A stretch of DNA of 64,000 nt from Saprospiraceae bacterium (lineage in GTDB: Bacteria; Bacteroidota; Bacteroidia; Chitinophagales; Saprospiraceae): assembly GCA_030729925.1 (NCBI GenBank), contig JANQWK010000096.1:1-64000 (forward strand), in the 5' to 3' direction. The notes below the pieces were generated by a model. It was not told the DNA's origin. It did no database searches and was given only the letters and a program-made list of their open reading frames with translations. Shown in pieces: positions 1-64,000 of this stretch (within the stretch, counting starts at the first letter, position 1; the number at the start of each line of letters is the position of its first letter). Both the position numbers and the translations under genes were made by a program.

Positions 1-76
1 TATTTTGTCAAGCTTTTTTGAATCTTTTTTTGAAAAAAAATTCAGAGCCTTTCAAAATATGCTGTAAATCACTCAA

Positions 77-919
77 TTAAGATTTTCGATTTTTGATCCA
101 CTCATACAAGGTAACTGTTCCAAACAACAACAGGAAAGAATAACCAAAATCATCTAGCGGAATTGAGCCTAATCGCTTCCCCAGATTCTCTGCATTGTTA
201 TACAAAACAATGGGATATTCCGTAAACCCTCCTGTCAAAACTCCATTTACCAGCACAAACGGAACACAACTTACAAAATAAGCCATGTAAAATCTGCTTC
301 TTACGTGGGGTCCTCTTTTAGACGCCCAAAAATTGAGATGCAAAGATAATAACCAAACCAACAAAAGGAAAGTAATTGCAGAATAAATTTTTTCTCTATA
401 CACTATTGCGAGCACCAGAGCCACTAAAAGTAGTCCTAAGGTGATCCAGCGTTCACTGTTAATCAATGGGTTCCATGGAACGTAATAGTTCAGGCACTCG
501 TAAATAAAAATGCACGCAAATGGTACGGTGAAGAAAAAAAGCCATTCTTCCACCGGCAACCCCCATAGAAAAGCCCCCGAAAGGTAGCGTTCGTTAAAGC
601 CCCATACCCCTGCATGGGTAAAGTAAACATCCCATACTATAAAGAGTGTGCCCACTACAGCAATTGCGGGAAAGAGCGCCCACCAAGATCTGAAGTAATG
701 TACCCTGCGGTCAAAACTCAGCGCAAACACAGGAAAGAAGGTGACTATATGCAAGTATAGATAAGCATACTGCGTTTCGAAGAACGGAAAGTTTCCAAGT
801 TTCGGTACTTCCCTTTGAAGCTCCCCTGTATCCACATGCGTGAAGAGCAGGGGCAAAAAGCCTGCAGCAAAACCTAAAAACGCCCACACCAGTCGGCTTT
901 TTGTCGGGGTTTTTGTCAT
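77..919 (-). CDS. Lycopene beta-cyclase, fused CrtYc/CrtYd type (lycopene cyclase domain protein)
   Basis: Integral membrane enzyme expected to cyclise the ends of lycopene to beta-rings in carotenoid synthesis. About 280 residues with seven or so hydrophobic segments and two tandem lycopene-cyclase domains: the first has GVWGFN (about 104-109) and PVEEW (about 122-126), the second ends in IPLDDFGY (about 253-260). This is the fused form of the heterodimeric actinobacterial cyclase and is unrelated to flavoprotein CrtY. An ATG at 919 is chosen; a GTG at 922 would overlap the crtB stop by one base. It is the last gene of the crtI-crtB-cyclase operon, probably translationally coupled to crtB. 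Family call is firm; exact ring specificity is inferred. Confidence 0.9.
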   Translation of the reverse strand: MTKTPTKSRLVWAFLGFAAGFLPLLFTHVDTGELQREVPKLGNFPFFETQYAYLYLHIVTFFPVFALSFDRRVHYFRSWWALFPAIAVVGTLFIVWDVYFTHAGVWGFNERYLSGAFLWGLPVEEWLFFFTVPFACIFIYECLNYYVPWNPLINSERWITLGLLLVALVLAIVYREKIYSAITFLLLVWLLSLHLNFWASKRGPHVRSRFYMAYFVSCVPFVLVNGVLTGGFTEYPIVLYNNAENLGKRLGSIPLDDFGYSFLLLFGTVTLYEWIKNRKS

Positions 920-921
920 CA

Positions 922-1758
922 CTACAGCAGATTCAGACTGTTTCGCAAAGCGCTGCTGAAAAGTAACATGATTTTTTTGCGATCATTCACGCGAATGCGC
1001 TCATGTTTGACCTGCTGCGCAGGGTAAGTGCTGATTTTTTGGAAGAGGTTGATATAGTAAACATAAGCCAGATATACCCCAAACCGCGCTTCCTTGGGTA
1101 ACTGAAGAATTCCCTCATACCCCCTGTCAAAGTCGTATTTGATGTCCAGCTCAATTTCTTTCTTTTCATCGTTGGTGAACTGTGTGAAGTCAACCCCCGG
1201 AAAATAAACCCTTCCCCGCTCCACAAAATCACTCTTCATGTCCCGAAGGAAATTGATTTTTTGAAAGGCTGCTCCGAGATGTTGCGCAGGAACACGCAAT
1301 TGCTCATACTGGGCATCGTTCCCCTCACAGAATACACGCAAACACATCAAACCAACCACTTCCGCAGAACCATAAATGTATTCCTTGTACAAACTATCCT
1401 CATAGCGCTCGAAATACAGATCCATCTCCATGCTTTTCAGAAACGCATCTATCAACTCCCGTTCAATGCCGTATTGATTGACAACCTGCTGAAAGCTGTG
1501 CAATACCGGATTCAAACTGATACGCTGCTCAATAGCCTCGTAGGTGTCTCGCCGGAATTTATCCAATAAATCCCCTTTATTGTGGTCGTGAAAAGTGTCA
1601 ACAATTTCATCTGCAAAACGCACAAACCCATAAATGGCGTAAATCGGCGGCCTTAGTCTGGGATGAAACACCCGGATACCCAGAGAAAACGAGGTACTGA
1701 ACCGATTGGTTATGATCTTGCTGCAGTCCAGACAAGTGCTATCATACAATTCCATCAT
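922..1758 (-). CDS. crtB: Phytoene synthase
   Basis: Condenses two geranylgeranyl-PP molecules head to head to give 15-cis-phytoene. Both aspartate-rich metal-binding motifs of the squalene/phytoene synthase family are visible: DEIVD (residues 50-54) and DMKSD (173-177), with the conserved YIYGSAEVVG segment near 127-136. At 278 residues it has the usual length. Two adjacent ATGs (1758 and 1755) could start it. It lies 29 bp after crtI and abuts the lycopene cyclase gene, so the three are almost certainly co-transcribed. A squalene-type specificity is possible in the family, but the crtI and cyclase neighbours argue for phytoene. Confidence 0.95.
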   Translation of the reverse strand: MMELYDSTCLDCSKIITNRFSTSFSLGIRVFHPRLRPPIYAIYGFVRFADEIVDTFHDHNKGDLLDKFRRDTYEAIEQRISLNPVLHSFQQVVNQYGIERELIDAFLKSMEMDLYFERYEDSLYKEYIYGSAEVVGLMCLRVFCEGNDAQYEQLRVPAQHLGAAFQKINFLRDMKSDFVERGRVYFPGVDFTQFTNDEKKEIELDIKYDFDRGYEGILQLPKEARFGVYLAYVYYINLFQKISTYPAQQVKHERIRVNDRKKIMLLFSSALRNSLNLL

Positions 1759-1787
1759 GAGCGTACATATTTTATAAACAGTAACAA

Positions 1788-3272
1788 TTAGGGGAATAGT
1801 TTCGAAATCTCTGCAGCTACTACCTGACCAGAAATGAGCGAAGGCGGAACCCCAGGTCCTGGAGTTGTCAATTGCCCCGTGTAAAACAAATTACTCACCC
1901 GCTTGCTACGCATCTTCGGCTTTAAAAAGGCCGTTTGCAATAGTGTATTGGCCAAACCATAGGCGTTGCCCTTAAATGCATGGTAGTCTTCCTTGAAATC
2001 TTTCAAGGCAAACCCCCGCTTGTACACTACATGTGGCTTGATAACCTGACCCGTAAGTTTTTCCAACCTCCCCATCATGATGTCGTAATACTTCTCCCGC
2101 ATCGCTTCCGTGTCCTCCAAATCAGGAGCAATAGGCATCAGCAAGAACAAATTCTCACAGTGCTCAGGCGCAACAGAAGCATCCGTTACCGACGGAGCAC
2201 ATACATAAAACAAAGGATCTTTAGGCCACTGAGGATCATCGTAAATTTCTACTGCGTGAGCCTCAAAGTCTGCATCAAAGAATAGGTTATGATGATGCAA
2301 ACCAGGAATTTTTTTGTCAATCCCCAGATAAAACAACAGAGACGATGGTGCCATCACCCGCTTGTCCCAATACCGCTCGTCATACATCCGGTATGCCTGC
2401 GGCAAAAGATGCTGCTCCACATGATGATAGTCGGCACTCCCCACCACAACGTCCGCCTCAAATACCTTATCTCCACACCTTACCCCTGTAGCCTTGCCTT
2501 GCTCAACAAGAATTTCACTCACCGGGTGATGGTACAAAAATTTAACGCCTTGCTCCTCCGCCAACTTAACCATGCCCTCCACAATCTTATACATTCCTCC
2601 CAATGGATACCAGGTACCCAACGATAAGTCCGCATGATTCATCAGACTATACAAAGCCGGCGTGTTGTCAGGGGTAGCCCCCAAAAACAAAACCGGAAAT
2701 TCAAGTAATTGTACCAACTGCGGATCCTTGAACAACTTACGCACGTACTTACCCATGGAACGGAACATCTGTAGCCTGAAAAGACTCATCAGAATCCGGA
2801 TATCTGCAAATTCCATAATTGAATGAGCAGGCTTGTGCACAAACTCCGACATGCCCACTTCATATTTGTAAGCCGCCTCCTTTAGGAAAAATTTCAGCTT
2901 CTCTGCACTCCCAGGCTCGCGCTCCTCAAACAGCGCATACAGATCGTCAATGCTGGCAGGTACCTGCATGGGATCACCCGGTCCAAAACGTATGGTGTAA
3001 GAAGGATCCAGCCTCACCAACTCATAATAATCAGATGGCCGCTTACCAAAGCGGCCAAAGTAATCTTCGAATACATCAGGCATCCAATACCAGCTGGGAC
3101 CCATGTCAAATACAAATCCTTCCGCCTCGAATACCCGCGCTCGCCCCCCGGGACCCTCATTTTTTTCTACAACTGTCACCTCAAAACCTTTGGAAGCCAG
3201 ACTAGTCGCAGCAGCAATGCCTGAAAATCCCGAACCTATTACAATTACCTTTTTTGAACTCACTATACGCAT
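1788..3272 (-). CDS. crtI: Phytoene desaturase (CrtI family)
   Basis: FAD-dependent desaturase that converts phytoene to lycopene. The N-terminal dinucleotide-binding motif GSGFSG is at residues 13-18, followed by the acidic strand end VVEKNEGPGGRAR. The C-terminus carries the bacterial phytoene desaturase signature around TGQLTTPGPGVPPSLISG. Length 494 is normal. It is the first gene of the carotenoid operon, starting with ATG and MRIVSSKK. CrtI-family enzymes also include hydroxyneurosporene desaturases and carotenoid oxygenases, but position next to crtB and the close match to the phytoene desaturase signature favour the main four-step desaturase. Confidence 0.94.
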   Translation of the reverse strand: MRIVSSKKVIVIGSGFSGIAAATSLASKGFEVTVVEKNEGPGGRARVFEAEGFVFDMGPSWYWMPDVFEDYFGRFGKRPSDYYELVRLDPSYTIRFGPGDPMQVPASIDDLYALFEEREPGSAEKLKFFLKEAAYKYEVGMSEFVHKPAHSIMEFADIRILMSLFRLQMFRSMGKYVRKLFKDPQLVQLLEFPVLFLGATPDNTPALYSLMNHADLSLGTWYPLGGMYKIVEGMVKLAEEQGVKFLYHHPVSEILVEQGKATGVRCGDKVFEADVVVGSADYHHVEQHLLPQAYRMYDERYWDKRVMAPSSLLFYLGIDKKIPGLHHHNLFFDADFEAHAVEIYDDPQWPKDPLFYVCAPSVTDASVAPEHCENLFLLMPIAPDLEDTEAMREKYYDIMMGRLEKLTGQVIKPHVVYKRGFALKDFKEDYHAFKGNAYGLANTLLQTAFLKPKMRSKRVSNLFYTGQLTTPGPGVPPSLISGQVVAAEISKLFP

Positions 3273-3348
3273 TTTTGATAATACGGATAGGAAACAGATC
3301 TTCCAAAGGAATGTTTAAATTCAGGTGTGAATTGCCAGACTAGTTTCA

Positions 3349-3768
3349 CTAAAAAGGCCAACGCGATATCCCTCCCTTGAGATCATATACGTGCTGAAAT
3401 CCCATGGAAGCCATTCGCTGACCAGCCTGACCACTGCGATTGCCTGAGTGACAGTAGATAAAAATGGGTTTGTCGCGCGGCAATTTGCTAATCGCATCGT
3501 TGAAAGAACGTTCATAAAAGTCAATATTCTTAGCTCCTTCCATATGCCGTGCATTAAACTCCTGCGGCGTGCGAATGTCCACCAAAATAGCATCCGGCAT
3601 TTCCTCCAACCGAGCCTTAAACGTAGCCGCATCAATGATCCCGCTCGCAGGATACTTTGAGTTGCTCGTAACAGCCTGATTAGGCTTTCCAGCAGAACCG
3701 GAGTCCTGGCTACAAGCCGGAAAAACAAAGAGAAACGAAATAAAAATAAATGCAACCGTTCTTGCCAT
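3349..3768 (-). CDS. Rhodanese-like lipoprotein
   Basis: Single rhodanese domain of about 139 residues behind a lipoprotein signal (hydrophobic run then FPAC, with Ser-Gln after the cysteine), so it is probably anchored in the envelope facing the periplasm. The active-site loop CHSGNRS holds the catalytic cysteine near the C-terminus, and DIRTPQEFNARH is the usual upstream motif. It may move sulfane sulfur or bind oxyanions; the substrate is unknown. The ATG at 3768 is preferred over a TTG at 3789 because it gives a compact signal peptide. It diverges from mfd with about 70 bp between starts. Confidence 0.85.
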   Translation of the reverse strand: MARTVAFIFISFLFVFPACSQDSGSAGKPNQAVTSNSKYPASGIIDAATFKARLEEMPDAILVDIRTPQEFNARHMEGAKNIDFYERSFNDAISKLPRDKPIFIYCHSGNRSGQAGQRMASMGFQHVYDLKGGISRWPF

Positions 3769-3839
3769 GTGTAAAGATTTTTTGAACAATTAACAGGATA
3801 ATTAAACTAATTACTGATTTTTTGAATTAGAATAGGGCT

Positions 3840-6800
3840 TTGAAAACTTTCTTTTCAACCGAACTTATCTTACAATACGTGAATCCATCCAACACGATTA
3901 CCGATATTTATCAGGCTAATGCCACCATTCAAGCTATAGGCCAAATCATAGCCGTTCCCGGCAAAAAAGTCAAAATCAACGGCGTCATTGGATCCCAGCT
4001 CGCTTTCCTCCTGGCCAGCTTGTTTAAAAATAAACCCGCCTTTTTCCTGATTCTTGCCAATGACAAGGAGGAGGCAGCCTACATCCAAAATGATCTCGAA
4101 GCTATACTCTCCGCCAATAAAGTCTTCCTGCTGCCCGATTCGTTTAAAAGCCCAAGAGCGTTCCAAAGGCTAGATACTTCCAATGTCCAACAGCGCACAG
4201 AGATCATCAATCAACTGGATGCGATCAAAACCGGAGCAATTATCGTTACCTACCCCGAAGCATTATTCGAAAAGGTAGTGGATCCGAAGCAACTCTCCGC
4301 TCATAAACTTTCGTTCCAAAAAGGAGATCTCATAGATTTAAACGAAACACTACAAAGTCTTCAACAGTTTTATTTCAAACGGGAAGAGTTTGTGTACGAA
4401 CCAGGACAATACGCCGTGCGCGGAGGTATCCTCGATATTTTTTCTTTCGGCAATGAATACCCCTACCGCATCGAGATGTTTGACGAGGAAATCGAAAGTA
4501 TCCGAAATTTCAACCCCCTCGACCAACGTTCTATGCGCGAATTGTCACGCATAAGCATTGTGCCCAATATGGCATCTGGTCAAAATGCCGTGGAAAAGCG
4601 CAATTTGCTCAGCGTTTTACCACCGGAAACGATCCTCGTGTTGAAGGATACGGATAACCTGCTGGACAAACTTCAGCTCTGCTTCGATCAGGCTCACGAT
4701 TTTGCCGATAGTATTTCGTCTTTAGATGAGTACGAAATTAAACAGATCCTTAAAGATCGCTCATTTTTGCTCCCCAGAGAGCTGATGGAAGCCTTACCGG
4801 CTTTTCCCTTGATTTGTCCCAATGACCAAAAGCAGCCCTTCGACTTCGATCAGATTTTTTCCCTTGGGGCAAAACCGCAACCCAATTTTAATAAAAATTT
4901 CAAGTTACTAATCGAGGATATTCATAACCATGCCAAACAAGGCATCACGACTTACTTGTTTACCGACAATACGAAGCAAATCGAACGCTTCTACAATATT
5001 TTTGAAGATCTGGGAGAGGAGGTGGTGTTCCAACCCGTTAATCATGCTATCGCAGAGGGATTTATAGATCCGGAACAAGGTATTGCCTGCTATACCGACC
5101 ACCAGGTGTTCAACAGGTTTCATCGCTATAAGATCAAATCGGGTTTCAGTAAAGATAAAGCGCTCAATATCCGACTGATCCGGGAATTACAACCCGGAGA
5201 TTTTGTCACCCACATTGATCACGGTATAGGAAAGTATTCCGGACTCGAAACCATCAACATCAATGGACAATTGCAGGAGTCGGTTCGATTGATTTACAAA
5301 AACAACGATATTCTCTATGTGAGCATCAATTCCCTCCACAAGATTTCAAAGTTTGTCGGAAAGGATGCTACGCCCCCCGTACTGAACAAGCTCGGTTCAG
5401 ATACCTGGAAAAATCTGAAACAAAAAACGAAACGAAAGTTAAAGGATATTGCCGGAGAGTTAATCAAACTGTATGCCTTGCGAAAGTCGTCCACCGGATT
5501 TTCCTTCCAGCCCGATGGCTACCTCCAAAACGAGTTGGAGGCTTCTTTCCTTTATGAAGATACTCCCGACCAACTAAAGGCAACCAATGATGTAAAAGAG
5601 GATATGCAAAAACCTTATCCCATGGACAGACTCGTCTGTGGAGATGTAGGTTTCGGGAAAACGGAAGTGGCAATTCGCGCAGCTTTCAAAGCGGTAGTCA
5701 CAGGCAAACAAGTCGCCGTTTTGGTGCCCACGACCATCCTTGCACTCCAACATTTTAAGACTTTCTCCGGACGATTGTCCGATTTCGGCGTTACTGTGGA
5801 TTTCCTCAACCGCTTTAAAAGTGCCGTAGAGAAAAAAGAAGTTTTCCAAAAGCTAAAGGATGGGGCTATAGATATCGTGATCGGTACACATAGCCTGCTG
5901 AATAAGGAAGTCGGTTTTAAAGATCTGGGATTGCTGGTTATTGACGAGGAACAAAAGTTTGGCGTCAGCGCAAAGGAAAAGTTACGCGGTCTGAAAGTGA
6001 ATGTGGATACCCTAACCCTTACCGCTACCCCCATACCCCGAACCTTGCAGTTTTCCCTCATGGCAGCACGGGATCTTTCCATCATCAGAACTCCTCCACC
6101 CAACCGACAACCCATCCATACCGAAACGAGAATTTTCAATGAGGATTTGGTCAAAGAGGCCATTTACTATGAAGTAAATCGCGGAGGACAGGTCTTTTTC
6201 GTCCACAATAGGGTAAAGACACTCCCCGATCTGGCCGCCATGATCCAAAAACTTTGCCCCGATGTGCATGTAGCAAAGGCACACGGCCAAATGGATCCCA
6301 AAGCACTGGAGGAAACCCTGCTCGATTTTATTGAAAAAAAATACGATGTCCTGGTTTCTACCAATATTATCGAAACCGGACTCGATATCCCCAATGCCAA
6401 TACCATTATCATCAATAATGCACACGAATTTGGCTTGAGCGATCTCCATCAGCTCAGAGGAAGGGTCGGACGATCCAATAAAAAGGCCTTCTGCTATTTG
6501 TTTAGCCCACCATTTTCAACCTTGACCCAGGAAGCCCGAAAAAGATTGCAAACGCTGGAGGAGTTTTCCGAGTTGGGAAGCGGTTTCAATATAGCGATGA
6601 GAGACCTGGATATCCGGGGTGCCGGTAATTTACTGGGTGCCGAGCAAAGCGGTTTTATCGCAGATATAGGATACGAAACCTACCAGAAAATACTGGAAGA
6701 AGCCGTACGTGAACTCAAAGAAACAGACTTCAAGGATGTTTTCAAAGAGGAGTTGGCCAACAATTATCAATATGTGCAGGAGGTACAAATAGATACTGAT

Positions 6801-7268
6801 GTGGAAATGCGTATCCCCGATACCTATGTGAGCAGTATTCCGGAGCGACTAAACTTATATACCCAGCTAGACCTAATTGAATCCGATGAAGACCTCGAAA
6901 AGTTTGCCGAAATGCTAAAAGACCGTTTCGGACCCGTACCCAATGAGGTTTTCCAGCTGTTCGATGGACTGCGCCTCCGATGGATCTGCCGAAGTCTGGG
7001 CATAGAGCGACTTATCTTAAAAAATAACCAACTCAAAGCGTTCTATGTTCTCAACGCACAGTCCGATTATTACTCAACACCAATTTTCCGAAATATCGCC
7101 AACTATATTAATCAGGAAGGCTACTCCAAACTGGGGCTTAAGTTTTCACCACACCCCCGCTATTGTATCATGGTATGCGAAAAAGGTAATGTGAATGACC
7201 TCCACCAGGCAAGGGTGATCCTTCAAGAACTACTCGAACACACCAATAATATAGTGCCAGCAAAGTAA
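3840..7268 (+). CDS. mfd: Transcription-repair coupling factor
   Basis: ATP-dependent translocase that removes RNA polymerase stalled at DNA damage and recruits UvrA. Domains in order: UvrB-like N-terminal module (to about 330); the CarD/RID-type RNA polymerase-binding region beginning near 448 (PGDFVTHIDHGIGKYSG); RecG-like helicase with Walker A GDVGFGKTE near 595-605 and the DEEQ box near 700; and the C-terminal TRCF domain. At 1142 residues it is full length. The start is TTG because a stop codon lies three codons upstream and no ATG is near. Its 3' end converges on porQ with an 18-bp gap. Confidence 0.97.
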   Translation: MKTFFSTELILQYVNPSNTITDIYQANATIQAIGQIIAVPGKKVKINGVIGSQLAFLLASLFKNKPAFFLILANDKEEAAYIQNDLEAILSANKVFLLPDSFKSPRAFQRLDTSNVQQRTEIINQLDAIKTGAIIVTYPEALFEKVVDPKQLSAHKLSFQKGDLIDLNETLQSLQQFYFKREEFVYEPGQYAVRGGILDIFSFGNEYPYRIEMFDEEIESIRNFNPLDQRSMRELSRISIVPNMASGQNAVEKRNLLSVLPPETILVLKDTDNLLDKLQLCFDQAHDFADSISSLDEYEIKQILKDRSFLLPRELMEALPAFPLICPNDQKQPFDFDQIFSLGAKPQPNFNKNFKLLIEDIHNHAKQGITTYLFTDNTKQIERFYNIFEDLGEEVVFQPVNHAIAEGFIDPEQGIACYTDHQVFNRFHRYKIKSGFSKDKALNIRLIRELQPGDFVTHIDHGIGKYSGLETININGQLQESVRLIYKNNDILYVSINSLHKISKFVGKDATPPVLNKLGSDTWKNLKQKTKRKLKDIAGELIKLYALRKSSTGFSFQPDGYLQNELEASFLYEDTPDQLKATNDVKEDMQKPYPMDRLVCGDVGFGKTEVAIRAAFKAVVTGKQVAVLVPTTILALQHFKTFSGRLSDFGVTVDFLNRFKSAVEKKEVFQKLKDGAIDIVIGTHSLLNKEVGFKDLGLLVIDEEQKFGVSAKEKLRGLKVNVDTLTLTATPIPRTLQFSLMAARDLSIIRTPPPNRQPIHTETRIFNEDLVKEAIYYEVNRGGQVFFVHNRVKTLPDLAAMIQKLCPDVHVAKAHGQMDPKALEETLLDFIEKKYDVLVSTNIIETGLDIPNANTIIINNAHEFGLSDLHQLRGRVGRSNKKAFCYLFSPPFSTLTQEARKRLQTLEEFSELGSGFNIAMRDLDIRGAGNLLGAEQSGFIADIGYETYQKILEEAVRELKETDFKDVFKEELANNYQYVQEVQIDTDVEMRIPDTYVSSIPERLNLYTQLDLIESDEDLEKFAEMLKDRFGPVPNEVFQLFDGLRLRWICRSLGIERLILKNNQLKAFYVLNAQSDYYSTPIFRNIANYINQEGYSKLGLKFSPHPRYCIMVCEKGNVNDLHQARVILQELLEHTNNIVPAK

Positions 7269-7285
7269 TGTAACCCTTTTTGGCT

Positions 7286-8395
7286 TTATCTTCGAAAAGC
7301 AGACAGGTGCGTGGAAATACTGAAGTGATGGTTCCCCCCGGCCAAGTGATAGACTCCCCGGCCATAGTCTATCCTGAAACGCCTTACTTTTAGACCAAAG
7401 CCAAAAGAAAAACCGGACAAACTGCCGTAGTTGTTGATGGCCAACTCCCTTCTCATCAGATGATTGTACCCTACCCGAAGGATAAAATTCTGCTGCTTGC
7501 CCAAAAGTAACTCCGTGTTAAAAACAAAATGCCTGAAAAAATTATCCAGCCATATACTTGTAGCTGTCCTTTCTTGAGTACTGCCGTCCAATAAGGTAAT
7601 TCCCCTATCCCCATAAGGATCATCGTACAAAATATTCCAACGATCCAAGTACCTATAAATTAAAGAAAAACGCAAGGGCAGATATTTGAGCTGCTTAGAT
7701 ACGCCCACCTGAATCTCAAATGGTAAGGCCGATTTTTCCCCCAATTCATCATAAGCTGTCAATTGCAATCCCATATTCTTGAATAACACCGTCACAGCAA
7801 CATTCGAACTGGTATCTGAATATAACATCCCAGCGTCAAAGGCAAGCCCCATAGAACCATAAGAAGCCAACTGCGACTGGATCCACTTTGCATTCACCCC
7901 TACCCGCAAACGACCCTCTATTTCACGGGAGACCCCCAGAACCACAGCATATTCATTAGCCTTAAACGAACCCAAGGTGCTGAAATATTCGTCTGTCCAT
8001 TCAAATTCACCATAATTGGCATATAATATGCCAAAATGCGTACTCAAGGCTGGCTTCTTCCAATGATGCGCATACGACGCATAACCCGATTGCATACCCG
8101 ATACCTGAAAATTATGGTTAAAGGACAAAAATTGATGACTTTCATCCCGTAAAGTAGCAGGATTGGCAAAGGCCAGACTGGCATCACCATCACTCACCGC
8201 TATCAAATGACCTCCCAATGCAGTAATCCGGGGAGAAGCAGGAAGGTGCAAAAACTGAAATACACCGGGGCTGACCGCTTGGGCAGCTACTCCGGCCGGT
8301 ACCAACAACGCCATAGCACAACCGGCGATCCATGTATTAATTGTGGCGTTAACGTACCTATTCCAATTGCCAGATTGTCTTACAAATGCCCTCAT
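7286..8395 (-). CDS. porQ: Type IX secretion system protein PorQ
   Basis: Outer-membrane beta-barrel component of the Bacteroidota type IX secretion system, known to work with PorU, PorV and PorZ in the cell-surface attachment complex. A signal peptide ending near AAQA is followed by the family opening FLHLPASPRITALGG and the phrases SLAFANPATL, GLAFDAGMLY and FRHFVFNTELL, with alternating beta-strand pattern to the C-terminus. Length 369 is slightly long because of the N-terminus. The ATG at 8395 overlaps the upstream lipoprotein gene by 38 bp; an ATG at 8314 would leave a very short signal. No other T9SS gene is in the window, which is common since these genes are scattered. Confidence 0.85.
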   Translation of the reverse strand: MRAFVRQSGNWNRYVNATINTWIAGCAMALLVPAGVAAQAVSPGVFQFLHLPASPRITALGGHLIAVSDGDASLAFANPATLRDESHQFLSFNHNFQVSGMQSGYASYAHHWKKPALSTHFGILYANYGEFEWTDEYFSTLGSFKANEYAVVLGVSREIEGRLRVGVNAKWIQSQLASYGSMGLAFDAGMLYSDTSSNVAVTVLFKNMGLQLTAYDELGEKSALPFEIQVGVSKQLKYLPLRFSLIYRYLDRWNILYDDPYGDRGITLLDGSTQERTATSIWLDNFFRHFVFNTELLLGKQQNFILRVGYNHLMRRELAINNYGSLSGFSFGFGLKVRRFRIDYGRGVYHLAGGNHHFSISTHLSAFRR

Positions 8396-8954
8396 TACAA
8401 TCCATTTTTCTTGTCAGCACACCTGCTTCGTCATACAAGTACAACACCCCATGCTCCCTGTCGCCATTCAAATAATTCCCCTTGGCCTTCAAATTCCCAT
8501 TTTCATGGTACTCCGTAAATGGGCCATTCTCCTCGTTGCCAGAAAAAGTTACCTCCTCCATCAATTGACCACTCTTATAATACTTTTCCCATACCCCCCA
8601 CATTACATTGTCCACATACTCCCCCTGAAGCTGCAAAGCCCCATTATCGTAAAAGGCTTTGAACGTACCATGAAAGTCACCACTTCGATAAGATTCTATG
8701 ATCAAGGTGTCTCCGCTAACCTGGTATAAAACTCTAGACCCATGTAGCGTATCATCCACATAGTATGCTTCTTCCTCCAAAATGCCGTCCGGATTGTACT
8801 TGCGGTATAGCCCGGTTTTCTTTTGGGTAACTTTATCTAAAAAATAAACCTCCCGCACACCCTGTTCGTTCGTGTAATCAACTCCCCGACCATTTGATCC
8901 ATTTTCGCAACCCAATAGCCACACAAACAAAAATACCGGAAGGAATTTATTCAT
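8358..8954 (-). CDS. MORN-repeat (YwqK-type) lipoprotein
   Basis: Lipoprotein of 198 residues. The signal peptide ends in a lipobox with cysteine at residue 16 (WLLGC). The body is a string of MORN-like repeats of the form YxxNGxLxxxGxY, for example FYDNGALQLQGEY and YHENGNLKAKGNY, about six in all. Proteins of this type are often named toxin-antitoxin system YwqK antitoxin, but there is no toxin partner here and the name should not be taken literally. Repeats of this kind usually mediate binding; a specific function cannot be given. It overlaps porQ and could be co-transcribed with it. Confidence 0.8.
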   Translation of the reverse strand: MNKFLPVFLFVWLLGCENGSNGRGVDYTNEQGVREVYFLDKVTQKKTGLYRKYNPDGILEEEAYYVDDTLHGSRVLYQVSGDTLIIESYRSGDFHGTFKAFYDNGALQLQGEYVDNVMWGVWEKYYKSGQLMEEVTFSGNEENGPFTEYHENGNLKAKGNYLNGDREHGVLYLYDEAGVLTRKMDCNEGICKTIWQLE

Positions 8955-8974
8955 AGCGCAAATTTATACCCCCC

Positions 8975-10294
8975 TTAGGAACCGTGCATAATGTCGCGTC
9001 CGATACTCGCATAATAAAAACCTTTGTCCTGCATCAAGTCCAGATCAAACAGGTTTCTGCCATCAAAAATCACCGGAGCACGAAGGTGCTTTTTCATAAG
9101 ACCAAAATCAGGCGACCTGAATACCGACCACTCTGTCACAATAGCCAGTGCATCAGCACCCATAATCGCATCATAAGCATCCGCTGCCAAATGAATTCGA
9201 TCTCCAAACAAACCTCGAATGTTTTCCATTGCCTCAGGGTCAAAAGCCTTCACAGTCGCCCCTGCCTCCAATAATTTATGAATAATATACACAGCAGGAG
9301 CCTCCCGTATGTCGTCTGTGTTCGGCTTAAAAGCCAGCCCCCATATCGCAATCACCTTACCGGAAAGATTGCCCCCGAAATACTGAATCACCTTTTCCGC
9401 CAAAACCAACCGCTGAACGTCATTGACCAACATGACGGCGTTCAGAATCTTAAACTCATAGTCAAACTGATTGGCGGTATGCGACAGCGCTTGTACATCC
9501 TTCGGAAAACAACTTCCCCCATAACCCACACCAGGAAACAAAAACCGCTTCCCAATACGCGTATCACTCCCCATACCAATACGCACCTTGTCCACATTCG
9601 CTCCTACCCGCTCACACAAATTGGCCATCTCATTCATAAAAGAAATTCGCGTGGCCAGGTAGGCATTAGCAGCATACTTGGTCATCTCGGCCGACCTTTC
9701 ATCCATGAAAATAACCGGATTGCCCTGACGGACAAAAGGCTCGTACAACTGACGCATCACTTTTGCCGCACGCTCAGAACTGGTACCCACAACAACCCGA
9801 TCCGGTTTCAAAAAGTCCTCCACTGCAACTCCCTCCCGCAAAAATTCCGGATTGGAGACTACATCAAACAAGGACTCATCGAGATGCGCTGCAAGAATAC
9901 CATGAACTTTTTCCGCAGTACCTACCGGAACAGTACTTTTATCCACAATCACTTTGTACTCGGTAATCATCTTGCCAAGCTCGGCTGCAACATTCAGAAT
10001 GTAAGAAAGATCCGCAGAGCCATCCTCACCAGGCGGCGTGGGCAAAGCAAGGAAAATAATAGTGGACTGCTCAACCGCTTCAGCCAGGCTGGTCGTAAAA
10101 CTCAGTCGCCCCTGCCGGGTATTCCGCTCAAACAATACCTCTAACCCAGGCTCATAAATAGGGACAATTCCCGCCTTCAATTTTTCGACTTTCTCCTCAT
10201 TGACATCCACACAGATCACTCGGTTTCCCGTCTCTGCAAAACAAGTTCCGGTTACCAATCCTACATAACCGGTACCAACAACTGCAATATTCAT
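8975..10294 (-). CDS. ugd: UDP-glucose 6-dehydrogenase
   Basis: Cytoplasmic NAD-dependent enzyme oxidising UDP-glucose to UDP-glucuronate, a precursor for capsule, exopolysaccharide or LPS sugars. The chosen ATG at 10294 begins MNIAVVGTGYVGLVTG, which places the Rossmann motif GTGYVG directly at the N-terminus as in the family; an upstream start would add 15 unlikely residues. The catalytic cysteine lies in GGSCFPKD, and the UDP-binding C-terminal domain ends near GRNLFD. The 439-residue length is normal. The neighbours do not form a polysaccharide cluster, so the end product is unknown. Confidence 0.95.
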   Translation of the reverse strand: MNIAVVGTGYVGLVTGTCFAETGNRVICVDVNEEKVEKLKAGIVPIYEPGLEVLFERNTRQGRLSFTTSLAEAVEQSTIIFLALPTPPGEDGSADLSYILNVAAELGKMITEYKVIVDKSTVPVGTAEKVHGILAAHLDESLFDVVSNPEFLREGVAVEDFLKPDRVVVGTSSERAAKVMRQLYEPFVRQGNPVIFMDERSAEMTKYAANAYLATRISFMNEMANLCERVGANVDKVRIGMGSDTRIGKRFLFPGVGYGGSCFPKDVQALSHTANQFDYEFKILNAVMLVNDVQRLVLAEKVIQYFGGNLSGKVIAIWGLAFKPNTDDIREAPAVYIIHKLLEAGATVKAFDPEAMENIRGLFGDRIHLAADAYDAIMGADALAIVTEWSVFRSPDFGLMKKHLRAPVIFDGRNLFDLDLMQDKGFYYASIGRDIMHGS

Positions 10295-10460
10295 AAAATC
10301 TGGTTTTTCCTGGTTGAACAGGATGAATAACAAAAACAAACCTGCAATGTAACTGACTAAGGCGAACTTTAGTTTAAACCTGTTGCGCCCGACCGCAAGT
10401 TACAAAATTCTATTTCCTGCTCAATCTATACGAACCAATTAAACCCAAAAGTATATAATC

Positions 10461-12146
10461 CTAATCTTTCTTCTCCTCAAGATAGTTTTCCAACCACCTG
10501 GCACATTCATTGAAATGACCGAAACACATAGACTCCGGCACCAGGTTGGGAATAATCCTGATGCGCCTCAACATATCCAGAGGCTGTTCATCAAGGTGAG
10601 AAAAAGCAACCCTGATACCTCGGTTATGCAGTTCGAGTATCGCCTCTTCCATAGCATATAAACCTGACTGATCAATATAAGGCACTTTTTCCATCCGGAA
10701 AATGACTACCTGAACCATCGGCAGCGCCTTCATCATGTCCTGAAAACGAGAAGCAAACCCGAAAAACAAAGGCCCATCCAGGTGCTTGATATAAACCTTG
10801 TCGCCTAGTCGGGAAATGATGTTCTTCTCGTCTTTCCACATCACATCCTGGGAAAAATCACGCAAAGAAGCTGAATGTGTTTTGTGCTCAATCACATCCG
10901 ATATTTTCTTCATAAAAAACAAAGAAGACAAAATCATACCGATGGCAACTGCAATCAACAAATCCACAAATACGGTTAAGAAAAAAACGATCAACATGAC
11001 ATATACATCCGATTTTGGTACCGAACGAATATGCCGCAGTCCTTTATAATCAATGATCCCTATCCCTACCGTAATCAAAATTCCAGCAAGGACAGCATTG
11101 GGCACGTGCCCAACCAAAGTACCCAAGCCCAGCAACACCGCAAGTAAAAACAGGCCGGCAAATACCCCCGATAACTTCGTTTTTCCACCGGAATTAGCAT
11201 TAATCACCGTCCGCATAGTAGCACCCGCACCTGGCAGTCCCCCTATCAAGGCAGCCCCCATGTTTCCAATCCCTTGTCCAATCAATTCTTGGTCGCTGTC
11301 GTGCTTGGTTTTGGTAATATTATCCGCTACCACAGCCGTCAACAGGGAGTCTATAGCCCCCAACGCAGCCAGCGTAAGCGCGTACTCCATCACGATAGCT
11401 ATGTGGTCAAAGTCGCTGAAAACCTTGATAAAACCCAGTTGCAGTTCAGGTAAACCAGTAGGAATGGAGCCCTTGGAATTTATCCGAAACAGGGCATCAG
11501 GAGGAAGAATAAATCCAGCTATCACGGACACCACAACCAAAGCCACCAAAGCCGCAGGAATTTTTTTCGTAAGACGGGGCAACCCGTAAATGATTCCTGT
11601 AGTAAGCAAAGCCGCGCCCACCGAGTACATGTTGATAATTTCAGGAATTTTGTGAATGGTCCGGATCGTCCCCAAAGGACCACCTGCCGGAGCGCTAACC
11701 CCAAAAAATGGAAAAACCTGAGTAATCACAATAATCACCCCAATGCCACTCATAAACCCCGAAACCACCGGATAAGGAATATACTTGATGTACTTACCCA
11801 AGCGGAAAACGCCAAGTAAGGCCTCAAAAAGACCCGCCATAAAAAAAGTAGCAATAATAATTGGAAATGCCAGGTCTAAAGAACCCGAATAAGCCATTGC
11901 ATCAGCAATGACCAATGCTGAGACCACCGTCATTGGAGCAGTTGGACCACTGATCTGGGTCGGCGTTCCGCCAAAAAATGCAGCCAACACACCCAGGACT
12001 ATTGCACCGTACAAACCTGCAACTGCGCCAAGATCTGTTTGTTCGCCAAACGCCAATGCCAAAGGCAATGCCACGATACCTGCCGTGAGGCCGCCCAGGA
12101 AATCCCCCTTCAAATTGGAGAAATCCAGTTGAAATACCTTTTTCAT
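10461..12146 (-). CDS. SulP-family anion transporter with STAS domain
   Basis: Inner-membrane transporter of the SulP (SLC26) family; members carry sulfate, bicarbonate or related anions. The first 400 or so residues contain about ten to twelve hydrophobic helices, including the family segment GGLTAGIVALPLALAFG and the central GGLPGAGATMRT. A cytoplasmic STAS domain follows from about residue 440 with the motif YIDQSGLYAMEEA. ATG at 12146 (MKKVFQLDFSNLKGD) is chosen; the longer frame would need a TTG. The next gene on the same strand upstream encodes an ECF sigma factor, but the two need not be linked. Substrate cannot be decided from sequence. Confidence 0.88.
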   Translation of the reverse strand: MKKVFQLDFSNLKGDFLGGLTAGIVALPLALAFGEQTDLGAVAGLYGAIVLGVLAAFFGGTPTQISGPTAPMTVVSALVIADAMAYSGSLDLAFPIIIATFFMAGLFEALLGVFRLGKYIKYIPYPVVSGFMSGIGVIIVITQVFPFFGVSAPAGGPLGTIRTIHKIPEIINMYSVGAALLTTGIIYGLPRLTKKIPAALVALVVVSVIAGFILPPDALFRINSKGSIPTGLPELQLGFIKVFSDFDHIAIVMEYALTLAALGAIDSLLTAVVADNITKTKHDSDQELIGQGIGNMGAALIGGLPGAGATMRTVINANSGGKTKLSGVFAGLFLLAVLLGLGTLVGHVPNAVLAGILITVGIGIIDYKGLRHIRSVPKSDVYVMLIVFFLTVFVDLLIAVAIGMILSSLFFMKKISDVIEHKTHSASLRDFSQDVMWKDEKNIISRLGDKVYIKHLDGPLFFGFASRFQDMMKALPMVQVVIFRMEKVPYIDQSGLYAMEEAILELHNRGIRVAFSHLDEQPLDMLRRIRIIPNLVPESMCFGHFNECARWLENYLEEKKD

Positions 12147-12255
12147 CAAAAAGATCTTTAGATTCAAATAGGAAAATGTACAAGGGCAGACAAATGTCCT
12201 TTACCCAATATTTTTTGATTTACCTTAATTACCTTGTCTGCCCCCACTTTCCGAA

Positions 12256-12792
12256 TCAGATCTCGTACATGCTGCTCACGCCAAAATTTTCTTTAACAGC
12301 CTTCTTTAGCTGCTGTCGCGCAAAATGGATCCGACTCTTTACCGTCCCCAAGGGAACCCCAAGCATCTCCGAAATTTCGTCGTACTTGTACCCTTGAAAC
12401 CTCAACCAAAAGGGCATCCTGAAAATCTCATCCAACTCACCTACCAATGCCTCCAACTCCTCAATCGTAATCGTCGAAAGCCCTTCGTTCTCTACCGTAA
12501 CATCGCCAGAGTTGATGTAAAACCCAGAATCGGTCTGATCATTGATACAAGCCTTTCGCTTTTTGCTGCGATAGTTGTTGATGAAGGTGTTCTTCATTAT
12601 TGTGATCAACCAAGCCTTTAAATTGGTATCCGGTCTATACAAATACCTATACTTAAAAGCTTTATAGGCTGTATCCTGAAACAAATCATTAGCCTCCTCC
12701 CTGTCTTTAGTCAGGTTTACGGCGAACGCTACTAATATACTCTCAATTTTCGAGAATTGTTGGCTAAACTCCCTTGGACACATTTTTTCCAT
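12256..12792 (-). CDS. ECF-type RNA polymerase sigma factor
   Basis: Sigma-70 family factor of about 178 residues. Region 2 is visible around TKDREEANDLFQDTAYKAF and LKAWLITIMKNTFIN, and region 4 ends with YDEISEMLGVPLGTVKSRI, the helix-turn-helix that contacts the -35 element. No anti-sigma gene with a zinc finger or FecR-like domain is adjacent, so it belongs to the ECF factors whose control is not local. ATG at 12792 is used; the further upstream frame begins with TTG. Its upstream region holds two similar 16-19-bp direct repeats. Confidence 0.88.
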   Translation of the reverse strand: MEKMCPREFSQQFSKIESILVAFAVNLTKDREEANDLFQDTAYKAFKYRYLYRPDTNLKAWLITIMKNTFINNYRSKKRKACINDQTDSGFYINSGDVTVENEGLSTITIEELEALVGELDEIFRMPFWLRFQGYKYDEISEMLGVPLGTVKSRIHFARQQLKKAVKENFGVSSMYEI

Positions 12793-12805
12793 GATGAAAG
12801 ATTTT

Positions 12806-12863
12806 ATAACCAATTATGATAGCATTACTATTAACAATGCAATTATAACCATAATTTATGATA
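12806..12863. repeat. Pair of direct repeats upstream of the ECF sigma gene
   Basis: The 16-mer ATAACCAATTATGATA at 12806-12821 recurs as ATAACCATAATTTATGATA at 12845-12863, starting 39 bp later, almost four helical turns. It lies 14-71 bp upstream of the sigma factor ATG, where a regulator would bind. AT-rich sequence makes chance similarity possible. Confidence 0.35.
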
Positions 12864-12882
12864 CATACACTATCTTTTAGAC

Positions 12883-12912
12883 AAAAAAAAAGTTGAGACA
12901 AAGCGTCTCAAC
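12883..12912 (-). terminator. Rho-independent terminator (minus strand)
   Basis: Perfect 8-bp stem GTTGAGAC/GTCTCAAC (12892-12899 and 12905-12912) with a 5-nt loop, followed on the minus strand by a run of nine T (plus-strand A at 12883-12891). It would end transcription from htpG about 200 bp after its stop and insulate the sigma factor gene. Confidence 0.85.
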
Positions 12913-13016
12913 CTTTTGGCAATTAATGTAGTGTAGTCGAAAATTTTTGGAGTGTCCTACAGTGTCCTGAAAAGTCAGAAAGTGGTGTGGAAAAAGTTGC
13001 CGGATATTCCTAAAAA

Positions 13017-13046
13017 GGTGGAAGGCACCTTAAGGAGCCTTCCACC
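13017..13046. repeat. Palindromic hairpin element, copy 1
   Basis: Perfect 10-bp stem GGTGGAAGGC/GCCTTCCACC around the loop ACCTTAAGGA, 62 bp beyond the htpG stop. An outer 7-bp inverted repeat CCGGATA (13000-13006) and TATCCGG (13047-13053) extends it with a bulge. It is 26/30 identical to the core of the hairpin at 15130-15169. There is no T-run next to it, so it is not a plain terminator; 3' mRNA stabilisation or a REP-like dispersed element are possible. Confidence 0.6.
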
Positions 13047-13107
13047 TATCCGGTAATTAATACGTTTAGCTACCCCGGAGGTAACCATATTTGGGACCTT
13101 ATTTTTA

Positions 13108-14976
13108 TCACTTGCTGCCCAATAAATCCAAGCTCTGCTTTACAAACCCTGCCAGTTGCTCACCCTTCAGAAGGTTTTGGTTGAGCAAAGCCAGTTGGTA
13201 AACATAAGTCGCCATAGCTTCTTGGCCTTCGCCTCCCTGAATGAGTTGTTGTGCAATGAGGGGGTGATTCGAATTGATCACGACATTGAGGTGATCCCCA
13301 AACAAGTCGTTACCGCCTGCGCCCTGTAGCATTTGCATCTCTTTCCAACGACGCATAAACTCGGGTCGAACAATAACTACCGGGGGCTGATTAGCCCCCA
13401 AAGGCTTAGTAACTACCTGGTGCCCGGGATTGTTAACCACCTTCGTAAAAAGTTCTTTGACTTGATTATTTTCTTCTTCTGAAAGTACCGATTCCTGTGT
13501 ATTTTCCTTTTGTACCAAATTATCAACTGTATCTGAGTCCACCCGTACAAAAGTAAGGTCGCCCATCTGGTGTTCCAGGTGCTGCATGAAATGGTTGTCC
13601 AACACATTATCCATCAACAGCACATCGTACCCCATCTCCTTGCAAGATGCGATATAAGCATGGTGTCCTTCCTTGTCGTTAGTGTACAACAGCACGATCT
13701 TGTCATGTTTATCGGTCTGCTGTACCTTTACCTTTTCCTTATACTCCTCAATGGTAAAAAATTCATCTCCGATATTTTGCAGTAAAGCAAACTTAACTGC
13801 ACGGTCGTAAAACTTTTCTTCTGAGATCATCCCATACTTGACAAAAGCCCCTAAGTCTTCCCATTGTTTGTGAAACTGCTCCCGGTCTTTTTTGAACAGA
13901 TCATGGATGCTGTCTGCCACCTTTCTGGTAATGTATCCGGTTATCTTCCTCACATTTGCATCTCCCTGCAGATAGCTCCTGGAGACATTCAGAGGGATAT
14001 CCGGTGAGTCAATCACTCCATGCAAAAGAGTTAGAAATTCAGGTACTATGTCCTTGATATTGTCCGTAACATAAACCTGATTGCTGTAAAGCTGGATCTT
14101 ATTTTTTTGTACCTCAAAGCTGTTTTTTATCCTTGGAAAATACAAGATCCCGGTAAGGTTAAAAGGATCGTCTATTTTAAGGTGGATCCAAAACATTGGA
14201 GGAGTGCTGAAGGGATACAACTCGTTGTAAAAAGATTTGTAATCCTCATCAGTAAGTTCTGCTGGCTTTTTCTTCCAGATAGGATGCGGATTGTTAATGA
14301 TCCGATCTACCTCTATCGTTTCAGGTTCCTTATCGCCACCCTCAGGTTCTCCAACCGTTTCTGTAGTTTTGCCAAATTTAATGGGAACAGGAAGAAACTT
14401 ACAATATTTGTTGAGCAATTCCTCAATCCTCGCGTTCTCTAGGTATTCCGTGGCGTCCTCAGCTATGTGCAGCACAATATCCGTACCTCTGTCCTGCTTA
14501 TCTGCTGTGGCCAACGCATAAGAGGGATCACCCTCGCATGACCAATTGACCGCTCCGGCACCATCCTGCCAGGATTTCGTAACTACCTCCACTTTGCTGG
14601 CCACCATAAAAGCCGAATAAAATCCAAGCCCAAAGTGTCCAATGATACCCGCCTCATCCTTGTATTTGTCCAAAAACTCCTGGGCACTGGAAAAGGCTAC
14701 CTGGTTAAGGTACTTTTTCACTTCCTCCTCCGTCATCCCAATGCCCCTATCCCTGATCGTAAGGGTTTTAGCCTCCCTGTCAAGCAAAATTTCGATACTC
14801 GTATCGTCCAGATCTCCCTTAAATATTCCCTTATTCGCCAGCGTTTTTAGCTTCGTAGTGGCATCTACGGCATTCGAAACCAACTCCCTAAGGAAGATTT
14901 CCTGCTCAGAATACAAAAACTTCTTGATGATGGGAAAGATGTTCTCCGTTTGTACCGATATTTTTCCTTTTTCCAT
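13108..14976 (-). CDS. htpG: Molecular chaperone HtpG (Hsp90)
   Basis: Bacterial Hsp90, an ATP-dependent dimeric chaperone in the cytoplasm. The GHKL ATPase domain begins at once (QTENIFPIIKKFLYSEQEIF, then LRELVSNAVDA) and includes DRGIGMTEEEV and GHFGLGFYSAFMV. Middle and C-terminal dimerisation domains follow. ATG at 14976 (MEKGKISVQ) is the family start; the frame stays open 55 codons further upstream but that stretch has no Hsp90 character. Length 622 is normal. It stands alone between two related hairpins, with an inverted repeat in its leader that could be an operator. Confidence 0.96.
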   Translation of the reverse strand: MEKGKISVQTENIFPIIKKFLYSEQEIFLRELVSNAVDATTKLKTLANKGIFKGDLDDTSIEILLDREAKTLTIRDRGIGMTEEEVKKYLNQVAFSSAQEFLDKYKDEAGIIGHFGLGFYSAFMVASKVEVVTKSWQDGAGAVNWSCEGDPSYALATADKQDRGTDIVLHIAEDATEYLENARIEELLNKYCKFLPVPIKFGKTTETVGEPEGGDKEPETIEVDRIINNPHPIWKKKPAELTDEDYKSFYNELYPFSTPPMFWIHLKIDDPFNLTGILYFPRIKNSFEVQKNKIQLYSNQVYVTDNIKDIVPEFLTLLHGVIDSPDIPLNVSRSYLQGDANVRKITGYITRKVADSIHDLFKKDREQFHKQWEDLGAFVKYGMISEEKFYDRAVKFALLQNIGDEFFTIEEYKEKVKVQQTDKHDKIVLLYTNDKEGHHAYIASCKEMGYDVLLMDNVLDNHFMQHLEHQMGDLTFVRVDSDTVDNLVQKENTQESVLSEEENNQVKELFTKVVNNPGHQVVTKPLGANQPPVVIVRPEFMRRWKEMQMLQGAGGNDLFGDHLNVVINSNHPLIAQQLIQGGEGQEAMATYVYQLALLNQNLLKGEQLAGFVKQSLDLLGSK

Positions 14977-15033
14977 GCTTTTTGGTTTTTTCTTTTTCAC
15001 CCAGGGTGTCAAAGAATATGCCACAAGCAAACA

Positions 15034-15050
15034 ACTGTCATTTTGACAGT
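15034..15050. promoter_or_regulatory. Inverted repeat in the htpG leader
   Basis: Perfect 7-bp inverted repeat ACTGTCA-TTT-TGACAGT, 58-74 bp upstream of the htpG ATG. Just beyond it on the minus strand is TATTTTTG (15052-15059), a match to the Bacteroidota -7 element TAnnTTTG, although no well-spaced -33 TTTG is seen. It does not resemble CIRCE. A repressor site or 5'-UTR hairpin are both possible. Confidence 0.4.
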
Positions 15051-15129
15051 ACAAAAATATCACTACTGGAACTTTGAAACAGCAGCAAAGTTGGGTTACT
15101 TTTTTGGCTGTCGAGGTATTAATAAGGGT

Positions 15130-15169
15130 AACCAGGTGCAAGGCATCTTAAGGTGCCTTGCACCTGGTT
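15130..15169. repeat. Palindromic hairpin element, copy 2
   Basis: Perfect 16-bp stem, AACCAGGTGCAAGGCA pairing with TGCCTTGCACCTGGTT, around the loop TCTTAAGG. It lies 98 bp beyond the rpiB stop on the minus strand and upstream of htpG. Its central 30 bp match copy 1 at 13017-13046 at 26 positions, with a G-C to C-G swap that keeps pairing. The plus strand continues with a short T-run, so it could also stop antisense transcription. Confidence 0.6.
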
Positions 15170-15266
15170 TTTAACTGATTGAATATCTACACCTTAGGCG
15201 CTTTTTCGGTATAAATTTTTTCCTAAAACGGCCTATTAACGATACCAAATGGCAAGACTGGCGGGT

Positions 15267-15707
15267 TTAGCTACACCCAATTTTATTAACCCGAGTTTGA
15301 TGTCGTCCCCCTTCAAAAGAGGCTTCCAAGAAAGCGGACACAATGGCAAGTGCCACCGACTCCTCTATAAATCGCACTGGCAGTGCGAGTACATTGGCAT
15401 CATTGTGTTGTCGTGCCAAGGTCGCTATTTCGGGAATCCAGCACAAAGCCCCTCTAATATCTTGGTGCTTATTGACGGTCATTGCAACCCCATTACCACT
15501 TCCGCACAACACGATACCCAAGTCAACCTTACCAGCGGCTACGTCTTCTGCCACACGGTGAGCAAAATCCGGATAATCCACCGAGTCTGCGCTAAATGCT
15601 CCGTGATCCACAACCTCGATACCCTGTTCTTGCAAATAAGCGATAATGGGCAGGCGATAAGGAAAGCCTGCATGGTCGCACCCTATAGCAATTTTATTTA
15701 CTCCCAC
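15267..15707 (-). CDS. rpiB: Ribose 5-phosphate isomerase B
   Basis: Interconverts ribose 5-phosphate and ribulose 5-phosphate in the pentose phosphate pathway. The family motif IAIGCDHAGFPYR is at residues 6-18 and the phosphate-binding loop LCGSGNGVAM near 67-76 contains the catalytic-site cysteine. At 146 residues it is the standard length. The start is GTG at 15707; in-frame upstream there is only a stop. It follows the GT117 gene by 6 bp and is probably its operon partner, an arrangement without obvious metabolic logic. Confidence 0.93.
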   Translation of the reverse strand: MGVNKIAIGCDHAGFPYRLPIIAYLQEQGIEVVDHGAFSADSVDYPDFAHRVAEDVAAGKVDLGIVLCGSGNGVAMTVNKHQDIRGALCWIPEIATLARQHNDANVLALPVRFIEESVALAIVSAFLEASFEGGRHQTRVNKIGCS

Positions 15708-15713
15708 TGATGA

Positions 15714-18700
15714 TCAATTTTGTCCTTGTCTCATTTTATTCTCCAAGTCCTGGATGCGATAACTACCAAACAACTCCTCCAATTTCTGCACAAAAGCTTC
15801 ATCTCCCGCTTGACGGGCATTATTGATGATGCTTTCCATAGTCTGGTAACTTAACGCATAATCCGTATCGAAACTACTCTGAATAACATACGGATCAACG
15901 CTGTTGTAAAACTCCAGTTTATCTATCAACTCCGCTGCCAGAATCTCCATATGCGGCTTGGCTTTTGCATACTCGCCAGCCTGCAAATAAACCGCCAGCA
16001 TATACATGGTTCGATAGTCATAAGAAAAGTTCATCGCAGGAAAAGCTTCAAAATAGCGATCTACCAGCGCCATCGCTTTGTCCTTCTTACTTTCATTCAA
16101 GGCTTGCATAGCGGCACGTCTCACGCCCAATTGCATACTCTGCACACTGGGTTGGTAGCTTCTGTCCACAAACAACTCGTATTGATCGAAATTACCAAAC
16201 TTGAATTTATTCATGAAATTGTCGTAGAAAGTCTCCACATCTACACGACCACTTCCAACGACACCATAGCTTCCGTCACTCTGACTCTTGATCGGTACAA
16301 CCTTCAGCGCTAAACCCTCCAGCTCCATATAGTCGTTCAACCCCTGGAATTTATCCGGCCTACAGGTAACTGCAAAATATACAGGACGCTCGAAAATGTT
16401 GTTCGCCAAGATATCCAAGATAGCAACATCGTCCTTAGTTAGATATCCATCCGATAAAGTCACAGGGATCTGATCCACTAAGAGACCGGCATCCTCGGCA
16501 TCCACAATTCCATTCGCAATCGCCTTTTCACGATCTACCGGAATAAAAGTATTGCGCACAGGATATAGCCCTGTAATGAGATTACCATTAGTAGATCGCA
16601 TCGGATTGTCCTGACCAATGAATTCCACCACACGCTTCAGATCCATCACAGGATCAGCAGCTGCCCCATTCGTATCAAAATAGAACACCTGGTTTCTGTT
16701 CCTTCCCCGGTAAGCTGCCTCCGAAATGGACATTTTTACCGGAGGTGAGTCATTGACCTTTCTTCTTAACTGATCAATGTACCAGTCCACTGCAATCAAA
16801 CTCAAATTGATGACGCGAACGTCCTTTCGAATACCCTCAACCTCCTGCGCATACCACAAAGGATAAGTGTCGTTGTCGCCATACGTAAATATGATAGCAT
16901 TGGGCGCACAGGAATTCAAGAAATTGGAAGCGTAATCACGCGATGCTTTAATCTCGCGACGACTGTGGTCGTCAAAATTTTCAAATCCCATCAAAAGTGG
17001 CGCAACCATGACTACAGCAATAGCTACCAGAGATGCAGGTCGCCCCCCAATACTCAAACGATCCCGAAGCAGGCTGAAAAGCGCTACGACGCCAAGACCA
17101 ATCCAGATCGCATACGTAAAGAACGATCCCGCTAATACATAATCCCGCTCGCGAGGCTCATTGGGAGGCTGGTTAGAATACACAATGATCCCAATACCCG
17201 TAATAATAAACATGGCAAGCAGGGCAAGGAAGTCCTGGCTCCGTTTTTTGTAGTGGAAAAATAGCCCCATCAAGCCAAACAAGAACGGCAACATAAAATA
17301 GGTATTCCTACCCTTGTCATTTCTTAAAGTATCCGGCAAATTCCGATGGCTGTACAAGCGCAAATTGTCAATAAAGGGAATACCGGAAATCCAATGCCCG
17401 CCAGACTTATCCCAGGGTTTGAATCCCTGCTCCCCATTCTGCCTGCCGGAAAAATTCCACATGAAATATCGCCAGTACATCCACCCAATCTGATATTGTA
17501 CAAAAAAGTTGATATTGTCCACAAAGTTAGGACGACCAGCCGGCAAAGGCTGCTGCGGATTCAATCCCAACCACTCCTTATATATACCCGTTCTGCTGGG
17601 CGAGTTATCCCCCATTCGGGGAAAAAGTACTTCCGCACTAGGCTCATAAGCCAGTTCATAACGCTCATCCACAACTTCATACCGGTCACCTACCCGGCCA
17701 TACCGATCTCCAAGTTTGTTGGTACGCACTGCCTGTGAATTAAATTGAGGTCCCTTCAACAAAGGCCTTTCCCCGTATTGTTCCCGGTTGAGATACGGAA
17801 TCAAACGCATCGCATCACTGGGAGCATTCATATTGACAGGTGTGTTAGCATTGGCACGAATGACGACCACCCCTATGGTAGAAAAGGCAATCACTACCAG
17901 AGCAGCTCCAACAAAAAGCTGCTGCAATAAAACCTGACCATTTTTGTGCGCATAGTAAATTCCACCAGACAGCGCCCCAACAATCAGCAAAATCGTTGGA
18001 ACCAAACCACTGTTAAATGGAAGTCCTATCCCATTGACCATAATCAACTCAAAAAACGACCACAACTTAGGAATACCTATAATGACTACCAACTGGACGA
18101 ACAACAATATCCCTACTCCCACAGCAGAAGCAAGGACGATACCTTTGAAGGTATGTTGCTTAAATTTTTTGAAATAGTAAAAAATAGCCAACGCAGGAAA
18201 AGTCAATAAGCTCAACAAGTGAACCCCCATGGAGAGTCCTGCCGAATATAACGTAAACAAAATCCATTTGTCATGCTCAGTGCTATCAGGCAAGCTGTAC
18301 CACTTTACCATAGACCACAAAGTCATCGCTGTGAAGAAAGTAGATAGCGCATATACTTCCCCCTCTACCGCCGAAAACCAGATTGAAGTGCTAAAGGCAG
18401 TACTCAAACCCGCTACCAAACCCGCTCCTGCCAATACCAAATCCTCATTGTTAGTCGGAGTACCATCTTTCCCCACCAACGCAAGCTTACCCAGCATGCT
18501 GGTTGTCCAACTCACAAATAAAGCAGCAAATGCCGTTGCCAATGCAGACATAAGATTAACCGCAAAAGCAATATGCTCCGGATTGTCAGAAAAAATATCT
18601 GCTACAATGGTAAAGAGACGACCTATCAACAAAAAAAGTGGTGCCCCTGGCGGGTGAACTACCTGCAGTTTGTATGCTCCCAAAATAAATTCTCCGCAGT

Positions 18701-18803
18701 CCCACAAACTACCCGTGCGTTCAACAGAAAAGAAATACACAATCGCGGCAATACCAAATGCCAACCAGCCGGCAATGGTGTGAATTCGGTTTGTTGATCC
18801 CAT
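15714..18803 (-). CDS. GT117/DUF2723 family multipass membrane protein
   Basis: Large membrane protein of 1029 residues. The N-terminal DUF2723 domain resembles protein O-mannosyltransferases: WDCGEFI near residue 34 holds the acidic pair expected after the first helix, followed by HPPGAPLF. About twelve hydrophobic segments occupy the first 610 residues; the remainder is a soluble, probably periplasmic region ending in helical repeats. It may transfer a lipid-linked sugar to proteins or glycans in the envelope, but substrate and product are unknown. ATG at 18803 (MGSTNRIH) is preferred to an upstream start. It is divergent from DUF4834. Confidence 0.82.
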   Translation of the reverse strand: MGSTNRIHTIAGWLAFGIAAIVYFFSVERTGSLWDCGEFILGAYKLQVVHPPGAPLFLLIGRLFTIVADIFSDNPEHIAFAVNLMSALATAFAALFVSWTTSMLGKLALVGKDGTPTNNEDLVLAGAGLVAGLSTAFSTSIWFSAVEGEVYALSTFFTAMTLWSMVKWYSLPDSTEHDKWILFTLYSAGLSMGVHLLSLLTFPALAIFYYFKKFKQHTFKGIVLASAVGVGILLFVQLVVIIGIPKLWSFFELIMVNGIGLPFNSGLVPTILLIVGALSGGIYYAHKNGQVLLQQLFVGAALVVIAFSTIGVVVIRANANTPVNMNAPSDAMRLIPYLNREQYGERPLLKGPQFNSQAVRTNKLGDRYGRVGDRYEVVDERYELAYEPSAEVLFPRMGDNSPSRTGIYKEWLGLNPQQPLPAGRPNFVDNINFFVQYQIGWMYWRYFMWNFSGRQNGEQGFKPWDKSGGHWISGIPFIDNLRLYSHRNLPDTLRNDKGRNTYFMLPFLFGLMGLFFHYKKRSQDFLALLAMFIITGIGIIVYSNQPPNEPRERDYVLAGSFFTYAIWIGLGVVALFSLLRDRLSIGGRPASLVAIAVVMVAPLLMGFENFDDHSRREIKASRDYASNFLNSCAPNAIIFTYGDNDTYPLWYAQEVEGIRKDVRVINLSLIAVDWYIDQLRRKVNDSPPVKMSISEAAYRGRNRNQVFYFDTNGAAADPVMDLKRVVEFIGQDNPMRSTNGNLITGLYPVRNTFIPVDREKAIANGIVDAEDAGLLVDQIPVTLSDGYLTKDDVAILDILANNIFERPVYFAVTCRPDKFQGLNDYMELEGLALKVVPIKSQSDGSYGVVGSGRVDVETFYDNFMNKFKFGNFDQYELFVDRSYQPSVQSMQLGVRRAAMQALNESKKDKAMALVDRYFEAFPAMNFSYDYRTMYMLAVYLQAGEYAKAKPHMEILAAELIDKLEFYNSVDPYVIQSSFDTDYALSYQTMESIINNARQAGDEAFVQKLEELFGSYRIQDLENKMRQGQN

Positions 18804-18834
18804 GAAATGCTTTATTTTAAAAAAAACCAAATAG

Positions 18835-18848
18835 AGGAGCTAGCTCCT
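18835..18848. promoter_or_regulatory. 14-bp perfect palindrome in a divergent promoter region
   Basis: AGGAGCTAGCTCCT lies 32 bp upstream of the GT117 start and about 40 bp before the -7 element proposed for the divergent DUF4834-rluA-rsmG transcript. It is well placed for an operator, but only one copy is seen. Confidence 0.3.
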
Positions 18849-18861
18849 GAATTAGTCCTAC

Positions 18862-18896
18862 TTTGAACCAAGATTGATTATCTTCAAGTATATTTG
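18862..18896 (+). promoter_or_regulatory. Candidate Bacteroidota promoter for DUF4834-rluA-rsmG
   Basis: TTTG at 18862-18865 and TATATTTG at 18889-18896 match the -33 TTTG and -7 TAnnTTTG elements, with a long 23-bp spacer. The first gene begins 136 bp downstream. Confidence 0.4.
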
Positions 18897-19032
18897 CAGC
18901 ACAAATCTAATAAATTTTATCCGGTGGTTTTATAAAATCAAAAATTGCTCCAAGCCAAATCGTACAATTCAACCAGGGTATTTCACAATTGTGCCTGCCA
19001 GATTCATTAACCATAAACCAACGTTACGCTTT

Positions 19033-19209
19033 ATGTTCAAACTCATCCTGACTTCGCTCATCATCTATACCTTGTATAAGTTTTTTATCAAACCCCAACT
19101 CGCAGTTCCTCCTCATCGTCCAGAAAACCAGCACAATAATCCTACCCATTCCAAAACAACCCAACCGTCCAGCGACGGAGAGTATATTGAATACGAAGAA
19201 TTAGATTAA
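19033..19209 (+). CDS. Small DUF4834-like membrane protein
   Basis: Protein of 58 residues with a single N-terminal membrane helix (MFKLILTSLIIYTLYKFFI), a Pro/Asn/Ser-rich linker and the acidic ending GEYIEYEELD, which is typical of the Bacteroidota family DUF4834. ATG at 19033 is used; the frame is open further upstream but that part is not protein-like. It sits 12 bp before the pseudouridine synthase gene and is probably co-transcribed with it and rsmG. Function unknown. Confidence 0.7.
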   Translation: MFKLILTSLIIYTLYKFFIKPQLAVPPHRPENQHNNPTHSKTTQPSSDGEYIEYEELD

Positions 19210-19221
19210 CACAACCCCTAC

Positions 19222-19920
19222 ATGACAGATACCCCTTTCCTCCATACACAGGGCAATATTGGCGACCTTGTACTTTACAAAAACAACCAACTGATTGCTT
19301 TCAATAAACCCGGTGGCTTACCCTCGCAGGATGACCTTACGAAAGAAAAGTCTATGCTCAACCTGGCAGAGATCTATTGTAAAGCTCCTGTCTATATCCT
19401 CAACCGAATAGACAGACCCACCAGCGGCGTGATTTTGTTTGCTAAGACCAAACAGGCTCAAGTTAATATGAACGAACAACTCCGCTCGGGAGCTATAGAA
19501 AAGTCATACCTCGCCGTAGTGGATAAGGATATTCTGCCCCTTCAGCAGGTCCTTACTCATACCCTGTTTAAGGATAGCAAACGCAAACAGGCGGTCGTGG
19601 TACCCCCCGAGCACCCCAAGGGAAAAGTGGCAACGCTGTCCTACGAAGTCGTCGAAACCATAGATCGGTACGCACTGCTACTAATTTCCACAAGTACCGG
19701 TAGGTTTCACCAAATCCGGGCACAGCTCGCCCAAATTGGGTTTCCAATTAAAGGAGATGTTAAGTACGGTTCCCGTAGGGCCAATAAAGAGAAGTTTATT
19801 CACCTGCACGCCTGGAAGATGTCTTTCGTCCACCCGGTAAGCCATGAAAGTGTTATGCTGCAAGCACCGGTTCCCAATGAGCCTGTCTGGCAAGCTTTTC
19901 AATACCCCCAAAGCCATTAA
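19222..19920 (+). CDS. RluA-family RNA pseudouridine synthase
   Basis: Converts specific uridines in rRNA or tRNA to pseudouridine. The catalytic aspartate lies in LNRIDRPTSGVILFAKT (residue about 62), and the C-terminal motif GRFHQIRAQLA near 161-171 is the RluA-type RxHQIR box. No S4 domain is present, so it is of the short RluA/RluC-like kind with 232 residues; the exact target site cannot be told. It sits between DUF4834 and rsmG with only 4 bp to the latter, grouping two RNA-modification enzymes in one transcript. Confidence 0.9.
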   Translation: MTDTPFLHTQGNIGDLVLYKNNQLIAFNKPGGLPSQDDLTKEKSMLNLAEIYCKAPVYILNRIDRPTSGVILFAKTKQAQVNMNEQLRSGAIEKSYLAVVDKDILPLQQVLTHTLFKDSKRKQAVVVPPEHPKGKVATLSYEVVETIDRYALLLISTSTGRFHQIRAQLAQIGFPIKGDVKYGSRRANKEKFIHLHAWKMSFVHPVSHESVMLQAPVPNEPVWQAFQYPQSH

Positions 19921-19924
19921 GGTC

Positions 19925-20551
19925 ATGGAAGATCTGTTGCGTTATTTTCCAAAGCTCAACGATACACAAATCAGACAGTTCGGCATGCTCCTGCCATTCT
20001 ATCAGGAGTGGAATGCTAAAATTAATGTCGTTTCCAGAAAAGATATCGAAAACCTGATGCTGCACCATGTGCTGCATTCCCTTACCATAGCTCGCTTTAT
20101 TCAGTTTACTCCCAACTCCAGTATCCTGGATCTGGGAACGGGAGGAGGGTTTCCAGGTATCCCCCTTGCTATATTTTTTCCTCAGGTTAATTTTACCCTG
20201 ATTGATGGTACCCGAAAGAAAATTTTTGTGGTCGAACAGGCCTGCGAAGCACTTGGCCTCCAAAATGTGACCCCAAAGGCCGTGCGCGCAGAAGAGCTTA
20301 AAGGTTCTTTCGATTTTGTGGTCTCCAGAGCCGTGACCGCCCTCGATCAGTTGCTCGTGTGGACCAGACCGCTCATCCGCAACAAACAGCAAAATGCTAT
20401 TCCCAACGGATTGATTACCCTTAAAGGCGGGATGGTGAAACAAGAACTGAAAACGGTTCCCAAGGGAACCTATTTTGAAATCACACCGGTATCATCCTAT
20501 TTTTCTGATCCGTACTTTGAGGAAAAGTTCCTCATTTATCTGCAGATTTGA
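19925..20551 (+). CDS. rsmG: 16S rRNA (guanine(527)-N7)-methyltransferase
   Basis: Methylates G527 of 16S rRNA using S-adenosylmethionine. The SAM-binding motif LDLGTGGGFPGIPLAI and the downstream VVSRAVTALDQL are characteristic. ATG at 19925 (MEDLLRYFPKLN) begins the conserved helical N-terminus and follows the preceding stop by 4 bp; the longer frame would overlap rluA by about 77 bp. Length 208 is normal. In many bacteria this gene is near the replication origin, but there is no mnmG, parA or parB here. Confidence 0.94.
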   Translation: MEDLLRYFPKLNDTQIRQFGMLLPFYQEWNAKINVVSRKDIENLMLHHVLHSLTIARFIQFTPNSSILDLGTGGGFPGIPLAIFFPQVNFTLIDGTRKKIFVVEQACEALGLQNVTPKAVRAEELKGSFDFVVSRAVTALDQLLVWTRPLIRNKQQNAIPNGLITLKGGMVKQELKTVPKGTYFEITPVSSYFSDPYFEEKFLIYLQI

Positions 20552-20582
20552 CCATTAACCGGACAAGTTGGAAAGGAGACTT

Positions 20583-20612
20583 TTTGCCTTCCAGGCTTTT
20601 TTCCTATTTTTG
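20583..20612 (+). promoter_or_regulatory. Bacteroidota-type promoter for the DUF3127 gene
   Basis: TTTG at 20583-20586 and TATTTTTG at 20605-20612 match the -33 and -7 consensus (TTTG, TAnnTTTG) with an 18-bp spacer. The DUF3127 ATG is 36 bp downstream. Confidence 0.6.
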
Positions 20613-20647
20613 AGATTGTATTTTTTCACCGCCAAATCCCACAAAAT

Positions 20648-21034
20648 ATGTCTTTTGAAGTAACCGGAACGCTCCATAAAAAATTTGATACCGAAAATAA
20701 GACAGGTTCCTTCCAGGCCCGTGAGTTCGTTATCGAAATTCAAAGCGGTAATTATCCCCAGATGGTTAAGTTCCAACTGGTTCAGGACAAATGCGAGCTG
20801 CTGGATAAGTTTGAAGAAGGCGACCAACTTAAGGTCTATTTCGACCTGCGCGGACGTGAATGGAACGGCAAGTATTTTACCAACCTCAACGCCTGGCGCG
20901 TAGATAAAATGAATGCCGAGGAGTCTGTAACTTCGACTTCAACTAATGCTATGCCTGCACAGCCGGCACCTTTCCCTACTGTAAAAGATGAACCTACTGC
21001 TATGCCCGGGTTTGAAGATGACCTGCCCTTCTAA
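20648..21034 (+). CDS. DUF3127 protein with an SSB-like acidic tail
   Basis: Protein of 128 residues matching DUF3127, a Bacteroidota family predicted to have an OB-like fold (KNTGSFQAREFVIEI-like core, here KTGSFQAREFVIEIQSG, and WNGKYFTNLNAWRVDK). After a Pro/Thr-rich linker the last residues are DDLPF, strikingly like the DDDIPF tail by which single-stranded DNA-binding protein recruits partner enzymes. This suggests a DNA-binding or DNA-repair accessory role, which is inference. It has its own promoter and converges on bcp. Confidence 0.8.
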   Translation: MSFEVTGTLHKKFDTENKTGSFQAREFVIEIQSGNYPQMVKFQLVQDKCELLDKFEEGDQLKVYFDLRGREWNGKYFTNLNAWRVDKMNAEESVTSTSTNAMPAQPAPFPTVKDEPTAMPGFEDDLPF

Positions 21035-21048
21035 GGAGCTTTATGCCA

Positions 21049-21082
21049 ATGCCTGGCGGATCTGCACAGATTAGCCAGGCAT
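21049..21082. terminator. Possible bidirectional hairpin between DUF3127 and bcp
   Basis: Stem ATGCCTGGC (21049-21057) with GCCAGGCAT (21074-21082) and an inner GATCTG/CAGATT arm. It overlaps the last codons of bcp. No strong T-run flanks it, so termination is uncertain. Confidence 0.4.
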
Positions 21083-21535
21083 CAAATCCAAAATTTGACG
21101 GGCATGATCCTTAGTCTTCACCTTTTCGATGATGTGAAGTATTTTACCCTCCTCGTCTAAAATAAAAGTACTTCGGTTTACCCCTTCGAAAAGTTTGCCG
21201 TAAAGCGCTTTCGGTCCCCAGACGCCATAAGCCCTCAATATTTCCTTACTTTCATCCGCAATCAGCGGAAAAGGAAGTTGGTACTTTTGGATAAACCCCT
21301 GATGCTTTTTTTCTCCGTCAGGGCTAACCCCCAGCAATTCAAATCCTCTCGCGCTAAGTTCTTCGTAACCATCGCGCAGACTGCAAACTTCAGCCGTACA
21401 GCCGGGTGTGTTATCCTTTGGGTAAAAGAATAAAATTAGTTTTTTTCCCCGGTAGTCTTCCAAACTTACCTGCTTTCCGTCCTGTATCCTACCCTCAAAA
21501 GCAGGTGCTTGATCGCCTGGCTGTAATTTACTCAT
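21071..21535 (-). CDS. bcp: Thioredoxin-dependent thiol peroxidase (Bcp/PrxQ)
   Basis: Atypical 2-Cys peroxiredoxin reducing hydrogen peroxide and organic peroxides in the cytoplasm. The motif NTPGCTAEVCSLRD (near 42-55) contains the peroxidatic cysteine and a second cysteine five residues on, the usual resolving position in this subfamily. The arginine of NRSTFILD completes the active site. 154 residues is normal. It is the last gene of the long minus-strand run from rsfS and one of two peroxiredoxins in that run. Confidence 0.93.
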   Translation of the reverse strand: MSKLQPGDQAPAFEGRIQDGKQVSLEDYRGKKLILFFYPKDNTPGCTAEVCSLRDGYEELSARGFELLGVSPDGEKKHQGFIQKYQLPFPLIADESKEILRAYGVWGPKALYGKLFEGVNRSTFILDEEGKILHIIEKVKTKDHARQILDLMPG

Positions 21536-21556
21536 CTGTTCTGCTGTTTTACTGAT

Positions 21557-23278
21557 TCAATAACTGAAAGCTTTTTCAAACACCTGTTCGTTACCCATTG
21601 CATCTGTAACGACTAAACGAAATTCATGCACTCCCCTCTCCAGCGAACGATCCAATACATGAGTCAACAATTGATTTTTGGCATCGTACTCCATTAAGAT
21701 CCACTCGCCATCTATACTCCCCGAATATTCCAGACCCCGCTGAAGACCACCACTGACAACGTTATCTCTGATCATAAACCGCAAAGACTGCCCCGGTACA
21801 TGTCTGGAAGCAAAATTGAGCGGTCGTATGCTTGGAGGGGTTTGATCTATCATAATGACAAAATCACCGAAAGACCTAAGCCTGGCTTTCAGATATCCTG
21901 ACTCCCAGGTTCCCCCATAGTTAATGACCACGTTGTTGAGGTCGCAGCGGCCAATAAATGCTTTTTCCCGAAGGGCATCCGGTAAACCCTCAGGCCGAAT
22001 CGCCATATCAAAGTATCCATGTACGGGCGTCAATGCAGGACGCAGTTGGTGTACACGAGAATAATTACCAGCCGAACTATCGGCAAAAGAACCATAATCC
22101 AATAACAAATCAGCGTAAAAAGTCCCTCCGGGAAAATATAGGTTCATGTCCGCTTCCTGAATCTTGCTTTCCGCCTCATGCGGTAACACGTAGTTATACA
22201 CCACAGGCTTGCGCTCCGGGATGTCACCCCGCTTCACCCAAAAAGATACCTCACTCGTATTGCCCGCAAGGTCACCCGCAACCAAACGAATATGCCTGGC
22301 CTTATACCGACTGAGCTGAACAACCCCCGTATCGTCATCCCCATGCTGGTAAATATCTAATTCATTACCTGGAACGACATAGCATTTATTGATGTAGTTC
22401 CTGCGCTGCACCTGCTCTTCATAATCCAAATGCGCATTGATATACCTGGTTTGCTGTTTTTCAATACGATCCATCCGGAATGCATACTTCTTCTCTCCAT
22501 CTGCATACATATCCAGACTGTAGATCCCATTCAGGTTGTGAGAACCATCCATGCGGTCAAAGGCCTTAAGGCCAAAACCAACCCGCCAGGCTCCTACCAC
22601 AAGCGTGTCCTGAAGCACTCGCGCCCCACTAGGGGTACTCGTCAATCCAATGGTCTCGTCTGCCAGCGTTTCCAAGCCAGGCCCAAGGTGATACACCTTC
22701 AACTGGCGAATCAAGGGTGCGATATTGTCTTCGTATGGAACTCCCATCAACAAAGGATTGAGCGCATGCCCCGTCTCCGTATCCCAAATCTCAAAATGCA
22801 AATGAGGCCCCTGCGTGCTGCCAGTCATGCCGATATACCCAATCAACTCCCCTTTCCGCACAGGAAATAATTCTCCCTCAAGCGCCAGATCTACTTCAAA
22901 AACTTTGCGATCCGACTGAACTTTCCGTACATACGTGTTTACATCGGGCTTAAATCCTTGTAAATGAGCATACAAAGACGTAAACCCATTAAAATGCCGG
23001 ACAAATAGAACCTTCCCGTATCCATTTCCAGATACCCCAATACGGGATATATAACCATCGGCTGCAGCGACAACAGGAGTTCCAACTTCACCTTTAATGT
23101 CAATTCCCTCGTGAAAGTGATTGGGTCGCAGCTCCCCGAAAGAGCCGGAAAGCCTAACAACCTCATTGAGCGGAGAAGAAAAATCGGTAGATAGTAAAGG
23201 TACAGGGTCGTTGAACGACCAACTCACAAAAATCAACATGAGTCCTGCCACCAGCCTGTAAGACATAGATCTGCTCAT
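21557..23278 (-). CDS. Secreted M23-family metallopeptidase
   Basis: Exported zinc endopeptidase of the LytM/M23 type, expected to cut peptidoglycan peptides. A signal sequence covers about residues 1-22. The M23 core follows with HEGID (the H and D zinc ligands, about 56-60), SLYAHLQGF and HLHFEIWD (catalytic and zinc-binding histidines near 159-161), so the active site appears intact. About 380 further residues form beta-rich domains of unknown type. Two ATGs are possible (23278, 23266). It follows aat by 5 bp. Bacteroidota proteins of this layout are common but uncharacterised. Confidence 0.85.
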   Translation of the reverse strand: MSRSMSYRLVAGLMLIFVSWSFNDPVPLLSTDFSSPLNEVVRLSGSFGELRPNHFHEGIDIKGEVGTPVVAAADGYISRIGVSGNGYGKVLFVRHFNGFTSLYAHLQGFKPDVNTYVRKVQSDRKVFEVDLALEGELFPVRKGELIGYIGMTGSTQGPHLHFEIWDTETGHALNPLLMGVPYEDNIAPLIRQLKVYHLGPGLETLADETIGLTSTPSGARVLQDTLVVGAWRVGFGLKAFDRMDGSHNLNGIYSLDMYADGEKKYAFRMDRIEKQQTRYINAHLDYEEQVQRRNYINKCYVVPGNELDIYQHGDDDTGVVQLSRYKARHIRLVAGDLAGNTSEVSFWVKRGDIPERKPVVYNYVLPHEAESKIQEADMNLYFPGGTFYADLLLDYGSFADSSAGNYSRVHQLRPALTPVHGYFDMAIRPEGLPDALREKAFIGRCDLNNVVINYGGTWESGYLKARLRSFGDFVIMIDQTPPSIRPLNFASRHVPGQSLRFMIRDNVVSGGLQRGLEYSGSIDGEWILMEYDAKNQLLTHVLDRSLERGVHEFRLVVTDAMGNEQVFEKAFSY

Positions 23279-23283
23279 TCAAT

Positions 23284-23976
23284 TTACCTTTTTAAACGCC
23301 AGTCCCTGCCTGGAACAATACAGGGTTCATTGGTCTTCAACAAAGAAAGGAAAGCATTTCGGGAAATACTCCGGGCTCCCATACTGCCGAGATGAACGGT
23401 TTCCTGCTGACAGTCAATCAGCACACAACCCGCAGCCTGTAAGTCCCGAACCAAAGTGATGAACCCGAACTTTGAAGCATTGGAAACCTTTGCAAACATG
23501 GATTCACCAAAAAATATTTTTCCCAGATAAACCCCATACAAACCACCCACTAATTCATCATCCTCCCAAACCTCCACAGAGTGTGCAATGCCCAGCTCAT
23601 GCAACCCACAATATGCTTCCAGCATCTCTTCACTAATCCAGGTTCCTCCACCCCTGCTCGAATAGTCAGATTGCTGACAACTCGTAATAACCGCCTTGAA
23701 GTCTGTATCGTAAGTAACCCTGAATTTCTGTTGGTTGAAATAAGGACGCATACTTCGCGACACCTTCAGCTCATCCGGATATAACACGAACCTGGGGTCG
23801 GGACACCACCACAAAATTTCATCGCCAGGATTGTACCACGGGAAAATGCCCTTTGTATAAGCCTCCAGCAACCGTTCTACAGACAGGTCACCTCCCACTG
23901 CCAAGATACCATCCTTATTTGACAAAGATGGATCCGGAAAATGTTTGTCCAAAGGACTAAGCCAAAATACGGGCAT
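23284..23976 (-). CDS. aat: Leucyl/phenylalanyl-tRNA-protein transferase
   Basis: Transfers Leu or Phe from tRNA onto N-terminal Lys/Arg of proteins, creating a degron read by ClpS. Typical family segments are DGILAVGGDLSVERLLEAY, GIFPWYNPGDEILWWCPDPR and GGLYGVYLGKIFFGESMF. At 230 residues it is standard. It is directly downstream of clpS (17 bp), the adaptor that recognises its product, which makes a compact N-degron module. Confidence 0.95.
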   Translation of the reverse strand: MPVFWLSPLDKHFPDPSLSNKDGILAVGGDLSVERLLEAYTKGIFPWYNPGDEILWWCPDPRFVLYPDELKVSRSMRPYFNQQKFRVTYDTDFKAVITSCQQSDYSSRGGGTWISEEMLEAYCGLHELGIAHSVEVWEDDELVGGLYGVYLGKIFFGESMFAKVSNASKFGFITLVRDLQAAGCVLIDCQQETVHLGSMGARSISRNAFLSLLKTNEPCIVPGRDWRLKR

Positions 23977-23993
23977 AATAAACCAATGAATTG

Positions 23994-24320
23994 CTATGTT
24001 CCCATCTCAATGACCGCAGACAATCCCCGCTCAACCAAAGCATCCTTTTTGGGCTTTAACACCTCAAAAGGAGCCGTCTTGACCGTTGCCTTACCCTTGA
24101 AATGGATGAGCAGAGACAGCTGCTCTGCCTGTACCTCAGAATGGTTCAGTACCTCCATGAAGCACTGAACCACCCAATCAAATGTATTGACATCATCATT
24201 ATACACCACCAGCTGCGCTGGAGTATCCACAGCATCTTCCAGCACTTCTTCCGCTACCAATACCTCCTCTTCAAAAGGGTTGAATGCAAAGTGCAGCAAA
24301 GACATGGATTTACGCATCAT
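23994..24320 (-). CDS. clpS: ClpS-like ATP-dependent Clp protease adaptor
   Basis: Small adaptor that delivers proteins with bulky hydrophobic N-termini to ClpAP. The family core is visible as VVYNDDVNTFDWVVQCF followed by AEQLSLLIHFKGKATV; the Asn-Asp of NDD corresponds to the N-degron pocket. Length 108. Start ATG at 24320; the frame also opens with a TTG one codon earlier. Between a peroxiredoxin gene and aat in the same orientation. Confidence 0.9.
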   Translation of the reverse strand: MMRKSMSLLHFAFNPFEEEVLVAEEVLEDAVDTPAQLVVYNDDVNTFDWVVQCFMEVLNHSEVQAEQLSLLIHFKGKATVKTAPFEVLKPKKDALVERGLSAVIEMGT

Positions 24321-24341
24321 CAAAAATTATTCAGCCTCAGT

Positions 24342-24812
24342 TTAATTCAAACCGGCAAGCGCTTCTTTGATCGCTGAAAAACTTGGCAAATCACCGGCTG
24401 ATTCCAATACTTCCGCATACTGAATATGCCCCGTACCATCCACCACAAAAGCAGCTCTTTTAGACACACCATGCATACCAAAAACAAACTCTTCGTACAA
24501 CGCCCCGTAAGCAGCCGATATCTCCTTGTTGAAATCAGACAACAATCTGAAATTCAAAGCCTGGTCTTCTTTGAACCTGGCAAGGGTAAAGATAGAGTCA
24601 ACCGAAATTGCCAATACTTCAGCATTCAAATGATTGTAATCAGCAATTCCATCCCTTACCGAACATAGCTCCGTTGTACAAACCCCCGTAAAAGCCTGAG
24701 GGAAAAACAACAAAACTACGTTTTTACCCGCGAAATTATCCAGGGCAATTTCTTCCTTCTCAGAACTATACAGCTTGAATCCAGGTGCTTTATCTCCAAT
24801 ATTCAGACCCAT
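24342..24812 (-). CDS. Peroxiredoxin (AhpC/TSA, AhpE-like)
   Basis: Thiol peroxidase of 156 residues. The active-site segment FTGVCTTELCSVRD contains the peroxidatic cysteine and a second cysteine five residues later; the conserved arginine follows in SKRAAFVVD. It is more like the AhpE/PrxQ-type one-domain enzymes than AhpC. It begins the clpS-aat segment and ends 64 bp after the ftsH start region of the same strand. Reductant unknown, probably thioredoxin. Confidence 0.88.
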   Translation of the reverse strand: MGLNIGDKAPGFKLYSSEKEEIALDNFAGKNVVLLFFPQAFTGVCTTELCSVRDGIADYNHLNAEVLAISVDSIFTLARFKEDQALNFRLLSDFNKEISAAYGALYEEFVFGMHGVSKRAAFVVDGTGHIQYAEVLESAGDLPSFSAIKEALAGLN

Positions 24813-24876
24813 GACACTTCTTTTAAAGATATATTAAAATTATAAAATATGATCAATACTTTACCGGGCAGCTCGA

Positions 24877-26844
24877 CTACTCCTCCGTATTTTCAGTAGA
24901 AGCCATAATTTCCTCCGCTTCTGCTTGCTTATCGAAAGGCCGACTGCCGATCAGTTTCACAAGATCTGATTTTAGCAACACCTCCTTATCGAGCAAAGTC
25001 TTTGCGACAGTCTCCAGTTGATCTTTGTTCGATGCAAGTAGTGCCTTTGCTCTCTCATACTGTATATCAATTAGCAAGCGAACCTCCTCGTCAATCAGAT
25101 AAGCTGTGTTGTCGGAATAAGGCTTTTGAAACTGATAAGTGCCCTGGGGGTCATAGAAAGATACCTGACCAACCTTTGGGTTCATACCGTATATAGATAC
25201 AATCGCATAAGCCACTTTGGTCACTTTTTCCAAATCGCTGATCGCACCTGTAGAAATTTTACCAAAAATCAGATCCTCCGCTGCCCTTCCACCCAGGGTC
25301 ATACAAATTTCGTCAAGCAATTGCTCTGTTCTGTACAAGTACTGATCTTTAGGCAAATATTGTGCAAAACCCAGTGCTGCCACCCCACGAGGAACGATCG
25401 TCACTTTGATCAATGGATGCGCATGCTCGAGGTACCACCCGCAAATGGCATGACCCGCTTCGTGAAAAGCAATGATTTCCTTTTCTTCCGGAGAAATCAA
25501 CTTATTCTTTTTCTCCAGACCCCCGATCACCCTATCCAGGGCAAAATTGAAGTCATCCATATCCACCGCCTTCTTGTTCCTTCTCGCAGCAACCAACGCA
25601 GCCTCGTTACAGATGTTGGCGATATCTGCTCCTGCAAAACCGGGTGTCATCTCAGCCAGCTGGAAAGCATTGACCCCCTCTGAAGTTTTAATATTTTTCA
25701 AGTGGACACTAAAAATAGCCTCACGACCTTTCAGATCGGGACGGTCAATCGAAATCTGACGGTCAAAACGACCGGGTCTGAGCAAAGCCGAATCCAGCAC
25801 ATCAGGCCTGTTCGTAGCCGCCATCAGAATTACCCCTTTGTCGGTACTAAATCCATCCATTTCGACCAGCAACTGGTTCAACGTATTCTCCCGCTCATCG
25901 TTGCCTCCGGTAAAGTTAGACTTTCCCCTCGCCCTGCCAATCGCATCAATTTCATCAATAAAAACGATGCAAGGAGCTTTCTCGCGAGCCTGTTTGAACA
26001 AATCCCTTACCCGAGAAGCACCCACTCCTACAAACATTTCCACAAAATCCGAACCGGAAATAGAGAAGAAAGGAACGCCCGCCTCTCCTGCTACTGCCTT
26101 CGCCAATAATGTTTTTCCCGTACCAGGAGGACCTACCAGCAACACCCCTTTCGGAATCTTTCCCCCCAAAGCAGTATATTTTTTGGGATTCTTCAGAAAA
26201 TCTACTACCTCCATTACCTCCTCCTTGGCCTCATCCAACCCTGCAACATCCTGGAATGTAATGTTCACTTTAGAATTCTGGTCGAAAAGGGTAGCCTTAG
26301 ACTTTCCAATATTGAAAATCTGCGCACCAGCCCCTCCGGCTCCACCTCCCACGCGCCTCATGATAAAGAGCCAAAGTGCCACTATAATCACAAAAGGCAA
26401 CAACCAAGCAATCAGCTGGGGTAACCAGTTGGCCTGAGTTTCGTTCTTCGGGTAGATCCGGTTGTCCCTGTCTATACCAGCCCGATCCTGAATCTCTTTG
26501 AGAAAATCGCTGAAAGAATCGTAAGAACCTATCTCGAGGTAGTAATGATAGCGACTTCCACCAACATTGCTCTTCGCCGCATCCTCGTACTTCGCTTCTG
26601 AAAGGCGATCCTCCTTAATATACACATGCGCATACCGCTCATTCAACACGACCAGCTTCTCTACATCTCCGGATATGATCATATCCTCGAGCCTGTTCAT
26701 GCTGAGCTGCTCCTTTTGGCCTTTTGAAACCTCGTAGATGTTCCATGCAAGCAGCAAAAGCGCAATGATGCCATAAATCCAGAACGAATTAGACCGGGGA
26801 GACCTCGGCCTACTATCATCCGCATTATTTTTGTTGTTTTCCAT
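24877..26844 (-). CDS. ftsH: ATP-dependent zinc metalloprotease FtsH
   Basis: Inner-membrane AAA+ protease that degrades unassembled membrane proteins and short-lived regulators. Two membrane helices (about 21-37 and 142-161) bracket a periplasmic domain. Walker A GPPGTGKT is at 238-245, the second-region arginines in LLRPGRFDR follow, and the zinc site HEAGH is at 461-465. Length 655 is normal. It follows rsfS on the same strand, a pairing seen widely in Bacteroidota. Confidence 0.97.
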
Positions 26845-26967
26845 TAATTGTTCCCTTTGGTTAAAATTTTTGACAACGATTACCCCAAAACAGGCAAGTC
26901 AATCAGTCAAGATCAATAAACACAGTTTTAGCCGTTTCGTTGAATGAAATTCAAACAAATACGCTGA

Positions 26968-27354
26968 CTACAAAGTCTCATAGGTAGTGGATATCGCATC
27001 CCCCCAAAGTTGCTCCAATTCATAAAATTCACGCGCCTCCCGATGAAACACATGCACCACCGTAAAAAAGTAATCCAAACAAATCCACTGAGCTGCTTTT
27101 TCCCCCTCAATATGATTAGGAAACACCTCCAGCTCACGCTTTAAACGCTGATGGACATTGTCAGAAATAGCCTTTACCTGTGTTGTCGAATCTCCCTCAC
27201 AAATGATAAAAAAATCCGCTGGCGCGTCTTCTATTTTTCTGAGATCAAGTTTGACGATGTTCTTACCTTTAATGTCCTGTATAGCATCAATAATAAAGTC
27301 GTTAATGACCTCTATTGTCAGTACAGGTTGCTCGAAATTTACTTCTTTATTCAA
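26968..27354 (-). CDS. rsfS: Ribosome silencing factor RsfS
   Basis: Binds uL14 on the large subunit and blocks subunit joining in starvation. The 128-residue protein shows the family pattern DIKGKNIVKLDLRKI, FFIICEGDSTTQVKAISDNV and WICLDYFFTVVHVFHREAREFYELEQLW. The start is TTG at 27354: a stop lies one codon upstream and there is no closer ATG. It is divergent from birA, with only 26 bp between start codons, so promoters must overlap the neighbouring coding ends. Confidence 0.93.
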   Translation of the reverse strand: MNKEVNFEQPVLTIEVINDFIIDAIQDIKGKNIVKLDLRKIEDAPADFFIICEGDSTTQVKAISDNVHQRLKRELEVFPNHIEGEKAAQWICLDYFFTVVHVFHREAREFYELEQLWGDAISTTYETL

Positions 27355-27380
27355 ATTAGTGAAGAGTTAGTTGATTTTAT

Positions 27381-28178
27381 ATGCAAAAAAATTCAAATTT
27401 CAGTGAATATATCCGTATTACGCACACCGAAAGCATTTTCTTAGGGAAAGAAGTCCATTTTTACAAAAATGCCCCTTCCACTAACGCCATTGCTGCTGAA
27501 CTGTTGTCAAATTCCAGGCCAATTGAAGGAACTGCCATTTTGACATTCAACCAAACTGCGGGCAAAGGGCAAAGAGGTAATTCCTGGGTTGCAGAACCGG
27601 ATAAAAACATAGCGATAAGCTACCTCTTTTTTCCCATTTTGCTTCCGGTGAGCAAGCAATTTTTGTTGACCCAAGCCATAGCTTTGGGCGTTTGCGATTT
27701 TGTCAGGCTACACATAGACAACGTTCCGGTCAGTATCAAGTGGCCCAACGATATTTATGTTCGCGCAAAGAAAGTCGCCGGAATTCTCATCGAAAATACC
27801 ATTTCCAACGGTGAAATCAAAAATAGCATTATCGGAATTGGAATTAATGTAAATCAGTCAATTTTTGATGACAAATTGCCAAATCCAACTTCTTTTACAC
27901 TTGAAACGGGAAAAGAGTTCAATTTGCACCAACTTGCAGCACAGCTCTCTGTTTGTTTGGAACCCTACCTACTGGCCTTAAAAACTGAAAAGACGACTAG
28001 CCTGGAGAAAGCGTACCTGGACAGTTTATACCTGTATCGCAAACCCGCTTTTTTTCGCGACAGCGCGGGCAACCTGTTTCAAGGTACCATTTCAGGTGTT
28101 GCCCCTGGCGGAAAACTCATCGTCCAAATCCAATCTGAAGATTATTTGTTCGATATCAAGGAAATTTCTTTTGTCTGA
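27381..28178 (+). CDS. birA: Biotin-[acetyl-CoA-carboxylase] ligase
   Basis: Attaches biotin to the biotin carboxyl carrier protein of acetyl-CoA carboxylase. The biotinyl-AMP loop appears as KGQRGNSW, followed by SIKWPNDIYVRAKKVAGILIEN, the family lysine region. There is no N-terminal DNA-binding domain, so unlike E. coli BirA it is enzyme only. A C-terminal SH3-like domain ends the 265 residues. Followed by cinA 23 bp later. Confidence 0.93.
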   Translation: MQKNSNFSEYIRITHTESIFLGKEVHFYKNAPSTNAIAAELLSNSRPIEGTAILTFNQTAGKGQRGNSWVAEPDKNIAISYLFFPILLPVSKQFLLTQAIALGVCDFVRLHIDNVPVSIKWPNDIYVRAKKVAGILIENTISNGEIKNSIIGIGINVNQSIFDDKLPNPTSFTLETGKEFNLHQLAAQLSVCLEPYLLALKTEKTTSLEKAYLDSLYLYRKPAFFRDSAGNLFQGTISGVAPGGKLIVQIQSEDYLFDIKEISFV

Positions 28179-28201
28179 CTGCCTTAACCTTTGTCAACTG
28201 T

Positions 28202-29461
28202 ATGAAAGCTAGCATTATTACCATCGGCGATGAAATTCTCATCGGCCAAATCGTTGATACCAATTCTTCCTGGATTGCCCAGCAACTCAACCTGGCAGGC
28301 ATCTGGGTTCACCAAATGCTTTCCGTCGGAGACGAGGAGGCAGCTATCCAACAAGCGCTCCGCGATGGACTCGCCGATGCAGACTTGCTTGTGTTCACAG
28401 GTGGGCTAGGGCCAACCAAAGACGATATTACTGCTCGTACGTTCGCCGATTTTTTTGAGTGTCCCTTAGTGTTCGATGCCGCTACTTATGATCATATTTG
28501 CCGGTTTTTTGAAAGACTCGGCCGAACAGCAGGGGAAGCGCACCGCCGACAGTGCTTCCTACCCGAAAAAGCGATATTGCTCCCCAACAGCATGGGAACA
28601 GCCCCGGGAATGTGGTTCGATCACCAAGGCAAGGTAGTTGTCTCCCTCCCAGGAGTACCTTACGAAATGAAATCCCTGATGGAAAAAGAGGTACTGCCCC
28701 GCCTTCGGCAAAAATTTAACATACAGGCCGTCGTACATCGCACTATTCTCACCGCTGGAGAGGGCGAATCGCGCATCGCCGAACGCCTCGAAGTTTTCGA
28801 AAACGAATTACCCCCTTTCGTCAAACTCGCTTATCTGCCCAATCTCGGACAAGTAAGATTAAGACTAAGCGCAAAAGGTAACGATCTCCAACTCGTCCAA
28901 CAGGTTGTTCAAGATAAAACCCAGGAGCTGATCAATATTATCCCAGACCTGGTGTTCGGTTTTGATCAGGAGACCCTCGAAACTGTACTCGGACAACTGC
29001 TACTCGATAACAACCTCAGCCTGGTGACCGCAGAGAGCTGCACCGGCGGTCGCATCAGTCATACCCTCACTTCCGTACCAGGGTCTTCCGCCTATTTCAA
29101 AGGAGCTTTAGTGGCTTATTCCAATGAGCTGAAAGTTAACCACCTCGGAGTTTCAGCGCAAACCCTGGCACAACACGGAGCCGTGAGCGAAGCTACTGTT
29201 GTCGAAATGGTAAAGGGCGCGCTCCATGCCTACCAGTCAGACCTCGCCATCGCCGTATCAGGGATTGCAGGCCCGGGCGGCGGAACTCCGGAAAAACCTG
29301 TAGGTACGATTTGGGTAGCTGTTGGAAATCAACATTATGTGGCTACTCAAAAACTTCAATTAGGTAAAGATCGCATGCTTAATATCAAGTTTACCACTAC
29401 TTTCGCACTCAATATGGCACGCCAGTTTGTGGTTAAACACTATCCCGCATCACAGCCTTGA
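28202..29461 (+). CDS. cinA: CinA family: competence/damage-inducible protein with NMN deamidase domain
   Basis: Two-domain enzyme of nicotinamide nucleotide recycling. The N-terminal MoaB/MocF-like part (SIITIGDEILIGQIVDTN, then GGLGPTKDDIT) is a pyrophosphatase-like domain. The C-terminal PncC-like part (LVTAESCTGGRIS, then AVSGIAGPGGGTPEKPVGT) deamidates NMN. Length 419 is normal. It follows birA closely, and the next gene downstream has its own promoter. Confidence 0.93.
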   Translation: MKASIITIGDEILIGQIVDTNSSWIAQQLNLAGIWVHQMLSVGDEEAAIQQALRDGLADADLLVFTGGLGPTKDDITARTFADFFECPLVFDAATYDHICRFFERLGRTAGEAHRRQCFLPEKAILLPNSMGTAPGMWFDHQGKVVVSLPGVPYEMKSLMEKEVLPRLRQKFNIQAVVHRTILTAGEGESRIAERLEVFENELPPFVKLAYLPNLGQVRLRLSAKGNDLQLVQQVVQDKTQELINIIPDLVFGFDQETLETVLGQLLLDNNLSLVTAESCTGGRISHTLTSVPGSSAYFKGALVAYSNELKVNHLGVSAQTLAQHGAVSEATVVEMVKGALHAYQSDLAIAVSGIAGPGGGTPEKPVGTIWVAVGNQHYVATQKLQLGKDRMLNIKFTTTFALNMARQFVVKHYPASQP

Positions 29462-29473
29462 CCCAAAGATTGG

Positions 29474-29505
29474 TTTGATTTCCCGATTTAATTGAACTAA
29501 ATTTG
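29474..29505 (+). promoter_or_regulatory. Bacteroidota-type promoter for the E2 gene
   Basis: TTTG at 29474-29477 and TAAATTTG at 29498-29505 match both consensus elements exactly, with a 20-bp spacer, ideal for the housekeeping sigma factor of this phylum. The E2 ATG lies 51 bp downstream. Confidence 0.75.
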
Positions 29506-29556
29506 CGAAGCAATTTGTAGCCCTGACCAAAGTACAACCAAAAAACAATTACGACA

Positions 29557-30849
29557 ATGGCAAAATTTGAATTACTCCTGCCCAAAATGGGCGAAAGTAT
29601 CATGGAAGCCACCATTCTGAATTGGGTGAAGAACGTAGGTGATACTATAGAAGCAGAAGAAACCATCGCAGAAATTGCTACCGACAAAGTGGATTCTGAA
29701 GTACCCTCACCCGTTGGCGGAACAATTACCAAGATCTTCTTCAAAGAAAATGATACCGTTCCCATCGGAGAAGTAATTGCCTGGATTGAAACAGGTGCTG
29801 CAGTAACTACTGACGATACTCCTTCCGCAGCCGCGGAGTCCACCGAAACTGCTTCATCCGAAGATCATGTTCCAGTTCGCGAAAGGGCTGCCGAACCGAC
29901 ACCCTCTTTCGAAAATAGCAACAGGTTTTATTCTCCCCTGGTGAAAAATATCGCCAAAAAAGAACAGATCTCTATTCAGGAACTGGACATGATTCCAGGG
30001 ACAGGTATGCAGGAGCGCGTCACCAAAAAGGATATTCTCAATTACCTGAAAGATAGAGCCACTGCTCCCTCTTCACAAACACAAACACCAGCTCCGGCAC
30101 AACAACAAAAACCGGCTGCAGCAGCGGTTGTACACAACGGCAATCACGATATCATCGAAATGGATCGCATGCGAAAACTGATCGCAGATCACATGGTGAT
30201 GTCCAAACATACTTCTCCACACGTGACTTCCTTCGTCGAAGTGGATGTTACCAATCTTGTTGAATGGAGAAATAAGGTAAAAGACCAGTTCAAGGCAAAG
30301 TTCAACCAAAGCATCACCTTTACGCCTATCTTTATGGAGGCCACCGCAAAGGCGATCTTGGACTTTCCCATGATCAATATTTCGGTTCAAGGTGATAAAA
30401 TATTGAAAAAACACGCGATCAATATAGGTATGGCAACAGCCCTGCCCAGCGGCAATCTGATCGTGCCCGTAATTAAAAATGCCGACCAACTTAACTTGAT
30501 CGGACTTACCAAAGCCGTGAACGACCTGGCCGATCGCGCCAGAACCAACAAACTGAAACCTGAAGAGATTCAGGATGGTACATTCACTATTACCAATGTG
30601 GGTACCTTCGGGAATGTCATGGGCACTCCCATTATCAACCAGCCACAAGTGGCCATCATGGCTGTAGGTGCAATCCGAAAAAAACCGGCAGTGGTAGAGA
30701 CTCCCTATGGCGATCTTATTGCAGTGCGTCAACTGATGTTCCTTTCCCTGTCCTACGACCACCGCGTGGTAGATGGATTCCTGGGCGGATCGTTCCTGAG
30801 ACGGGTAGCCGATTATCTCGAAGCTTTTGATCCCAATAGAGCGTTCTAA
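29557..30849 (+). CDS. 2-oxoacid dehydrogenase E2 (dihydrolipoamide acyltransferase)
   Basis: Core acyltransferase of a 2-oxoacid dehydrogenase complex. Order: lipoyl domain with the lipoylated lysine in EIATDKVDSEV (about residue 43); an Ala/Glu-rich linker; the E1/E3-binding domain near 125-160 (YSPLVKNIAKKE); another linker rich in Pro/Ala/Gln; and the catalytic domain ending with the histidine motif YDHRVVDGFLGG. Length 430. It has a strong promoter of its own and no E1 or E3 neighbour. A branched-chain specificity is likely, but pyruvate cannot be excluded. Confidence 0.9.
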   Translation: MAKFELLLPKMGESIMEATILNWVKNVGDTIEAEETIAEIATDKVDSEVPSPVGGTITKIFFKENDTVPIGEVIAWIETGAAVTTDDTPSAAAESTETASSEDHVPVRERAAEPTPSFENSNRFYSPLVKNIAKKEQISIQELDMIPGTGMQERVTKKDILNYLKDRATAPSSQTQTPAPAQQQKPAAAAVVHNGNHDIIEMDRMRKLIADHMVMSKHTSPHVTSFVEVDVTNLVEWRNKVKDQFKAKFNQSITFTPIFMEATAKAILDFPMINISVQGDKILKKHAINIGMATALPSGNLIVPVIKNADQLNLIGLTKAVNDLADRARTNKLKPEEIQDGTFTITNVGTFGNVMGTPIINQPQVAIMAVGAIRKKPAVVETPYGDLIAVRQLMFLSLSYDHRVVDGFLGGSFLRRVADYLEAFDPNRAF

Positions 30850-30961
30850 GGGTCAAAAAAGCCTAAAGGCCATATTGTAGGCAGGCTACATACAAAAAAC
30901 AGGATCACTTCGTTATCATAAGTGTTGTAAAAAGACTTTGACTAACATTCTTTTGGGCGCA

Positions 30962-33016
30962 ATGAGACATATCCTGATATTTGTTGTATGCTGCTTTTGG
31001 GGGCTTCCCCTTGTCGTTAGCCAATCTGACGGCTTTGACAAAAACCCCGATATCCGGATGTACTTTCGCTTTGAAAAGTACCAGGATGCCATTAGTCTGA
31101 TCAATTCCAATAAAAAATACGCCCAGAACGAAGAAAACATGCTGCTGGCAGCCATAGGTTACTATCACCTCAACCAGCTCGAAAAGTCTGAGGTACTGCT
31201 CCGCGCCCTACTGGACAAACAAAAAAATCCCTATCCTGAAATATGGCTTTTCCTGGGGAAAATTAATCACCACAAACACCAGTTTGGCGAAGCTTCTGAT
31301 TATTACCGGCAGTACCTGCGCAACCTGGGTAACAATATTTTTGAACGATCCTATACCTGGAACCTGATCCGGATGTGCGCCAATGGTCTTCAGCTACAAT
31401 ACCGCGAATCAGCCGTGTTTGTAGAGAATGTTGGCCGAGATATCAATACACCCGACGATGAGTTTACTCCTAAACCCAGCCCAAATTTTGGAGACCGATT
31501 GTATTTTTCTTCTATCAGACCAGGCAATATGGGGGGAGCTAAAAATCAATACGGTATTACCGACCAGGTACTCGGATTCTATAAAAGTGATATGTTTTCA
31601 GCGGTCAATAAAAACGGTCTATGGACCGCAGCAACACCGATGCACTACTTGCTGAATAGCCCCAACCACGATATTTTACTGGGCTTTGATCCGGACGGAC
31701 AAAAAATGTATTATTTCCAAGGTGCTTCCATGACACAGGGGGTGCTCATGGAAAATATTTTCCGACAGGAAGAGACACAAAATTACAACTCCTTCCCCAG
31801 TACCGTTCCACTGGATTTGGCCAATGGCGATGACACGCCCCATTTTGTCAGTGACGATCTGGTCTTTTTTGCCAGCAAACGCGATGGCGGATATGGCGGT
31901 TATGACTTGTATAAAATGGAGCGCATCAACGGAGCTTGGCAGGCACCCGTCAACCTTGGCTCCAAAATCAATACCCCCGCCGATGAACGATCTCCCTTCC
32001 TCGCAAGAGACGGCATCACCCTGTACTTTTCGTCCAACGACAGCGGTAGAAGTATAGGCGGCCTGGATATTTTTAAAGCTACTTTTGTATCGGCTTATGA
32101 GACCTGGACGGATCCGGAAAACCTCGGTCTGCCTATCAACTCAGCCGGAGATGAAGATCATTTTTACCTCAACCCGGATGGGTTCAGTGCATTTTTTAGT
32201 TCGTCCCGAAAAGATGGCTACGGACAACGAGACATCTATATCGCGTACTTCGATAATTTTTTGCCGGAGATGGAATATACAGCTCCTGTTGCCGTTACTA
32301 CCCCTACTCCTAATGACTCCAAACCTGTTCTAACCACTCCGGAGCACCCCTTTTCCTGGGATATCGGTCATGCAAATACCCTCCCAGAGCAGGATCTTAC
32401 TTTTTGGCAAACCAATTTGCTCGCCTATCCGGATGTGCATCTGCTCATCTCAATTGGCTTTCCTTATCCCTTTCAGGGAAAAACCCTGGAAGATTTTCTT
32501 GCCCTTGGAGAAAAAGTCAAGCAGCGTTTTGCCCAATTGGGTGTCTCGTCAAAACGATTACATCTCCGATACCTGCCACAGCTTCAAAGTCCTGCTTACG
32601 CCCAAAAGGGTGCAGCCACGTTGGCCTTTTCTTTTTTTCAACCCAGCCCCGGGCTAAATTTACCCGAGCTTTTCAGAGATCCAAAATCCGAGTCACCCAC
32701 AGCACCCATTAATTTCCCTTTTATGTATAAGGTGCAAATTGCCTCTTCCAAATCGGGTAATATCCTGAACATCATGCAACCCCATCTCGACGAGCAAACG
32801 ATGATAGAAAAAACCGATGCTGGTTTTTTGCGCTTGACAATCGGAGCTTTTGATCGGTTTGCCGATGCCAATGCCTACAAAAAGACATTGGCCGGCAAAG
32901 GCTTAAGAGACGCTTATATCGTACCATTTGTATTTCGAGTCAGGGCCGAAAAGTCTAGTATTGAGCTATTTTCACAACAATTTCCTGACTTTTTGCATTT
33001 CCTTGATACTTTTTAA
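30962..33016 (+). CDS. Envelope protein with TPR, PD40 beta-propeller, OmpA-like remnant and SPOR domain
   Basis: Exported protein of 684 residues. Signal peptide MRHILIFVVCCFWGLPLVVSQ, then TPR-like helices (about 25-130), then a beta-propeller of PD40/WD40-like repeats (for example FASKRDGGYGGYDLYKM and YFSSNDSGRSIGGLDIF, about 140-440). Residues about 490-560 (LLISIGFPYPFQGKTLEDF onward) follow the OmpA-C pattern but lack its peptidoglycan-binding Asp and Arg. A SPOR-like domain at about 585-660 (YKVQIASS then LTIGAFDRFADANAY) could bind denuded peptidoglycan. It resembles T9SS PorE in layout but with a different anchor. ATG at 30962 is used; a TTG eight codons upstream is less likely. Confidence 0.75.
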   Translation: MRHILIFVVCCFWGLPLVVSQSDGFDKNPDIRMYFRFEKYQDAISLINSNKKYAQNEENMLLAAIGYYHLNQLEKSEVLLRALLDKQKNPYPEIWLFLGKINHHKHQFGEASDYYRQYLRNLGNNIFERSYTWNLIRMCANGLQLQYRESAVFVENVGRDINTPDDEFTPKPSPNFGDRLYFSSIRPGNMGGAKNQYGITDQVLGFYKSDMFSAVNKNGLWTAATPMHYLLNSPNHDILLGFDPDGQKMYYFQGASMTQGVLMENIFRQEETQNYNSFPSTVPLDLANGDDTPHFVSDDLVFFASKRDGGYGGYDLYKMERINGAWQAPVNLGSKINTPADERSPFLARDGITLYFSSNDSGRSIGGLDIFKATFVSAYETWTDPENLGLPINSAGDEDHFYLNPDGFSAFFSSSRKDGYGQRDIYIAYFDNFLPEMEYTAPVAVTTPTPNDSKPVLTTPEHPFSWDIGHANTLPEQDLTFWQTNLLAYPDVHLLISIGFPYPFQGKTLEDFLALGEKVKQRFAQLGVSSKRLHLRYLPQLQSPAYAQKGAATLAFSFFQPSPGLNLPELFRDPKSESPTAPINFPFMYKVQIASSKSGNILNIMQPHLDEQTMIEKTDAGFLRLTIGAFDRFADANAYKKTLAGKGLRDAYIVPFVFRVRAEKSSIELFSQQFPDFLHFLDTF

Positions 33017-33049
33017 GTTTACCATCCATCATCCTAAACCTCGGGAGTT

Positions 33050-34201
33050 ATGAAATTCATTAGCTGGATTGTTCTTGCTACGCTGTCCTTTGGAATATCT
33101 GCTTGTGGCGAAGTGAATTTTCCTACCAAGGGATATGCCAAACAGTTTGATACCCTTCCACTGGAAAAAATAGTTTTACCCGAAGGGTTTAGCATTGATA
33201 TTTTTGCTACTAATGTTGAAAATGCCCGATCCATGGCCCTGTCACCTAAAGGAACGCTCTTCGTGGGGACTCGCGGACAGGGAGACGTATATGCGATCGT
33301 TGATAAAAACCAGGATTACAAAGCCGATAAAGTCTATACGATTGCTACAGGGCTAAAGATGCCCAACGGCGTAGCATTCCGGGATGGGGATTTGTACGTG
33401 GCGGAAGTCAACCGGATTCTCAAATACGAAAATATTGAAAAGCGATTGGACAACCCACCTGCACCTATCGTGCTCAACGATACCTATCCTTCGGAGACCC
33501 ACCACGGATGGAAATACATCGCTTTCGGTCCCGATGGAAAATTGTATGTACCCGTAGGTGCTCCCTGCAATATTTGTGAGTCGGAGGACGACATTTTTAA
33601 TACCATCACCCGCATCAACCCCGATGGTAGCGGAAGAGAAATTGTACAACGAGGCATCCGTAATACAGTAGGGTTTACCTGGCACCCCGAAACAGGAGAG
33701 CTGTGGTTTACAGACAATGGCCGCGACTGGTTGGGCGATGATTCACCAGCTTGCGAACTCAACCATGCCCCCAAAGATGGGATGCACTTCGGATATCCTT
33801 ATTGCCACCAGGGAGATTTACCCGATCCAAAATTTGGAGAAAAGTATCCTTGCAGCGACTTCACCCCACCTGTCCAGCAACTGGGGCCACACAGTGCTCC
33901 CCTCGGACTAGAGTTCTATACCGGCAACCAATTTCCCGATACCTACAAACACCAAGTCATCATCGCCGAGCATGGCTCCTGGAACAGAAGTACGAAAATC
34001 GGATACCAATTGTCGCTGGTAACCTTGGAAGGTAGCAAGGCCACCGGCTATCAGCCATTTGCCAAAGGCTGGCTCGACGAAACACAGGATGAGCCCTGGG
34101 GAAGACCTGTTGACATAGAACAACTGCCGGATGGTTCTATCCTGGTATCAGACGACTTTGCAAATGCCATCTATAGAATTTCTTATCAGGCACCCAAATA
34201 A
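33050..34201 (+). CDS. PQQ-dependent sugar dehydrogenase-like lipoprotein
   Basis: Lipoprotein (lipobox GISAC, cysteine at residue 19) with a six-bladed beta-propeller of the soluble glucose/sorbosone dehydrogenase type. Visible family segments: LPEGFSIDIFATNVENARSM, LKMPNGVAFRDGDLYVAEV, GIRNTVGFTWHPETGELWFTDNGRD and the late AEHGSWNRS. It would oxidise sugars or polyols in the periplasm with PQQ and pass electrons to a cytochrome or quinone, but substrate and cofactor are inferred. Length 383. The stop is one base from the convergent DUF4837 stop. Confidence 0.85.
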   Translation: MKFISWIVLATLSFGISACGEVNFPTKGYAKQFDTLPLEKIVLPEGFSIDIFATNVENARSMALSPKGTLFVGTRGQGDVYAIVDKNQDYKADKVYTIATGLKMPNGVAFRDGDLYVAEVNRILKYENIEKRLDNPPAPIVLNDTYPSETHHGWKYIAFGPDGKLYVPVGAPCNICESEDDIFNTITRINPDGSGREIVQRGIRNTVGFTWHPETGELWFTDNGRDWLGDDSPACELNHAPKDGMHFGYPYCHQGDLPDPKFGEKYPCSDFTPPVQQLGPHSAPLGLEFYTGNQFPDTYKHQVIIAEHGSWNRSTKIGYQLSLVTLEGSKATGYQPFAKGWLDETQDEPWGRPVDIEQLPDGSILVSDDFANAIYRISYQAPK

Positions 34202-34202
34202 A

Positions 34203-35288
34203 TCAAAGCGCTTCTACCGTTTGCAGGACATACTCAATCATCATCATCATATTGCGCTTATCTTTTCCAGGGGCATGCAAAAACCCATCAATAAAAATCA
34301 GGGAATTGTCCTTGGGGTTATGCACCAAATAAGACACAAAAGGTCCGCCCATATAATCGTTCTCTATTTCCCAAATTCCACGTGCCTCTACAGCATATAG
34401 CTTGTTCAAGTTTTTTACCTCAAAGAACATGGGCAGATCCACATCGTTAATTTTCATATAGGTATCTTCCAATTCGGAAGACACATACCGGCCTACGCTG
34501 TCGCGAATGGCTTTAATGCTCTCCTTCGTCAACTGTTTTGGATCTGAATAGGCAAGCCGTTTCATCAGGATATTACTACTCGACTCCTCTGTTTCTCTGC
34601 GCATCCAAATGATATCGTCATTTTCCAGGGCAAGGCTATAGTCCTTGGGCACCCTTAGCTTCACCCCCAACTTGTTCCGAACTAAGGAATTGAGTGAACC
34701 ATTCTCTCCACCGATATAAACGGTAGCATCCACCCTGTCCTGGTCTGATTTTTGAATCCGGTTGACAATCACGTCGAAATTATCTTTCAAGGCCTGGATA
34801 AGTTCGTCCTCACTAAAACCAAACTGATAGACCGTCATCTGGCCTCTTGCCCATTTATCTTTACCTACTTTGGGAATGCGCTTACCCGACTCCTTGGCCT
34901 CCTGTATAGCAGCTTCTCCAACGTCCTCTTTAATCATGCGTGCCGTCGGAGAATCCTCATCGTTCATATTACCGACGAAGATATAGTTCCGAAGCTCCCG
35001 CCGGGTTGGTTCCTTTGCCAAGTCCTCCGGCGTAAAATGTACCAAATCTAACATAGGCTCGGGCTGCGGAAGGATCAGATAAGCCGAAGAATAATAAAAT
35101 TGAAGGGTATCTCCTACTGCACCTTCCCATACGTCATCATCTGCCACTACCACTACCTGACCGATGTTTCCGAATGCGGTAGGAATAGACTGAAGTGATG
35201 AAGGCCCGCTGCTATTGGTGCAAGAAGAAAACAACAAAGCATACATTACCGTCCATGCTGCATAGATAACAAACCCTTTATGATTCAT
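34203..35288 (-). CDS. DUF4837 family lipoprotein
   Basis: Protein of 361 residues with a lipoprotein signal (cysteine in LLFSSCTNSS, about residue 23). It has the DUF4837 features VVVADDDVWEGAVGDTLQ near the start, NYIFVGNM and the C-terminal AIRDSVGRYV and IFIDGFLHAPGKDKRNMMM. The family is restricted to Bacteroidota; structure-based function is not known to me. It lies downstream of moxR but is separated by a terminator, so it is probably transcribed separately. Converges on the sugar dehydrogenase with a one-base gap. Confidence 0.82.
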   Translation of the reverse strand: MNHKGFVIYAAWTVMYALLFSSCTNSSGPSSLQSIPTAFGNIGQVVVVADDDVWEGAVGDTLQFYYSSAYLILPQPEPMLDLVHFTPEDLAKEPTRRELRNYIFVGNMNDEDSPTARMIKEDVGEAAIQEAKESGKRIPKVGKDKWARGQMTVYQFGFSEDELIQALKDNFDVIVNRIQKSDQDRVDATVYIGGENGSLNSLVRNKLGVKLRVPKDYSLALENDDIIWMRRETEESSSNILMKRLAYSDPKQLTKESIKAIRDSVGRYVSSELEDTYMKINDVDLPMFFEVKNLNKLYAVEARGIWEIENDYMGGPFVSYLVHNPKDNSLIFIDGFLHAPGKDKRNMMMMIEYVLQTVEAL

Positions 35289-35365
35289 ATTTTAGCTGTA
35301 TAGTTTTCAACAAAAAACAATCCGATAAAGCAGTAGATGCAAATTCTATATTTTTTGGTGTACGC

Positions 35366-35406
35366 AAAAACGGCCTAATGCCTGTTTTTTCAGGGATTAA
35401 GCCGTT
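35366..35406 (-). terminator. Rho-independent terminator after moxR
   Basis: Imperfect 16-bp stem, AACGGCCTAATGCCTG with CAGGGATTAAGCCGTT, around a loop of six T (plus strand). On the minus strand it is followed by TTTTT (35366-35370). It ends the moxR transcript 40 bp after the stop. Confidence 0.8.
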
Positions 35407-35443
35407 CACGTGACCTTTTCAGACAAACTACCGCGCGTGAGTG

Positions 35444-36415
35444 CTACAGCAGGTTCTCAATAATATTTTCTTCAGTAATCCCTTCAGCTTCTGCTTTATA
35501 GTTACGCACCACTCTGTGCCGGAGCACATACCTCGCTATAGCCTTCACATCCTCTATGTCTGGAGAGTACTTTCCTGAAACTGCCGCGTGGCATTTCGCA
35601 CCCAGGACCAGGTACTGCGACGCCCTTGGACCCGCTCCCCAAGAAATATAGTTATTGACCGCGGAAGTAGCTCTTGCCGTATTGGGGCGTGTTTTGGCTA
35701 CCAGCGACACTGCATACTCCAGAACATTATCCGCGATGGGGATTTTTCTGATTAGTTCCTGAAAAAATAAAATTTGCGCAGCACTTACCTTGTGTTGCAA
35801 ATCGTATTTGCGATTGCTCGTTGTACCCTTGACCACTTCCAATTCCTCCTCGTAGCTAGGATAATCCAAAGGAATATTGAACATAAAGCGATCCAGCTGA
35901 GCCTCTGGAAGTGGATAAGTTCCCTCTTGTTCGATTGGGTTTTGCGTAGCCAGCACAAAGAAAGGCTTAGGTAGCAGATGTCGTTGGCCGGAAACCGTAA
36001 CCGAGCGCTCCTGCATCGCCTCCAGCAAAGCCGCCTGGGTCTTGGGAGGAGTACGATTGATTTCGTCCGCCAACACGATATTCGAAAAAAGAGGCCCTCT
36101 ATTAAACTTAAACAGCCTGTCTTCCCCCAAAATTTCAGACCCGGTAATATCGGAGGGCATCAAATCAGGCGTAAACTGGATGCGTTTGAAGTCCAAGTCA
36201 AGCACCTCTGCTATGGTACTCACCAGCAAGGTTTTTGCCAATCCTGGCACCCCTACGAGTAAGCTATGTCCATTGCTAAACAGCGAGATGATGACTGTCT
36301 TGACGACTTCATCCTGACCAACAATTACCTTAGCAATTTCCGCTTTTAGCGCCTTATAGGATTCAGCCAAGGCATCTATGGCCTCCACATCGGATTTGTA
36401 CGTTATCCCTGACAT
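35444..36415 (-). CDS. MoxR-family AAA ATPase
   Basis: AAA+ ATPase of the MoxR class, thought to help mature or assemble partner proteins containing von Willebrand A domains. Walker A GVPGLAKT near 58-65, Walker B VLADEINRTPPKTQAALLEAM, and sensor region ATQNPIEQEGTYPLPEAQLDRFM are typical. Length 323. In most genomes it is followed by DUF58 and BatA/BatB-type genes; here none follows and a terminator separates it from DUF4837, so it appears as an orphan or its partners are elsewhere. Confidence 0.93.
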   Translation of the reverse strand: MSGITYKSDVEAIDALAESYKALKAEIAKVIVGQDEVVKTVIISLFSNGHSLLVGVPGLAKTLLVSTIAEVLDLDFKRIQFTPDLMPSDITGSEILGEDRLFKFNRGPLFSNIVLADEINRTPPKTQAALLEAMQERSVTVSGQRHLLPKPFFVLATQNPIEQEGTYPLPEAQLDRFMFNIPLDYPSYEEELEVVKGTTSNRKYDLQHKVSAAQILFFQELIRKIPIADNVLEYAVSLVAKTRPNTARATSAVNNYISWGAGPRASQYLVLGAKCHAAVSGKYSPDIEDVKAIARYVLRHRVVRNYKAEAEGITEENIIENLL

Positions 36416-36671
36416 TCAGATTATTTTTTTGTAACGAGGACTACAATAGAACGGCGAAATTATAGTCTTTGTTTAATATTTTGTTCCGCCCCGTAAATTA
36501 ATAACATTTCGCAAACAAGTGTAGCTTGTGCCGCAACAATGGCGTAATTATTGTCTGGAAAAGCGCAGGAGGTCAGCAGTAGGTTTATATCCTGACAATT
36601 TATCCTTACATTTAGCGGCTGGAATCGAGCTTCCGGAAAGACCAAACCGCTTCAATCTTAACTCATGATCC

Positions 36672-38249
36672 ATGTGGAAAAGGATAGCCGATAACTGGCT
36701 TTATATCTTGATGCTGGCCTTGTTGGTTCCTGCTTCTATCATCAATTTGGGAGTATTGACCTTCATTGACGACGAAGCGATCCGGGCATTGGTTGCATTG
36801 GAAATGGATTTGTCCGGCAACTGGATTACCCCTACGCTTCACGGAGCGTACTACTACAATAAACCCCCGTTGTTCAACTGGCTGCTCGCCTTATTTTTTC
36901 CGTTACTGGATTACACGGAATTCACTTCGCGCTTCGTCAATGTACTCTGTCTTTGGGGTTTCACAATTACCATCTTCGGATTGCTCCGCAAAGAAACGGG
37001 CAAACCCCAGGCGCTGCTGATCGCTCTGGCTACATTTACCTGCGGACGTATTCTATTTTGGGACGCTATGCTTGGGTTGATAGACATTTGCTTTTCCTGG
37101 GTTGTGTTTACCAACTTTTACCTCATATTTTTTTATGCCCGTCGGGAAAAATACTGGATGCTATTTTTGCTTTCCTACGCCCTGACAGCGGTTGCTTTTT
37201 TGCTCAAGGGATTACCCGCTGTTGTATTCCAGGGAATCACCTTATTGAGCTACCTGTTGTATCAGCGCCAGTGGAGGCAGCTTTTTTCAGCTGCGCACGT
37301 CATGGGAGGGCTACTATTTTTGTTGCTGATCGGAATCTATTATTTCGCGTATAACCAGATCAATCCTCTCGAAACGGTCTTCAAAACGCTTTTTACCGAA
37401 TCCACCAAGCGCACGGTAGTCAGGTTTGGCATGGGGGAAACCATCAGGCATTTCTTTACTTTTCCCTTTGAGATGCTGTACCATTTCGTTCCCTGGTCCT
37501 TATTCAGTTTTTTCTTATGGCGAAAAGACGTGCTTGCCCTGATCCGGCGCCAACCATTGGTGCTCTATTTCAGCCTTATTTTTTTGGCGAACATACTCAT
37601 TTACTGGACTTCCCCGGAGGTTTACCCCCGTTACCTGATCATGTTGGTTCCCGTTTACTTCACTGTTTTATTTTACTTTGAGGGCATCCACCGGGAAAAC
37701 AACACCCGATTATACCGGATCTTCGTGCAGGCGTTTGGCGTGATCTTATTCCTGCTTGCGCTTGTCTTCCTGGTTCCGCTGTTCCTTGAACGAACCCGGC
37801 AAACGGACTATTTGGTGATCAAGTCAGCAGGATTAACGGTAGCGCTGGTGGGCACTTGGTTGGGATACCGAAAACCGGGTCAAACATCCCCCTGGCTATA
37901 CCTTGTGTTGTTTTTGCTGATCTTCCGAATTGGCTTCAACTGGTTTGTCCTCCCGGATCGCAACGCCAATGACTTTGGGGATCTTTGCAGAAGTTCCTCT
38001 CTGGAAGTAGGTCAGCGGTACAGGGATAAACCGCTGTTTGTCTTTAAAGAAACAGCCATGCAGCCTACCAACTCCTATTACCTTACCCGTGGCAGGATGG
38101 CAATTATCCCCATAAAAACCGATCAATTTTCCCCGGATGAATTGTATATTATTGATCCCTTGTTGTACCCTGACCTCGACTACGAAAAAGTTGCGGAAAT
38201 AAAAGTCCGGCATGGAAAACTGACCTATGACGTTGGCTATCTGAAATAA
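36672..38249 (+). CDS. Glycosyltransferase family 39-like membrane protein
   Basis: Multipass transferase of the ArnT/PMT superfamily, 525 residues with about ten to twelve hydrophobic helices. The first periplasmic loop carries the acidic pair FIDDEAIRAL (33-35) and YYYNKPPLFNWLLALFF, as expected of GT-C enzymes using polyprenyl-phosphate sugars. It probably transfers a sugar to a lipid, glycan or protein in the envelope. The GT2 gene 26 bp downstream could make its lipid-linked donor. Acceptor unknown. Confidence 0.82.
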   Translation: MWKRIADNWLYILMLALLVPASIINLGVLTFIDDEAIRALVALEMDLSGNWITPTLHGAYYYNKPPLFNWLLALFFPLLDYTEFTSRFVNVLCLWGFTITIFGLLRKETGKPQALLIALATFTCGRILFWDAMLGLIDICFSWVVFTNFYLIFFYARREKYWMLFLLSYALTAVAFLLKGLPAVVFQGITLLSYLLYQRQWRQLFSAAHVMGGLLFLLLIGIYYFAYNQINPLETVFKTLFTESTKRTVVRFGMGETIRHFFTFPFEMLYHFVPWSLFSFFLWRKDVLALIRRQPLVLYFSLIFLANILIYWTSPEVYPRYLIMLVPVYFTVLFYFEGIHRENNTRLYRIFVQAFGVILFLLALVFLVPLFLERTRQTDYLVIKSAGLTVALVGTWLGYRKPGQTSPWLYLVLFLLIFRIGFNWFVLPDRNANDFGDLCRSSSLEVGQRYRDKPLFVFKETAMQPTNSYYLTRGRMAIIPIKTDQFSPDELYIIDPLLYPDLDYEKVAEIKVRHGKLTYDVGYLK

Positions 38250-38275
38250 AACATCAATTTTTCAATACGCATTTT

Positions 38276-39217
38276 ATGGCATACAAGCTCTCTGTGGTTA
38301 TTTCGGTCTATAATGAAGAAGACAACATCCGCCCCTTGGTGGAAAAAATCTCTCATGCCTTGCAGGGATACGACTATGAGATCATTTATGTAGATGATGG
38401 ATCAACCGATAAAACGGTTGAAGTACTGCGTTCCATCGGGCATCCCCATCTACGAACCGTAGTTTTCCGTAAGAATTATGGCCAAAGTTTGGCGCTGATG
38501 GCGGGAATTGACTACGCGAGTGGTGAATACATTGTAACCATGGACGGGGATCTTCAAAACGACCCAGAAGACATCCCCATGATGCTCAAAGTAGCGGAAG
38601 AAGGGGGTTTTGATATGGTTGCCGGCAATCGTGCCAATCGGAAAGACGGCTTCATCCTCAGAAAAATTCCAAGCTATATCGCCAACTATATCATCCGCAC
38701 TTCTTCCGGGGTGCACTTAAAGGATTATGGCTGCGCTTTAAAATTATTCAAAGCCGATCTGGCCAAAGACCTGGGGCTGTATGGAGAGCTGCACCGATTT
38801 ATTCCTGTATTGGCACAGCTGGAAGGTGCACGCATTACTCAGGTGGACGTTCGCCACCATGCCCGCAAGTTTGGCACTTCCAAGTATGGACTGGGCAGGA
38901 CAGTAAAAGTCGTCAGCGACCTATTGCTAATGCTCTTTTTCAAAAAGTACTTGCAAAAGCCCATGCACCTTTTTGGCAATGCGGGGCTACTGCTGCTGGG
39001 TATAGGCGTACTCATCAATCTTTATCTGGGCTTTTTAAAAATACTGGGGCACGACATCTGGGGAAAACCTTTGTTGATCCTGGGGCTTTTGCTCGTCATT
39101 GCGGGCATTCAATTCATTACCATTGGTATAGTGGTTGAAATACAGATGAGAACGTACTTTGAATCGCAGCAAAAGCGACCATACAAGGTTAGAAATGTTT
39201 TTGAGCACAAACCCTGA
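38276..39217 (+). CDS. Glycosyltransferase family 2, polyprenyl-phosphate sugar synthase-like
   Basis: Resembles dolichol-phosphate mannosyltransferase and ArnC: N-terminal GT-A domain with YVDDGSTDKT (about 38-47) and MDGDLQNDPEDIP (89-101), then HHARKFGTSKYGLGR and two hydrophobic helices near 230-290. It would load a sugar onto undecaprenyl phosphate at the cytoplasmic face. Directly after the GT39 gene, so the two likely act as donor-maker and transferase. Sugar identity unknown. Confidence 0.87.
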   Translation: MAYKLSVVISVYNEEDNIRPLVEKISHALQGYDYEIIYVDDGSTDKTVEVLRSIGHPHLRTVVFRKNYGQSLALMAGIDYASGEYIVTMDGDLQNDPEDIPMMLKVAEEGGFDMVAGNRANRKDGFILRKIPSYIANYIIRTSSGVHLKDYGCALKLFKADLAKDLGLYGELHRFIPVLAQLEGARITQVDVRHHARKFGTSKYGLGRTVKVVSDLLLMLFFKKYLQKPMHLFGNAGLLLLGIGVLINLYLGFLKILGHDIWGKPLLILGLLLVIAGIQFITIGIVVEIQMRTYFESQQKRPYKVRNVFEHKP

Positions 39218-39229
39218 TAAAATTTTTTC

Positions 39230-40549
39230 ATGGCAAAGGTGATCACTTTCAAAAAAGGGCTGTTGAGCGTGTTATTTTGGTCTATTATCTCAGCAGCATT
39301 TATTGGTCCGGGTACGGTTACCACTGCGGCAAGTGCGGGAGCAGGATTTAAGTTTGCCCTACTCTGGGCGCTTGTTTTTTCCACCTTAGCGACTATTGTG
39401 CTGCAGGAAGCAGCTGCCCGGGTAACCATTGCCTCCGGAAAAAATTTGGGAGAAATCATTGCGATTAGATACCACGAGGGGAATACTGCTATTCGAATCA
39501 GGTTATTTTTATTTTTTGCGCTTGCCTTTGGCTGTGCGGCATACCAGGCGGGCAATATCCTGGGATCCATATCTGGGTTGCTGTTATTTATGGAGATTCC
39601 ACGATGGATACTGACGATTGTGGTGGCGGGGATCGCGGGGATGCTGTTGTGGATAGGTAATTTCCGCACGATTGCCAGCATTCTTGGAGGGATAGTGGCG
39701 GTCATGGGCATTGCATTTATTTATAGTGCCTGGCATACGGATCTCAGTCAACTCACCTGGAGGCACCTATTGTTTCCAAGCATTCCCGACGGTGGCTTGG
39801 TATTAGTCTTAGGGCTAATCGGCACAACGATCGTCCCCTACAACTTATTTCTGGCATCGGGAATCAGTCAGGGGCAAAGTATCGCAGAAATGCGATGGGG
39901 AATTAGTCTGGCCGTATTGATTGGGGGTATCATATCCATTGCCATCCTGCTGGTAGGCACACAAATTTCAGGCACTTTCAGTTTTGAAGCACTCGCTGCA
40001 GCCATGTCAAACGGATCTGGCAGCAAAGCTGCGGGTATTCTTTTTGGAGTAGGTTTATTTGCAGCGGGTTTAAGTTCTTCCATCACCTCTCCCCTGGCAG
40101 CGGCAGTCACTGCTCAGAGCCTTTTTTCCGGCAGGAGCACCCGGGAATGGGGATCAAAATCTCGAAACTTCAGACTGGTCTGGGGTATTATCCTGGGCAT
40201 AGGTTTAATTTTTGGACTGCTCGATTTCAGACCAATCCCTGTTATCATTCTGGCCCAAGCGCTCAATGGGCTGCTACTCCCCATTATTGCTGTATTCCTG
40301 ATTCTAACCGTAAACGACCCCCGACTACTTCCTGTCTCGTACCGAAACACATCGCTGTCGAATCTACTGATGCTAAGCATTGTCGGGATAACCTGTTACC
40401 TGGGTTTCAATAACCTATGGAAAGCACTTGGGAACATCGTGAACTTAAGTGCTTTCAATACAACCCAATCCACCATCCTCCTGATGAGCCTCGATGCGAT
40501 CATCCTTTTAGCCGTAGCCAGAAGCATTTTTTTAAAAAATAAAGCCTGA
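39230..40549 (+). CDS. NRAMP-like transporter with altered metal-site motifs
   Basis: Integral membrane protein of 439 residues with about eleven hydrophobic helices and the NRAMP fold pattern. In true NRAMP metal transporters the first helix has DPGN and the sixth MPHN; here the matching places read GPGT (26-29) and VPYN (202-205). Three metal-contacting residues are therefore replaced, so manganese or iron transport should not be assumed. A similar GPGT subgroup is common in this phylum. Starts 12 bp after the GT2 gene and ends in a bidirectional terminator. Confidence 0.8.
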   Translation: MAKVITFKKGLLSVLFWSIISAAFIGPGTVTTAASAGAGFKFALLWALVFSTLATIVLQEAAARVTIASGKNLGEIIAIRYHEGNTAIRIRLFLFFALAFGCAAYQAGNILGSISGLLLFMEIPRWILTIVVAGIAGMLLWIGNFRTIASILGGIVAVMGIAFIYSAWHTDLSQLTWRHLLFPSIPDGGLVLVLGLIGTTIVPYNLFLASGISQGQSIAEMRWGISLAVLIGGIISIAILLVGTQISGTFSFEALAAAMSNGSGSKAAGILFGVGLFAAGLSSSITSPLAAAVTAQSLFSGRSTREWGSKSRNFRLVWGIILGIGLIFGLLDFRPIPVIILAQALNGLLLPIIAVFLILTVNDPRLLPVSYRNTSLSNLLMLSIVGITCYLGFNNLWKALGNIVNLSAFNTTQSTILLMSLDAIILLAVARSIFLKNKA

Positions 40550-40572
40550 GCAAATTTGCCCAGGCTTTATTT
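40533..40572. terminator. Bidirectional terminator between the NRAMP-like gene and the oxoamine synthase gene
   Basis: AAAGCCTG (40541-40548) pairs with CAGGCTTT (40561-40568), and the inner GCAAATTTGC is itself a palindrome, giving a long stem with one mismatch. T-rich runs follow on both strands (ATTTTAT on plus, TATTTTTT on minus). It overlaps the stop of the plus-strand gene. Confidence 0.85.
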
Positions 40573-40593
40573 TATATCTTATTATACTGAAAA

Positions 40594-41847
40594 TCAAGAT
40601 ATTGACTCGAGCAAAAGTTTTGCATGCTCTGCATATACCCCACCCTTTAACTTAGACTCGATAGAAGCGAAAGCCTGGATGGTCTCATCAATATCTGCTT
40701 TAGTATGTACAGCGGTAGGGATCAATCGGAGCAAGATCATTCCTTTCGGGATAACCGGATACACTACTACCGAGCAGAAGATATTAAAATGATCACGCAA
40801 GTCCTGAACCATGGCAGCTGCTTCGAGTGCATCGCCCTTCAGGAACACCGGGGTAACGCAAGAGTTGGTGTTTCCAATATCAAAACCGTGTTCCTTCAGA
40901 CCATCCTGAAGCATTTTGACATTCTCCCAAAGCTTATCTTTCAACGAAGGATTGGTGCGAAGTAAATCCAGCCGTTTCAGGTTACCGATCACGATAGGCA
41001 TAGGTAGGGACTTCGCAAAAATCTGGGATCGCAGGTTATAACGAAGGAACTTAACCGCCTTTGCTTCACCGGCCACAAAAGCACCAATACTAGCCATGGA
41101 CTTAGCGAAAGTACTGAAATAAAGATCAATATCATCCTGAATACCTTGTTCTTCACCTGCTCCGGCACCTGTTTTACCCAATGTACCAAAACCGTGAGCA
41201 TCATCTACCAGCAATCGGAAATTATACTGTTGTTTGTAGGCAGCAATTTCCTTCAAAATTCCCTGTTCGCCCCGCATCCCAAACACACCTTCGGTGATCA
41301 CCAGGACACCTCCCTTAGACTCTTTTGCCAGGACTTCTGCCTTGGCGATTTGCTTGGCAAAGCTATTAATATCATTGTGCTCAAAAGGCAAACGCTTCCC
41401 AAGGTGCATGCGGATACCATCATAAATACAAGCGTGGCAATCTTTATCATAAACCACCACATCATGTCTTTCCAGTAGTGCATCCACGATAGACATAATT
41501 CCCTGGTAACCGTAATTGAGGAGCAACCCGGCCTCTTTGTTTACGAAAGTCGCCAATTCATTCTCAAGTTGTTCGTGGTATTTGGTTTCCCCGGACATCA
41601 ATCGCGCTCCCATTGGGTAGGCAAGACCCCATTCTGCTGCCGCATCGGCATCGGCCTTTCTTACTTCGGGGTGGTTAGCAAGTCCGAGGTAATTATTGAT
41701 ACTCCAGACAATGCGCTCCCTGCCCATAAAATTCATTCTGCTCGAAATCTCTCCCTCTAATTTGGGAAACATAAAATAATTTGGTGTAAGGTCGGAGTAT
41801 TTACCCAATGGCCCTAGATCCCTTTCGAATTTGTCAAACAAGTCCAT
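40594..41847 (-). CDS. Alpha-oxoamine synthase (serine palmitoyltransferase- or cysteate acyltransferase-like)
   Basis: PLP enzyme that condenses an amino acid with an acyl thioester. Key sites: NNYLGLANHP (51-60), aspartate/histidine motif DDAHGFG (215-221), and the PLP lysine K249 in FSTFAKSMAS. Length 417. Family members include serine palmitoyltransferase (sphingolipids), cysteate acyltransferase (sulfonolipids such as capnine), KBL and BioF. Absence of biotin or threonine-degradation neighbours favours a membrane-lipid role, which is inference. Both lipid classes occur in Bacteroidota. Confidence 0.8.
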   Translation of the reverse strand: MDLFDKFERDLGPLGKYSDLTPNYFMFPKLEGEISSRMNFMGRERIVWSINNYLGLANHPEVRKADADAAAEWGLAYPMGARLMSGETKYHEQLENELATFVNKEAGLLLNYGYQGIMSIVDALLERHDVVVYDKDCHACIYDGIRMHLGKRLPFEHNDINSFAKQIAKAEVLAKESKGGVLVITEGVFGMRGEQGILKEIAAYKQQYNFRLLVDDAHGFGTLGKTGAGAGEEQGIQDDIDLYFSTFAKSMASIGAFVAGEAKAVKFLRYNLRSQIFAKSLPMPIVIGNLKRLDLLRTNPSLKDKLWENVKMLQDGLKEHGFDIGNTNSCVTPVFLKGDALEAAAMVQDLRDHFNIFCSVVVYPVIPKGMILLRLIPTAVHTKADIDETIQAFASIESKLKGGVYAEHAKLLLESIS

Positions 41848-41915
41848 ATCCTTTCTTCGTTTAAAGTGATAATGAATAAAGCAAGGGGGTTAAGAAAAAA
41901 ATAATTACAAATGTA

Positions 41916-42464
41916 TTACCATATTTTCACCAATGCATCATTAAGCATCCATTTGCTCCAATTTTTGTTGTAGGTATGAATCCTTGTGGTAGGATGGCCA
42001 TCTTTTCCTTCCAGGCCATAGCCCCTGTTTGCCCACTCAAAAATGCTGCCATAGAGGTTATGGACATTGGTAAATCCTTTATTTTTTAGTTGTTCTCCTA
42101 TCTTTTCACTACGATAGCCAATAGAACAATACACTACTACTGTTGCGTCTGAGGGCACATTACGGAGAGCATCCAAATCAACTGACTGGTAGCCCAAGTA
42201 TCGTGCACCCGGAATATGGCTTACCTCGTATTCCTCTTTTTCGCGCGCGTCAAAGATATAAACTTCATCCTGAATATTGTTCAATTCCTCGACATCCATG
42301 ACAGGTATGCTTAGGCTTACCATCTGCAATACTTTCTGGTGAAACGAAGGATCCTCGCAGCGAACATGATCCGGAAGAACTTTTGGAGACTGACCCCAGG
42401 AACTACAGGAAAAAGGAGACAGGAGGATGCTTATCAAAAAAGTGAAGCGTTTCAATATGGACAT
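41916..42464 (-). CDS. Rhodanese-like exported protein
   Basis: Protein of 182 residues with an N-terminal signal (SILLSPFSCSSWG, possible lipobox cysteine). The rhodanese domain follows with IFDAREKEEYEVSHIPGARYLGY and the active-site loop YCSIGYRSEK, so the catalytic cysteine is present. An N-terminal extension of about 60 residues and a C-terminal tail lie outside the domain. It is the second exported rhodanese in the window. Located 25 bp after mvaD on the same strand; role unknown. Confidence 0.83.
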   Translation of the reverse strand: MSILKRFTFLISILLSPFSCSSWGQSPKVLPDHVRCEDPSFHQKVLQMVSLSIPVMDVEELNNIQDEVYIFDAREKEEYEVSHIPGARYLGYQSVDLDALRNVPSDATVVVYCSIGYRSEKIGEQLKNKGFTNVHNLYGSIFEWANRGYGLEGKDGHPTTRIHTYNKNWSKWMLNDALVKIW

Positions 42465-42489
42465 ACAACCATTTTTAATTGTCCCAAAT

Positions 42490-43596
42490 TCAGATCATTT
42501 TTTTTGGCCCCAAACCTACCCCATCTTTGATGATCCGAAGCTTCCCTACATGGGGAACCAGTACCTCATCCAACCAGACAGCCACCTCCGCCGCAATCGC
42601 ATCCGGATAGAGCAAATGAATATTGGGCCCTGCATCCAGGGTAAAATAAACAGGTAAACCCGTTCTTTCCCGGTAAGCCTGTACCTGCTGGATAATCGCC
42701 AAAGAGGCCGGCTCCATCAAAATGAATGGAGGTTGAGAAGTCATCATCAAAGCATGTAAGCTCAAAGCCTCTGCTTCTGCAATTTTTCCAAAGCCATCAA
42801 CATCTCCTGATTCCAGACAAGCAAGAAGCTGGCTAAAATGCTCCCGAGCCTCGGCATAGCGGTTTTCCGCGTAGCGGTTACCATCCATAAGACCATGTCC
42901 TACAGAACTCGAAACCTTCTTTTCACCCTTGCTCACAATCAGAATATCATCATGAAAAGTATAGAAAACCGGATCAATCCGATCAGAGGCTAAAGGTAAA
43001 GCAAACAAATCCGAAGACCCAGACACTTCGCTCTGGTCGCCCCAGACCACCAGCCCGGGAAAAACAGAACGACAAGCACTCCCTGAACCCAGTCGTGCTA
43101 CATAAGAAGCCTTCCGAAGAAAAGTACTTTCATCTGCTAAGGTGCCAAACAACTCTTGCTCAAGCGTACACAACCCCATAGCCAAAGCACTCATACCGGA
43201 TGCCGAAGATGCAATCCCAGAAGAATGCGGAAAAGTATTCGACGTGCGAACCTCCAGATCCAGCTCTCCCAAAAAAGGGAAGATATCCAATAGTCCAAGG
43301 AAAAACTTTTCAACCCTACCCCCAAAATTCAAATTGAGCTCATCCTCAAAATAAAGCTTTAGATTAATCTGCCCAGACCCCTTACCCTCCTCTTTAGGCG
43401 AATAAACTATCCAGGTTCTTGTCACTGAATTACTCAGCGTAAAACTTAACGAAGGATTTTTGGGCAGCTGTTGACCGTATTTACCCCAGTACTTGATAAT
43501 CGCAATATTTGAAGGACTTTCCCAGCCAATACGGCCAGAAGTACTTCCCTTTGCATGTGCCAGGACTAAACCTGCATTTCGGTAATCCAACTCCAT
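42490..43596 (-). CDS. mvaD: Diphosphomevalonate decarboxylase
   Basis: GHMP-superfamily enzyme producing isopentenyl diphosphate, the last step of the mevalonate pathway. The segments SPSNIAIIKYWGK, PHSSGIASSASGMSALA and LGSGSACRS are characteristic; the aspartate of YFTLDAGPNIHLLY is the catalytic one. Length 368. Its presence shows this organism uses the mevalonate route to feed isoprenoids, including the carotenoids encoded at the left end. No other mevalonate gene is here. It follows thrC by 54 bp with a terminator between. Confidence 0.92.
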   Translation of the reverse strand: MELDYRNAGLVLAHAKGSTSGRIGWESPSNIAIIKYWGKYGQQLPKNPSLSFTLSNSVTRTWIVYSPKEEGKGSGQINLKLYFEDELNLNFGGRVEKFFLGLLDIFPFLGELDLEVRTSNTFPHSSGIASSASGMSALAMGLCTLEQELFGTLADESTFLRKASYVARLGSGSACRSVFPGLVVWGDQSEVSGSSDLFALPLASDRIDPVFYTFHDDILIVSKGEKKVSSSVGHGLMDGNRYAENRYAEAREHFSQLLACLESGDVDGFGKIAEAEALSLHALMMTSQPPFILMEPASLAIIQQVQAYRERTGLPVYFTLDAGPNIHLLYPDAIAAEVAVWLDEVLVPHVGKLRIIKDGVGLGPKKMI

Positions 43597-43620
43597 ACTT
43601 TTTTAATGCTTAAACCCAAA

Positions 43621-43660
43621 AACGATCTGATTGTTCCACGTGGAACACTATCAGATCGTT
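43621..43660 (-). terminator. Terminator hairpin at the end of thrC, containing a parS palindrome
   Basis: AACGATCTGA (43621-43630) and TCAGATCGTT (43651-43660) form the base of a long stem whose upper part is the parS-like palindrome at 43632-43647; only a two-base bulge interrupts the pairing. On the minus strand it is followed by TTTTT, so it can act as the rho-independent terminator of the thr operon. It includes the thrC stop codon. Confidence 0.8.
43632..43647. promoter_or_regulatory. parS-like centromere site 1
   Basis: Perfect 16-bp palindrome TGTTCCACGTGGAACA, differing from the general ParB-binding consensus TGTTTCACGTGAAACA by a symmetric change that is established in other phyla, for example Myxococcus. 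ParB would nucleate here in chromosome segregation. Confidence 0.7.
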
Positions 43661-45015
43661 TTCTCCAACAAGAGTTTTTTCAGGTATTCCAAATCAGGAT
43701 CAATATGAAAATGTTTGTCTGTCGCAATTTTCATCGTCCCAGCTTGTGCCGGTACTTGAAGTTCCTCTCCGATTAATGGTTCAATAATTTCCCGAAACTT
43801 GAAAGGATGTGCAGTTGCCAAAACGATGCCATGAGCATCGCTCCTATCCGGGTTATTTGCTTTCCATGCTTCAAGCGCAAACACCCCTACCGCTGTATGT
43901 GGATCCAGCAAGTAATGGTATTTTCGAAAAACATCCTGGATGCAATCCAAAGTATCCTCATCGGAAACAGCCAGACTACCGATAGCAGCGCGGATATTGT
44001 TCCACGTGGAACGTTCTGTTGTGTTTTCCTGATATAGGGATTCGATGCGTTCAAAGTTGGAAGGGTTACCTACATCCATAGCATTTGAGACGGTTGCTAT
44101 GGTAGTTTGTGCCTTAAAATGTCCGCTGGCTAAGAAAGCGGGAAAAACATCATTGGCATTTGTTGCTGCGATAAAGTGGTCAACGGGTAAGCCCATTTTT
44201 TGGGCATACAGGCCTGCTGTAAGGTTACCGAAATTACCCGAGGGGACAGAAAAAACGAGTTTTGGCTTGTCCGCAACTCCCTTTGTTTCCGATATCCACT
44301 GTTTGTAGGCCTCGAAGTAGTAAAAAATCTGGGCTAGCAAGCGGGAGATATTGATAGAGTTAGCGGAAGTAAAGCGAATATTTCGGTTGATCTGATGATC
44401 TGCAAAAGCGGCTTTGACTAATCGTTGACAATCGTCAAAATCTCCGGCTACTTTTACGGCATGGATATTATCGCCCCAGCCGGCGATTTGCAGCTCCTGA
44501 AAGGGACTAACTTTGCCCTCCGGGTATAGGACAAAAACCCGAATACCGGGAAGTCCGTGGAAGCCTGCAGCTACTGCGGCTCCGGTATCTCCTGAGGTTG
44601 CTACCAGGATGGTTAGTTCTTGCTGACTGGACTGGTTGAAATATGCCATCAGCTGTGCCATGAACCTTGCACCAAAATCTTTGAAGGCCAGAGAAGGTCC
44701 GTGAAAAAGCTCGAGGATGGATACGGAGTTATTCAAGCGATGTACAGGTGCTGGAAAGTTAATCGCAGCATGGATCATACTTTGCAGATCTTCCCTGGGT
44801 ATAGCACCATCTAACAATTGAGCAGCAACCGAAAAAGCAATTTCAGGAAATGCCATATTCGGTAGTTTTTCCTCAAAGAATGCAGGATCGAAGGATGGGA
44901 TATTTTCGGGGACAAACAAGCCGCCATCAGGAGCCAGCCCGCGCATAACTGCTTGTTCAAAACTTACACCTTCCTGCATACGATGCACATCTCGTGTGCT
45001 GTACAAACGCATCAT
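43651..45015 (-). CDS. thrC: Threonine synthase
   Basis: PLP enzyme converting O-phosphohomoserine to threonine. The PLP lysine is K112 in SLAFKDFGARFMAQ, and the family N-terminus YSTRDVHRMQEGVSFEQAVMRGLAPDGGLFVPE-type sequence is present (residues 5-37). Length 454. Starts with two adjacent ATGs. Three bases after thrB. Within the gene, codons for RSTWNN coincide with a second parS-like palindrome, and the stop lies in the terminator hairpin carrying the first. Confidence 0.95.
   Translation of the reverse strand: MMRLYSTRDVHRMQEGVSFEQAVMRGLAPDGGLFVPENIPSFDPAFFEEKLPNMAFPEIAFSVAAQLLDGAIPREDLQSMIHAAINFPAPVHRLNNSVSILELFHGPSLAFKDFGARFMAQLMAYFNQSSQQELTILVATSGDTGAAVAAGFHGLPGIRVFVLYPEGKVSPFQELQIAGWGDNIHAVKVAGDFDDCQRLVKAAFADHQINRNIRFTSANSINISRLLAQIFYYFEAYKQWISETKGVADKPKLVFSVPSGNFGNLTAGLYAQKMGLPVDHFIAATNANDVFPAFLASGHFKAQTTIATVSNAMDVGNPSNFERIESLYQENTTERSTWNNIRAAIGSLAVSDEDTLDCIQDVFRKYHYLLDPHTAVGVFALEAWKANNPDRSDAHGIVLATAHPFKFREIIEPLIGEELQVPAQAGTMKIATDKHFHIDPDLEYLKKLLLEKTI
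43998..44013. promoter_or_regulatory. parS-like centromere site 2, inside thrC
   Basis: TGTTCCACGTGGAACG, 15 of 16 bases of the palindrome, 366 bp from site 1 and within the thrC coding sequence. Two such sites so close together are very unlikely by chance. Confidence 0.65.
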
Positions 45016-45018
45016 GGA

Positions 45019-45951
45019 TTAAAATTTTATAGCTCCCTCCTGATTGACACCGGAGATGAAGACCTGGCAATTAATATTATTTCGAGTAAAAATCCTTTCA
45101 GCGGCCTTTCCGATTTCCTCTGCCACCAGGGAGTTATCGCAAAGTGCAAAAATAGAAGGGCCGGCACCTGAAATGCTGCAGCCCAGAGCACCGAGCGATA
45201 CTGCCATAGCTTTCACTTCATCGAAGCATGGGATCAGTACAGCACGTTGGGGCTCGATAATAACATCTTTCAAGGAACGCCGAATCAATTCAAAATCGGA
45301 TTGAAACAAGCCCACGATCAGTCCTCCCAAGTTACCTGTCTGCTCGATATGTTTGCTCAAAGCAACCTGATCCGACAAAATCTTTCTGGCGTCTTTAGTG
45401 AGCACCTCTACCTCGGGATAAATCACCGTTGCCACCAATCCTTTAGGTGCGGGCAACCTGTGCACATCCAGTTCCTGATTATTTCGGATCAAAATAAAAC
45501 CTCCCAACAAAGAAGGAGCAACATTATCTGCGTGGTAAGCCCCATCCGCCATAGACTCGCCTTTCATCGCAAAAGGCAATAAGTCGCGCTTTTCCAGGGG
45601 TCTGTTGAGCAATTCATTTACAGCCATCACTCCGGCCACTGCGCTTGCTGCGCTCGACCCTAGTCCGCTGCCAAAGGGCATTTTCTTATGGATTTCCAAT
45701 TCGATTCCTACCTTAGTTTCTCCAAGGTGATCCAACAATGCCATAGCTGCCACACCGGCAGTATTTTTTTCAGGCTCATAGGGAAGTCTCCCCCCCGCGC
45801 CTGTAATCTTTGTGATCCGCACTCCTTTTTCAGAAGAAAGTCTGGCAACAATTTCGTCGCCTGGTTTTTCCAGTGCAAACCCTAGAATATCGAAACCACA
45901 GCCCACGTTAGAAACGGTAGCCGGAGCGAACACTTTAATTCCTGGATTCAT
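45019..45951 (-). CDS. thrB: Homoserine kinase
   Basis: GHMP kinase phosphorylating homoserine for threonine synthesis. The ATP-binding loop is PFGSGLGSSAASAVAG (about 92-107), and the C-terminal motif GCSISGAGPSIFALC is typical. Length 310. Between thrA (9 bp) and thrC (3 bp) in the classic thrABC order, so regulated with them. Confidence 0.95.
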   Translation of the reverse strand: MNPGIKVFAPATVSNVGCGFDILGFALEKPGDEIVARLSSEKGVRITKITGAGGRLPYEPEKNTAGVAAMALLDHLGETKVGIELEIHKKMPFGSGLGSSAASAVAGVMAVNELLNRPLEKRDLLPFAMKGESMADGAYHADNVAPSLLGGFILIRNNQELDVHRLPAPKGLVATVIYPEVEVLTKDARKILSDQVALSKHIEQTGNLGGLIVGLFQSDFELIRRSLKDVIIEPQRAVLIPCFDEVKAMAVSLGALGCSISGAGPSIFALCDNSLVAEEIGKAAERIFTRNNINCQVFISGVNQEGAIKF

Positions 45952-45960
45952 GCCAAAAGT

Positions 45961-48420
45961 TTATGATAAGTACCTGCCAATTTTAATAATTTCTGCAAAA
46001 ACACCAGCGGCTGTTACCTCTGCGCCCGCTCCCGGACCCCGAATAATCAGGGGCCTTTCCTTATACCGACTGGTTGTAATAATCACCATATTATCGCTTC
46101 CATCCAGGTGATAGAAAGGACTATCCTGGTGTACAGCAGTAAGCTCCAGTTTTGCTTGTCCATTTTCCAAAACTCCGATCATGCGTAAGCGCTGCCCTTG
46201 TTGCGCGGCTCGGGTTACTGTCTCATTAAAATAAGTTTCATGCTGGGTCAGTTCGTGGAAAAACTGATCCACTCCGGAAGCATCCAGGCAAGACTGAGGG
46301 AGGAATCCCCCTACTGACACATCTGTCGTCTCTAGCGGCCAGCCAATTTCCCTACCCAGAATCACCAACTTTCTACGCACATCCTGCCCAAGTAAGTCTT
46401 CGCGTGGATCCGGCTCTGTAAACCCTTTTTCTCTCGCTTCCCGGACAACCGATGCGAAAGTCTTTTCAGGTGAAAAATTGTTGAAAATATAAGAAAGCGA
46501 ACCGGAAAATACTCCCTCTATCTTCAAGATATGGTCGCCACTCTCGATCAGGTCGTTCAAGGTAGAGATCAAGGGCAAACCTGCACCAACATTGGTCTCA
46601 AACAAAAACTGAACACCCTTTTGCTGCGCCAATTGTTTAAGCCGGCGGTACGTTTCATAAGTCGAAGAAGTCGCAATTTTGTTGGGAGTCGAAATTGAAA
46701 TACTGGCATTCAAAACGCTTTCATACAAATTCGCCACTTCCCGACTCGCCGTATTATCCACAAATATCGTATTCGATAAATTCAAAGTATCCATGCGGCT
46801 TACCAGCCCTTTCAGGTCAGCAGGCATACCCTCTTTGTCCAATCTGGCTTCCCAACTATCCAAATCAATGCCTGATTCATCAAAAAGCATTTTTCTTGAA
46901 TTGGAAATACATATTATTTTGATATCCAATCTATTGTGATCCAAATGCCAGGCAGCTTGTTTTCTAATTTGTTCGATTAGGGTCTTTCCGATCAGCCCTA
47001 AGCCTACGATAAAAAGGTGGAGTTCGTTGTTGCGGGACAAGAAAAAACTTTCGTGTAGGGCGTTCAAGGCCTTAGACTCATCGGCTGTATTAACCACGAC
47101 GGAGATATTCAATTCGGAAGAACCTTGAGCGATTGCCACCACATTGACCCCATTTTTACCCAGGCTTTGGAACAGCCTTCCTGCGATACCTGGCTGGAAG
47201 CGCATTCGCTCGCCGATGATAGCAATAACTGAAAGGTTAGGCTCCACCTTAAGCGGATCTATCAATCCGCTGTTCATTTCATACTCAAAGGCGCTTTCGA
47301 TGGCCTCGCGTGCTATTTTTTCCTTTCCCGGATCAACGGCAAGACTGATAGAGTGTTCGGAAGAACCTTGCGTGATGAGGATAACATTGACCTTATTTTC
47401 TGCGAGCGCCGAAAACAGTCGCCCTGAAATTCCGGGAACGCCTACCATTCCGCTGCCTTCTACGGTCAGCAAACTAATTGACCCGATAGAAGAAATCCCT
47501 TTAACCGGTCCCGCCTGCTGGTGAACCGGATCTGCCGAAACCCGAGTTCCCGGATGCTCGGGATTAAAGGTATTTTTAATTAAAATTGGAATATGCTTTT
47601 TGAGTACAGGCTGTATGGTTGGCGGGTAGATCACCTTTGCACCGAAATGGGACATCTCCATCGCCTCTTTGTAAGACATCTCATCAATGCTCAAAGCTCT
47701 TTTTACCTTACGCGGATCGGCGGTCAGCACCCCATCTACATCTGTCCATATTTCCAGCACTTCGGCATCCAGTGCTGCTGCAAACAATGCCCCTGAATAA
47801 TCTGACCCTCCCCGACCAAGCGTCGTAGTCAGACCGCCTTGGTCAGCTCCGATAAAACCTGTAACAATCTGAATAGCACTTTTTCCTGAAAAATGCGCCT
47901 TAATCCGTTCGGTAGTGAGCTCCATATCCACTTTGGCATTACCAAACTGTTTGTCGGTAACAATTACCTTTCGCGCATCCAGGTACTCGGCCGTAATTCC
48001 TTTATAGTTAAGTACTTGCGAAATAATATATGCAGAATTGCGCTCCCCGAAGCTCAACACATAGTCTCTGGTTCGCGGAGAAACCTCGCGAACCAGGAAA
48101 ATACCGAACAACAAATTGTACAGCACCTCATGATTCTCCATCAGGAAAGCCCGAACGCTTGCCCTTGCCTCTCCATCCAGAAGGTCATCTGCCACTTGCA
48201 GGTGTCTGGAACTAAACTCTTCAAAATGATTCTTGTAAGCAAGGTCGCCCTTTGCTGCAAGTCGGCTCATTTTGATCAATTCATCCGTGATACCTTTGAA
48301 AGCTGAAAACACAACTGCAAAAGAAGCTCCTGCATCATACTCTTTTTGCAGAATGCTTACCACCTGACTGATACAAGACGCATCTGCAACCGATGAGCCT
48401 CCAAACTTCAAAACTTTCAT
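45961..48420 (-). CDS. thrA: Bifunctional aspartokinase / homoserine dehydrogenase I
   Basis: Fused enzyme catalysing the first and third steps of the aspartate pathway. The aspartokinase domain opens with VLKFGGSSVADAS (residues 3-15) and has TLGRGGSDYSG; tandem ACT domains (about 310-465, with VEGSGMVGVPGIS and QGSSELNISVVV) probably confer threonine feedback; and the homoserine dehydrogenase domain starts near 475 (FIVGLGLIGKTL) with KIEGVFSGSLSYIFN. Length 819. It heads the thr operon; its leader has an inverted repeat 22 bp before the ATG. Confidence 0.96.
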   Translation of the reverse strand: MKVLKFGGSSVADASCISQVVSILQKEYDAGASFAVVFSAFKGITDELIKMSRLAAKGDLAYKNHFEEFSSRHLQVADDLLDGEARASVRAFLMENHEVLYNLLFGIFLVREVSPRTRDYVLSFGERNSAYIISQVLNYKGITAEYLDARKVIVTDKQFGNAKVDMELTTERIKAHFSGKSAIQIVTGFIGADQGGLTTTLGRGGSDYSGALFAAALDAEVLEIWTDVDGVLTADPRKVKRALSIDEMSYKEAMEMSHFGAKVIYPPTIQPVLKKHIPILIKNTFNPEHPGTRVSADPVHQQAGPVKGISSIGSISLLTVEGSGMVGVPGISGRLFSALAENKVNVILITQGSSEHSISLAVDPGKEKIAREAIESAFEYEMNSGLIDPLKVEPNLSVIAIIGERMRFQPGIAGRLFQSLGKNGVNVVAIAQGSSELNISVVVNTADESKALNALHESFFLSRNNELHLFIVGLGLIGKTLIEQIRKQAAWHLDHNRLDIKIICISNSRKMLFDESGIDLDSWEARLDKEGMPADLKGLVSRMDTLNLSNTIFVDNTASREVANLYESVLNASISISTPNKIATSSTYETYRRLKQLAQQKGVQFLFETNVGAGLPLISTLNDLIESGDHILKIEGVFSGSLSYIFNNFSPEKTFASVVREAREKGFTEPDPREDLLGQDVRRKLVILGREIGWPLETTDVSVGGFLPQSCLDASGVDQFFHELTQHETYFNETVTRAAQQGQRLRMIGVLENGQAKLELTAVHQDSPFYHLDGSDNMVIITTSRYKERPLIIRGPGAGAEVTAAGVFAEIIKIGRYLS

Positions 48421-48441
48421 ACCTCAAAAAATTTAATAGTT

Positions 48442-48460
48442 GCTTCCAAATCATGGAAGC
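48442..48460 (-). promoter_or_regulatory. Inverted repeat in the thr operon leader
   Basis: Perfect 7-bp inverted repeat GCTTCCA-AATCA-TGGAAGC, 22-40 bp upstream of the thrA ATG. Beyond it, on the minus strand, TAATTTTG (48462-48469) fits the -7 consensus, though no -33 element is seen. The repeat could be an operator or a 5'-UTR hairpin. No threonine-rich leader peptide was found. Confidence 0.4.
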
Positions 48461-48545
48461 ACAAAATTAGAAATATTCGCTCGTCTTGGTTGTAATTGGT
48501 TAGTCTGGATAAACAGAAAATTGCTAAAGGAGGGGTAAGCGCTTT

Positions 48546-49031
48546 TTAGGTTCTTGACAACAATCGAAGGGACGCATTCTCTTTTTCGCGCATCAATGCT
48601 GCCTCTTCCGGAGTTTTATCTCCAAACCCCAGCAGGTGTAGTACCCCGTGGATCATTACTCTGGACAGCTCCTCTTCGAAAGCAACCAAAAAAGCTGCTG
48701 CATTTTCCCTCACCCGATCCACACTGATGAAAAGATCGCCGGAAAGGGGCTCTGTTAAAGGGTCGGAATAAGGAAAAGTAATTATATCAGTATAAGTATC
48801 ATGTCCAAGATAATCCACATTCATCTGATACAGGTAATCGTCGCTGCAAAAGATGATATTCAGGAGTTGCAATGACGCCTGGTGGTTTTCAACAATTTCG
48901 GCAATCCAGCTGATGTATTTTTCCTCGGACGCGGGCTCCAAAAAAAAATCAGTGGACTCGCTGTGAAAAAAAATTCCCTCTTCCTCCTCCTCTTCTGAAT
49001 AGAAGTCCTCGTCCAGGTCTGCTGTACTCAT
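48546..49031 (-). CDS. ybeY: Endoribonuclease YbeY (rRNA maturation)
   Basis: Metal-dependent RNase for 16S rRNA 3' processing and ribosome quality control. The zinc motif reads HGVLHLLGFGDKT: histidines 128 and 132 are kept, while the third ligand position is Asp138, as is usual in Bacteroidota. Length 161, with an unusual acidic N-terminal extension (six consecutive Glu near residues 13-18). Overlaps the RsbW-like gene by 4 bp (ATGA), implying coupled translation. Confidence 0.92.
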   Translation of the reverse strand: MSTADLDEDFYSEEEEEEGIFFHSESTDFFLEPASEEKYISWIAEIVENHQASLQLLNIIFCSDDYLYQMNVDYLGHDTYTDIITFPYSDPLTEPLSGDLFISVDRVRENAAAFLVAFEEELSRVMIHGVLHLLGFGDKTPEEAALMREKENASLRLLSRT

Positions 49032-49435
49032 AACTTAAAAAGCATTTCTACGGTACTTCCGTTATTGTGAAAACGCATGGTATCTGAGAGTTTTTGCATC
49101 AGGAAAACACCTCGCCCGCCGGTTTTGTAAAGGTTTTCGCCCCTGGTGGGGTCTGGCAGCGAATTGGGGTCAAAACCGGGACCCTCATCAGAAACCCGGA
49201 TAATGAAATTGTTACCGGACTTTTCGAGTTGAATTTTGACCGATTTAGACACATCGCTGTTGTTGCCATGAACGATAGCATTCGTAACTGCTTCGGTCAG
49301 GGAAACCAGCATATTGCCAAAGACATCTTCACTTACCTGGTAATCTCGGGACACTTCTGAGAGCATAGATTCCAAGTTAGCGATGCTGCAGGGTCGGGAT
49401 GCGAGTGTAAACATAATTAAAAGTTGCGTATCCAT
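49028..49435 (-). CDS. RsbW-like GHKL ATP-binding protein (anti-sigma regulatory factor family)
   Basis: Single-domain protein of 135 residues in the RsbW/SpoIIAB group. The N-box is SLTEAVTNAIVHGN, the G1 box DEGPGFDP, and the G2 region GGRGVFLMQKL. Such proteins bind a sigma factor and phosphorylate an STAS anti-antagonist, but neither partner gene is nearby, and many Bacteroidota homologues have no known target. Coupled to ybeY by a 4-bp overlap. The name should be read as a fold assignment. Confidence 0.85.
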   Translation of the reverse strand: MDTQLLIMFTLASRPCSIANLESMLSEVSRDYQVSEDVFGNMLVSLTEAVTNAIVHGNNSDVSKSVKIQLEKSGNNFIIRVSDEGPGFDPNSLPDPTRGENLYKTGGRGVFLMQKLSDTMRFHNNGSTVEMLFKL

Positions 49436-49558
49436 GATTTGAAAACATCCTGTTACAAAAAGCTTGCCATATGTTCATGGATGCATTCGAATGGGGATCA
49501 GGCAATTTTAGCGATAAAAATGCAATAAATCCATACTGAAGTTAAATTATTCAAAAAT

Positions 49559-52500
49559 TTAATTGCCAGGCTTATCCTTCAGGTTTTGAAAGTAAGATTC
49601 CACCAAAAATTTATAATAGGGTTTTAGAGAAGGAGAAACCGTTTTGTACAGGTCAATTTCGGAAGACCTTTTTTTCAGGTACTCCTCCATGGACGGGGGT
49701 CTTTTCCGTTCTACATTTTTAGCGACTTCCGACTTGCGTTTTTCGTCATATTCCCGTTGGCGTTCGGCCTTTTCATATTCGAGCAACCGGGTTTGAATAT
49801 CTTGTTGGCGTTCCAGGGTTTGGTTATTGAGACGTTTATTAACCAGATCAGTTTCTGTCTCGTCCATCAAGTCAATCATTTCCTGAAGTTCTTTATCCCC
49901 TTTGCCTTGTTCTCTCAGCTTTTGTTGTTTTTCGCGCATTGCTTTTCGGAGGGCAGCCTGTCGGGCGGCCATGCGGGCATACTCTTCGCTTTTAGCCTGT
50001 TCGCCATTCTCGAGTGCCTCTTTCATGCGTTTCAGCTGATCATTCAATTGTTGTTGACCTTTGGACATTTGGTCGCTGGGCGTATTTTGATCTTGGGGTT
50101 TATTCCCATCCTGGGGTTCGTCTTCTGAGGGCTTACCGGAAGACCGCATAGAAGACATCTGTTGTTGCATTTGATTCAGCACTTCGCTCAGCATCAGCGC
50201 CAAGTCGTTGATATTGGTCATAGTAAGCTGTTGCAGTCGTCCTGCCTGAACCTTCTTCCGCTCTTCCAGCTCATCTATACTCTGTTGGAGACCGCGATTG
50301 ATATCCGTCACTTTGCCGGTGACGAAAGATTCTATTTGGAACACCCTTTTGCTCAAAGCCTGGAGACTGTCCTCCACCAATTTGAAATCATCTTTCAACT
50401 TAAACTGATCCTGTACCAGGCTGGTATAAGCGGGAGTATTGATATTGGTTTCATCAAGTGCCGTAATCAGGTCCTCCTGGTCGAAAGACAAGCCCACCAA
50501 ATTTTCCAGCAATTGTCGCAGGGATGCCATATCCAGCTGGAGCTGTTCCATTTCGCCTGCCTGCATATTAGACTGCATGGACGCTGCCATTTCCTTCATC
50601 CCTTTAGCGGCATTTTTTTGAGACTTAGCCGCCTTATCATTCTGCTCCTTTTGCAACTCCTGTTCACTCAGATCCAGATCCTGTTTGATATCCTCCATTT
50701 GCTGTTCATAATCCTCCATTTTCTTAGGATTCTCCAGGCCATTATTTTTTTCCTGGATATCTTTCATTTCCTGTTGGAGTTTTTCGAATTGTTCGTTGAT
50801 CTCCTCTTGTTTTTGCTGGAGCTCATCCTGGCTTTGGGCGTTTTCGGGATCCTTCGCGGATTGTTCTGTTTCCTTTTGCAAATCCTCCTGTTGTTTGGAC
50901 AATTCATCCAAATCGCTGAGCATTTCCTTCATTTCCTGTTCCAACTCCAGTTGTTTGAACAGTTCCAGCATCCTATCCAATTCTTTTTCCATTTCGGAAT
51001 CATTCATCTGCATCTCGTCCATCATCTCCAGCGCCTGATCCTTTTCCAGCTGCTGCATCAGTTCCTCTATCTGTTCCATCAGTTGCTGCATCTCTTCGCT
51101 CATCAGTTCTTCAAATAGTTCCTGCAGCTGTTCTTGTTTTTCCAGCAGCGCTTCATCCATTTCATTGAACTCCTGTTGGTTTTCCAGATTTTCCTCAAAA
51201 GCCTCCTTCGCCTCTTCAACTTTTTGCTGTACCTCTTTTTGTCGTTCGAGCAGATCTTCCAATGATTTTTTATCCTGCCAATTCAGATTTTTCTGTTGGA
51301 GCAACTTTTCTCTCATCTTTTTGAGATCCTCCTGTATTTTGGCTGCCTCTTTCAGGGCATCTTCCAGTTCGCTCTTGATCAAGTCTTCATTTTCCTCTGC
51401 CTGAGCCTTATACGCTTCCACGCTTGGTTTGGCGTAGCGCATGGGGTTCGTTCTGGAAGACTTGCTCCCATTGATCTGATCGTTGTCAAAAACTTCGAAA
51501 TAATAGCTGACCTCATCTCCGGGTCGAAGATCCAGGTCGGTCAGATCAAAAGCATATTCATACTGAACCGCCTTGGCGGAGGGATTATCCAATTTGATAG
51601 AAACGGGAAGACTTGTCTCTCCAGAAGCCCGCTGCAATTGATAATTAAACGAAAGGCTGAGCAGTCCATAGTCATCACTGGCCTCACCGGCAAAATAAAG
51701 CAAGGTAGCCAGGGTACTATCGGCAAAAACATTGACGCTGATATCGGGATATTGATCGGGGATCACCGTAATGCTATAAGAAATAGAGTCTCCCGTAGGA
51801 AGTTCCTCATTGCGCACAAAAATCTGGTATTGTTCATCCTTGGAAGCTTTTCGCTTCAAGCTGTAACTATCTTTCGAGAAGCGGGTAGCCTCTTCATAAG
51901 TATCTGTTGCCGAAAATTTCACCTGAATCGTACCGGTATGTTCGGCATTGAATACCCAGTTGATCTGGGTTCCTTCGGGGACAATCAGATCGCCTGTATT
52001 TGTTCGGGTTTCGTCGGTTCTGCCCACGTAGCTTGGATAATCGAGGTTCACCTCAAAACCCAGGATATTGGGTTTTTCCAAGACTTTCAGTTCCAGTTTT
52101 TCCGAAGACACCCCGCTTGCAGACAAGCGGAAAACCGTATTTTCCTTAACATTGCTAAAGCGATAAGAAAACTCATCTGGTGCAACTTGGGAAAGTCGGT
52201 ACTGGTAATCTCCGAACTCAATAAACGCCTCATTGGGAAGTTCCCGGCCAGTGATTTTTACCGCAAGGTCGAAGTCGCCATACTGAACTACCTCCAGGGC
52301 GGATGCATCTACCACAAAAGTGAAGGGGGCGGGTTTAACAAACTCCTTACTATTATTGATCAAGCGATTGGTGCTATCTGTGATCACTCCGGGAGCTGCA
52401 ATCAAAATAAACAGCAGCACCAGAAGAGGAGGAAGTGCGTAGCGCAGGTATTTTCGGTTCTTGGACAAATCTATCGCCTTAACAAAAGGAACAAGCTTAA

Positions 52501-52921
52501 TCGCTGCTGATTTTTGCTCGATACTGGCCAACAACAAAGAATTATCTTCTGCCTGCTGCAGATATTGGTTCAGTTGGAGTGTATTCAGCAATTTATCGCT
52601 CACATCGCTAAAGTGCTGGCCTATCAACTCCGCTGCTTTTTCGCGGGAAATGGTTTTGCCTAGGCGAAAATAACGGATCAGGGGCATAGCCACCCAATAG
52701 GTTCCCGAAGCTACGCTGGTCAAAATAAAGGAGTAGAATAGGAGTTTTCGCGTACCTGTTCCAAAGTAGTAATAATGCTCTAGCAAGTTCATGGCCAGGA
52801 AGAGGATACCGGTGAGGCCGACGAAGTACAAACTTCCCTTCAGGAGTTGGTTGATATAGTACTTTCGGACAAACTGATCCAGCTTTTCAATGAGCAGATC
52901 AAAATTACTTGTTGCAGCCAT
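49559..52921 (-). CDS. DUF4175 family membrane protein with long coiled coil
   Basis: Protein of 1120 residues. Two membrane helices near 25-45 and 60-80 and a third near 165-185 precede a beta-rich region (about 190-520) and then about 500 residues dominated by Glu, Gln, Lys, Leu and Met in a heptad pattern, a long coiled coil. The C-terminus is charged with KRKSEVAKNVERKRPPSMEEYLKKR. The layout matches DUF4175, found in Bacteroidota and some Alphaproteobacteria, and is uncharacterised. Upstream of the RsbW-like gene by 123 bp on the same strand. An envelope structural role is inference. Confidence 0.8.
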   Translation of the reverse strand: MAATSNFDLLIEKLDQFVRKYYINQLLKGSLYFVGLTGILFLAMNLLEHYYYFGTGTRKLLFYSFILTSVASGTYWVAMPLIRYFRLGKTISREKAAELIGQHFSDVSDKLLNTLQLNQYLQQAEDNSLLLASIEQKSAAIKLVPFVKAIDLSKNRKYLRYALPPLLVLLFILIAAPGVITDSTNRLINNSKEFVKPAPFTFVVDASALEVVQYGDFDLAVKITGRELPNEAFIEFGDYQYRLSQVAPDEFSYRFSNVKENTVFRLSASGVSSEKLELKVLEKPNILGFEVNLDYPSYVGRTDETRTNTGDLIVPEGTQINWVFNAEHTGTIQVKFSATDTYEEATRFSKDSYSLKRKASKDEQYQIFVRNEELPTGDSISYSITVIPDQYPDISVNVFADSTLATLLYFAGEASDDYGLLSLSFNYQLQRASGETSLPVSIKLDNPSAKAVQYEYAFDLTDLDLRPGDEVSYYFEVFDNDQINGSKSSRTNPMRYAKPSVEAYKAQAEENEDLIKSELEDALKEAAKIQEDLKKMREKLLQQKNLNWQDKKSLEDLLERQKEVQQKVEEAKEAFEENLENQQEFNEMDEALLEKQEQLQELFEELMSEEMQQLMEQIEELMQQLEKDQALEMMDEMQMNDSEMEKELDRMLELFKQLELEQEMKEMLSDLDELSKQQEDLQKETEQSAKDPENAQSQDELQQKQEEINEQFEKLQQEMKDIQEKNNGLENPKKMEDYEQQMEDIKQDLDLSEQELQKEQNDKAAKSQKNAAKGMKEMAASMQSNMQAGEMEQLQLDMASLRQLLENLVGLSFDQEDLITALDETNINTPAYTSLVQDQFKLKDDFKLVEDSLQALSKRVFQIESFVTGKVTDINRGLQQSIDELEERKKVQAGRLQQLTMTNINDLALMLSEVLNQMQQQMSSMRSSGKPSEDEPQDGNKPQDQNTPSDQMSKGQQQLNDQLKRMKEALENGEQAKSEEYARMAARQAALRKAMREKQQKLREQGKGDKELQEMIDLMDETETDLVNKRLNNQTLERQQDIQTRLLEYEKAERQREYDEKRKSEVAKNVERKRPPSMEEYLKKRSSEIDLYKTVSPSLKPYYKFLVESYFQNLKDKPGN

Positions 52922-53028
52922 GTTGATTCGGGTTCTTTGTAGTAAAGCACAACAATCCGGTGCTATCGCTTGACAGCCGGATCTTCATACAACTTGAAAG
53001 ATATTCAAAAAAAGGCAATGCGGCATAT

Positions 53029-53078
53029 AAAACCATGCAAGTGCCGGATTTTAACACGATCCGGCACCTGATGGTTTT
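53029..53078 (-). terminator. Rho-independent terminator after the M1 aminopeptidase gene
   Basis: Two nested arms: GTGCCGGAT/ATCCGGCAC (53041-53049, 53059-53067) inside AAAACCAT/ATGGTTTT (53029-53036, 53071-53078). The minus strand continues TTTTATAT. It lies 9 bp beyond the gene's stop. Confidence 0.85.
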
Positions 53079-53086
53079 CCCTTGGG

Positions 53087-55756
53087 CTAGGGTTTTTCAA
53101 TCAGTTGGAACTGATTGATATAAATTGTCTTGAGCTGTTCATTGCTTTCGGCATCGGTCACTGCCTTCATTTGGTCGGAGATGGTCTGCACAGCATCCTG
53201 AAAAGCTTGTTGTGCCGTGGGGTCAGACTTCAGTTTTGCTGATTTTTCCTGATAGTGATTGCGCAGGTCGTTTAGCATCTTCATGGCAGATAATTTTCGC
53301 CAGGGCGACTGTGCATCGGACAATCCGATTTGCTGTACCGTAGCACTCAGCTCCATTACTTGGGACAGCTCTGCATCCTTTACCAATTCGAAGAAATTCG
53401 TAAAAAACGCAAGTGCTGCATAGCCGTCCACCTGGGCATTGCCCATATTTTTCATAAAAAACGGCAAGTACTTGAGGTCTCCGGTTTCGCCGTACAAGCC
53501 CGAAATAGCCTCCAGGATAACGGCGCTCTTTTCATTTTCCAGGACTGAAGTATAGGCCAGTGCCCGATCTCTGTCCAATTCCATCAACACCTCTAATGCA
53601 GCTGAAACCACGGTGTAGGAAGGATCTTTTCCAATCAGCTCGGCAGCCAGTTCGACGACTCCTTCATCTTGCACATCTTTAAGCAGACCGAGCGCAACTG
53701 CGCGGATATCCGAATGGGGATCCTTGGTTGCCATTTGGCGGATCTGATTAACCACAGTTTCCGGCAACTCGGAACCCAGGTTGGTAGCTCCGATAGCGCG
53801 AATCACCCAAAAATCGTCTGTCAGGGCATCTCTGAATACTTGTAGCGCTGATGCAGACTCATTTTCCCGAAGGTAGGACAAAGCCTCGAAGCGATCCATG
53901 AAGTTGTCGCTATGATAGAACTGAAAAAGGTACTCCTCTTCGCCCTTATTATCGTTAGTCTCGGCAAGGAGTACTTTATCTGCATCGAAATTCACCAATC
54001 GGGGTGCCTTTTCCGCTGGAAAGCGGAACTCCTGTACGCGTTCCCTAACCCTGATCTCGTGGGTCACTTTCGTTTCCTCATCCAGATAGACATCAACCGA
54101 CACCGGAAGTTCGAAAATCGCCGGCGCAAAATCAGGGTCCTGTTGTTGTGTTACCCGAACGATAGCCTCTTTGGCGGTTGCATCATAGTCGTAAGCAATA
54201 TCCAGAACCGGGTGTCCGGAAGCAAAATACCACTGGTTAAAAAACCAATTCAGATCCTCTCCGGTCACCTTTTCGAAAGCCAAACGCAGGTTATGCGCTT
54301 CTACTGCCTGGAAAGCATTTTCGGTAAGATACAGGTTAAGAGCTTCCCAGAAGGCTTCATCGCCCACATAATTGCGAAGCATGTGCAGCACTGATCCACC
54401 CTTATTGTAGCTATGTGCATCGAACATCTCCTCTTTATTCTCATGACCGAAATGGATCAGGGGGTGAGCATTACTTCCCTGGGCGGAACTCAAGTAGCCC
54501 GACCACTCATTTATCAAGTGATAATCTGCTTCATCCTTGCCATAGCGAAACTCCAGCCACAAGTACTCGCTGTAATTCGCAAACCCCTCGTTCATGGTCA
54601 GGTTGGCCCAGCTTTCGCAAGTCACATAATCGCCGAACCAATGGTGAAACATCTCATGAGCAACAATCTTTTCATTCTGGAGATCATCTATCAATTCTCT
54701 TGCGGATTTCTGCACAAACTCCCCGTAAATCACGGCACTCGTGTTTTCCATTGCCCCGGACACATAATCTCGCACAACCACCTGAGAAAACTTCGGCCAA
54801 GGATAATCCACCTGTAGCCTATCTGAGAAAAAAGAAAGCATTTCGGGGGTATTCGAAAAAATAGCCCGTGCATCCGCCTCATATTCGGGCTCTACATAAT
54901 AATCCACCGGAATACCTTGCCAATCATCCTTAACCACAGCATATTCTCCTACCGCAATCATAAACAAATAAGGAGCGTGGGGCAAATCCATTTTCCAATA
55001 ATCGGTGCGGGTGCCATCCGCATTCTTTTCCGAGCTGACCAGCAATCCGTTAGAAAGCGTCACAAAGCGATCCTCAACCGTAAGGATCATCTCCTGGGTT
55101 GTCCGCTCATTGGGTTTGTCCACGGTAGGGAACCACTTGGAATTCCACTCGGTCTCTCCCTGTGTCCAGATTTGCTGAGGCTTATTGGGTTCTTCACCTC
55201 TCGGATTAATAAAGAAAAGCCCCTGATCTGAAGTAATGGCCGCACTTCCCCCTGACTTAGCCGGAAAAGCCGTATAATCTATCAAAACCTGGAAAGTATC
55301 TGCCCGGGTATAAGTTTTGTCGAGGGTAATCGAAATATAGGAACCATCATAAGCAAAATCGGGGGTAACCTGTCCATTGTTCAGGGTAATCGAATTGACT
55401 TCGAAGCCTTTAGCATCCAAGATCAATTTATCGGAAGCATAGAAGAGCGGGGTGAAAGTCAGCTCAGCCTTTCCCAAAACCGCCTCCCGTTCCCAATCGA
55501 AACGAAGATCAAGTCTCGTATGTAAAAGGTCGTGTACCCGTTTATAACTGGAATTATACGTAGGCAAGGAATAAGCAACTTCGGGTTCCTCCTCATCTAT
55601 TCGGGGCGCGGCAATCACCATCGTATCCAGTTCGCGGAACTCGGTGAACGTCGTTTCGTTGTCCTGTTGTGCAGGAGAAACAGAACCAGCCTGTTGGGGA
55701 GACTTACAAGCGGAAAGTGCAAGCAAAACTGCGAGCATTGGGGAAATCAATCGCAT
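53087..55756 (-). CDS. M1 family aminopeptidase lipoprotein
   Basis: Zinc aminopeptidase of 889 residues, anchored by a lipobox (LALSAC, cysteine 17), so located in the envelope. The exopeptidase motif GAMEN is at 334-338, the zinc motif HEMFH at 367-371, and the third ligand glutamate 390 in NEGFANY. The C-terminal 270 residues look like HEAT-type helical repeats. ATG at 55756 is chosen because it gives a compact lipoprotein signal; earlier ATGs would overlap the upstream gene or lengthen the leader. Likely trims peptides for uptake. Confidence 0.92.
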   Translation of the reverse strand: MRLISPMLAVLLALSACKSPQQAGSVSPAQQDNETTFTEFRELDTMVIAAPRIDEEEPEVAYSLPTYNSSYKRVHDLLHTRLDLRFDWEREAVLGKAELTFTPLFYASDKLILDAKGFEVNSITLNNGQVTPDFAYDGSYISITLDKTYTRADTFQVLIDYTAFPAKSGGSAAITSDQGLFFINPRGEEPNKPQQIWTQGETEWNSKWFPTVDKPNERTTQEMILTVEDRFVTLSNGLLVSSEKNADGTRTDYWKMDLPHAPYLFMIAVGEYAVVKDDWQGIPVDYYVEPEYEADARAIFSNTPEMLSFFSDRLQVDYPWPKFSQVVVRDYVSGAMENTSAVIYGEFVQKSARELIDDLQNEKIVAHEMFHHWFGDYVTCESWANLTMNEGFANYSEYLWLEFRYGKDEADYHLINEWSGYLSSAQGSNAHPLIHFGHENKEEMFDAHSYNKGGSVLHMLRNYVGDEAFWEALNLYLTENAFQAVEAHNLRLAFEKVTGEDLNWFFNQWYFASGHPVLDIAYDYDATAKEAIVRVTQQQDPDFAPAIFELPVSVDVYLDEETKVTHEIRVRERVQEFRFPAEKAPRLVNFDADKVLLAETNDNKGEEEYLFQFYHSDNFMDRFEALSYLRENESASALQVFRDALTDDFWVIRAIGATNLGSELPETVVNQIRQMATKDPHSDIRAVALGLLKDVQDEGVVELAAELIGKDPSYTVVSAALEVLMELDRDRALAYTSVLENEKSAVILEAISGLYGETGDLKYLPFFMKNMGNAQVDGYAALAFFTNFFELVKDAELSQVMELSATVQQIGLSDAQSPWRKLSAMKMLNDLRNHYQEKSAKLKSDPTAQQAFQDAVQTISDQMKAVTDAESNEQLKTIYINQFQLIEKP

Positions 55757-55799
55757 AAGTTGATAATTGACAAAAAGAAAAAAACGCATGCTATAAAAA

Positions 55800-56582
55800 T
55801 CAGGCTTCCTGCTCATTCACACTACACACTTCCCCGAGGAAAGCATGCAGATGTTCGTTGAATGCTGCGGGTTTCTCCATCATGGGAGCATGGCCGCACT
55901 GATCAATAAAAACTAATTTGGAAGATTCAATCAGCTCGTGGAACTTTTCCCCCACGAAAGCAGGCGTAATCTGATCCTGGGCACCCCAAATCAATAATGT
56001 CGGTGCCTTTATCTGGTGAAGTTTATCGCCCAAGTTGTGCCGCACAGCGGACTTTGCTGTAGCGATAACCCGGATAGCTTTATTGCGATCATTCACCGTA
56101 TCATATACCTCATCTACCAATGCCTTATCTGCCACTTCCGGATCATAGAACGTTTCCTGGGTCTTTTTTCTGATGTACTCATAGTCTCCTCTTTTCGGAA
56201 AAGACGTACCCATTGCACTTTCGAACAACCCTGAGCTCCCCGTAAGAATAATGGACTTAATGCGCTCCGGACAAGCCAGGGCATACAACAGGGCAACGTG
56301 GCCACCGAGAGAATTACCCAGGACGTGAACCTGTGAAAATCCCTTAAACTCCACGAAATCTTCGACATAGGAAACCAATCCAGACAAAGAAACATGCCTG
56401 ATCGGAAGTTCAAAAATGGGAAGTATAGGTACCACCACATTGTACTTTCCTCCAAACTCGTTGATGATGCCCTCGAAGTTACTTAGTGCGCCGAACAATC
56501 CGTGTAGAAGAAGCAAATGCTCCGTACCCCCCTTAGACTCAAGGTATTTGAATTTACCCTCGACAATAATTTCCTGATTCAT
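55800..56582 (-). CDS. Alpha/beta hydrolase
   Basis: Cytoplasmic hydrolase of 260 residues with the classic triad: nucleophile serine in GNSLGG (about 89-94), aspartate in LLIWGAQDQITP and histidine in DQCGHAPMME. HGLFG near 27-31 forms the oxyanion hole. Substrate unknown; the family includes meta-cleavage hydrolases and lipases. It lies 44 bp upstream of the aminopeptidase on the same strand. Confidence 0.88.
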   Translation of the reverse strand: MNQEIIVEGKFKYLESKGGTEHLLLLHGLFGALSNFEGIINEFGGKYNVVVPILPIFELPIRHVSLSGLVSYVEDFVEFKGFSQVHVLGNSLGGHVALLYALACPERIKSIILTGSSGLFESAMGTSFPKRGDYEYIRKKTQETFYDPEVADKALVDEVYDTVNDRNKAIRVIATAKSAVRHNLGDKLHQIKAPTLLIWGAQDQITPAFVGEKFHELIESSKLVFIDQCGHAPMMEKPAAFNEHLHAFLGEVCSVNEQEA

Positions 56583-56909
56583 TAAAATGATTACTTTTAT
56601 GCGTCTGATTCAATTGTAGGAGATTAAAGCAGGGCAATACCCTCGCTATGAGCTGCAAAATTATACTTTTTAAAGGTAATACTAAATTTTGGCATAACTT
56701 AACTAAAATCAAAGCTAGGGAAGGTCTTTAACGCGAACAAGCACGTTGTGGGAAGGATAAGTTTGAAAATCCTACGAAAATCACATCAAATCCTGTGCAA
56801 ATTATAAAATTTTAACCTCTTTTTTTACCTTTGAAGCGGTTACATTCACTACCCAGACATAACCTGAGGAAGTTAAGAAAAAAATTTGTTAATTAAACTT
56901 AAATTGAAC
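56583..56909. other. Divergent intergenic region before the OmpA lipoprotein gene
   Basis: About 327 bp, AT-rich. TACCTTTG at 56826-56833 (plus strand) fits the -7 element for the OmpA gene but has no clear -33 partner; TAATTTTG on the minus strand (56656-56663) could serve the hydrolase gene, likewise without -33. No RNA gene or convincing small frame was seen. Confidence 0.5.
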
Positions 56910-57686
56910 ATGCGCCAAGTACTGAAACTAATGGTCGTTCTCCTTGTTTTCGGCTCCCTATCGTCTTGCGTTTCTAAAAAGAAACACGACGAATTGGTAG
57001 CATCTAAAGAAGCTACAGACCAGGCTTTAGCTGAAACCCAATCCAATCTGAAAAATCTTCAGGAAGAAAAAGACGCACTGGCTGCACAGATGGCAGCAGA
57101 AACTAAGCGTTTGAATAGTGAGCTTGACGGTTTGAAGTCTGAGCTTAACTCTACTAAAGGCCAGGTTTCTCAAATGCAGCAAAAACTATCCATGACTGAG
57201 GCCGAGTTGGCTGCTATCAAGGGTGAAATCACTGGAATCTTTGAAGCTTATTCAGGAAGTGGTCTGACTGTTGAAGAAAAAGACGGTAGCATCTATGTGA
57301 TGACCAGCGAAAAGCTCAACTACAGAAGTGGTTCTGCAAGAGTAAACAGCGACCAACGCAAAGCGATCAAAGCACTTGCTGAGACGCTTAAAAGCAATCC
57401 AGAGCTGACTATTCTTGTAGAAGGTCACACCGACGATGATAAAATGGTAGCAGGTGCTGCTTTTGCAGACAACTGGGAATTGAGCACAGAGCGCGCCCTT
57501 ACCGTAATCCGCGAGTTGGTAAAAGCGGGTGTAAATCCTGCACAGCTTGCAGCTGCCGGCAGAAGCGACAACGAGCCTGTAGGTGACAACGAGACCAAAG
57601 ACGGAAAAGCGATGAACAGAAGAACTGTTATCAAAGCTGATCCAAACATGAAAGGTCTTTTCGAGAAGGCAATGAAGAAAAACTAA
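56910..57686 (+). CDS. OmpA-family lipoprotein with coiled coil
   Basis: Outer-membrane lipoprotein of 258 residues: lipobox SLSSC (cysteine 20), a coiled coil from about 25 to 110, and an OmpA-C domain (about 125-245) with LTILVEGHTDDD and the peptidoglycan-contacting arginine near NWELSTERA, plus NRRTVIK at the end. It would tie the outer membrane to the cell wall like Pal. ATG at 56910 is used; a TTG eight codons earlier is less likely. Monocistronic, with a terminator. Confidence 0.93.
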   Translation: MRQVLKLMVVLLVFGSLSSCVSKKKHDELVASKEATDQALAETQSNLKNLQEEKDALAAQMAAETKRLNSELDGLKSELNSTKGQVSQMQQKLSMTEAELAAIKGEITGIFEAYSGSGLTVEEKDGSIYVMTSEKLNYRSGSARVNSDQRKAIKALAETLKSNPELTILVEGHTDDDKMVAGAAFADNWELSTERALTVIRELVKAGVNPAQLAAAGRSDNEPVGDNETKDGKAMNRRTVIKADPNMKGLFEKAMKKN

Positions 57687-57720
57687 TCATATTGTTACCA
57701 AACATTTGATGGTTATCCTG

Positions 57721-57757
57721 AAAAGCCGGTGGGTGTCAAACCAACCGGCTTTTTTTA
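57721..57757 (+). terminator. Rho-independent terminator after the OmpA gene
   Basis: AGCCGGT (57724-57730) pairs with ACCGGCT (57744-57750), followed by a run of T. It lies 35 bp after the stop and directly before ridA. Confidence 0.9.
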
Positions 57758-57769
57758 ATTGAGTAAGCC

Positions 57770-58198
57770 ATGACAAACAACCAGTCGTTTCACAGTGAAC
57801 AAGCGCCTGCTCCGGTAGGCAAATACCCACACGCCAGGAAAGTGGGGAATCTATTATTTTTGTCTGGTATTGGGCCGCGCAATCCTGTGGACAATTCCAT
57901 TCCCGGACTCACGCTAAGTCCCAGTGGACACTATACCACTTTTGATTTTGAAGCACAGTGCCACAGTGTCTTTCAAAATGTAAAGCACGTACTGGAGAGC
58001 TGCGGGGCGCGATGGGAAGACCTGGTGGACATCACGGTTTTTCTCACCAACATGGAGCGGGACTTCCCCGTATATAACCGCATATACGGAGAATACTTTG
58101 CAGGAGAATCGGCTCCCTGTCGAACCACACTCGGGATCAATTCGCTCCCTACCCCTATTGCCATAGAACTGAAATGCATTGCCGCGGTACCAAACTGA
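57770..58198 (+). CDS. RidA/YjgF family deaminase
   Basis: Trimeric enzyme of about 142 residues that hydrolyses reactive enamine/imine intermediates. Recognisable segments are PVGKYPHARKVGNLLFLSG, SCGARWEDLVDITVFLTNM and the substrate arginine in APCRTTLGIN. It may belong to the 2-aminomuconate deaminase side of the family, judged by YPHARK near the N-terminus; no aromatic degradation genes are nearby. Converges on apaG with 7 bp between stops. Confidence 0.9.
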   Translation: MTNNQSFHSEQAPAPVGKYPHARKVGNLLFLSGIGPRNPVDNSIPGLTLSPSGHYTTFDFEAQCHSVFQNVKHVLESCGARWEDLVDITVFLTNMERDFPVYNRIYGEYFAGESAPCRTTLGINSLPTPIAIELKCIAAVPN

Positions 58199-58205
58199 AG
58201 GAAGG

Positions 58206-58592
58206 TCAGTTCATTTTGAAAGCAGGAATCAAGTTGAAAGCAGGAATCTGTACACTGAAGTTCTTCTGCTGCTGCAAATCTCGCATTTCGTAATAGCCCT
58301 GCATGGATCCGATTTCTGAATGGATCTGGCTCCATGAAGTGTATTGGTACCTCGATCCAGGAGGGAGGATGGGCTGCTGTCCAATCACGCCTTCGCCACT
58401 CACTTCCTGTCTGTCGCCCGTAGAATCAAAAATCAGCCAGTGGCGGTTCAACAGCTGAACGGGTACGGGAGACTGATTTTCGATAAATACCTTATAGCTA
58501 AAAACATACTTCATCAGTAAAGGCACAGAGTACTTAGGTTGATAAAAAGCCCTCACACTGATCCGGATCCCATTGGTAATTTTAGTTTCCAT
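58206..58592 (-). CDS. apaG: ApaG domain protein
   Basis: Small beta-sandwich protein of 128 residues. The family motifs are YSVPLLMKYVFSYKVFIENQ, LLNRHWLIFDSTG and GEGVIGQQPILPPGSRYQYTS. E. coli ApaG is tied to Co2+ resistance and magnesium efflux; its exact biochemistry is not settled. It overlaps the end of gmk by 11 bp, so it is the last gene of yicC-gmk-apaG. Confidence 0.92.
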   Translation of the reverse strand: METKITNGIRISVRAFYQPKYSVPLLMKYVFSYKVFIENQSPVPVQLLNRHWLIFDSTGDRQEVSGEGVIGQQPILPPGSRYQYTSWSQIHSEIGSMQGYYEMRDLQQQKNFSVQIPAFNLIPAFKMN

Positions 58593-59160
58593 CGCTATAT
58601 CCTAGAAAGCGGTTTACAATTTTTTCTATCCTCAAAAGGCTCAGCTCCAGCTGATCATTGACCAGCGTTTCATCGAATTCATGCTGGAAAGACATCTCAA
58701 AACTAGCCTTTTCAATACGTTTTCGCAAGCTCTCTTCATCTTCTGTAGCACGCTGCTTCAAGCGTTCGATGAGTATATCGAGCGAGGGAGGCATCACAAA
58801 AACAGCAAGTGCATCCTGAGCAAACTGTTGCTTTAGCGACAAAGCTCCCTTAACATCAATATCAAAAATAATATGCTGCCCTGCAGTACGAAGTCGTTCG
58901 ACCTCCGACCGAAGCGTCCCGTAATACTGCTTGGAATACACCTCCTCCCATTCCACAAATTTATCTTCGCGGATATATGATTGGAAGGTTTCCGTTGACA
59001 AAAAATAATAATCCTTTCCATCGGTCTCACCTGAACGCATCTTTCTGTTGGTAGCAGAAACCGAAAAAGACAGGCGCGGGATCACCTGAAGCAGATGCTT
59101 CACAAGCGTCGTTTTTCCCGCACCCGAAGGTGCAGTAAGAATAATCAACTTTCCGACCAT
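58582..59160 (-). CDS. gmk: Guanylate kinase
   Basis: Phosphorylates GMP to GDP with ATP. The P-loop APSGAGKTTL is at residues 10-19, followed by SVSATNRKMRSGETDGKDY and the lid region. 192 residues is standard. Follows yicC by 18 bp, the usual bacterial yicC-gmk pairing. Confidence 0.96.
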   Translation of the reverse strand: MVGKLIILTAPSGAGKTTLVKHLLQVIPRLSFSVSATNRKMRSGETDGKDYYFLSTETFQSYIREDKFVEWEEVYSKQYYGTLRSEVERLRTAGQHIIFDIDVKGALSLKQQFAQDALAVFVMPPSLDILIERLKQRATEDEESLRKRIEKASFEMSFQHEFDETLVNDQLELSLLRIEKIVNRFLGYSDGN

Positions 59161-59178
59161 AACCTCGTATAATTCGCA

Positions 59179-60054
59179 TTAGGCAGAATTGGCAACCAAT
59201 TCCTTAATTTTTTCCAATTCATCTTTCATTTCCACCACAATCTTCTGAATATCTGAAGAATAAGCCTTTGCACCAAGGGTATTGATCTCTCTGCCCATTT
59301 CCTGGCTGATGAAACTCAATTTGCGTCCTTTGGTTTCCCCTTTTTGAGCCAGCTCCTCCAAAAAGTATTTGCAGTGCTGAGCCAGTCTTACCTTTTCTTC
59401 TGTAATGTCAATTTTCTCTATGTAGTAGATGATCTCCTGCTCAAACCTGTTCTCATCAATTTTGTCCTTACCTACCTGCTCTTCCAGCCGCTGGTACAAC
59501 CGAGTCTTCAAATGCTGAATCCTTTCCTTCTCAAAAGGATCCACCTGATCAAGCAAATCCAGAATTCGACGCGACTTACCCGCCAGTTCGGACTCCATCA
59601 CACTGCCTTCTGTAAGCCGAAAAGCATCGAAATCCTCCAAAGCCTTCCCTAACGTCTGCAAAACCATTTCCCACTCGGTCTCATCCACAGACTCGTTGGA
59701 AGATACCACCACATTGGGGATTCGGAGAATAGCCTGGGTGAGATCCCCTTCGCCAATCCCCAATTCCGCCTGTAACTTTTTCAAAGCAAGTCCGTATTTG
59801 CGGAAAAGCGCCTCGTTCAGCCCGAAAGCATCCTCGCCTTCCATGGAGTGAATCTCCAACACCAAATCTATCTTCCCCCGCACGATCTTCTCCGCTAAAA
59901 TCCGCCGAAACTCGGTCTCCTTCTGACGGTAGTTTTGGGGAACTTTCAAACGCACATCGGTGAATTTACTATTGAGTGACTTGATCTCAACGGTAATGGT
60001 TTTGTTGTGCAATGGCAGCACTGCCCTGCCAAAGCCAGTCATGGATAACAGCAT
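59179..60054 (-). CDS. YicC family protein (endoribonuclease-type)
   Basis: Conserved protein of 291 residues. The family start MTGFGRA (about 5-11) and the C-terminal RKLSFISQEMGREINTLGAKAY are exact family hallmarks. E. coli YicC has been described as an RNase acting on small RNA; that role is not shown here. First gene of the yicC-gmk-apaG operon, with a promoter in the gap upstream. Confidence 0.93.
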   Translation of the reverse strand: MLLSMTGFGRAVLPLHNKTITVEIKSLNSKFTDVRLKVPQNYRQKETEFRRILAEKIVRGKIDLVLEIHSMEGEDAFGLNEALFRKYGLALKKLQAELGIGEGDLTQAILRIPNVVVSSNESVDETEWEMVLQTLGKALEDFDAFRLTEGSVMESELAGKSRRILDLLDQVDPFEKERIQHLKTRLYQRLEEQVGKDKIDENRFEQEIIYYIEKIDITEEKVRLAQHCKYFLEELAQKGETKGRKLSFISQEMGREINTLGAKAYSSDIQKIVVEMKDELEKIKELVANSA

Positions 60055-60437
60055 ACAGCTTGTTTTATTCTATTTTGAAGCGCTCGAAAAGAAAAGGCAA
60101 TTTACTACCTTCCCCATACTTTACCCGCGCCAAAGATAATTATTGCAGACCAAAGACAATCCGGTAATTTTTTTTTGCCCTTCGGGAAAAACCCTTTTTA
60201 CCCTATTTTCAAATTTTTACACCGAAGAATCGTTTTTTCACAGTCTAAAATTTGGGGTTATAGGGCTATTCTCCATATCCAAAGTTCGTGAATCGCGTGC
60301 TAAGAAATTGAAAATTAAGTTAAAAAAACAAAATAAAGTCTGTTTACTTTCAATTAATAGATAAAATTGCGAAATTTGCCACTCGTTTCCAGGAACTGAA
60401 CTTTTTTTTACAACTAATTCTAAACCAATAATTAACA
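60055..60437. other. Divergent intergenic region between yicC and the HU gene
   Basis: About 383 bp of AT-rich sequence. It contains a minus-strand promoter candidate for yicC and a small CCC-TTC-GGG hairpin with flanking T- and A-runs near 60170-60195. The HU gene has no clear TAnnTTTG match. No RNA gene was recognised. Confidence 0.5.
60131..60159 (-). promoter_or_regulatory. Candidate promoter for yicC-gmk-apaG
   Basis: Reading the minus strand, TTG (60159-60157) and TATCTTTG (60138-60131) match the -33 and -7 elements with an 18-bp spacer; the yicC ATG is 77 bp downstream. Confidence 0.45.
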
Positions 60438-60752
60438 ATGAGAAAAGCTGATTTAGTTGCAGCAATATCGGAAAAAACAGGCGTTCCAAAGGTGGATGTG
60501 TTGGTAACCCTTGAAACCTTTTTCAAGGAGGTGAAGCACTCTCTGGCTGAAGGCGAGAACGTCTATATCAGAGGGTTCGGAAGCTTCATTGTGAAAAGGC
60601 GGGCAAAGAAGATTGGTCGGCATATCAAGAAAAACGTTGCTATTGAGATTCCAGAGCATTTCATTCCGGCATTCAAACCTGCAAAGGTTTTCGTGGAGCA
60701 GGTAAAGAGCAATGTAACGGAATTGCCCGAAGACGAATCGGACGACAATTAA
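60438..60752 (+). CDS. HU/IHF family DNA-binding protein with acidic tail
   Basis: Small nucleoid protein of 104 residues that bends DNA as a dimer. The family pattern is clear: MRKADLVAAISEKTG at the start, VYIRGFGSFIVKRRAKKIGR in the middle and AFKPAKVF. After the usual end near residue 92 there is an acidic tail ELPEDESDDN, not present in HU of Proteobacteria. Followed by the TPR gene 63 bp downstream. Confidence 0.93.
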   Translation: MRKADLVAAISEKTGVPKVDVLVTLETFFKEVKHSLAEGENVYIRGFGSFIVKRRAKKIGRHIKKNVAIEIPEHFIPAFKPAKVFVEQVKSNVTELPEDESDDN

Positions 60753-60815
60753 TTTGGAAGGCCTACTTCTAGTGTGAGGTTGGCATTTGTTGCGTGTAAC
60801 AAGATATAGGGCATA

Positions 60816-61595
60816 ATGACCAGAGGACAGCTTGCGTCAATTTTATCTTCGTTTGCTTTGGTGCTAATTTTGTACTTTGGGTGTGAGCGCAGATCTCCCG
60901 AGTTCAGAGGAATTGAAGAAAGCAGATCGCTCAACCTTGAGTTGATCGCTATCGAAAATTTACTGCAGGAAGCAAAGCCTGCCCTTGAACCCTCGGATCT
61001 CGCCCAGCTTACCAATTACGAAATGCTCCTGCACGATTCGTCTGAGGACAGCACTAAGGTCGAAGCGATGAAAAAGTTATCCGGTAAGTGGTATGAGCTC
61101 GGACATCCTGCAATAGCAGGTCATTATGCTTTTGAAATTGCTTTGCTAGACCCAAATGAGGGCAGTTGGTCTATTGCGGGTACTACCTATTCGATTTGTA
61201 TTCAACGCGCACAGACCCAAGAGTTAAAGGACTATTGCACCACTAAAGCAGTAAGTGCTTTTGAAAATGCTATCTCCGTCAACCCGGATAATGTTGACCA
61301 CAAAATCAATCTTGCATTGGCTTACGTGGAAAATCCTTCCACGAACAATCCTATGCAAGGTATCCAGATGTTGCTTACCTTGCAGGAAACTTATCCTGAA
61401 AATGTAGGCGTACTGACTAACTTAGCCAGGCTGGCTATAAGAACAGGTCAGTTCGACAGAGCATTTGAAAGGTTAACCGCAGCTTTACAGATGGAGCCAG
61501 ACAATGTGCTGGCCAATTGCCTGATGGCAAGTACACTGGAAAGTCTGAACCGAAGTGAGGAAGCTGTGGTTTACACACAGAAGTGTAACCGATAG
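60816..61595 (+). CDS. TPR-repeat lipoprotein-like protein
   Basis: Protein of 259 residues with an N-terminal hydrophobic stretch ending YFGCERRS, which could be a lipobox cysteine or an uncleaved anchor. The rest is tetratricopeptide-like: AVSAFENAISVNPDNVDHKINLALAYVE and AFERLTAALQMEPDNVLANCL are the clearest. The repeats probably mediate protein contacts in the envelope. No enzymatic motif. Lies between HU and the small basic protein gene, in an order often kept in this phylum. Confidence 0.82.
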   Translation: MTRGQLASILSSFALVLILYFGCERRSPEFRGIEESRSLNLELIAIENLLQEAKPALEPSDLAQLTNYEMLLHDSSEDSTKVEAMKKLSGKWYELGHPAIAGHYAFEIALLDPNEGSWSIAGTTYSICIQRAQTQELKDYCTTKAVSAFENAISVNPDNVDHKINLALAYVENPSTNNPMQGIQMLLTLQETYPENVGVLTNLARLAIRTGQFDRAFERLTAALQMEPDNVLANCLMASTLESLNRSEEAVVYTQKCNR

Positions 61596-61646
61596 ATTTC
61601 AAATTCAACTATTTGTTTTTTTTATAAAAATATAAAATTTTTTAGT

Positions 61647-61742
61647 ATGCCTTGCGGAAAAAAAAGAAAAAGACATAAGATTGCCACGCACAAAAGAAAG
61701 AAGCGTCTGCGTAAAAATCGTCATAAGAAGAAGAATAGATAG
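61647..61742 (+). CDS. AURKAIP1/COX24-domain small basic protein (ribosome-associated type)
   Basis: Frame of 31 codons, MPCGKKRKRHKIATHKRKK then RLRKNRHKKKNR. Nearly half the residues are Lys or Arg. This matches the short Bacteroidota proteins annotated AURKAIP1/COX24 domain, related to a basic motif of mitochondrial ribosomal protein mS38 and to small actinobacterial ribosomal protein bS22. A ribosomal role is inference from those relatives. It is too short for usual gene finders. RNase G follows about 340 bp on. Confidence 0.8.
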   Translation: MPCGKKRKRHKIATHKRKKRLRKNRHKKKNR

Positions 61743-62081
61743 ATAATATCAGGCAAGCAGGTATGTTTTGAGCCCAGTCATGGAAAACAGCAGTTATCGC
61801 GAATCCGTTTTTCCGAAATTTTCGGCTATACCCTCCAAACATCCCTTAAGAAGAACAAGTCTGTGCAGGTAAAACACTTTGTACAGCGCCAAAAGATTGT
61901 CATAAGTAACCATACCCAATATGGAGTATCTGAATCCAATGGGTACGCTTAGCCCTAAGGTCAGTGTTCTAACTGAGTGAATCAGTAAGCGCTGACCTTT
62001 AGGCAGCTATACACTCGCGTTCTTTTTCCATTGCTTCGTGCGTTGTGATATACGCCTGCTTGCCTGTATAAACGTTTGCCT
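61743..62081. other. Long leader region upstream of RNase G
   Basis: About 339 bp without a gene, between the small basic protein and the RNase G gene. It contains the hairpin at 61954-62003 and otherwise no recognised element. The length suggests a structured 5'-UTR or a small RNA, but none can be named. Confidence 0.5.
61954..62003 (+). promoter_or_regulatory. Hairpin in the RNase G leader
   Basis: CCTAAGGTCAG (61954-61964) pairs with CTGACCTTTAGG (61992-62003) apart from one bulged base, enclosing a 27-nt loop. It is 79 bp before the start codon. In Proteobacteria the rne leader folds into a structure through which RNase E controls its own mRNA; whether this hairpin does so is unknown. 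Confidence 0.45.
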
Positions 62082-63635
62082 GTGGAAAAGGACTTAATTA
62101 TTAATGCTTCTCCTACGCAAGTTGAAATTGCTTTGCTGGAGGATGGCAAGCTCGTGGAGTTACACAATCAGAAGACCAACAATAATTTTTCTGTAGGAGA
62201 TATTTTTGTGGGTACTATCCGGCGCTTAATGCCGGGTCTTAATGCAGCTTTTGTGGACATTGGCCATAAAAAAGATGCATTTCTTCATTATACAGATCTC
62301 GGTCCCAAGCTGGCTTCTTTGTTGAAATATACACAAGATGCGATAGCCGGCAAGCAGACCACCCACCTATTGGATGGTTTTTCTATCCAACCGGAAATCA
62401 TCAAAACGGGAAAAATTGATCAGGTGCTGCAAAAAAAGCAGCCCATCTTGATTCAAATTTTGAAAGAACCTATTTCTACAAAGGGTCCGCGTTTGAGTTG
62501 CGAATTGACGATCCCCGGCAGGTATCTTGTGCTGACACCTTTCAATAGTGTGGTTGCTGTTTCCAAGAAAATTGCCAATGCGGAGGAGCGAAAGCGACTT
62601 CAATTGTTGGTAGAGAGCATTCGGCCCAAAAATTTTGGGGTTATTGTTCGCACCGCTGCGGAAGGGAAAAAGGTGGCAGATTTGCATGAGGAGCTGACCA
62701 TGATGATGCAAAAATGGGAAACGATTTTCCAGCAGCTCAACAAGGCCAAACCTCCGGTGAAGTTATTGTCGGAGCTGGATAAAACGTCCAGTATTCTTCG
62801 CGATATCCTCAGTGATAGTTTTAGCAGGATTGTCGTCAACGACAAAAACCTGTATCAAAACATTAAAGGCTATCTGAGTTCTATTGCTCCCGATCAGGTC
62901 AAGATTTTAAGTTTGCACAAGCCGCAAAAACCCATATTCGAGGTATTTGGTGTAAGTAAGCAGATTAAGTCCACCTTTGGCAAAACAGCGACCATGGCAA
63001 GTGGGGCTTATCTGGTTATAGAGTCCACAGAGGCCATGCACGTGATTGATGTCAACAGTGGCCACAAAATGGCGGGCAGCAAAAACCAGGAGGAAGCGGT
63101 ACTGAAGGTTAACCTGGAAGCGGCAGAAGAGATTGCGCGGCAATTGCGCTTAAGAGATATTGGTGGGATCATCATCATTGATTTCATTGATATGAAAAAC
63201 AATGACCACCGAAAAGTACTGATCCAGCAGATGAAAGAGTTCATGCAAAAGGATCGGGCGCAGCATACGATACTTCCGTTGAGTAAGTTTGGATTGATGC
63301 AGATAACCCGTCAGCGGGTAAGGCCTGAGGTGCGGATTAATACAGCAGAGGTGTGTCCTACCTGTGAAGGCTCCGGAAAAATCAATCCAACGGTATTGCT
63401 TACAGATGATATTGAAAGAGACCTCGTTTTTATCCTTCAGTCCAGGCCCAAGTCAAAAATCAAAATCACTGTACATCCATTTGTTGAAGCTTATCTGAAA
63501 AAAGGGCTCCCCAGTCAGCAACACAGATGGTGGTTAAAACACCAAAAGTGGATTGGGATTAAGTCCGCAGCAGATTTGCCGGTCAACAAGTATATTTTTT
63601 ACGATGAAAACGATGACGAGATCAGACTCAACTGA
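62082..63635 (+). CDS. rng: Ribonuclease G/E family endoribonuclease
   Basis: Endoribonuclease of rRNA processing and mRNA turnover. An S1-like RNA-binding domain occupies about 35-115 (VGDIFVGTIRRLMPGLNAAFVDIG), the DNase I-like catalytic part has AYLVIESTEAMHVIDVNSG and GGIIIIDFIDMKN with the metal-binding aspartates, and the zinc-link CPTCEGSG is near 425. No long C-terminal degradosome scaffold: 517 residues. The GTG at 62082 (VEKDLIINA) fits the family start; a TTG two codons upstream is the alternative. Preceded by a long structured leader. Confidence 0.93.
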   Translation: MEKDLIINASPTQVEIALLEDGKLVELHNQKTNNNFSVGDIFVGTIRRLMPGLNAAFVDIGHKKDAFLHYTDLGPKLASLLKYTQDAIAGKQTTHLLDGFSIQPEIIKTGKIDQVLQKKQPILIQILKEPISTKGPRLSCELTIPGRYLVLTPFNSVVAVSKKIANAEERKRLQLLVESIRPKNFGVIVRTAAEGKKVADLHEELTMMMQKWETIFQQLNKAKPPVKLLSELDKTSSILRDILSDSFSRIVVNDKNLYQNIKGYLSSIAPDQVKILSLHKPQKPIFEVFGVSKQIKSTFGKTATMASGAYLVIESTEAMHVIDVNSGHKMAGSKNQEEAVLKVNLEAAEEIARQLRLRDIGGIIIIDFIDMKNNDHRKVLIQQMKEFMQKDRAQHTILPLSKFGLMQITRQRVRPEVRINTAEVCPTCEGSGKINPTVLLTDDIERDLVFILQSRPKSKIKITVHPFVEAYLKKGLPSQQHRWWLKHQKWIGIKSAADLPVNKYIFYDENDDEIRLN

Positions 63636-63772
63636 TCTTCAGGAGTTTCGGGTAACTGCCGGTCATGGATTCCCGTCATAGGACATCCACAATCCAATGA
63701 CCGGCAGCTCTCCAGGCTCAGCATAGCAAGTAATAGAATCATATTCAATACTGTTCTTTTTTTTGCATTCAT
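63599..63772 (-). CDS. Candidate small lipoprotein
   Basis: Frame of 57 codons with a textbook lipoprotein signal: MNAKKRT, a hydrophobic core MILLLAMLSL, then LESC as lipobox with cysteine at residue 23. The mature part begins CRSLDCGCPM, similar in style to short cysteine/proline lipoproteins of this phylum, and ends in a polar tail. It overlaps the 3' end of rng by 37 bp in antisense and its ATG is 6 bp from the start of the divergent glycosyltransferase gene, so promoter room is tight. A convincing signal but an awkward context. Confidence 0.45.
   Translation of the reverse strand: MNAKKRTVLNMILLLAMLSLESCRSLDCGCPMTGIHDRQLPETPEDQLSLISSSFSS
63656..63707. repeat. Large hairpin downstream of RNase G
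   Basis: CTGCCGGTCAT-GGATT (63656-63671) pairs with AATCCAATGACCGGCAG (63691-63707) with one bulge and a 19-nt loop. No T-run follows on the plus strand, so termination is uncertain; it lies within the candidate small lipoprotein frame. Confidence 0.5.
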
Positions 63773-63778
63773 ATTGCT

Positions 63779-64000
63779 ATGTCTGTTTTGTCTGTTACCA
63801 AAAATCCCACCATCCTCGTCGCGGTATTAAACTGGGGGCTGGGTCACGCCATCCGCTGCATTCCCATCATTCGGAGCCTATCGGCGCATGGATGCAATAT
63901 TGTACTGGCCTCTGACGGAGTTGCGTTGTCGGTATTTCGACAAAACTTCCCCGAGTTCCCTGCGCTCGAGCTTCCCTCCTACAACATCCGCTATCCTTTT
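63779..64000 (+). CDS. Glycosyltransferase (partial, cut by window end)
   Basis: First 74 codons only. The opening PTILVAVLNWGLGHAIRCIP, then IIRSLSAHGCNIVLASDG and FPALELPSYNIRYPF, match the N-terminal domain of Bacteroidota glycosyltransferases related to the MurG/Alg13 GT-B fold, with the glycine-rich loop GLGHA. Donor and acceptor unknown. Begins with ATG 6 bp from the divergent small frame. Confidence 0.75.
   Translation, partial: MSVLSVTKNPTILVAVLNWGLGHAIRCIPIIRSLSAHGCNIVLASDGVALSVFRQNFPEFPALELPSYNIRYPF

Follow-up and report, generated by a model that had tools for sequence, protein, structure and literature searches.

A TPR-propeller protein of Saprospiraceae with a degenerate OmpA-like domain and a putative SPOR wall anchor

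We tentatively propose, with somewhat less than even confidence, that a 684-residue protein from a Saprospiraceae bacterium is an exported scaffold now held to the cell wall by its SPOR domain, its OmpA-type domain having lost the ligand pocket while keeping the fold. Judged by sequence, orthologues of this protein keep both anchors, one of them, or apparently neither, and in this family domain swaps could tease apart what OmpA and SPOR each contribute to where the same scaffold is placed. What places each PorE-like propeller protein in the envelope has, to our knowledge, been little studied. Bacteroidota have many such proteins, with a published count of 424 and up to 13 per species (PMC5053529).

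Gene and domain layout

The gene and its two upstream neighbours lie in the window, by which we mean the whole stretch of 64,000 nucleotides that was analysed. Their features are as follows.

28202..29461, + strand: cinA-like gene, second upstream neighbour
29557..30849, + strand: E2-like gene (2-oxoacid dehydrogenase), immediate upstream neighbour
30962..33016, + strand: whole gene; ATG start, open reading frame 30962-33013 and then the stop; 684 aa
30962..31021, + strand: export signal, residues 1-20; signal-peptidase-I type by eye, no lipobox, cleavage site inferred
31043..31396, + strand: TPR region, residues 28-145; Pfam TPR_2 in 58 of 61 orthologues (E ≤ 1), helical in the model
31409..32254, + strand: PD40 propeller, residues 150-431; Pfam PD40 E 1.3e-16, found in 61 of 61 orthologues (E ≤ 1)
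32255..32347, + strand: linker, residues 432-462; pLDDT below 50 at 443-455, no CRD match listed
32348..32641, + strand: degenerate OmpA-C-like domain, residues 463-560; from family profiles and predicted fold
32462..32464, + strand: Pro501, at the place of PorE Asp576 (the DAP-contacting Asp) by the 61-row alignment and spacing
32483..32485, + strand: Thr508, at the place of PorE Asn584 by spacing
32504..32506, + strand: Leu515, at the place of PorE Arg591 by spacing
32717..32944, + strand: SPOR domain, residues 586-661; Pfam SPOR 28.3 / 28.6 bits when cut out (cut-off 21)
32735..32737, + strand: Gln592, at the place of the SPOR glycan-contact Gln (RlpA Gln270) by motif and CwlC alignment
32831..32833, + strand: Arg624, aligned with CwlC Lys47 of the SPOR basic patch; numbering counted by hand
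32945..33007, + strand: family-specific tail, residues 662-682; consensus end PDLxNYL

In a Pfam scan of the single 684-aa sequence, PD40 scored above its cut-off, TPR models matched below theirs, and no OmpA match was returned. SPOR reached 14.2 bits with the whole protein, below the cut-off of 21, and 28.6 bits when the last 98 residues were searched alone. The single sequence thus shows TPR only weakly and OmpA not at all, and both assignments depend on the orthologues. Combining Pfam, orthologue profiles and AlphaFold2 confirmed the order of TPR, PD40 propeller, decayed OmpA-C and SPOR that the initial annotation had read from the gene.

A simple pattern, applied in place of a signal-peptide program, found no lipobox in the 684-aa protein. 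The same crude pattern matched 4/61 orthologues and 0/23 members of the degenerate clade described below, with one clade row lacking its N-terminus and the start codons of the other 60 orthologues guessed by script. Decay into a pseudogene was ruled out: the matches used are free of internal stops and the propeller is constrained. Elsewhere in the window lie a separate OmpA-family protein (56886-57686; 266 aa, E 3.7e-17) and a 1120-aa protein with a partial DUF4175 match (49559-52921).

Orthologues and gene neighbourhood

With the C-terminal 256 residues as query, 78/150 genomes of the same family matched at E ≤ 1e-3, the organism's own included. The main alignment (A1) holds 61 rows, namely the 684-aa protein and the 60 best-scoring of the 77 other genomes, with the 17 weaker ones left out; its rows were picked by C-terminal likeness to the 684-aa protein, which biases it toward rows that retain SPOR. 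Alignments A5, A6 and A7 comprise 51, 35 and 20 of the same 61 rows. The relatives belong to the Saprospiraceae, Lewinellaceae and Haliscomenobacteraceae in NCBI terms. A profile of SPOR plus tail was searched against 248 genomes of the order and 395 of the phylum; among the matches listed, only this family reached at least position 97 of 101 in frames of 700-830 residues, and diverged members were present in some of the 72 genomes that had no C-terminal match. One orthologue, from Flavilitoribacter nigricans (L061 / L139), stops directly after SPOR and is without the PDLxNYL tail.

Immediately upstream of the gene is a gene that we take to be 2-oxoacid dehydrogenase E2-like, and before it one that is presumably cinA-like. 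A relative of the E2-like gene was found in 50/61 loci, 49 copies of which occupy position -1, and a cinA-like relative stood second upstream in 36/61, some loci ending at a contig edge. The three genes (28202-33016 in the window) are kept together in many loci of the family. The conserved neighbours of the propeller gene look metabolic.

The OmpA-like domain

Pfam OmpA matched 54/61 orthologues at E ≤ 1, and a profile built from the 23 degenerate C-termini alone matched solved OmpA-C domains with a best E of 4.3e-5. Alignment of the degenerate region by hhalign to seven OmpA domains of the same genome returned 97.5% (E 5e-12), with 1.6% for a SPOR slice and 0.2% for a TPR slice as controls. 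AlphaFold2, given only the 23 degenerate rows, produced a model (pLDDT 86.7, pTM 0.86) with the strand and helix order of OmpA-C followed by beta-alpha-beta-beta-alpha-beta. Among the best 50 rows of a Foldseek search with this region, four were IspF-type enzymes and the rest were Pal, OmpA, MotB and similar domains or machine chains holding them, with PorE (6top) at rank 23; the best 50 VIA rows were Pal/OmpA/MotB-type domains or machine chains holding them (Z 9.5 to 7.7). Both the beta-alpha-beta-alpha-beta-beta fold of OmpA-C and the profile likeness were therefore found through the family rather than from the single sequence. Searches of the PDB with single sequences gave nothing or chance-level tubulin rows only, and a structure search with the full model returned propeller matches alone, mostly glycosidase- or phosphorylase-type (Z up to 18.2).

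An HMM of the seven true OmpA domains of the organism's own genome did not list the 684-aa protein and listed the other 22 clade rows at E 2.3e-9 to 3.2, and one built from the 38 intact orthologues gave the 684-aa protein an E of 0.32. Judged by profile scores, the protein sits at the far end of OmpA decay among the clade rows.

The residues that would form the pocket divide the family. In 38/61 rows Gly539, Pro543, Asn551 and Arg553 are invariant (38/38 each), and 18 of these 38, all outside the degenerate clade, carry both Asp501 and Arg515. Within the degenerate clade, 0/23 rows have both the pocket Asp and Arg, and the NR motif (Asn551/Arg553) is gone. By hand-counted spacing, the 684-aa protein has Pro501, Thr508 and Leu515 at the PorE contact places Asp576, Asn584 and Arg591. 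The early reading of an OmpA domain deprived of its peptidoglycan-contacting Asp and Arg thus held, as did its expectation for the C-terminus, where an OmpA-C fold was predicted and SPOR scored 28.6 bits when cut out.

On a quick-method tree of the TPR and propeller columns only, the 23 degenerate rows formed one group (SH-aLRT 100), and loss of the NR motif mapped as a single change on its stem. The clade includes Flavilitoribacter nigricans, Lewinella cohaerens, Phaeodactylibacter luteus and P. xiamenensis; Aureispira falls outside. Taken singly, Asp and Arg each changed eight times on this tree, indicating that pocket residues were lost outside the degenerate clade too. Domain order, orthology, a single loss of the OmpA motif and the kept SPOR positions described below are shown by sequence and predicted models.

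Within the clade the OmpA-like domain is the least conserved of the four domains. Because most pairs were saturated at synonymous sites, the comparison used non-synonymous distances only. The dN of the OmpA-like domain was the highest of the four in 4/5 clade pairs and near the top in the fifth; between the 684-aa protein and its sister L043 it was 0.594, against 0.234 for SPOR and 0.172 for the propeller. The ratio of OmpA to propeller dN ran from about 1.6 to 4.1 in five clade pairs vs about 0.8 to 1.4 in three pairs elsewhere. Arg536 was present in 23/23 clade rows, where it is the only invariant OmpA-like column of the clade alignment (A2), and elsewhere Lys is the commonest residue at that place (68%). 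New clade preferences within the domain include ITAY and Phe558.

The SPOR domain

The SPOR region aligned in 61/61 orthologues, including the 18 with both OmpA Asp and Arg. Since it is present in rows with an intact pocket, SPOR would predate the decay of OmpA, in a sample whose rows were picked by C-terminal likeness; the initial annotation had called it an added domain, which does not fit a region older than the decay. A conserved Gln and one residue of the basic patch are kept. Gln592 was found in 23/23 clade rows vs 31/38 elsewhere and Arg624 in 23/23 vs 14/38, and Pfam recognised SPOR at E ≤ 0.01 in 22/23 clade domains vs 12/38 others, all of these being counts of related sequences. The clade SPOR profile aligned to CwlC (1x60) at E 0.019, with Arg624 falling on Lys47, and the secondary-structure order of the predicted C-terminal end fits SPOR. 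No SPOR row appeared among the best 50 rows of each structure search with the degenerate C-terminus, where OmpA rows fill the lists. In the protein's own SPOR, conserved residues are replaced, Gly659 by Arg and both Tyr623 and Tyr625 by Leu.

At matched propeller identity, both C-terminal domains are less conserved in the clade than elsewhere, and OmpA far more so. In the propeller bands 0.46-0.50, 0.50-0.54 and 0.54-0.60, SPOR identity in the clade and elsewhere was 0.384/0.458, 0.402/0.507 and 0.440/0.549, and OmpA-like identity was 0.191/0.395, 0.209/0.402 and 0.254/0.461, with 66 clade pairs and 46 pairs elsewhere in the middle band. A wide propeller band (0.40-0.55) gave 0.212/0.372 for the OmpA-like domain and 0.402/0.423 for SPOR; this near-equality of SPOR arises because clade pairs are closer on the propeller (0.520 vs 0.453). 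The idea that SPOR is equally conserved in the clade and elsewhere therefore fails in the narrow bands. SPOR dN exceeded propeller dN in 4/5 clade pairs, and elsewhere in 1/3 and barely. A test of independent pairs between the OmpA Asp and SPOR positions gave no signal, with six pairs at most.

A second sample and the Haliscomenobacter branch

A second set was gathered through propeller motifs, and 51/69 named loci passed a filter on length and score. Several of its rows are from the same species as rows of A1, and 20 of the 51 entered the second tree. The NR motif is missing from 39 rows, of which 32 keep both the SPOR Gln and Arg and 7 do not; in the 12 rows with NR, one of them cut short, Gln was found in 10 and Arg in 3. 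The seven exceptions are the Haliscomenobacter group (L163, L164, L166, L167, L168, L171 and L174), with frames of 663-667 aa and the same two upstream genes. In this group the OmpA pocket and both SPOR contact positions are lost, SPOR is worn, and the OmpA-like region matches the clade profile at E 1e-7 to 1.2e-6. Its rows nest within the degenerate clade with SH-aLRT 100; their branch is long, and the lineage of the 684-aa protein is nearest kin at only 88. By sequence, both wall grips appear to have been lost in this branch, so a hand-over to SPOR would be no law of the clade.

Other propeller and SPOR proteins

The organism's own genome encodes 11 propeller proteins of this kind, the studied one included. 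Eight of the 11 carry OmpA, with L112 under the cut-off (26.6 vs 27.2 bits). L106 (C62) has a CRD and two SPOR stretches in tandem with no OmpA match, and L110 (C89) pairs a weak CRD match with a C-terminal SPOR-like region visible to family HMMs only, again with no OmpA match. Another, L105 (C33), is PorE-like and carries a further Ig domain of DUF1573/HYDIN type behind OmpA; relatives repeatedly show PorE-model matches in long frames of 820-1000 aa.

We also considered 20 loci of other families in the order, a non-random choice made by frame length in which SPOR calls come from family HMMs. Two combine propeller, OmpA and SPOR-like regions (L202, L203), seven have a propeller and a SPOR-like region without OmpA (L196-L200, L206, L211), three have two OmpA-like regions and a SPOR-like one with no propeller match (L205, L207, L210), and eight are SPOR-like only. 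Pfam at E ≤ 0.001, run on eight of these proteins, listed SPOR for three of them, with one above the cut-off. Swapping and stacking of OmpA and SPOR modules seems to have been repeated in this order.

Interpretation

In the reading that we tentatively favor, the protein would be a periplasmic scaffold, exported through a cleavable signal peptide and free of a lipid anchor, whose TPR and propeller domains may bind envelope partner proteins. Its OmpA-like domain would at one time have held DAP in the peptide stems. The lineage of this protein has since lost the pocket residues, and the OmpA fold may be left as a spacer or packing platform. Because the two positions at which solved SPOR domains touch glycan still carry Gln and Arg here, attachment to the wall would most likely be through denuded glycan, that is, glycan stripped of peptides, which amidases make at division sites. 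Actual binding, a septal address and partners of the scaffold are inferred. A shift of the anchor from peptide stem to denuded glycan is plausible from the alignments, but it would be a single event.

The initial annotation had suggested that the anchor moved to SPOR. This stands insofar as the OmpA contacts are lost and Gln592 and Arg624 are kept, and is weakened insofar as SPOR is also less conserved and the Haliscomenobacter group lost both. We regard as rather unlikely a full hand-over within one orthologous gene, whereby a dual-grip scaffold dropped OmpA and changed its address from the whole sacculus to division sites, with relatives showing the stages OmpA only, both, and SPOR only. The drop of SPOR identity in the narrow bands lowers the odds of the favored reading and of such a hand-over and raises those of a C-terminus that is losing its wall-anchor role altogether, with OmpA going first, SPOR relaxing, the TPR and propeller working alone and the fold kept for stability. 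Such a loss, which we hold to be a real possibility if short of probable, would account for both contact sets having gone in the nested Haliscomenobacter group, for the lower SPOR conservation in the clade (0.402 vs 0.507 at propeller 0.50-0.54), for distances to L043 that exceed the propeller's 0.172 in both SPOR (0.234) and the OmpA-like domain (0.594), and for the unusual residues in the protein's own SPOR. Plain relaxation would not, however, favor a Gln592 and Arg624 that are invariant in 23/23 clade rows and kept in 32/39 of the second set, and Pfam still recognises SPOR in 22/23 clade domains (E ≤ 0.01).

It is improbable that the OmpA-like domain instead changed its ligand, with a pocket remodelled for some other wall or protein ligand and SPOR as an accessory. 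In its favor, the degenerate rows alone suffice for a confident prediction of the fold, and the clade has preferences of its own in Arg536 (23/23, with Lys commonest elsewhere at 68%), ITAY and Phe558, but the domain is the least conserved of the four, has the highest dN in 4/5 clade pairs, and retains Arg536 as its sole invariant column in A2. Less probable still is that the protein is this organism's PorE, anchoring the T9SS, a reading toward which the initial annotation's PorE-like label and suggested T9SS link point. The order of TPR, propeller and OmpA is common to both, the PorE model (NF052230) gives 138.3 bits over residues 38-427, and T9SS genes exist in the genome (SprA 2378 bits, GldK 562 bits; 53/54 sorting-domain matches over cut-off among the matches listed). 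That score is nevertheless far under the cut-off of 600, a threshold that nothing in 40 genomes, the organism's own among them, passes, and a search of the genome for a canonical PorE, which the initial annotation had called for, returned two PorE-like proteins, C16 and C33, at 391 and 371 bits and with most of the model covered; each of the 40 contains something that matches the PorE model at 1e-60 or better. The 684-aa protein also lacks a lipobox, had no CRD match listed at E ≤ 10 (a search in which weak matches may be filtered), has lost the pocket, and lies beside conserved neighbours that look like cinA and a metabolic E2. We rejected membership in PorE or the T9SS on these grounds, and a T9SS link of this protein is unsupported.

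Relation to known systems

Already known are an OmpA-like domain that does not bind DAP (Tp0624) and proteins built of TPR, propeller and OmpA (PorE, CHU_0125). Our literature search, with preprints and most subscription journals outside it, returned no published report of the TPR-propeller-OmpA combination with SPOR or of its history, and nothing on this specific protein beyond the relatives cited here.

PorE (PG1058) of the Porphyromonas gingivalis T9SS has a TPR, a propeller and an OmpA-C-type fold in the same order (PMC7192894, PMC5053529), and the side chains of Asp576, Asn584 and Arg591 are described as contacting DAP (PMC7192894). As described there, PorE is an outer-membrane lipoprotein with a CRD and an intact DAP pocket, whereas the 684-aa protein is without these and has SPOR at its end. 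Homologues of PG1058 with C-terminal extensions are mentioned in PMC5053529 as data not shown. CHU_0125, described as an outer-membrane integrity protein of Cytophaga hutchinsonii (PMC5891637), shares the TPR, PD40 and OmpA architecture, and its model (NF053607) was the best NCBIfam match of our protein at 139.3 bits; the cut-off of 620 is well above this, the match ends at residue 436, ahead of the OmpA-like and SPOR domains, and another protein of the genome, L111, scores 440.9 bits on the same model. Domain D3 of Tp0624 (Treponema pallidum) is reported to have an OmpA-like fold, to have lost the critical Asp and not to bind DAP (PMC5104382). It differs in retaining the essential Arg and in its other domains, and the available text of that source mentions no SPOR.

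The conserved SPOR Gln is described as a glycan contact, and Lys47 of CwlC is counted in the basic patch (PMC6895207). By alignment, the Gln and one basic-patch position would be common to the SPOR domains of RlpA, DamX, FtsN and CwlC and to that of the 684-aa protein. Known SPOR domains, as PMC6895207 in part describes, are carried by proteins of division or morphogenesis and by wall enzymes, unlike the putative glycan-binding SPOR here, which follows a degenerate OmpA domain in a propeller scaffold. The closest arrangement among the loci examined is that of L202 and L203, from another family of the same order, in which PD40 is followed by OmpA and then a SPOR-like region, as in the 684-aa protein. 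By score their OmpA domain is intact, at 60.6 / 61.7 bits for a cut-off of 27.2. Matches of CRD type are weak and under cut-off, and the SPOR-like region is seen through family HMMs; Pfam SPOR reaches 20.6 bits in L202, against a cut-off of 21, and is not listed for L203.
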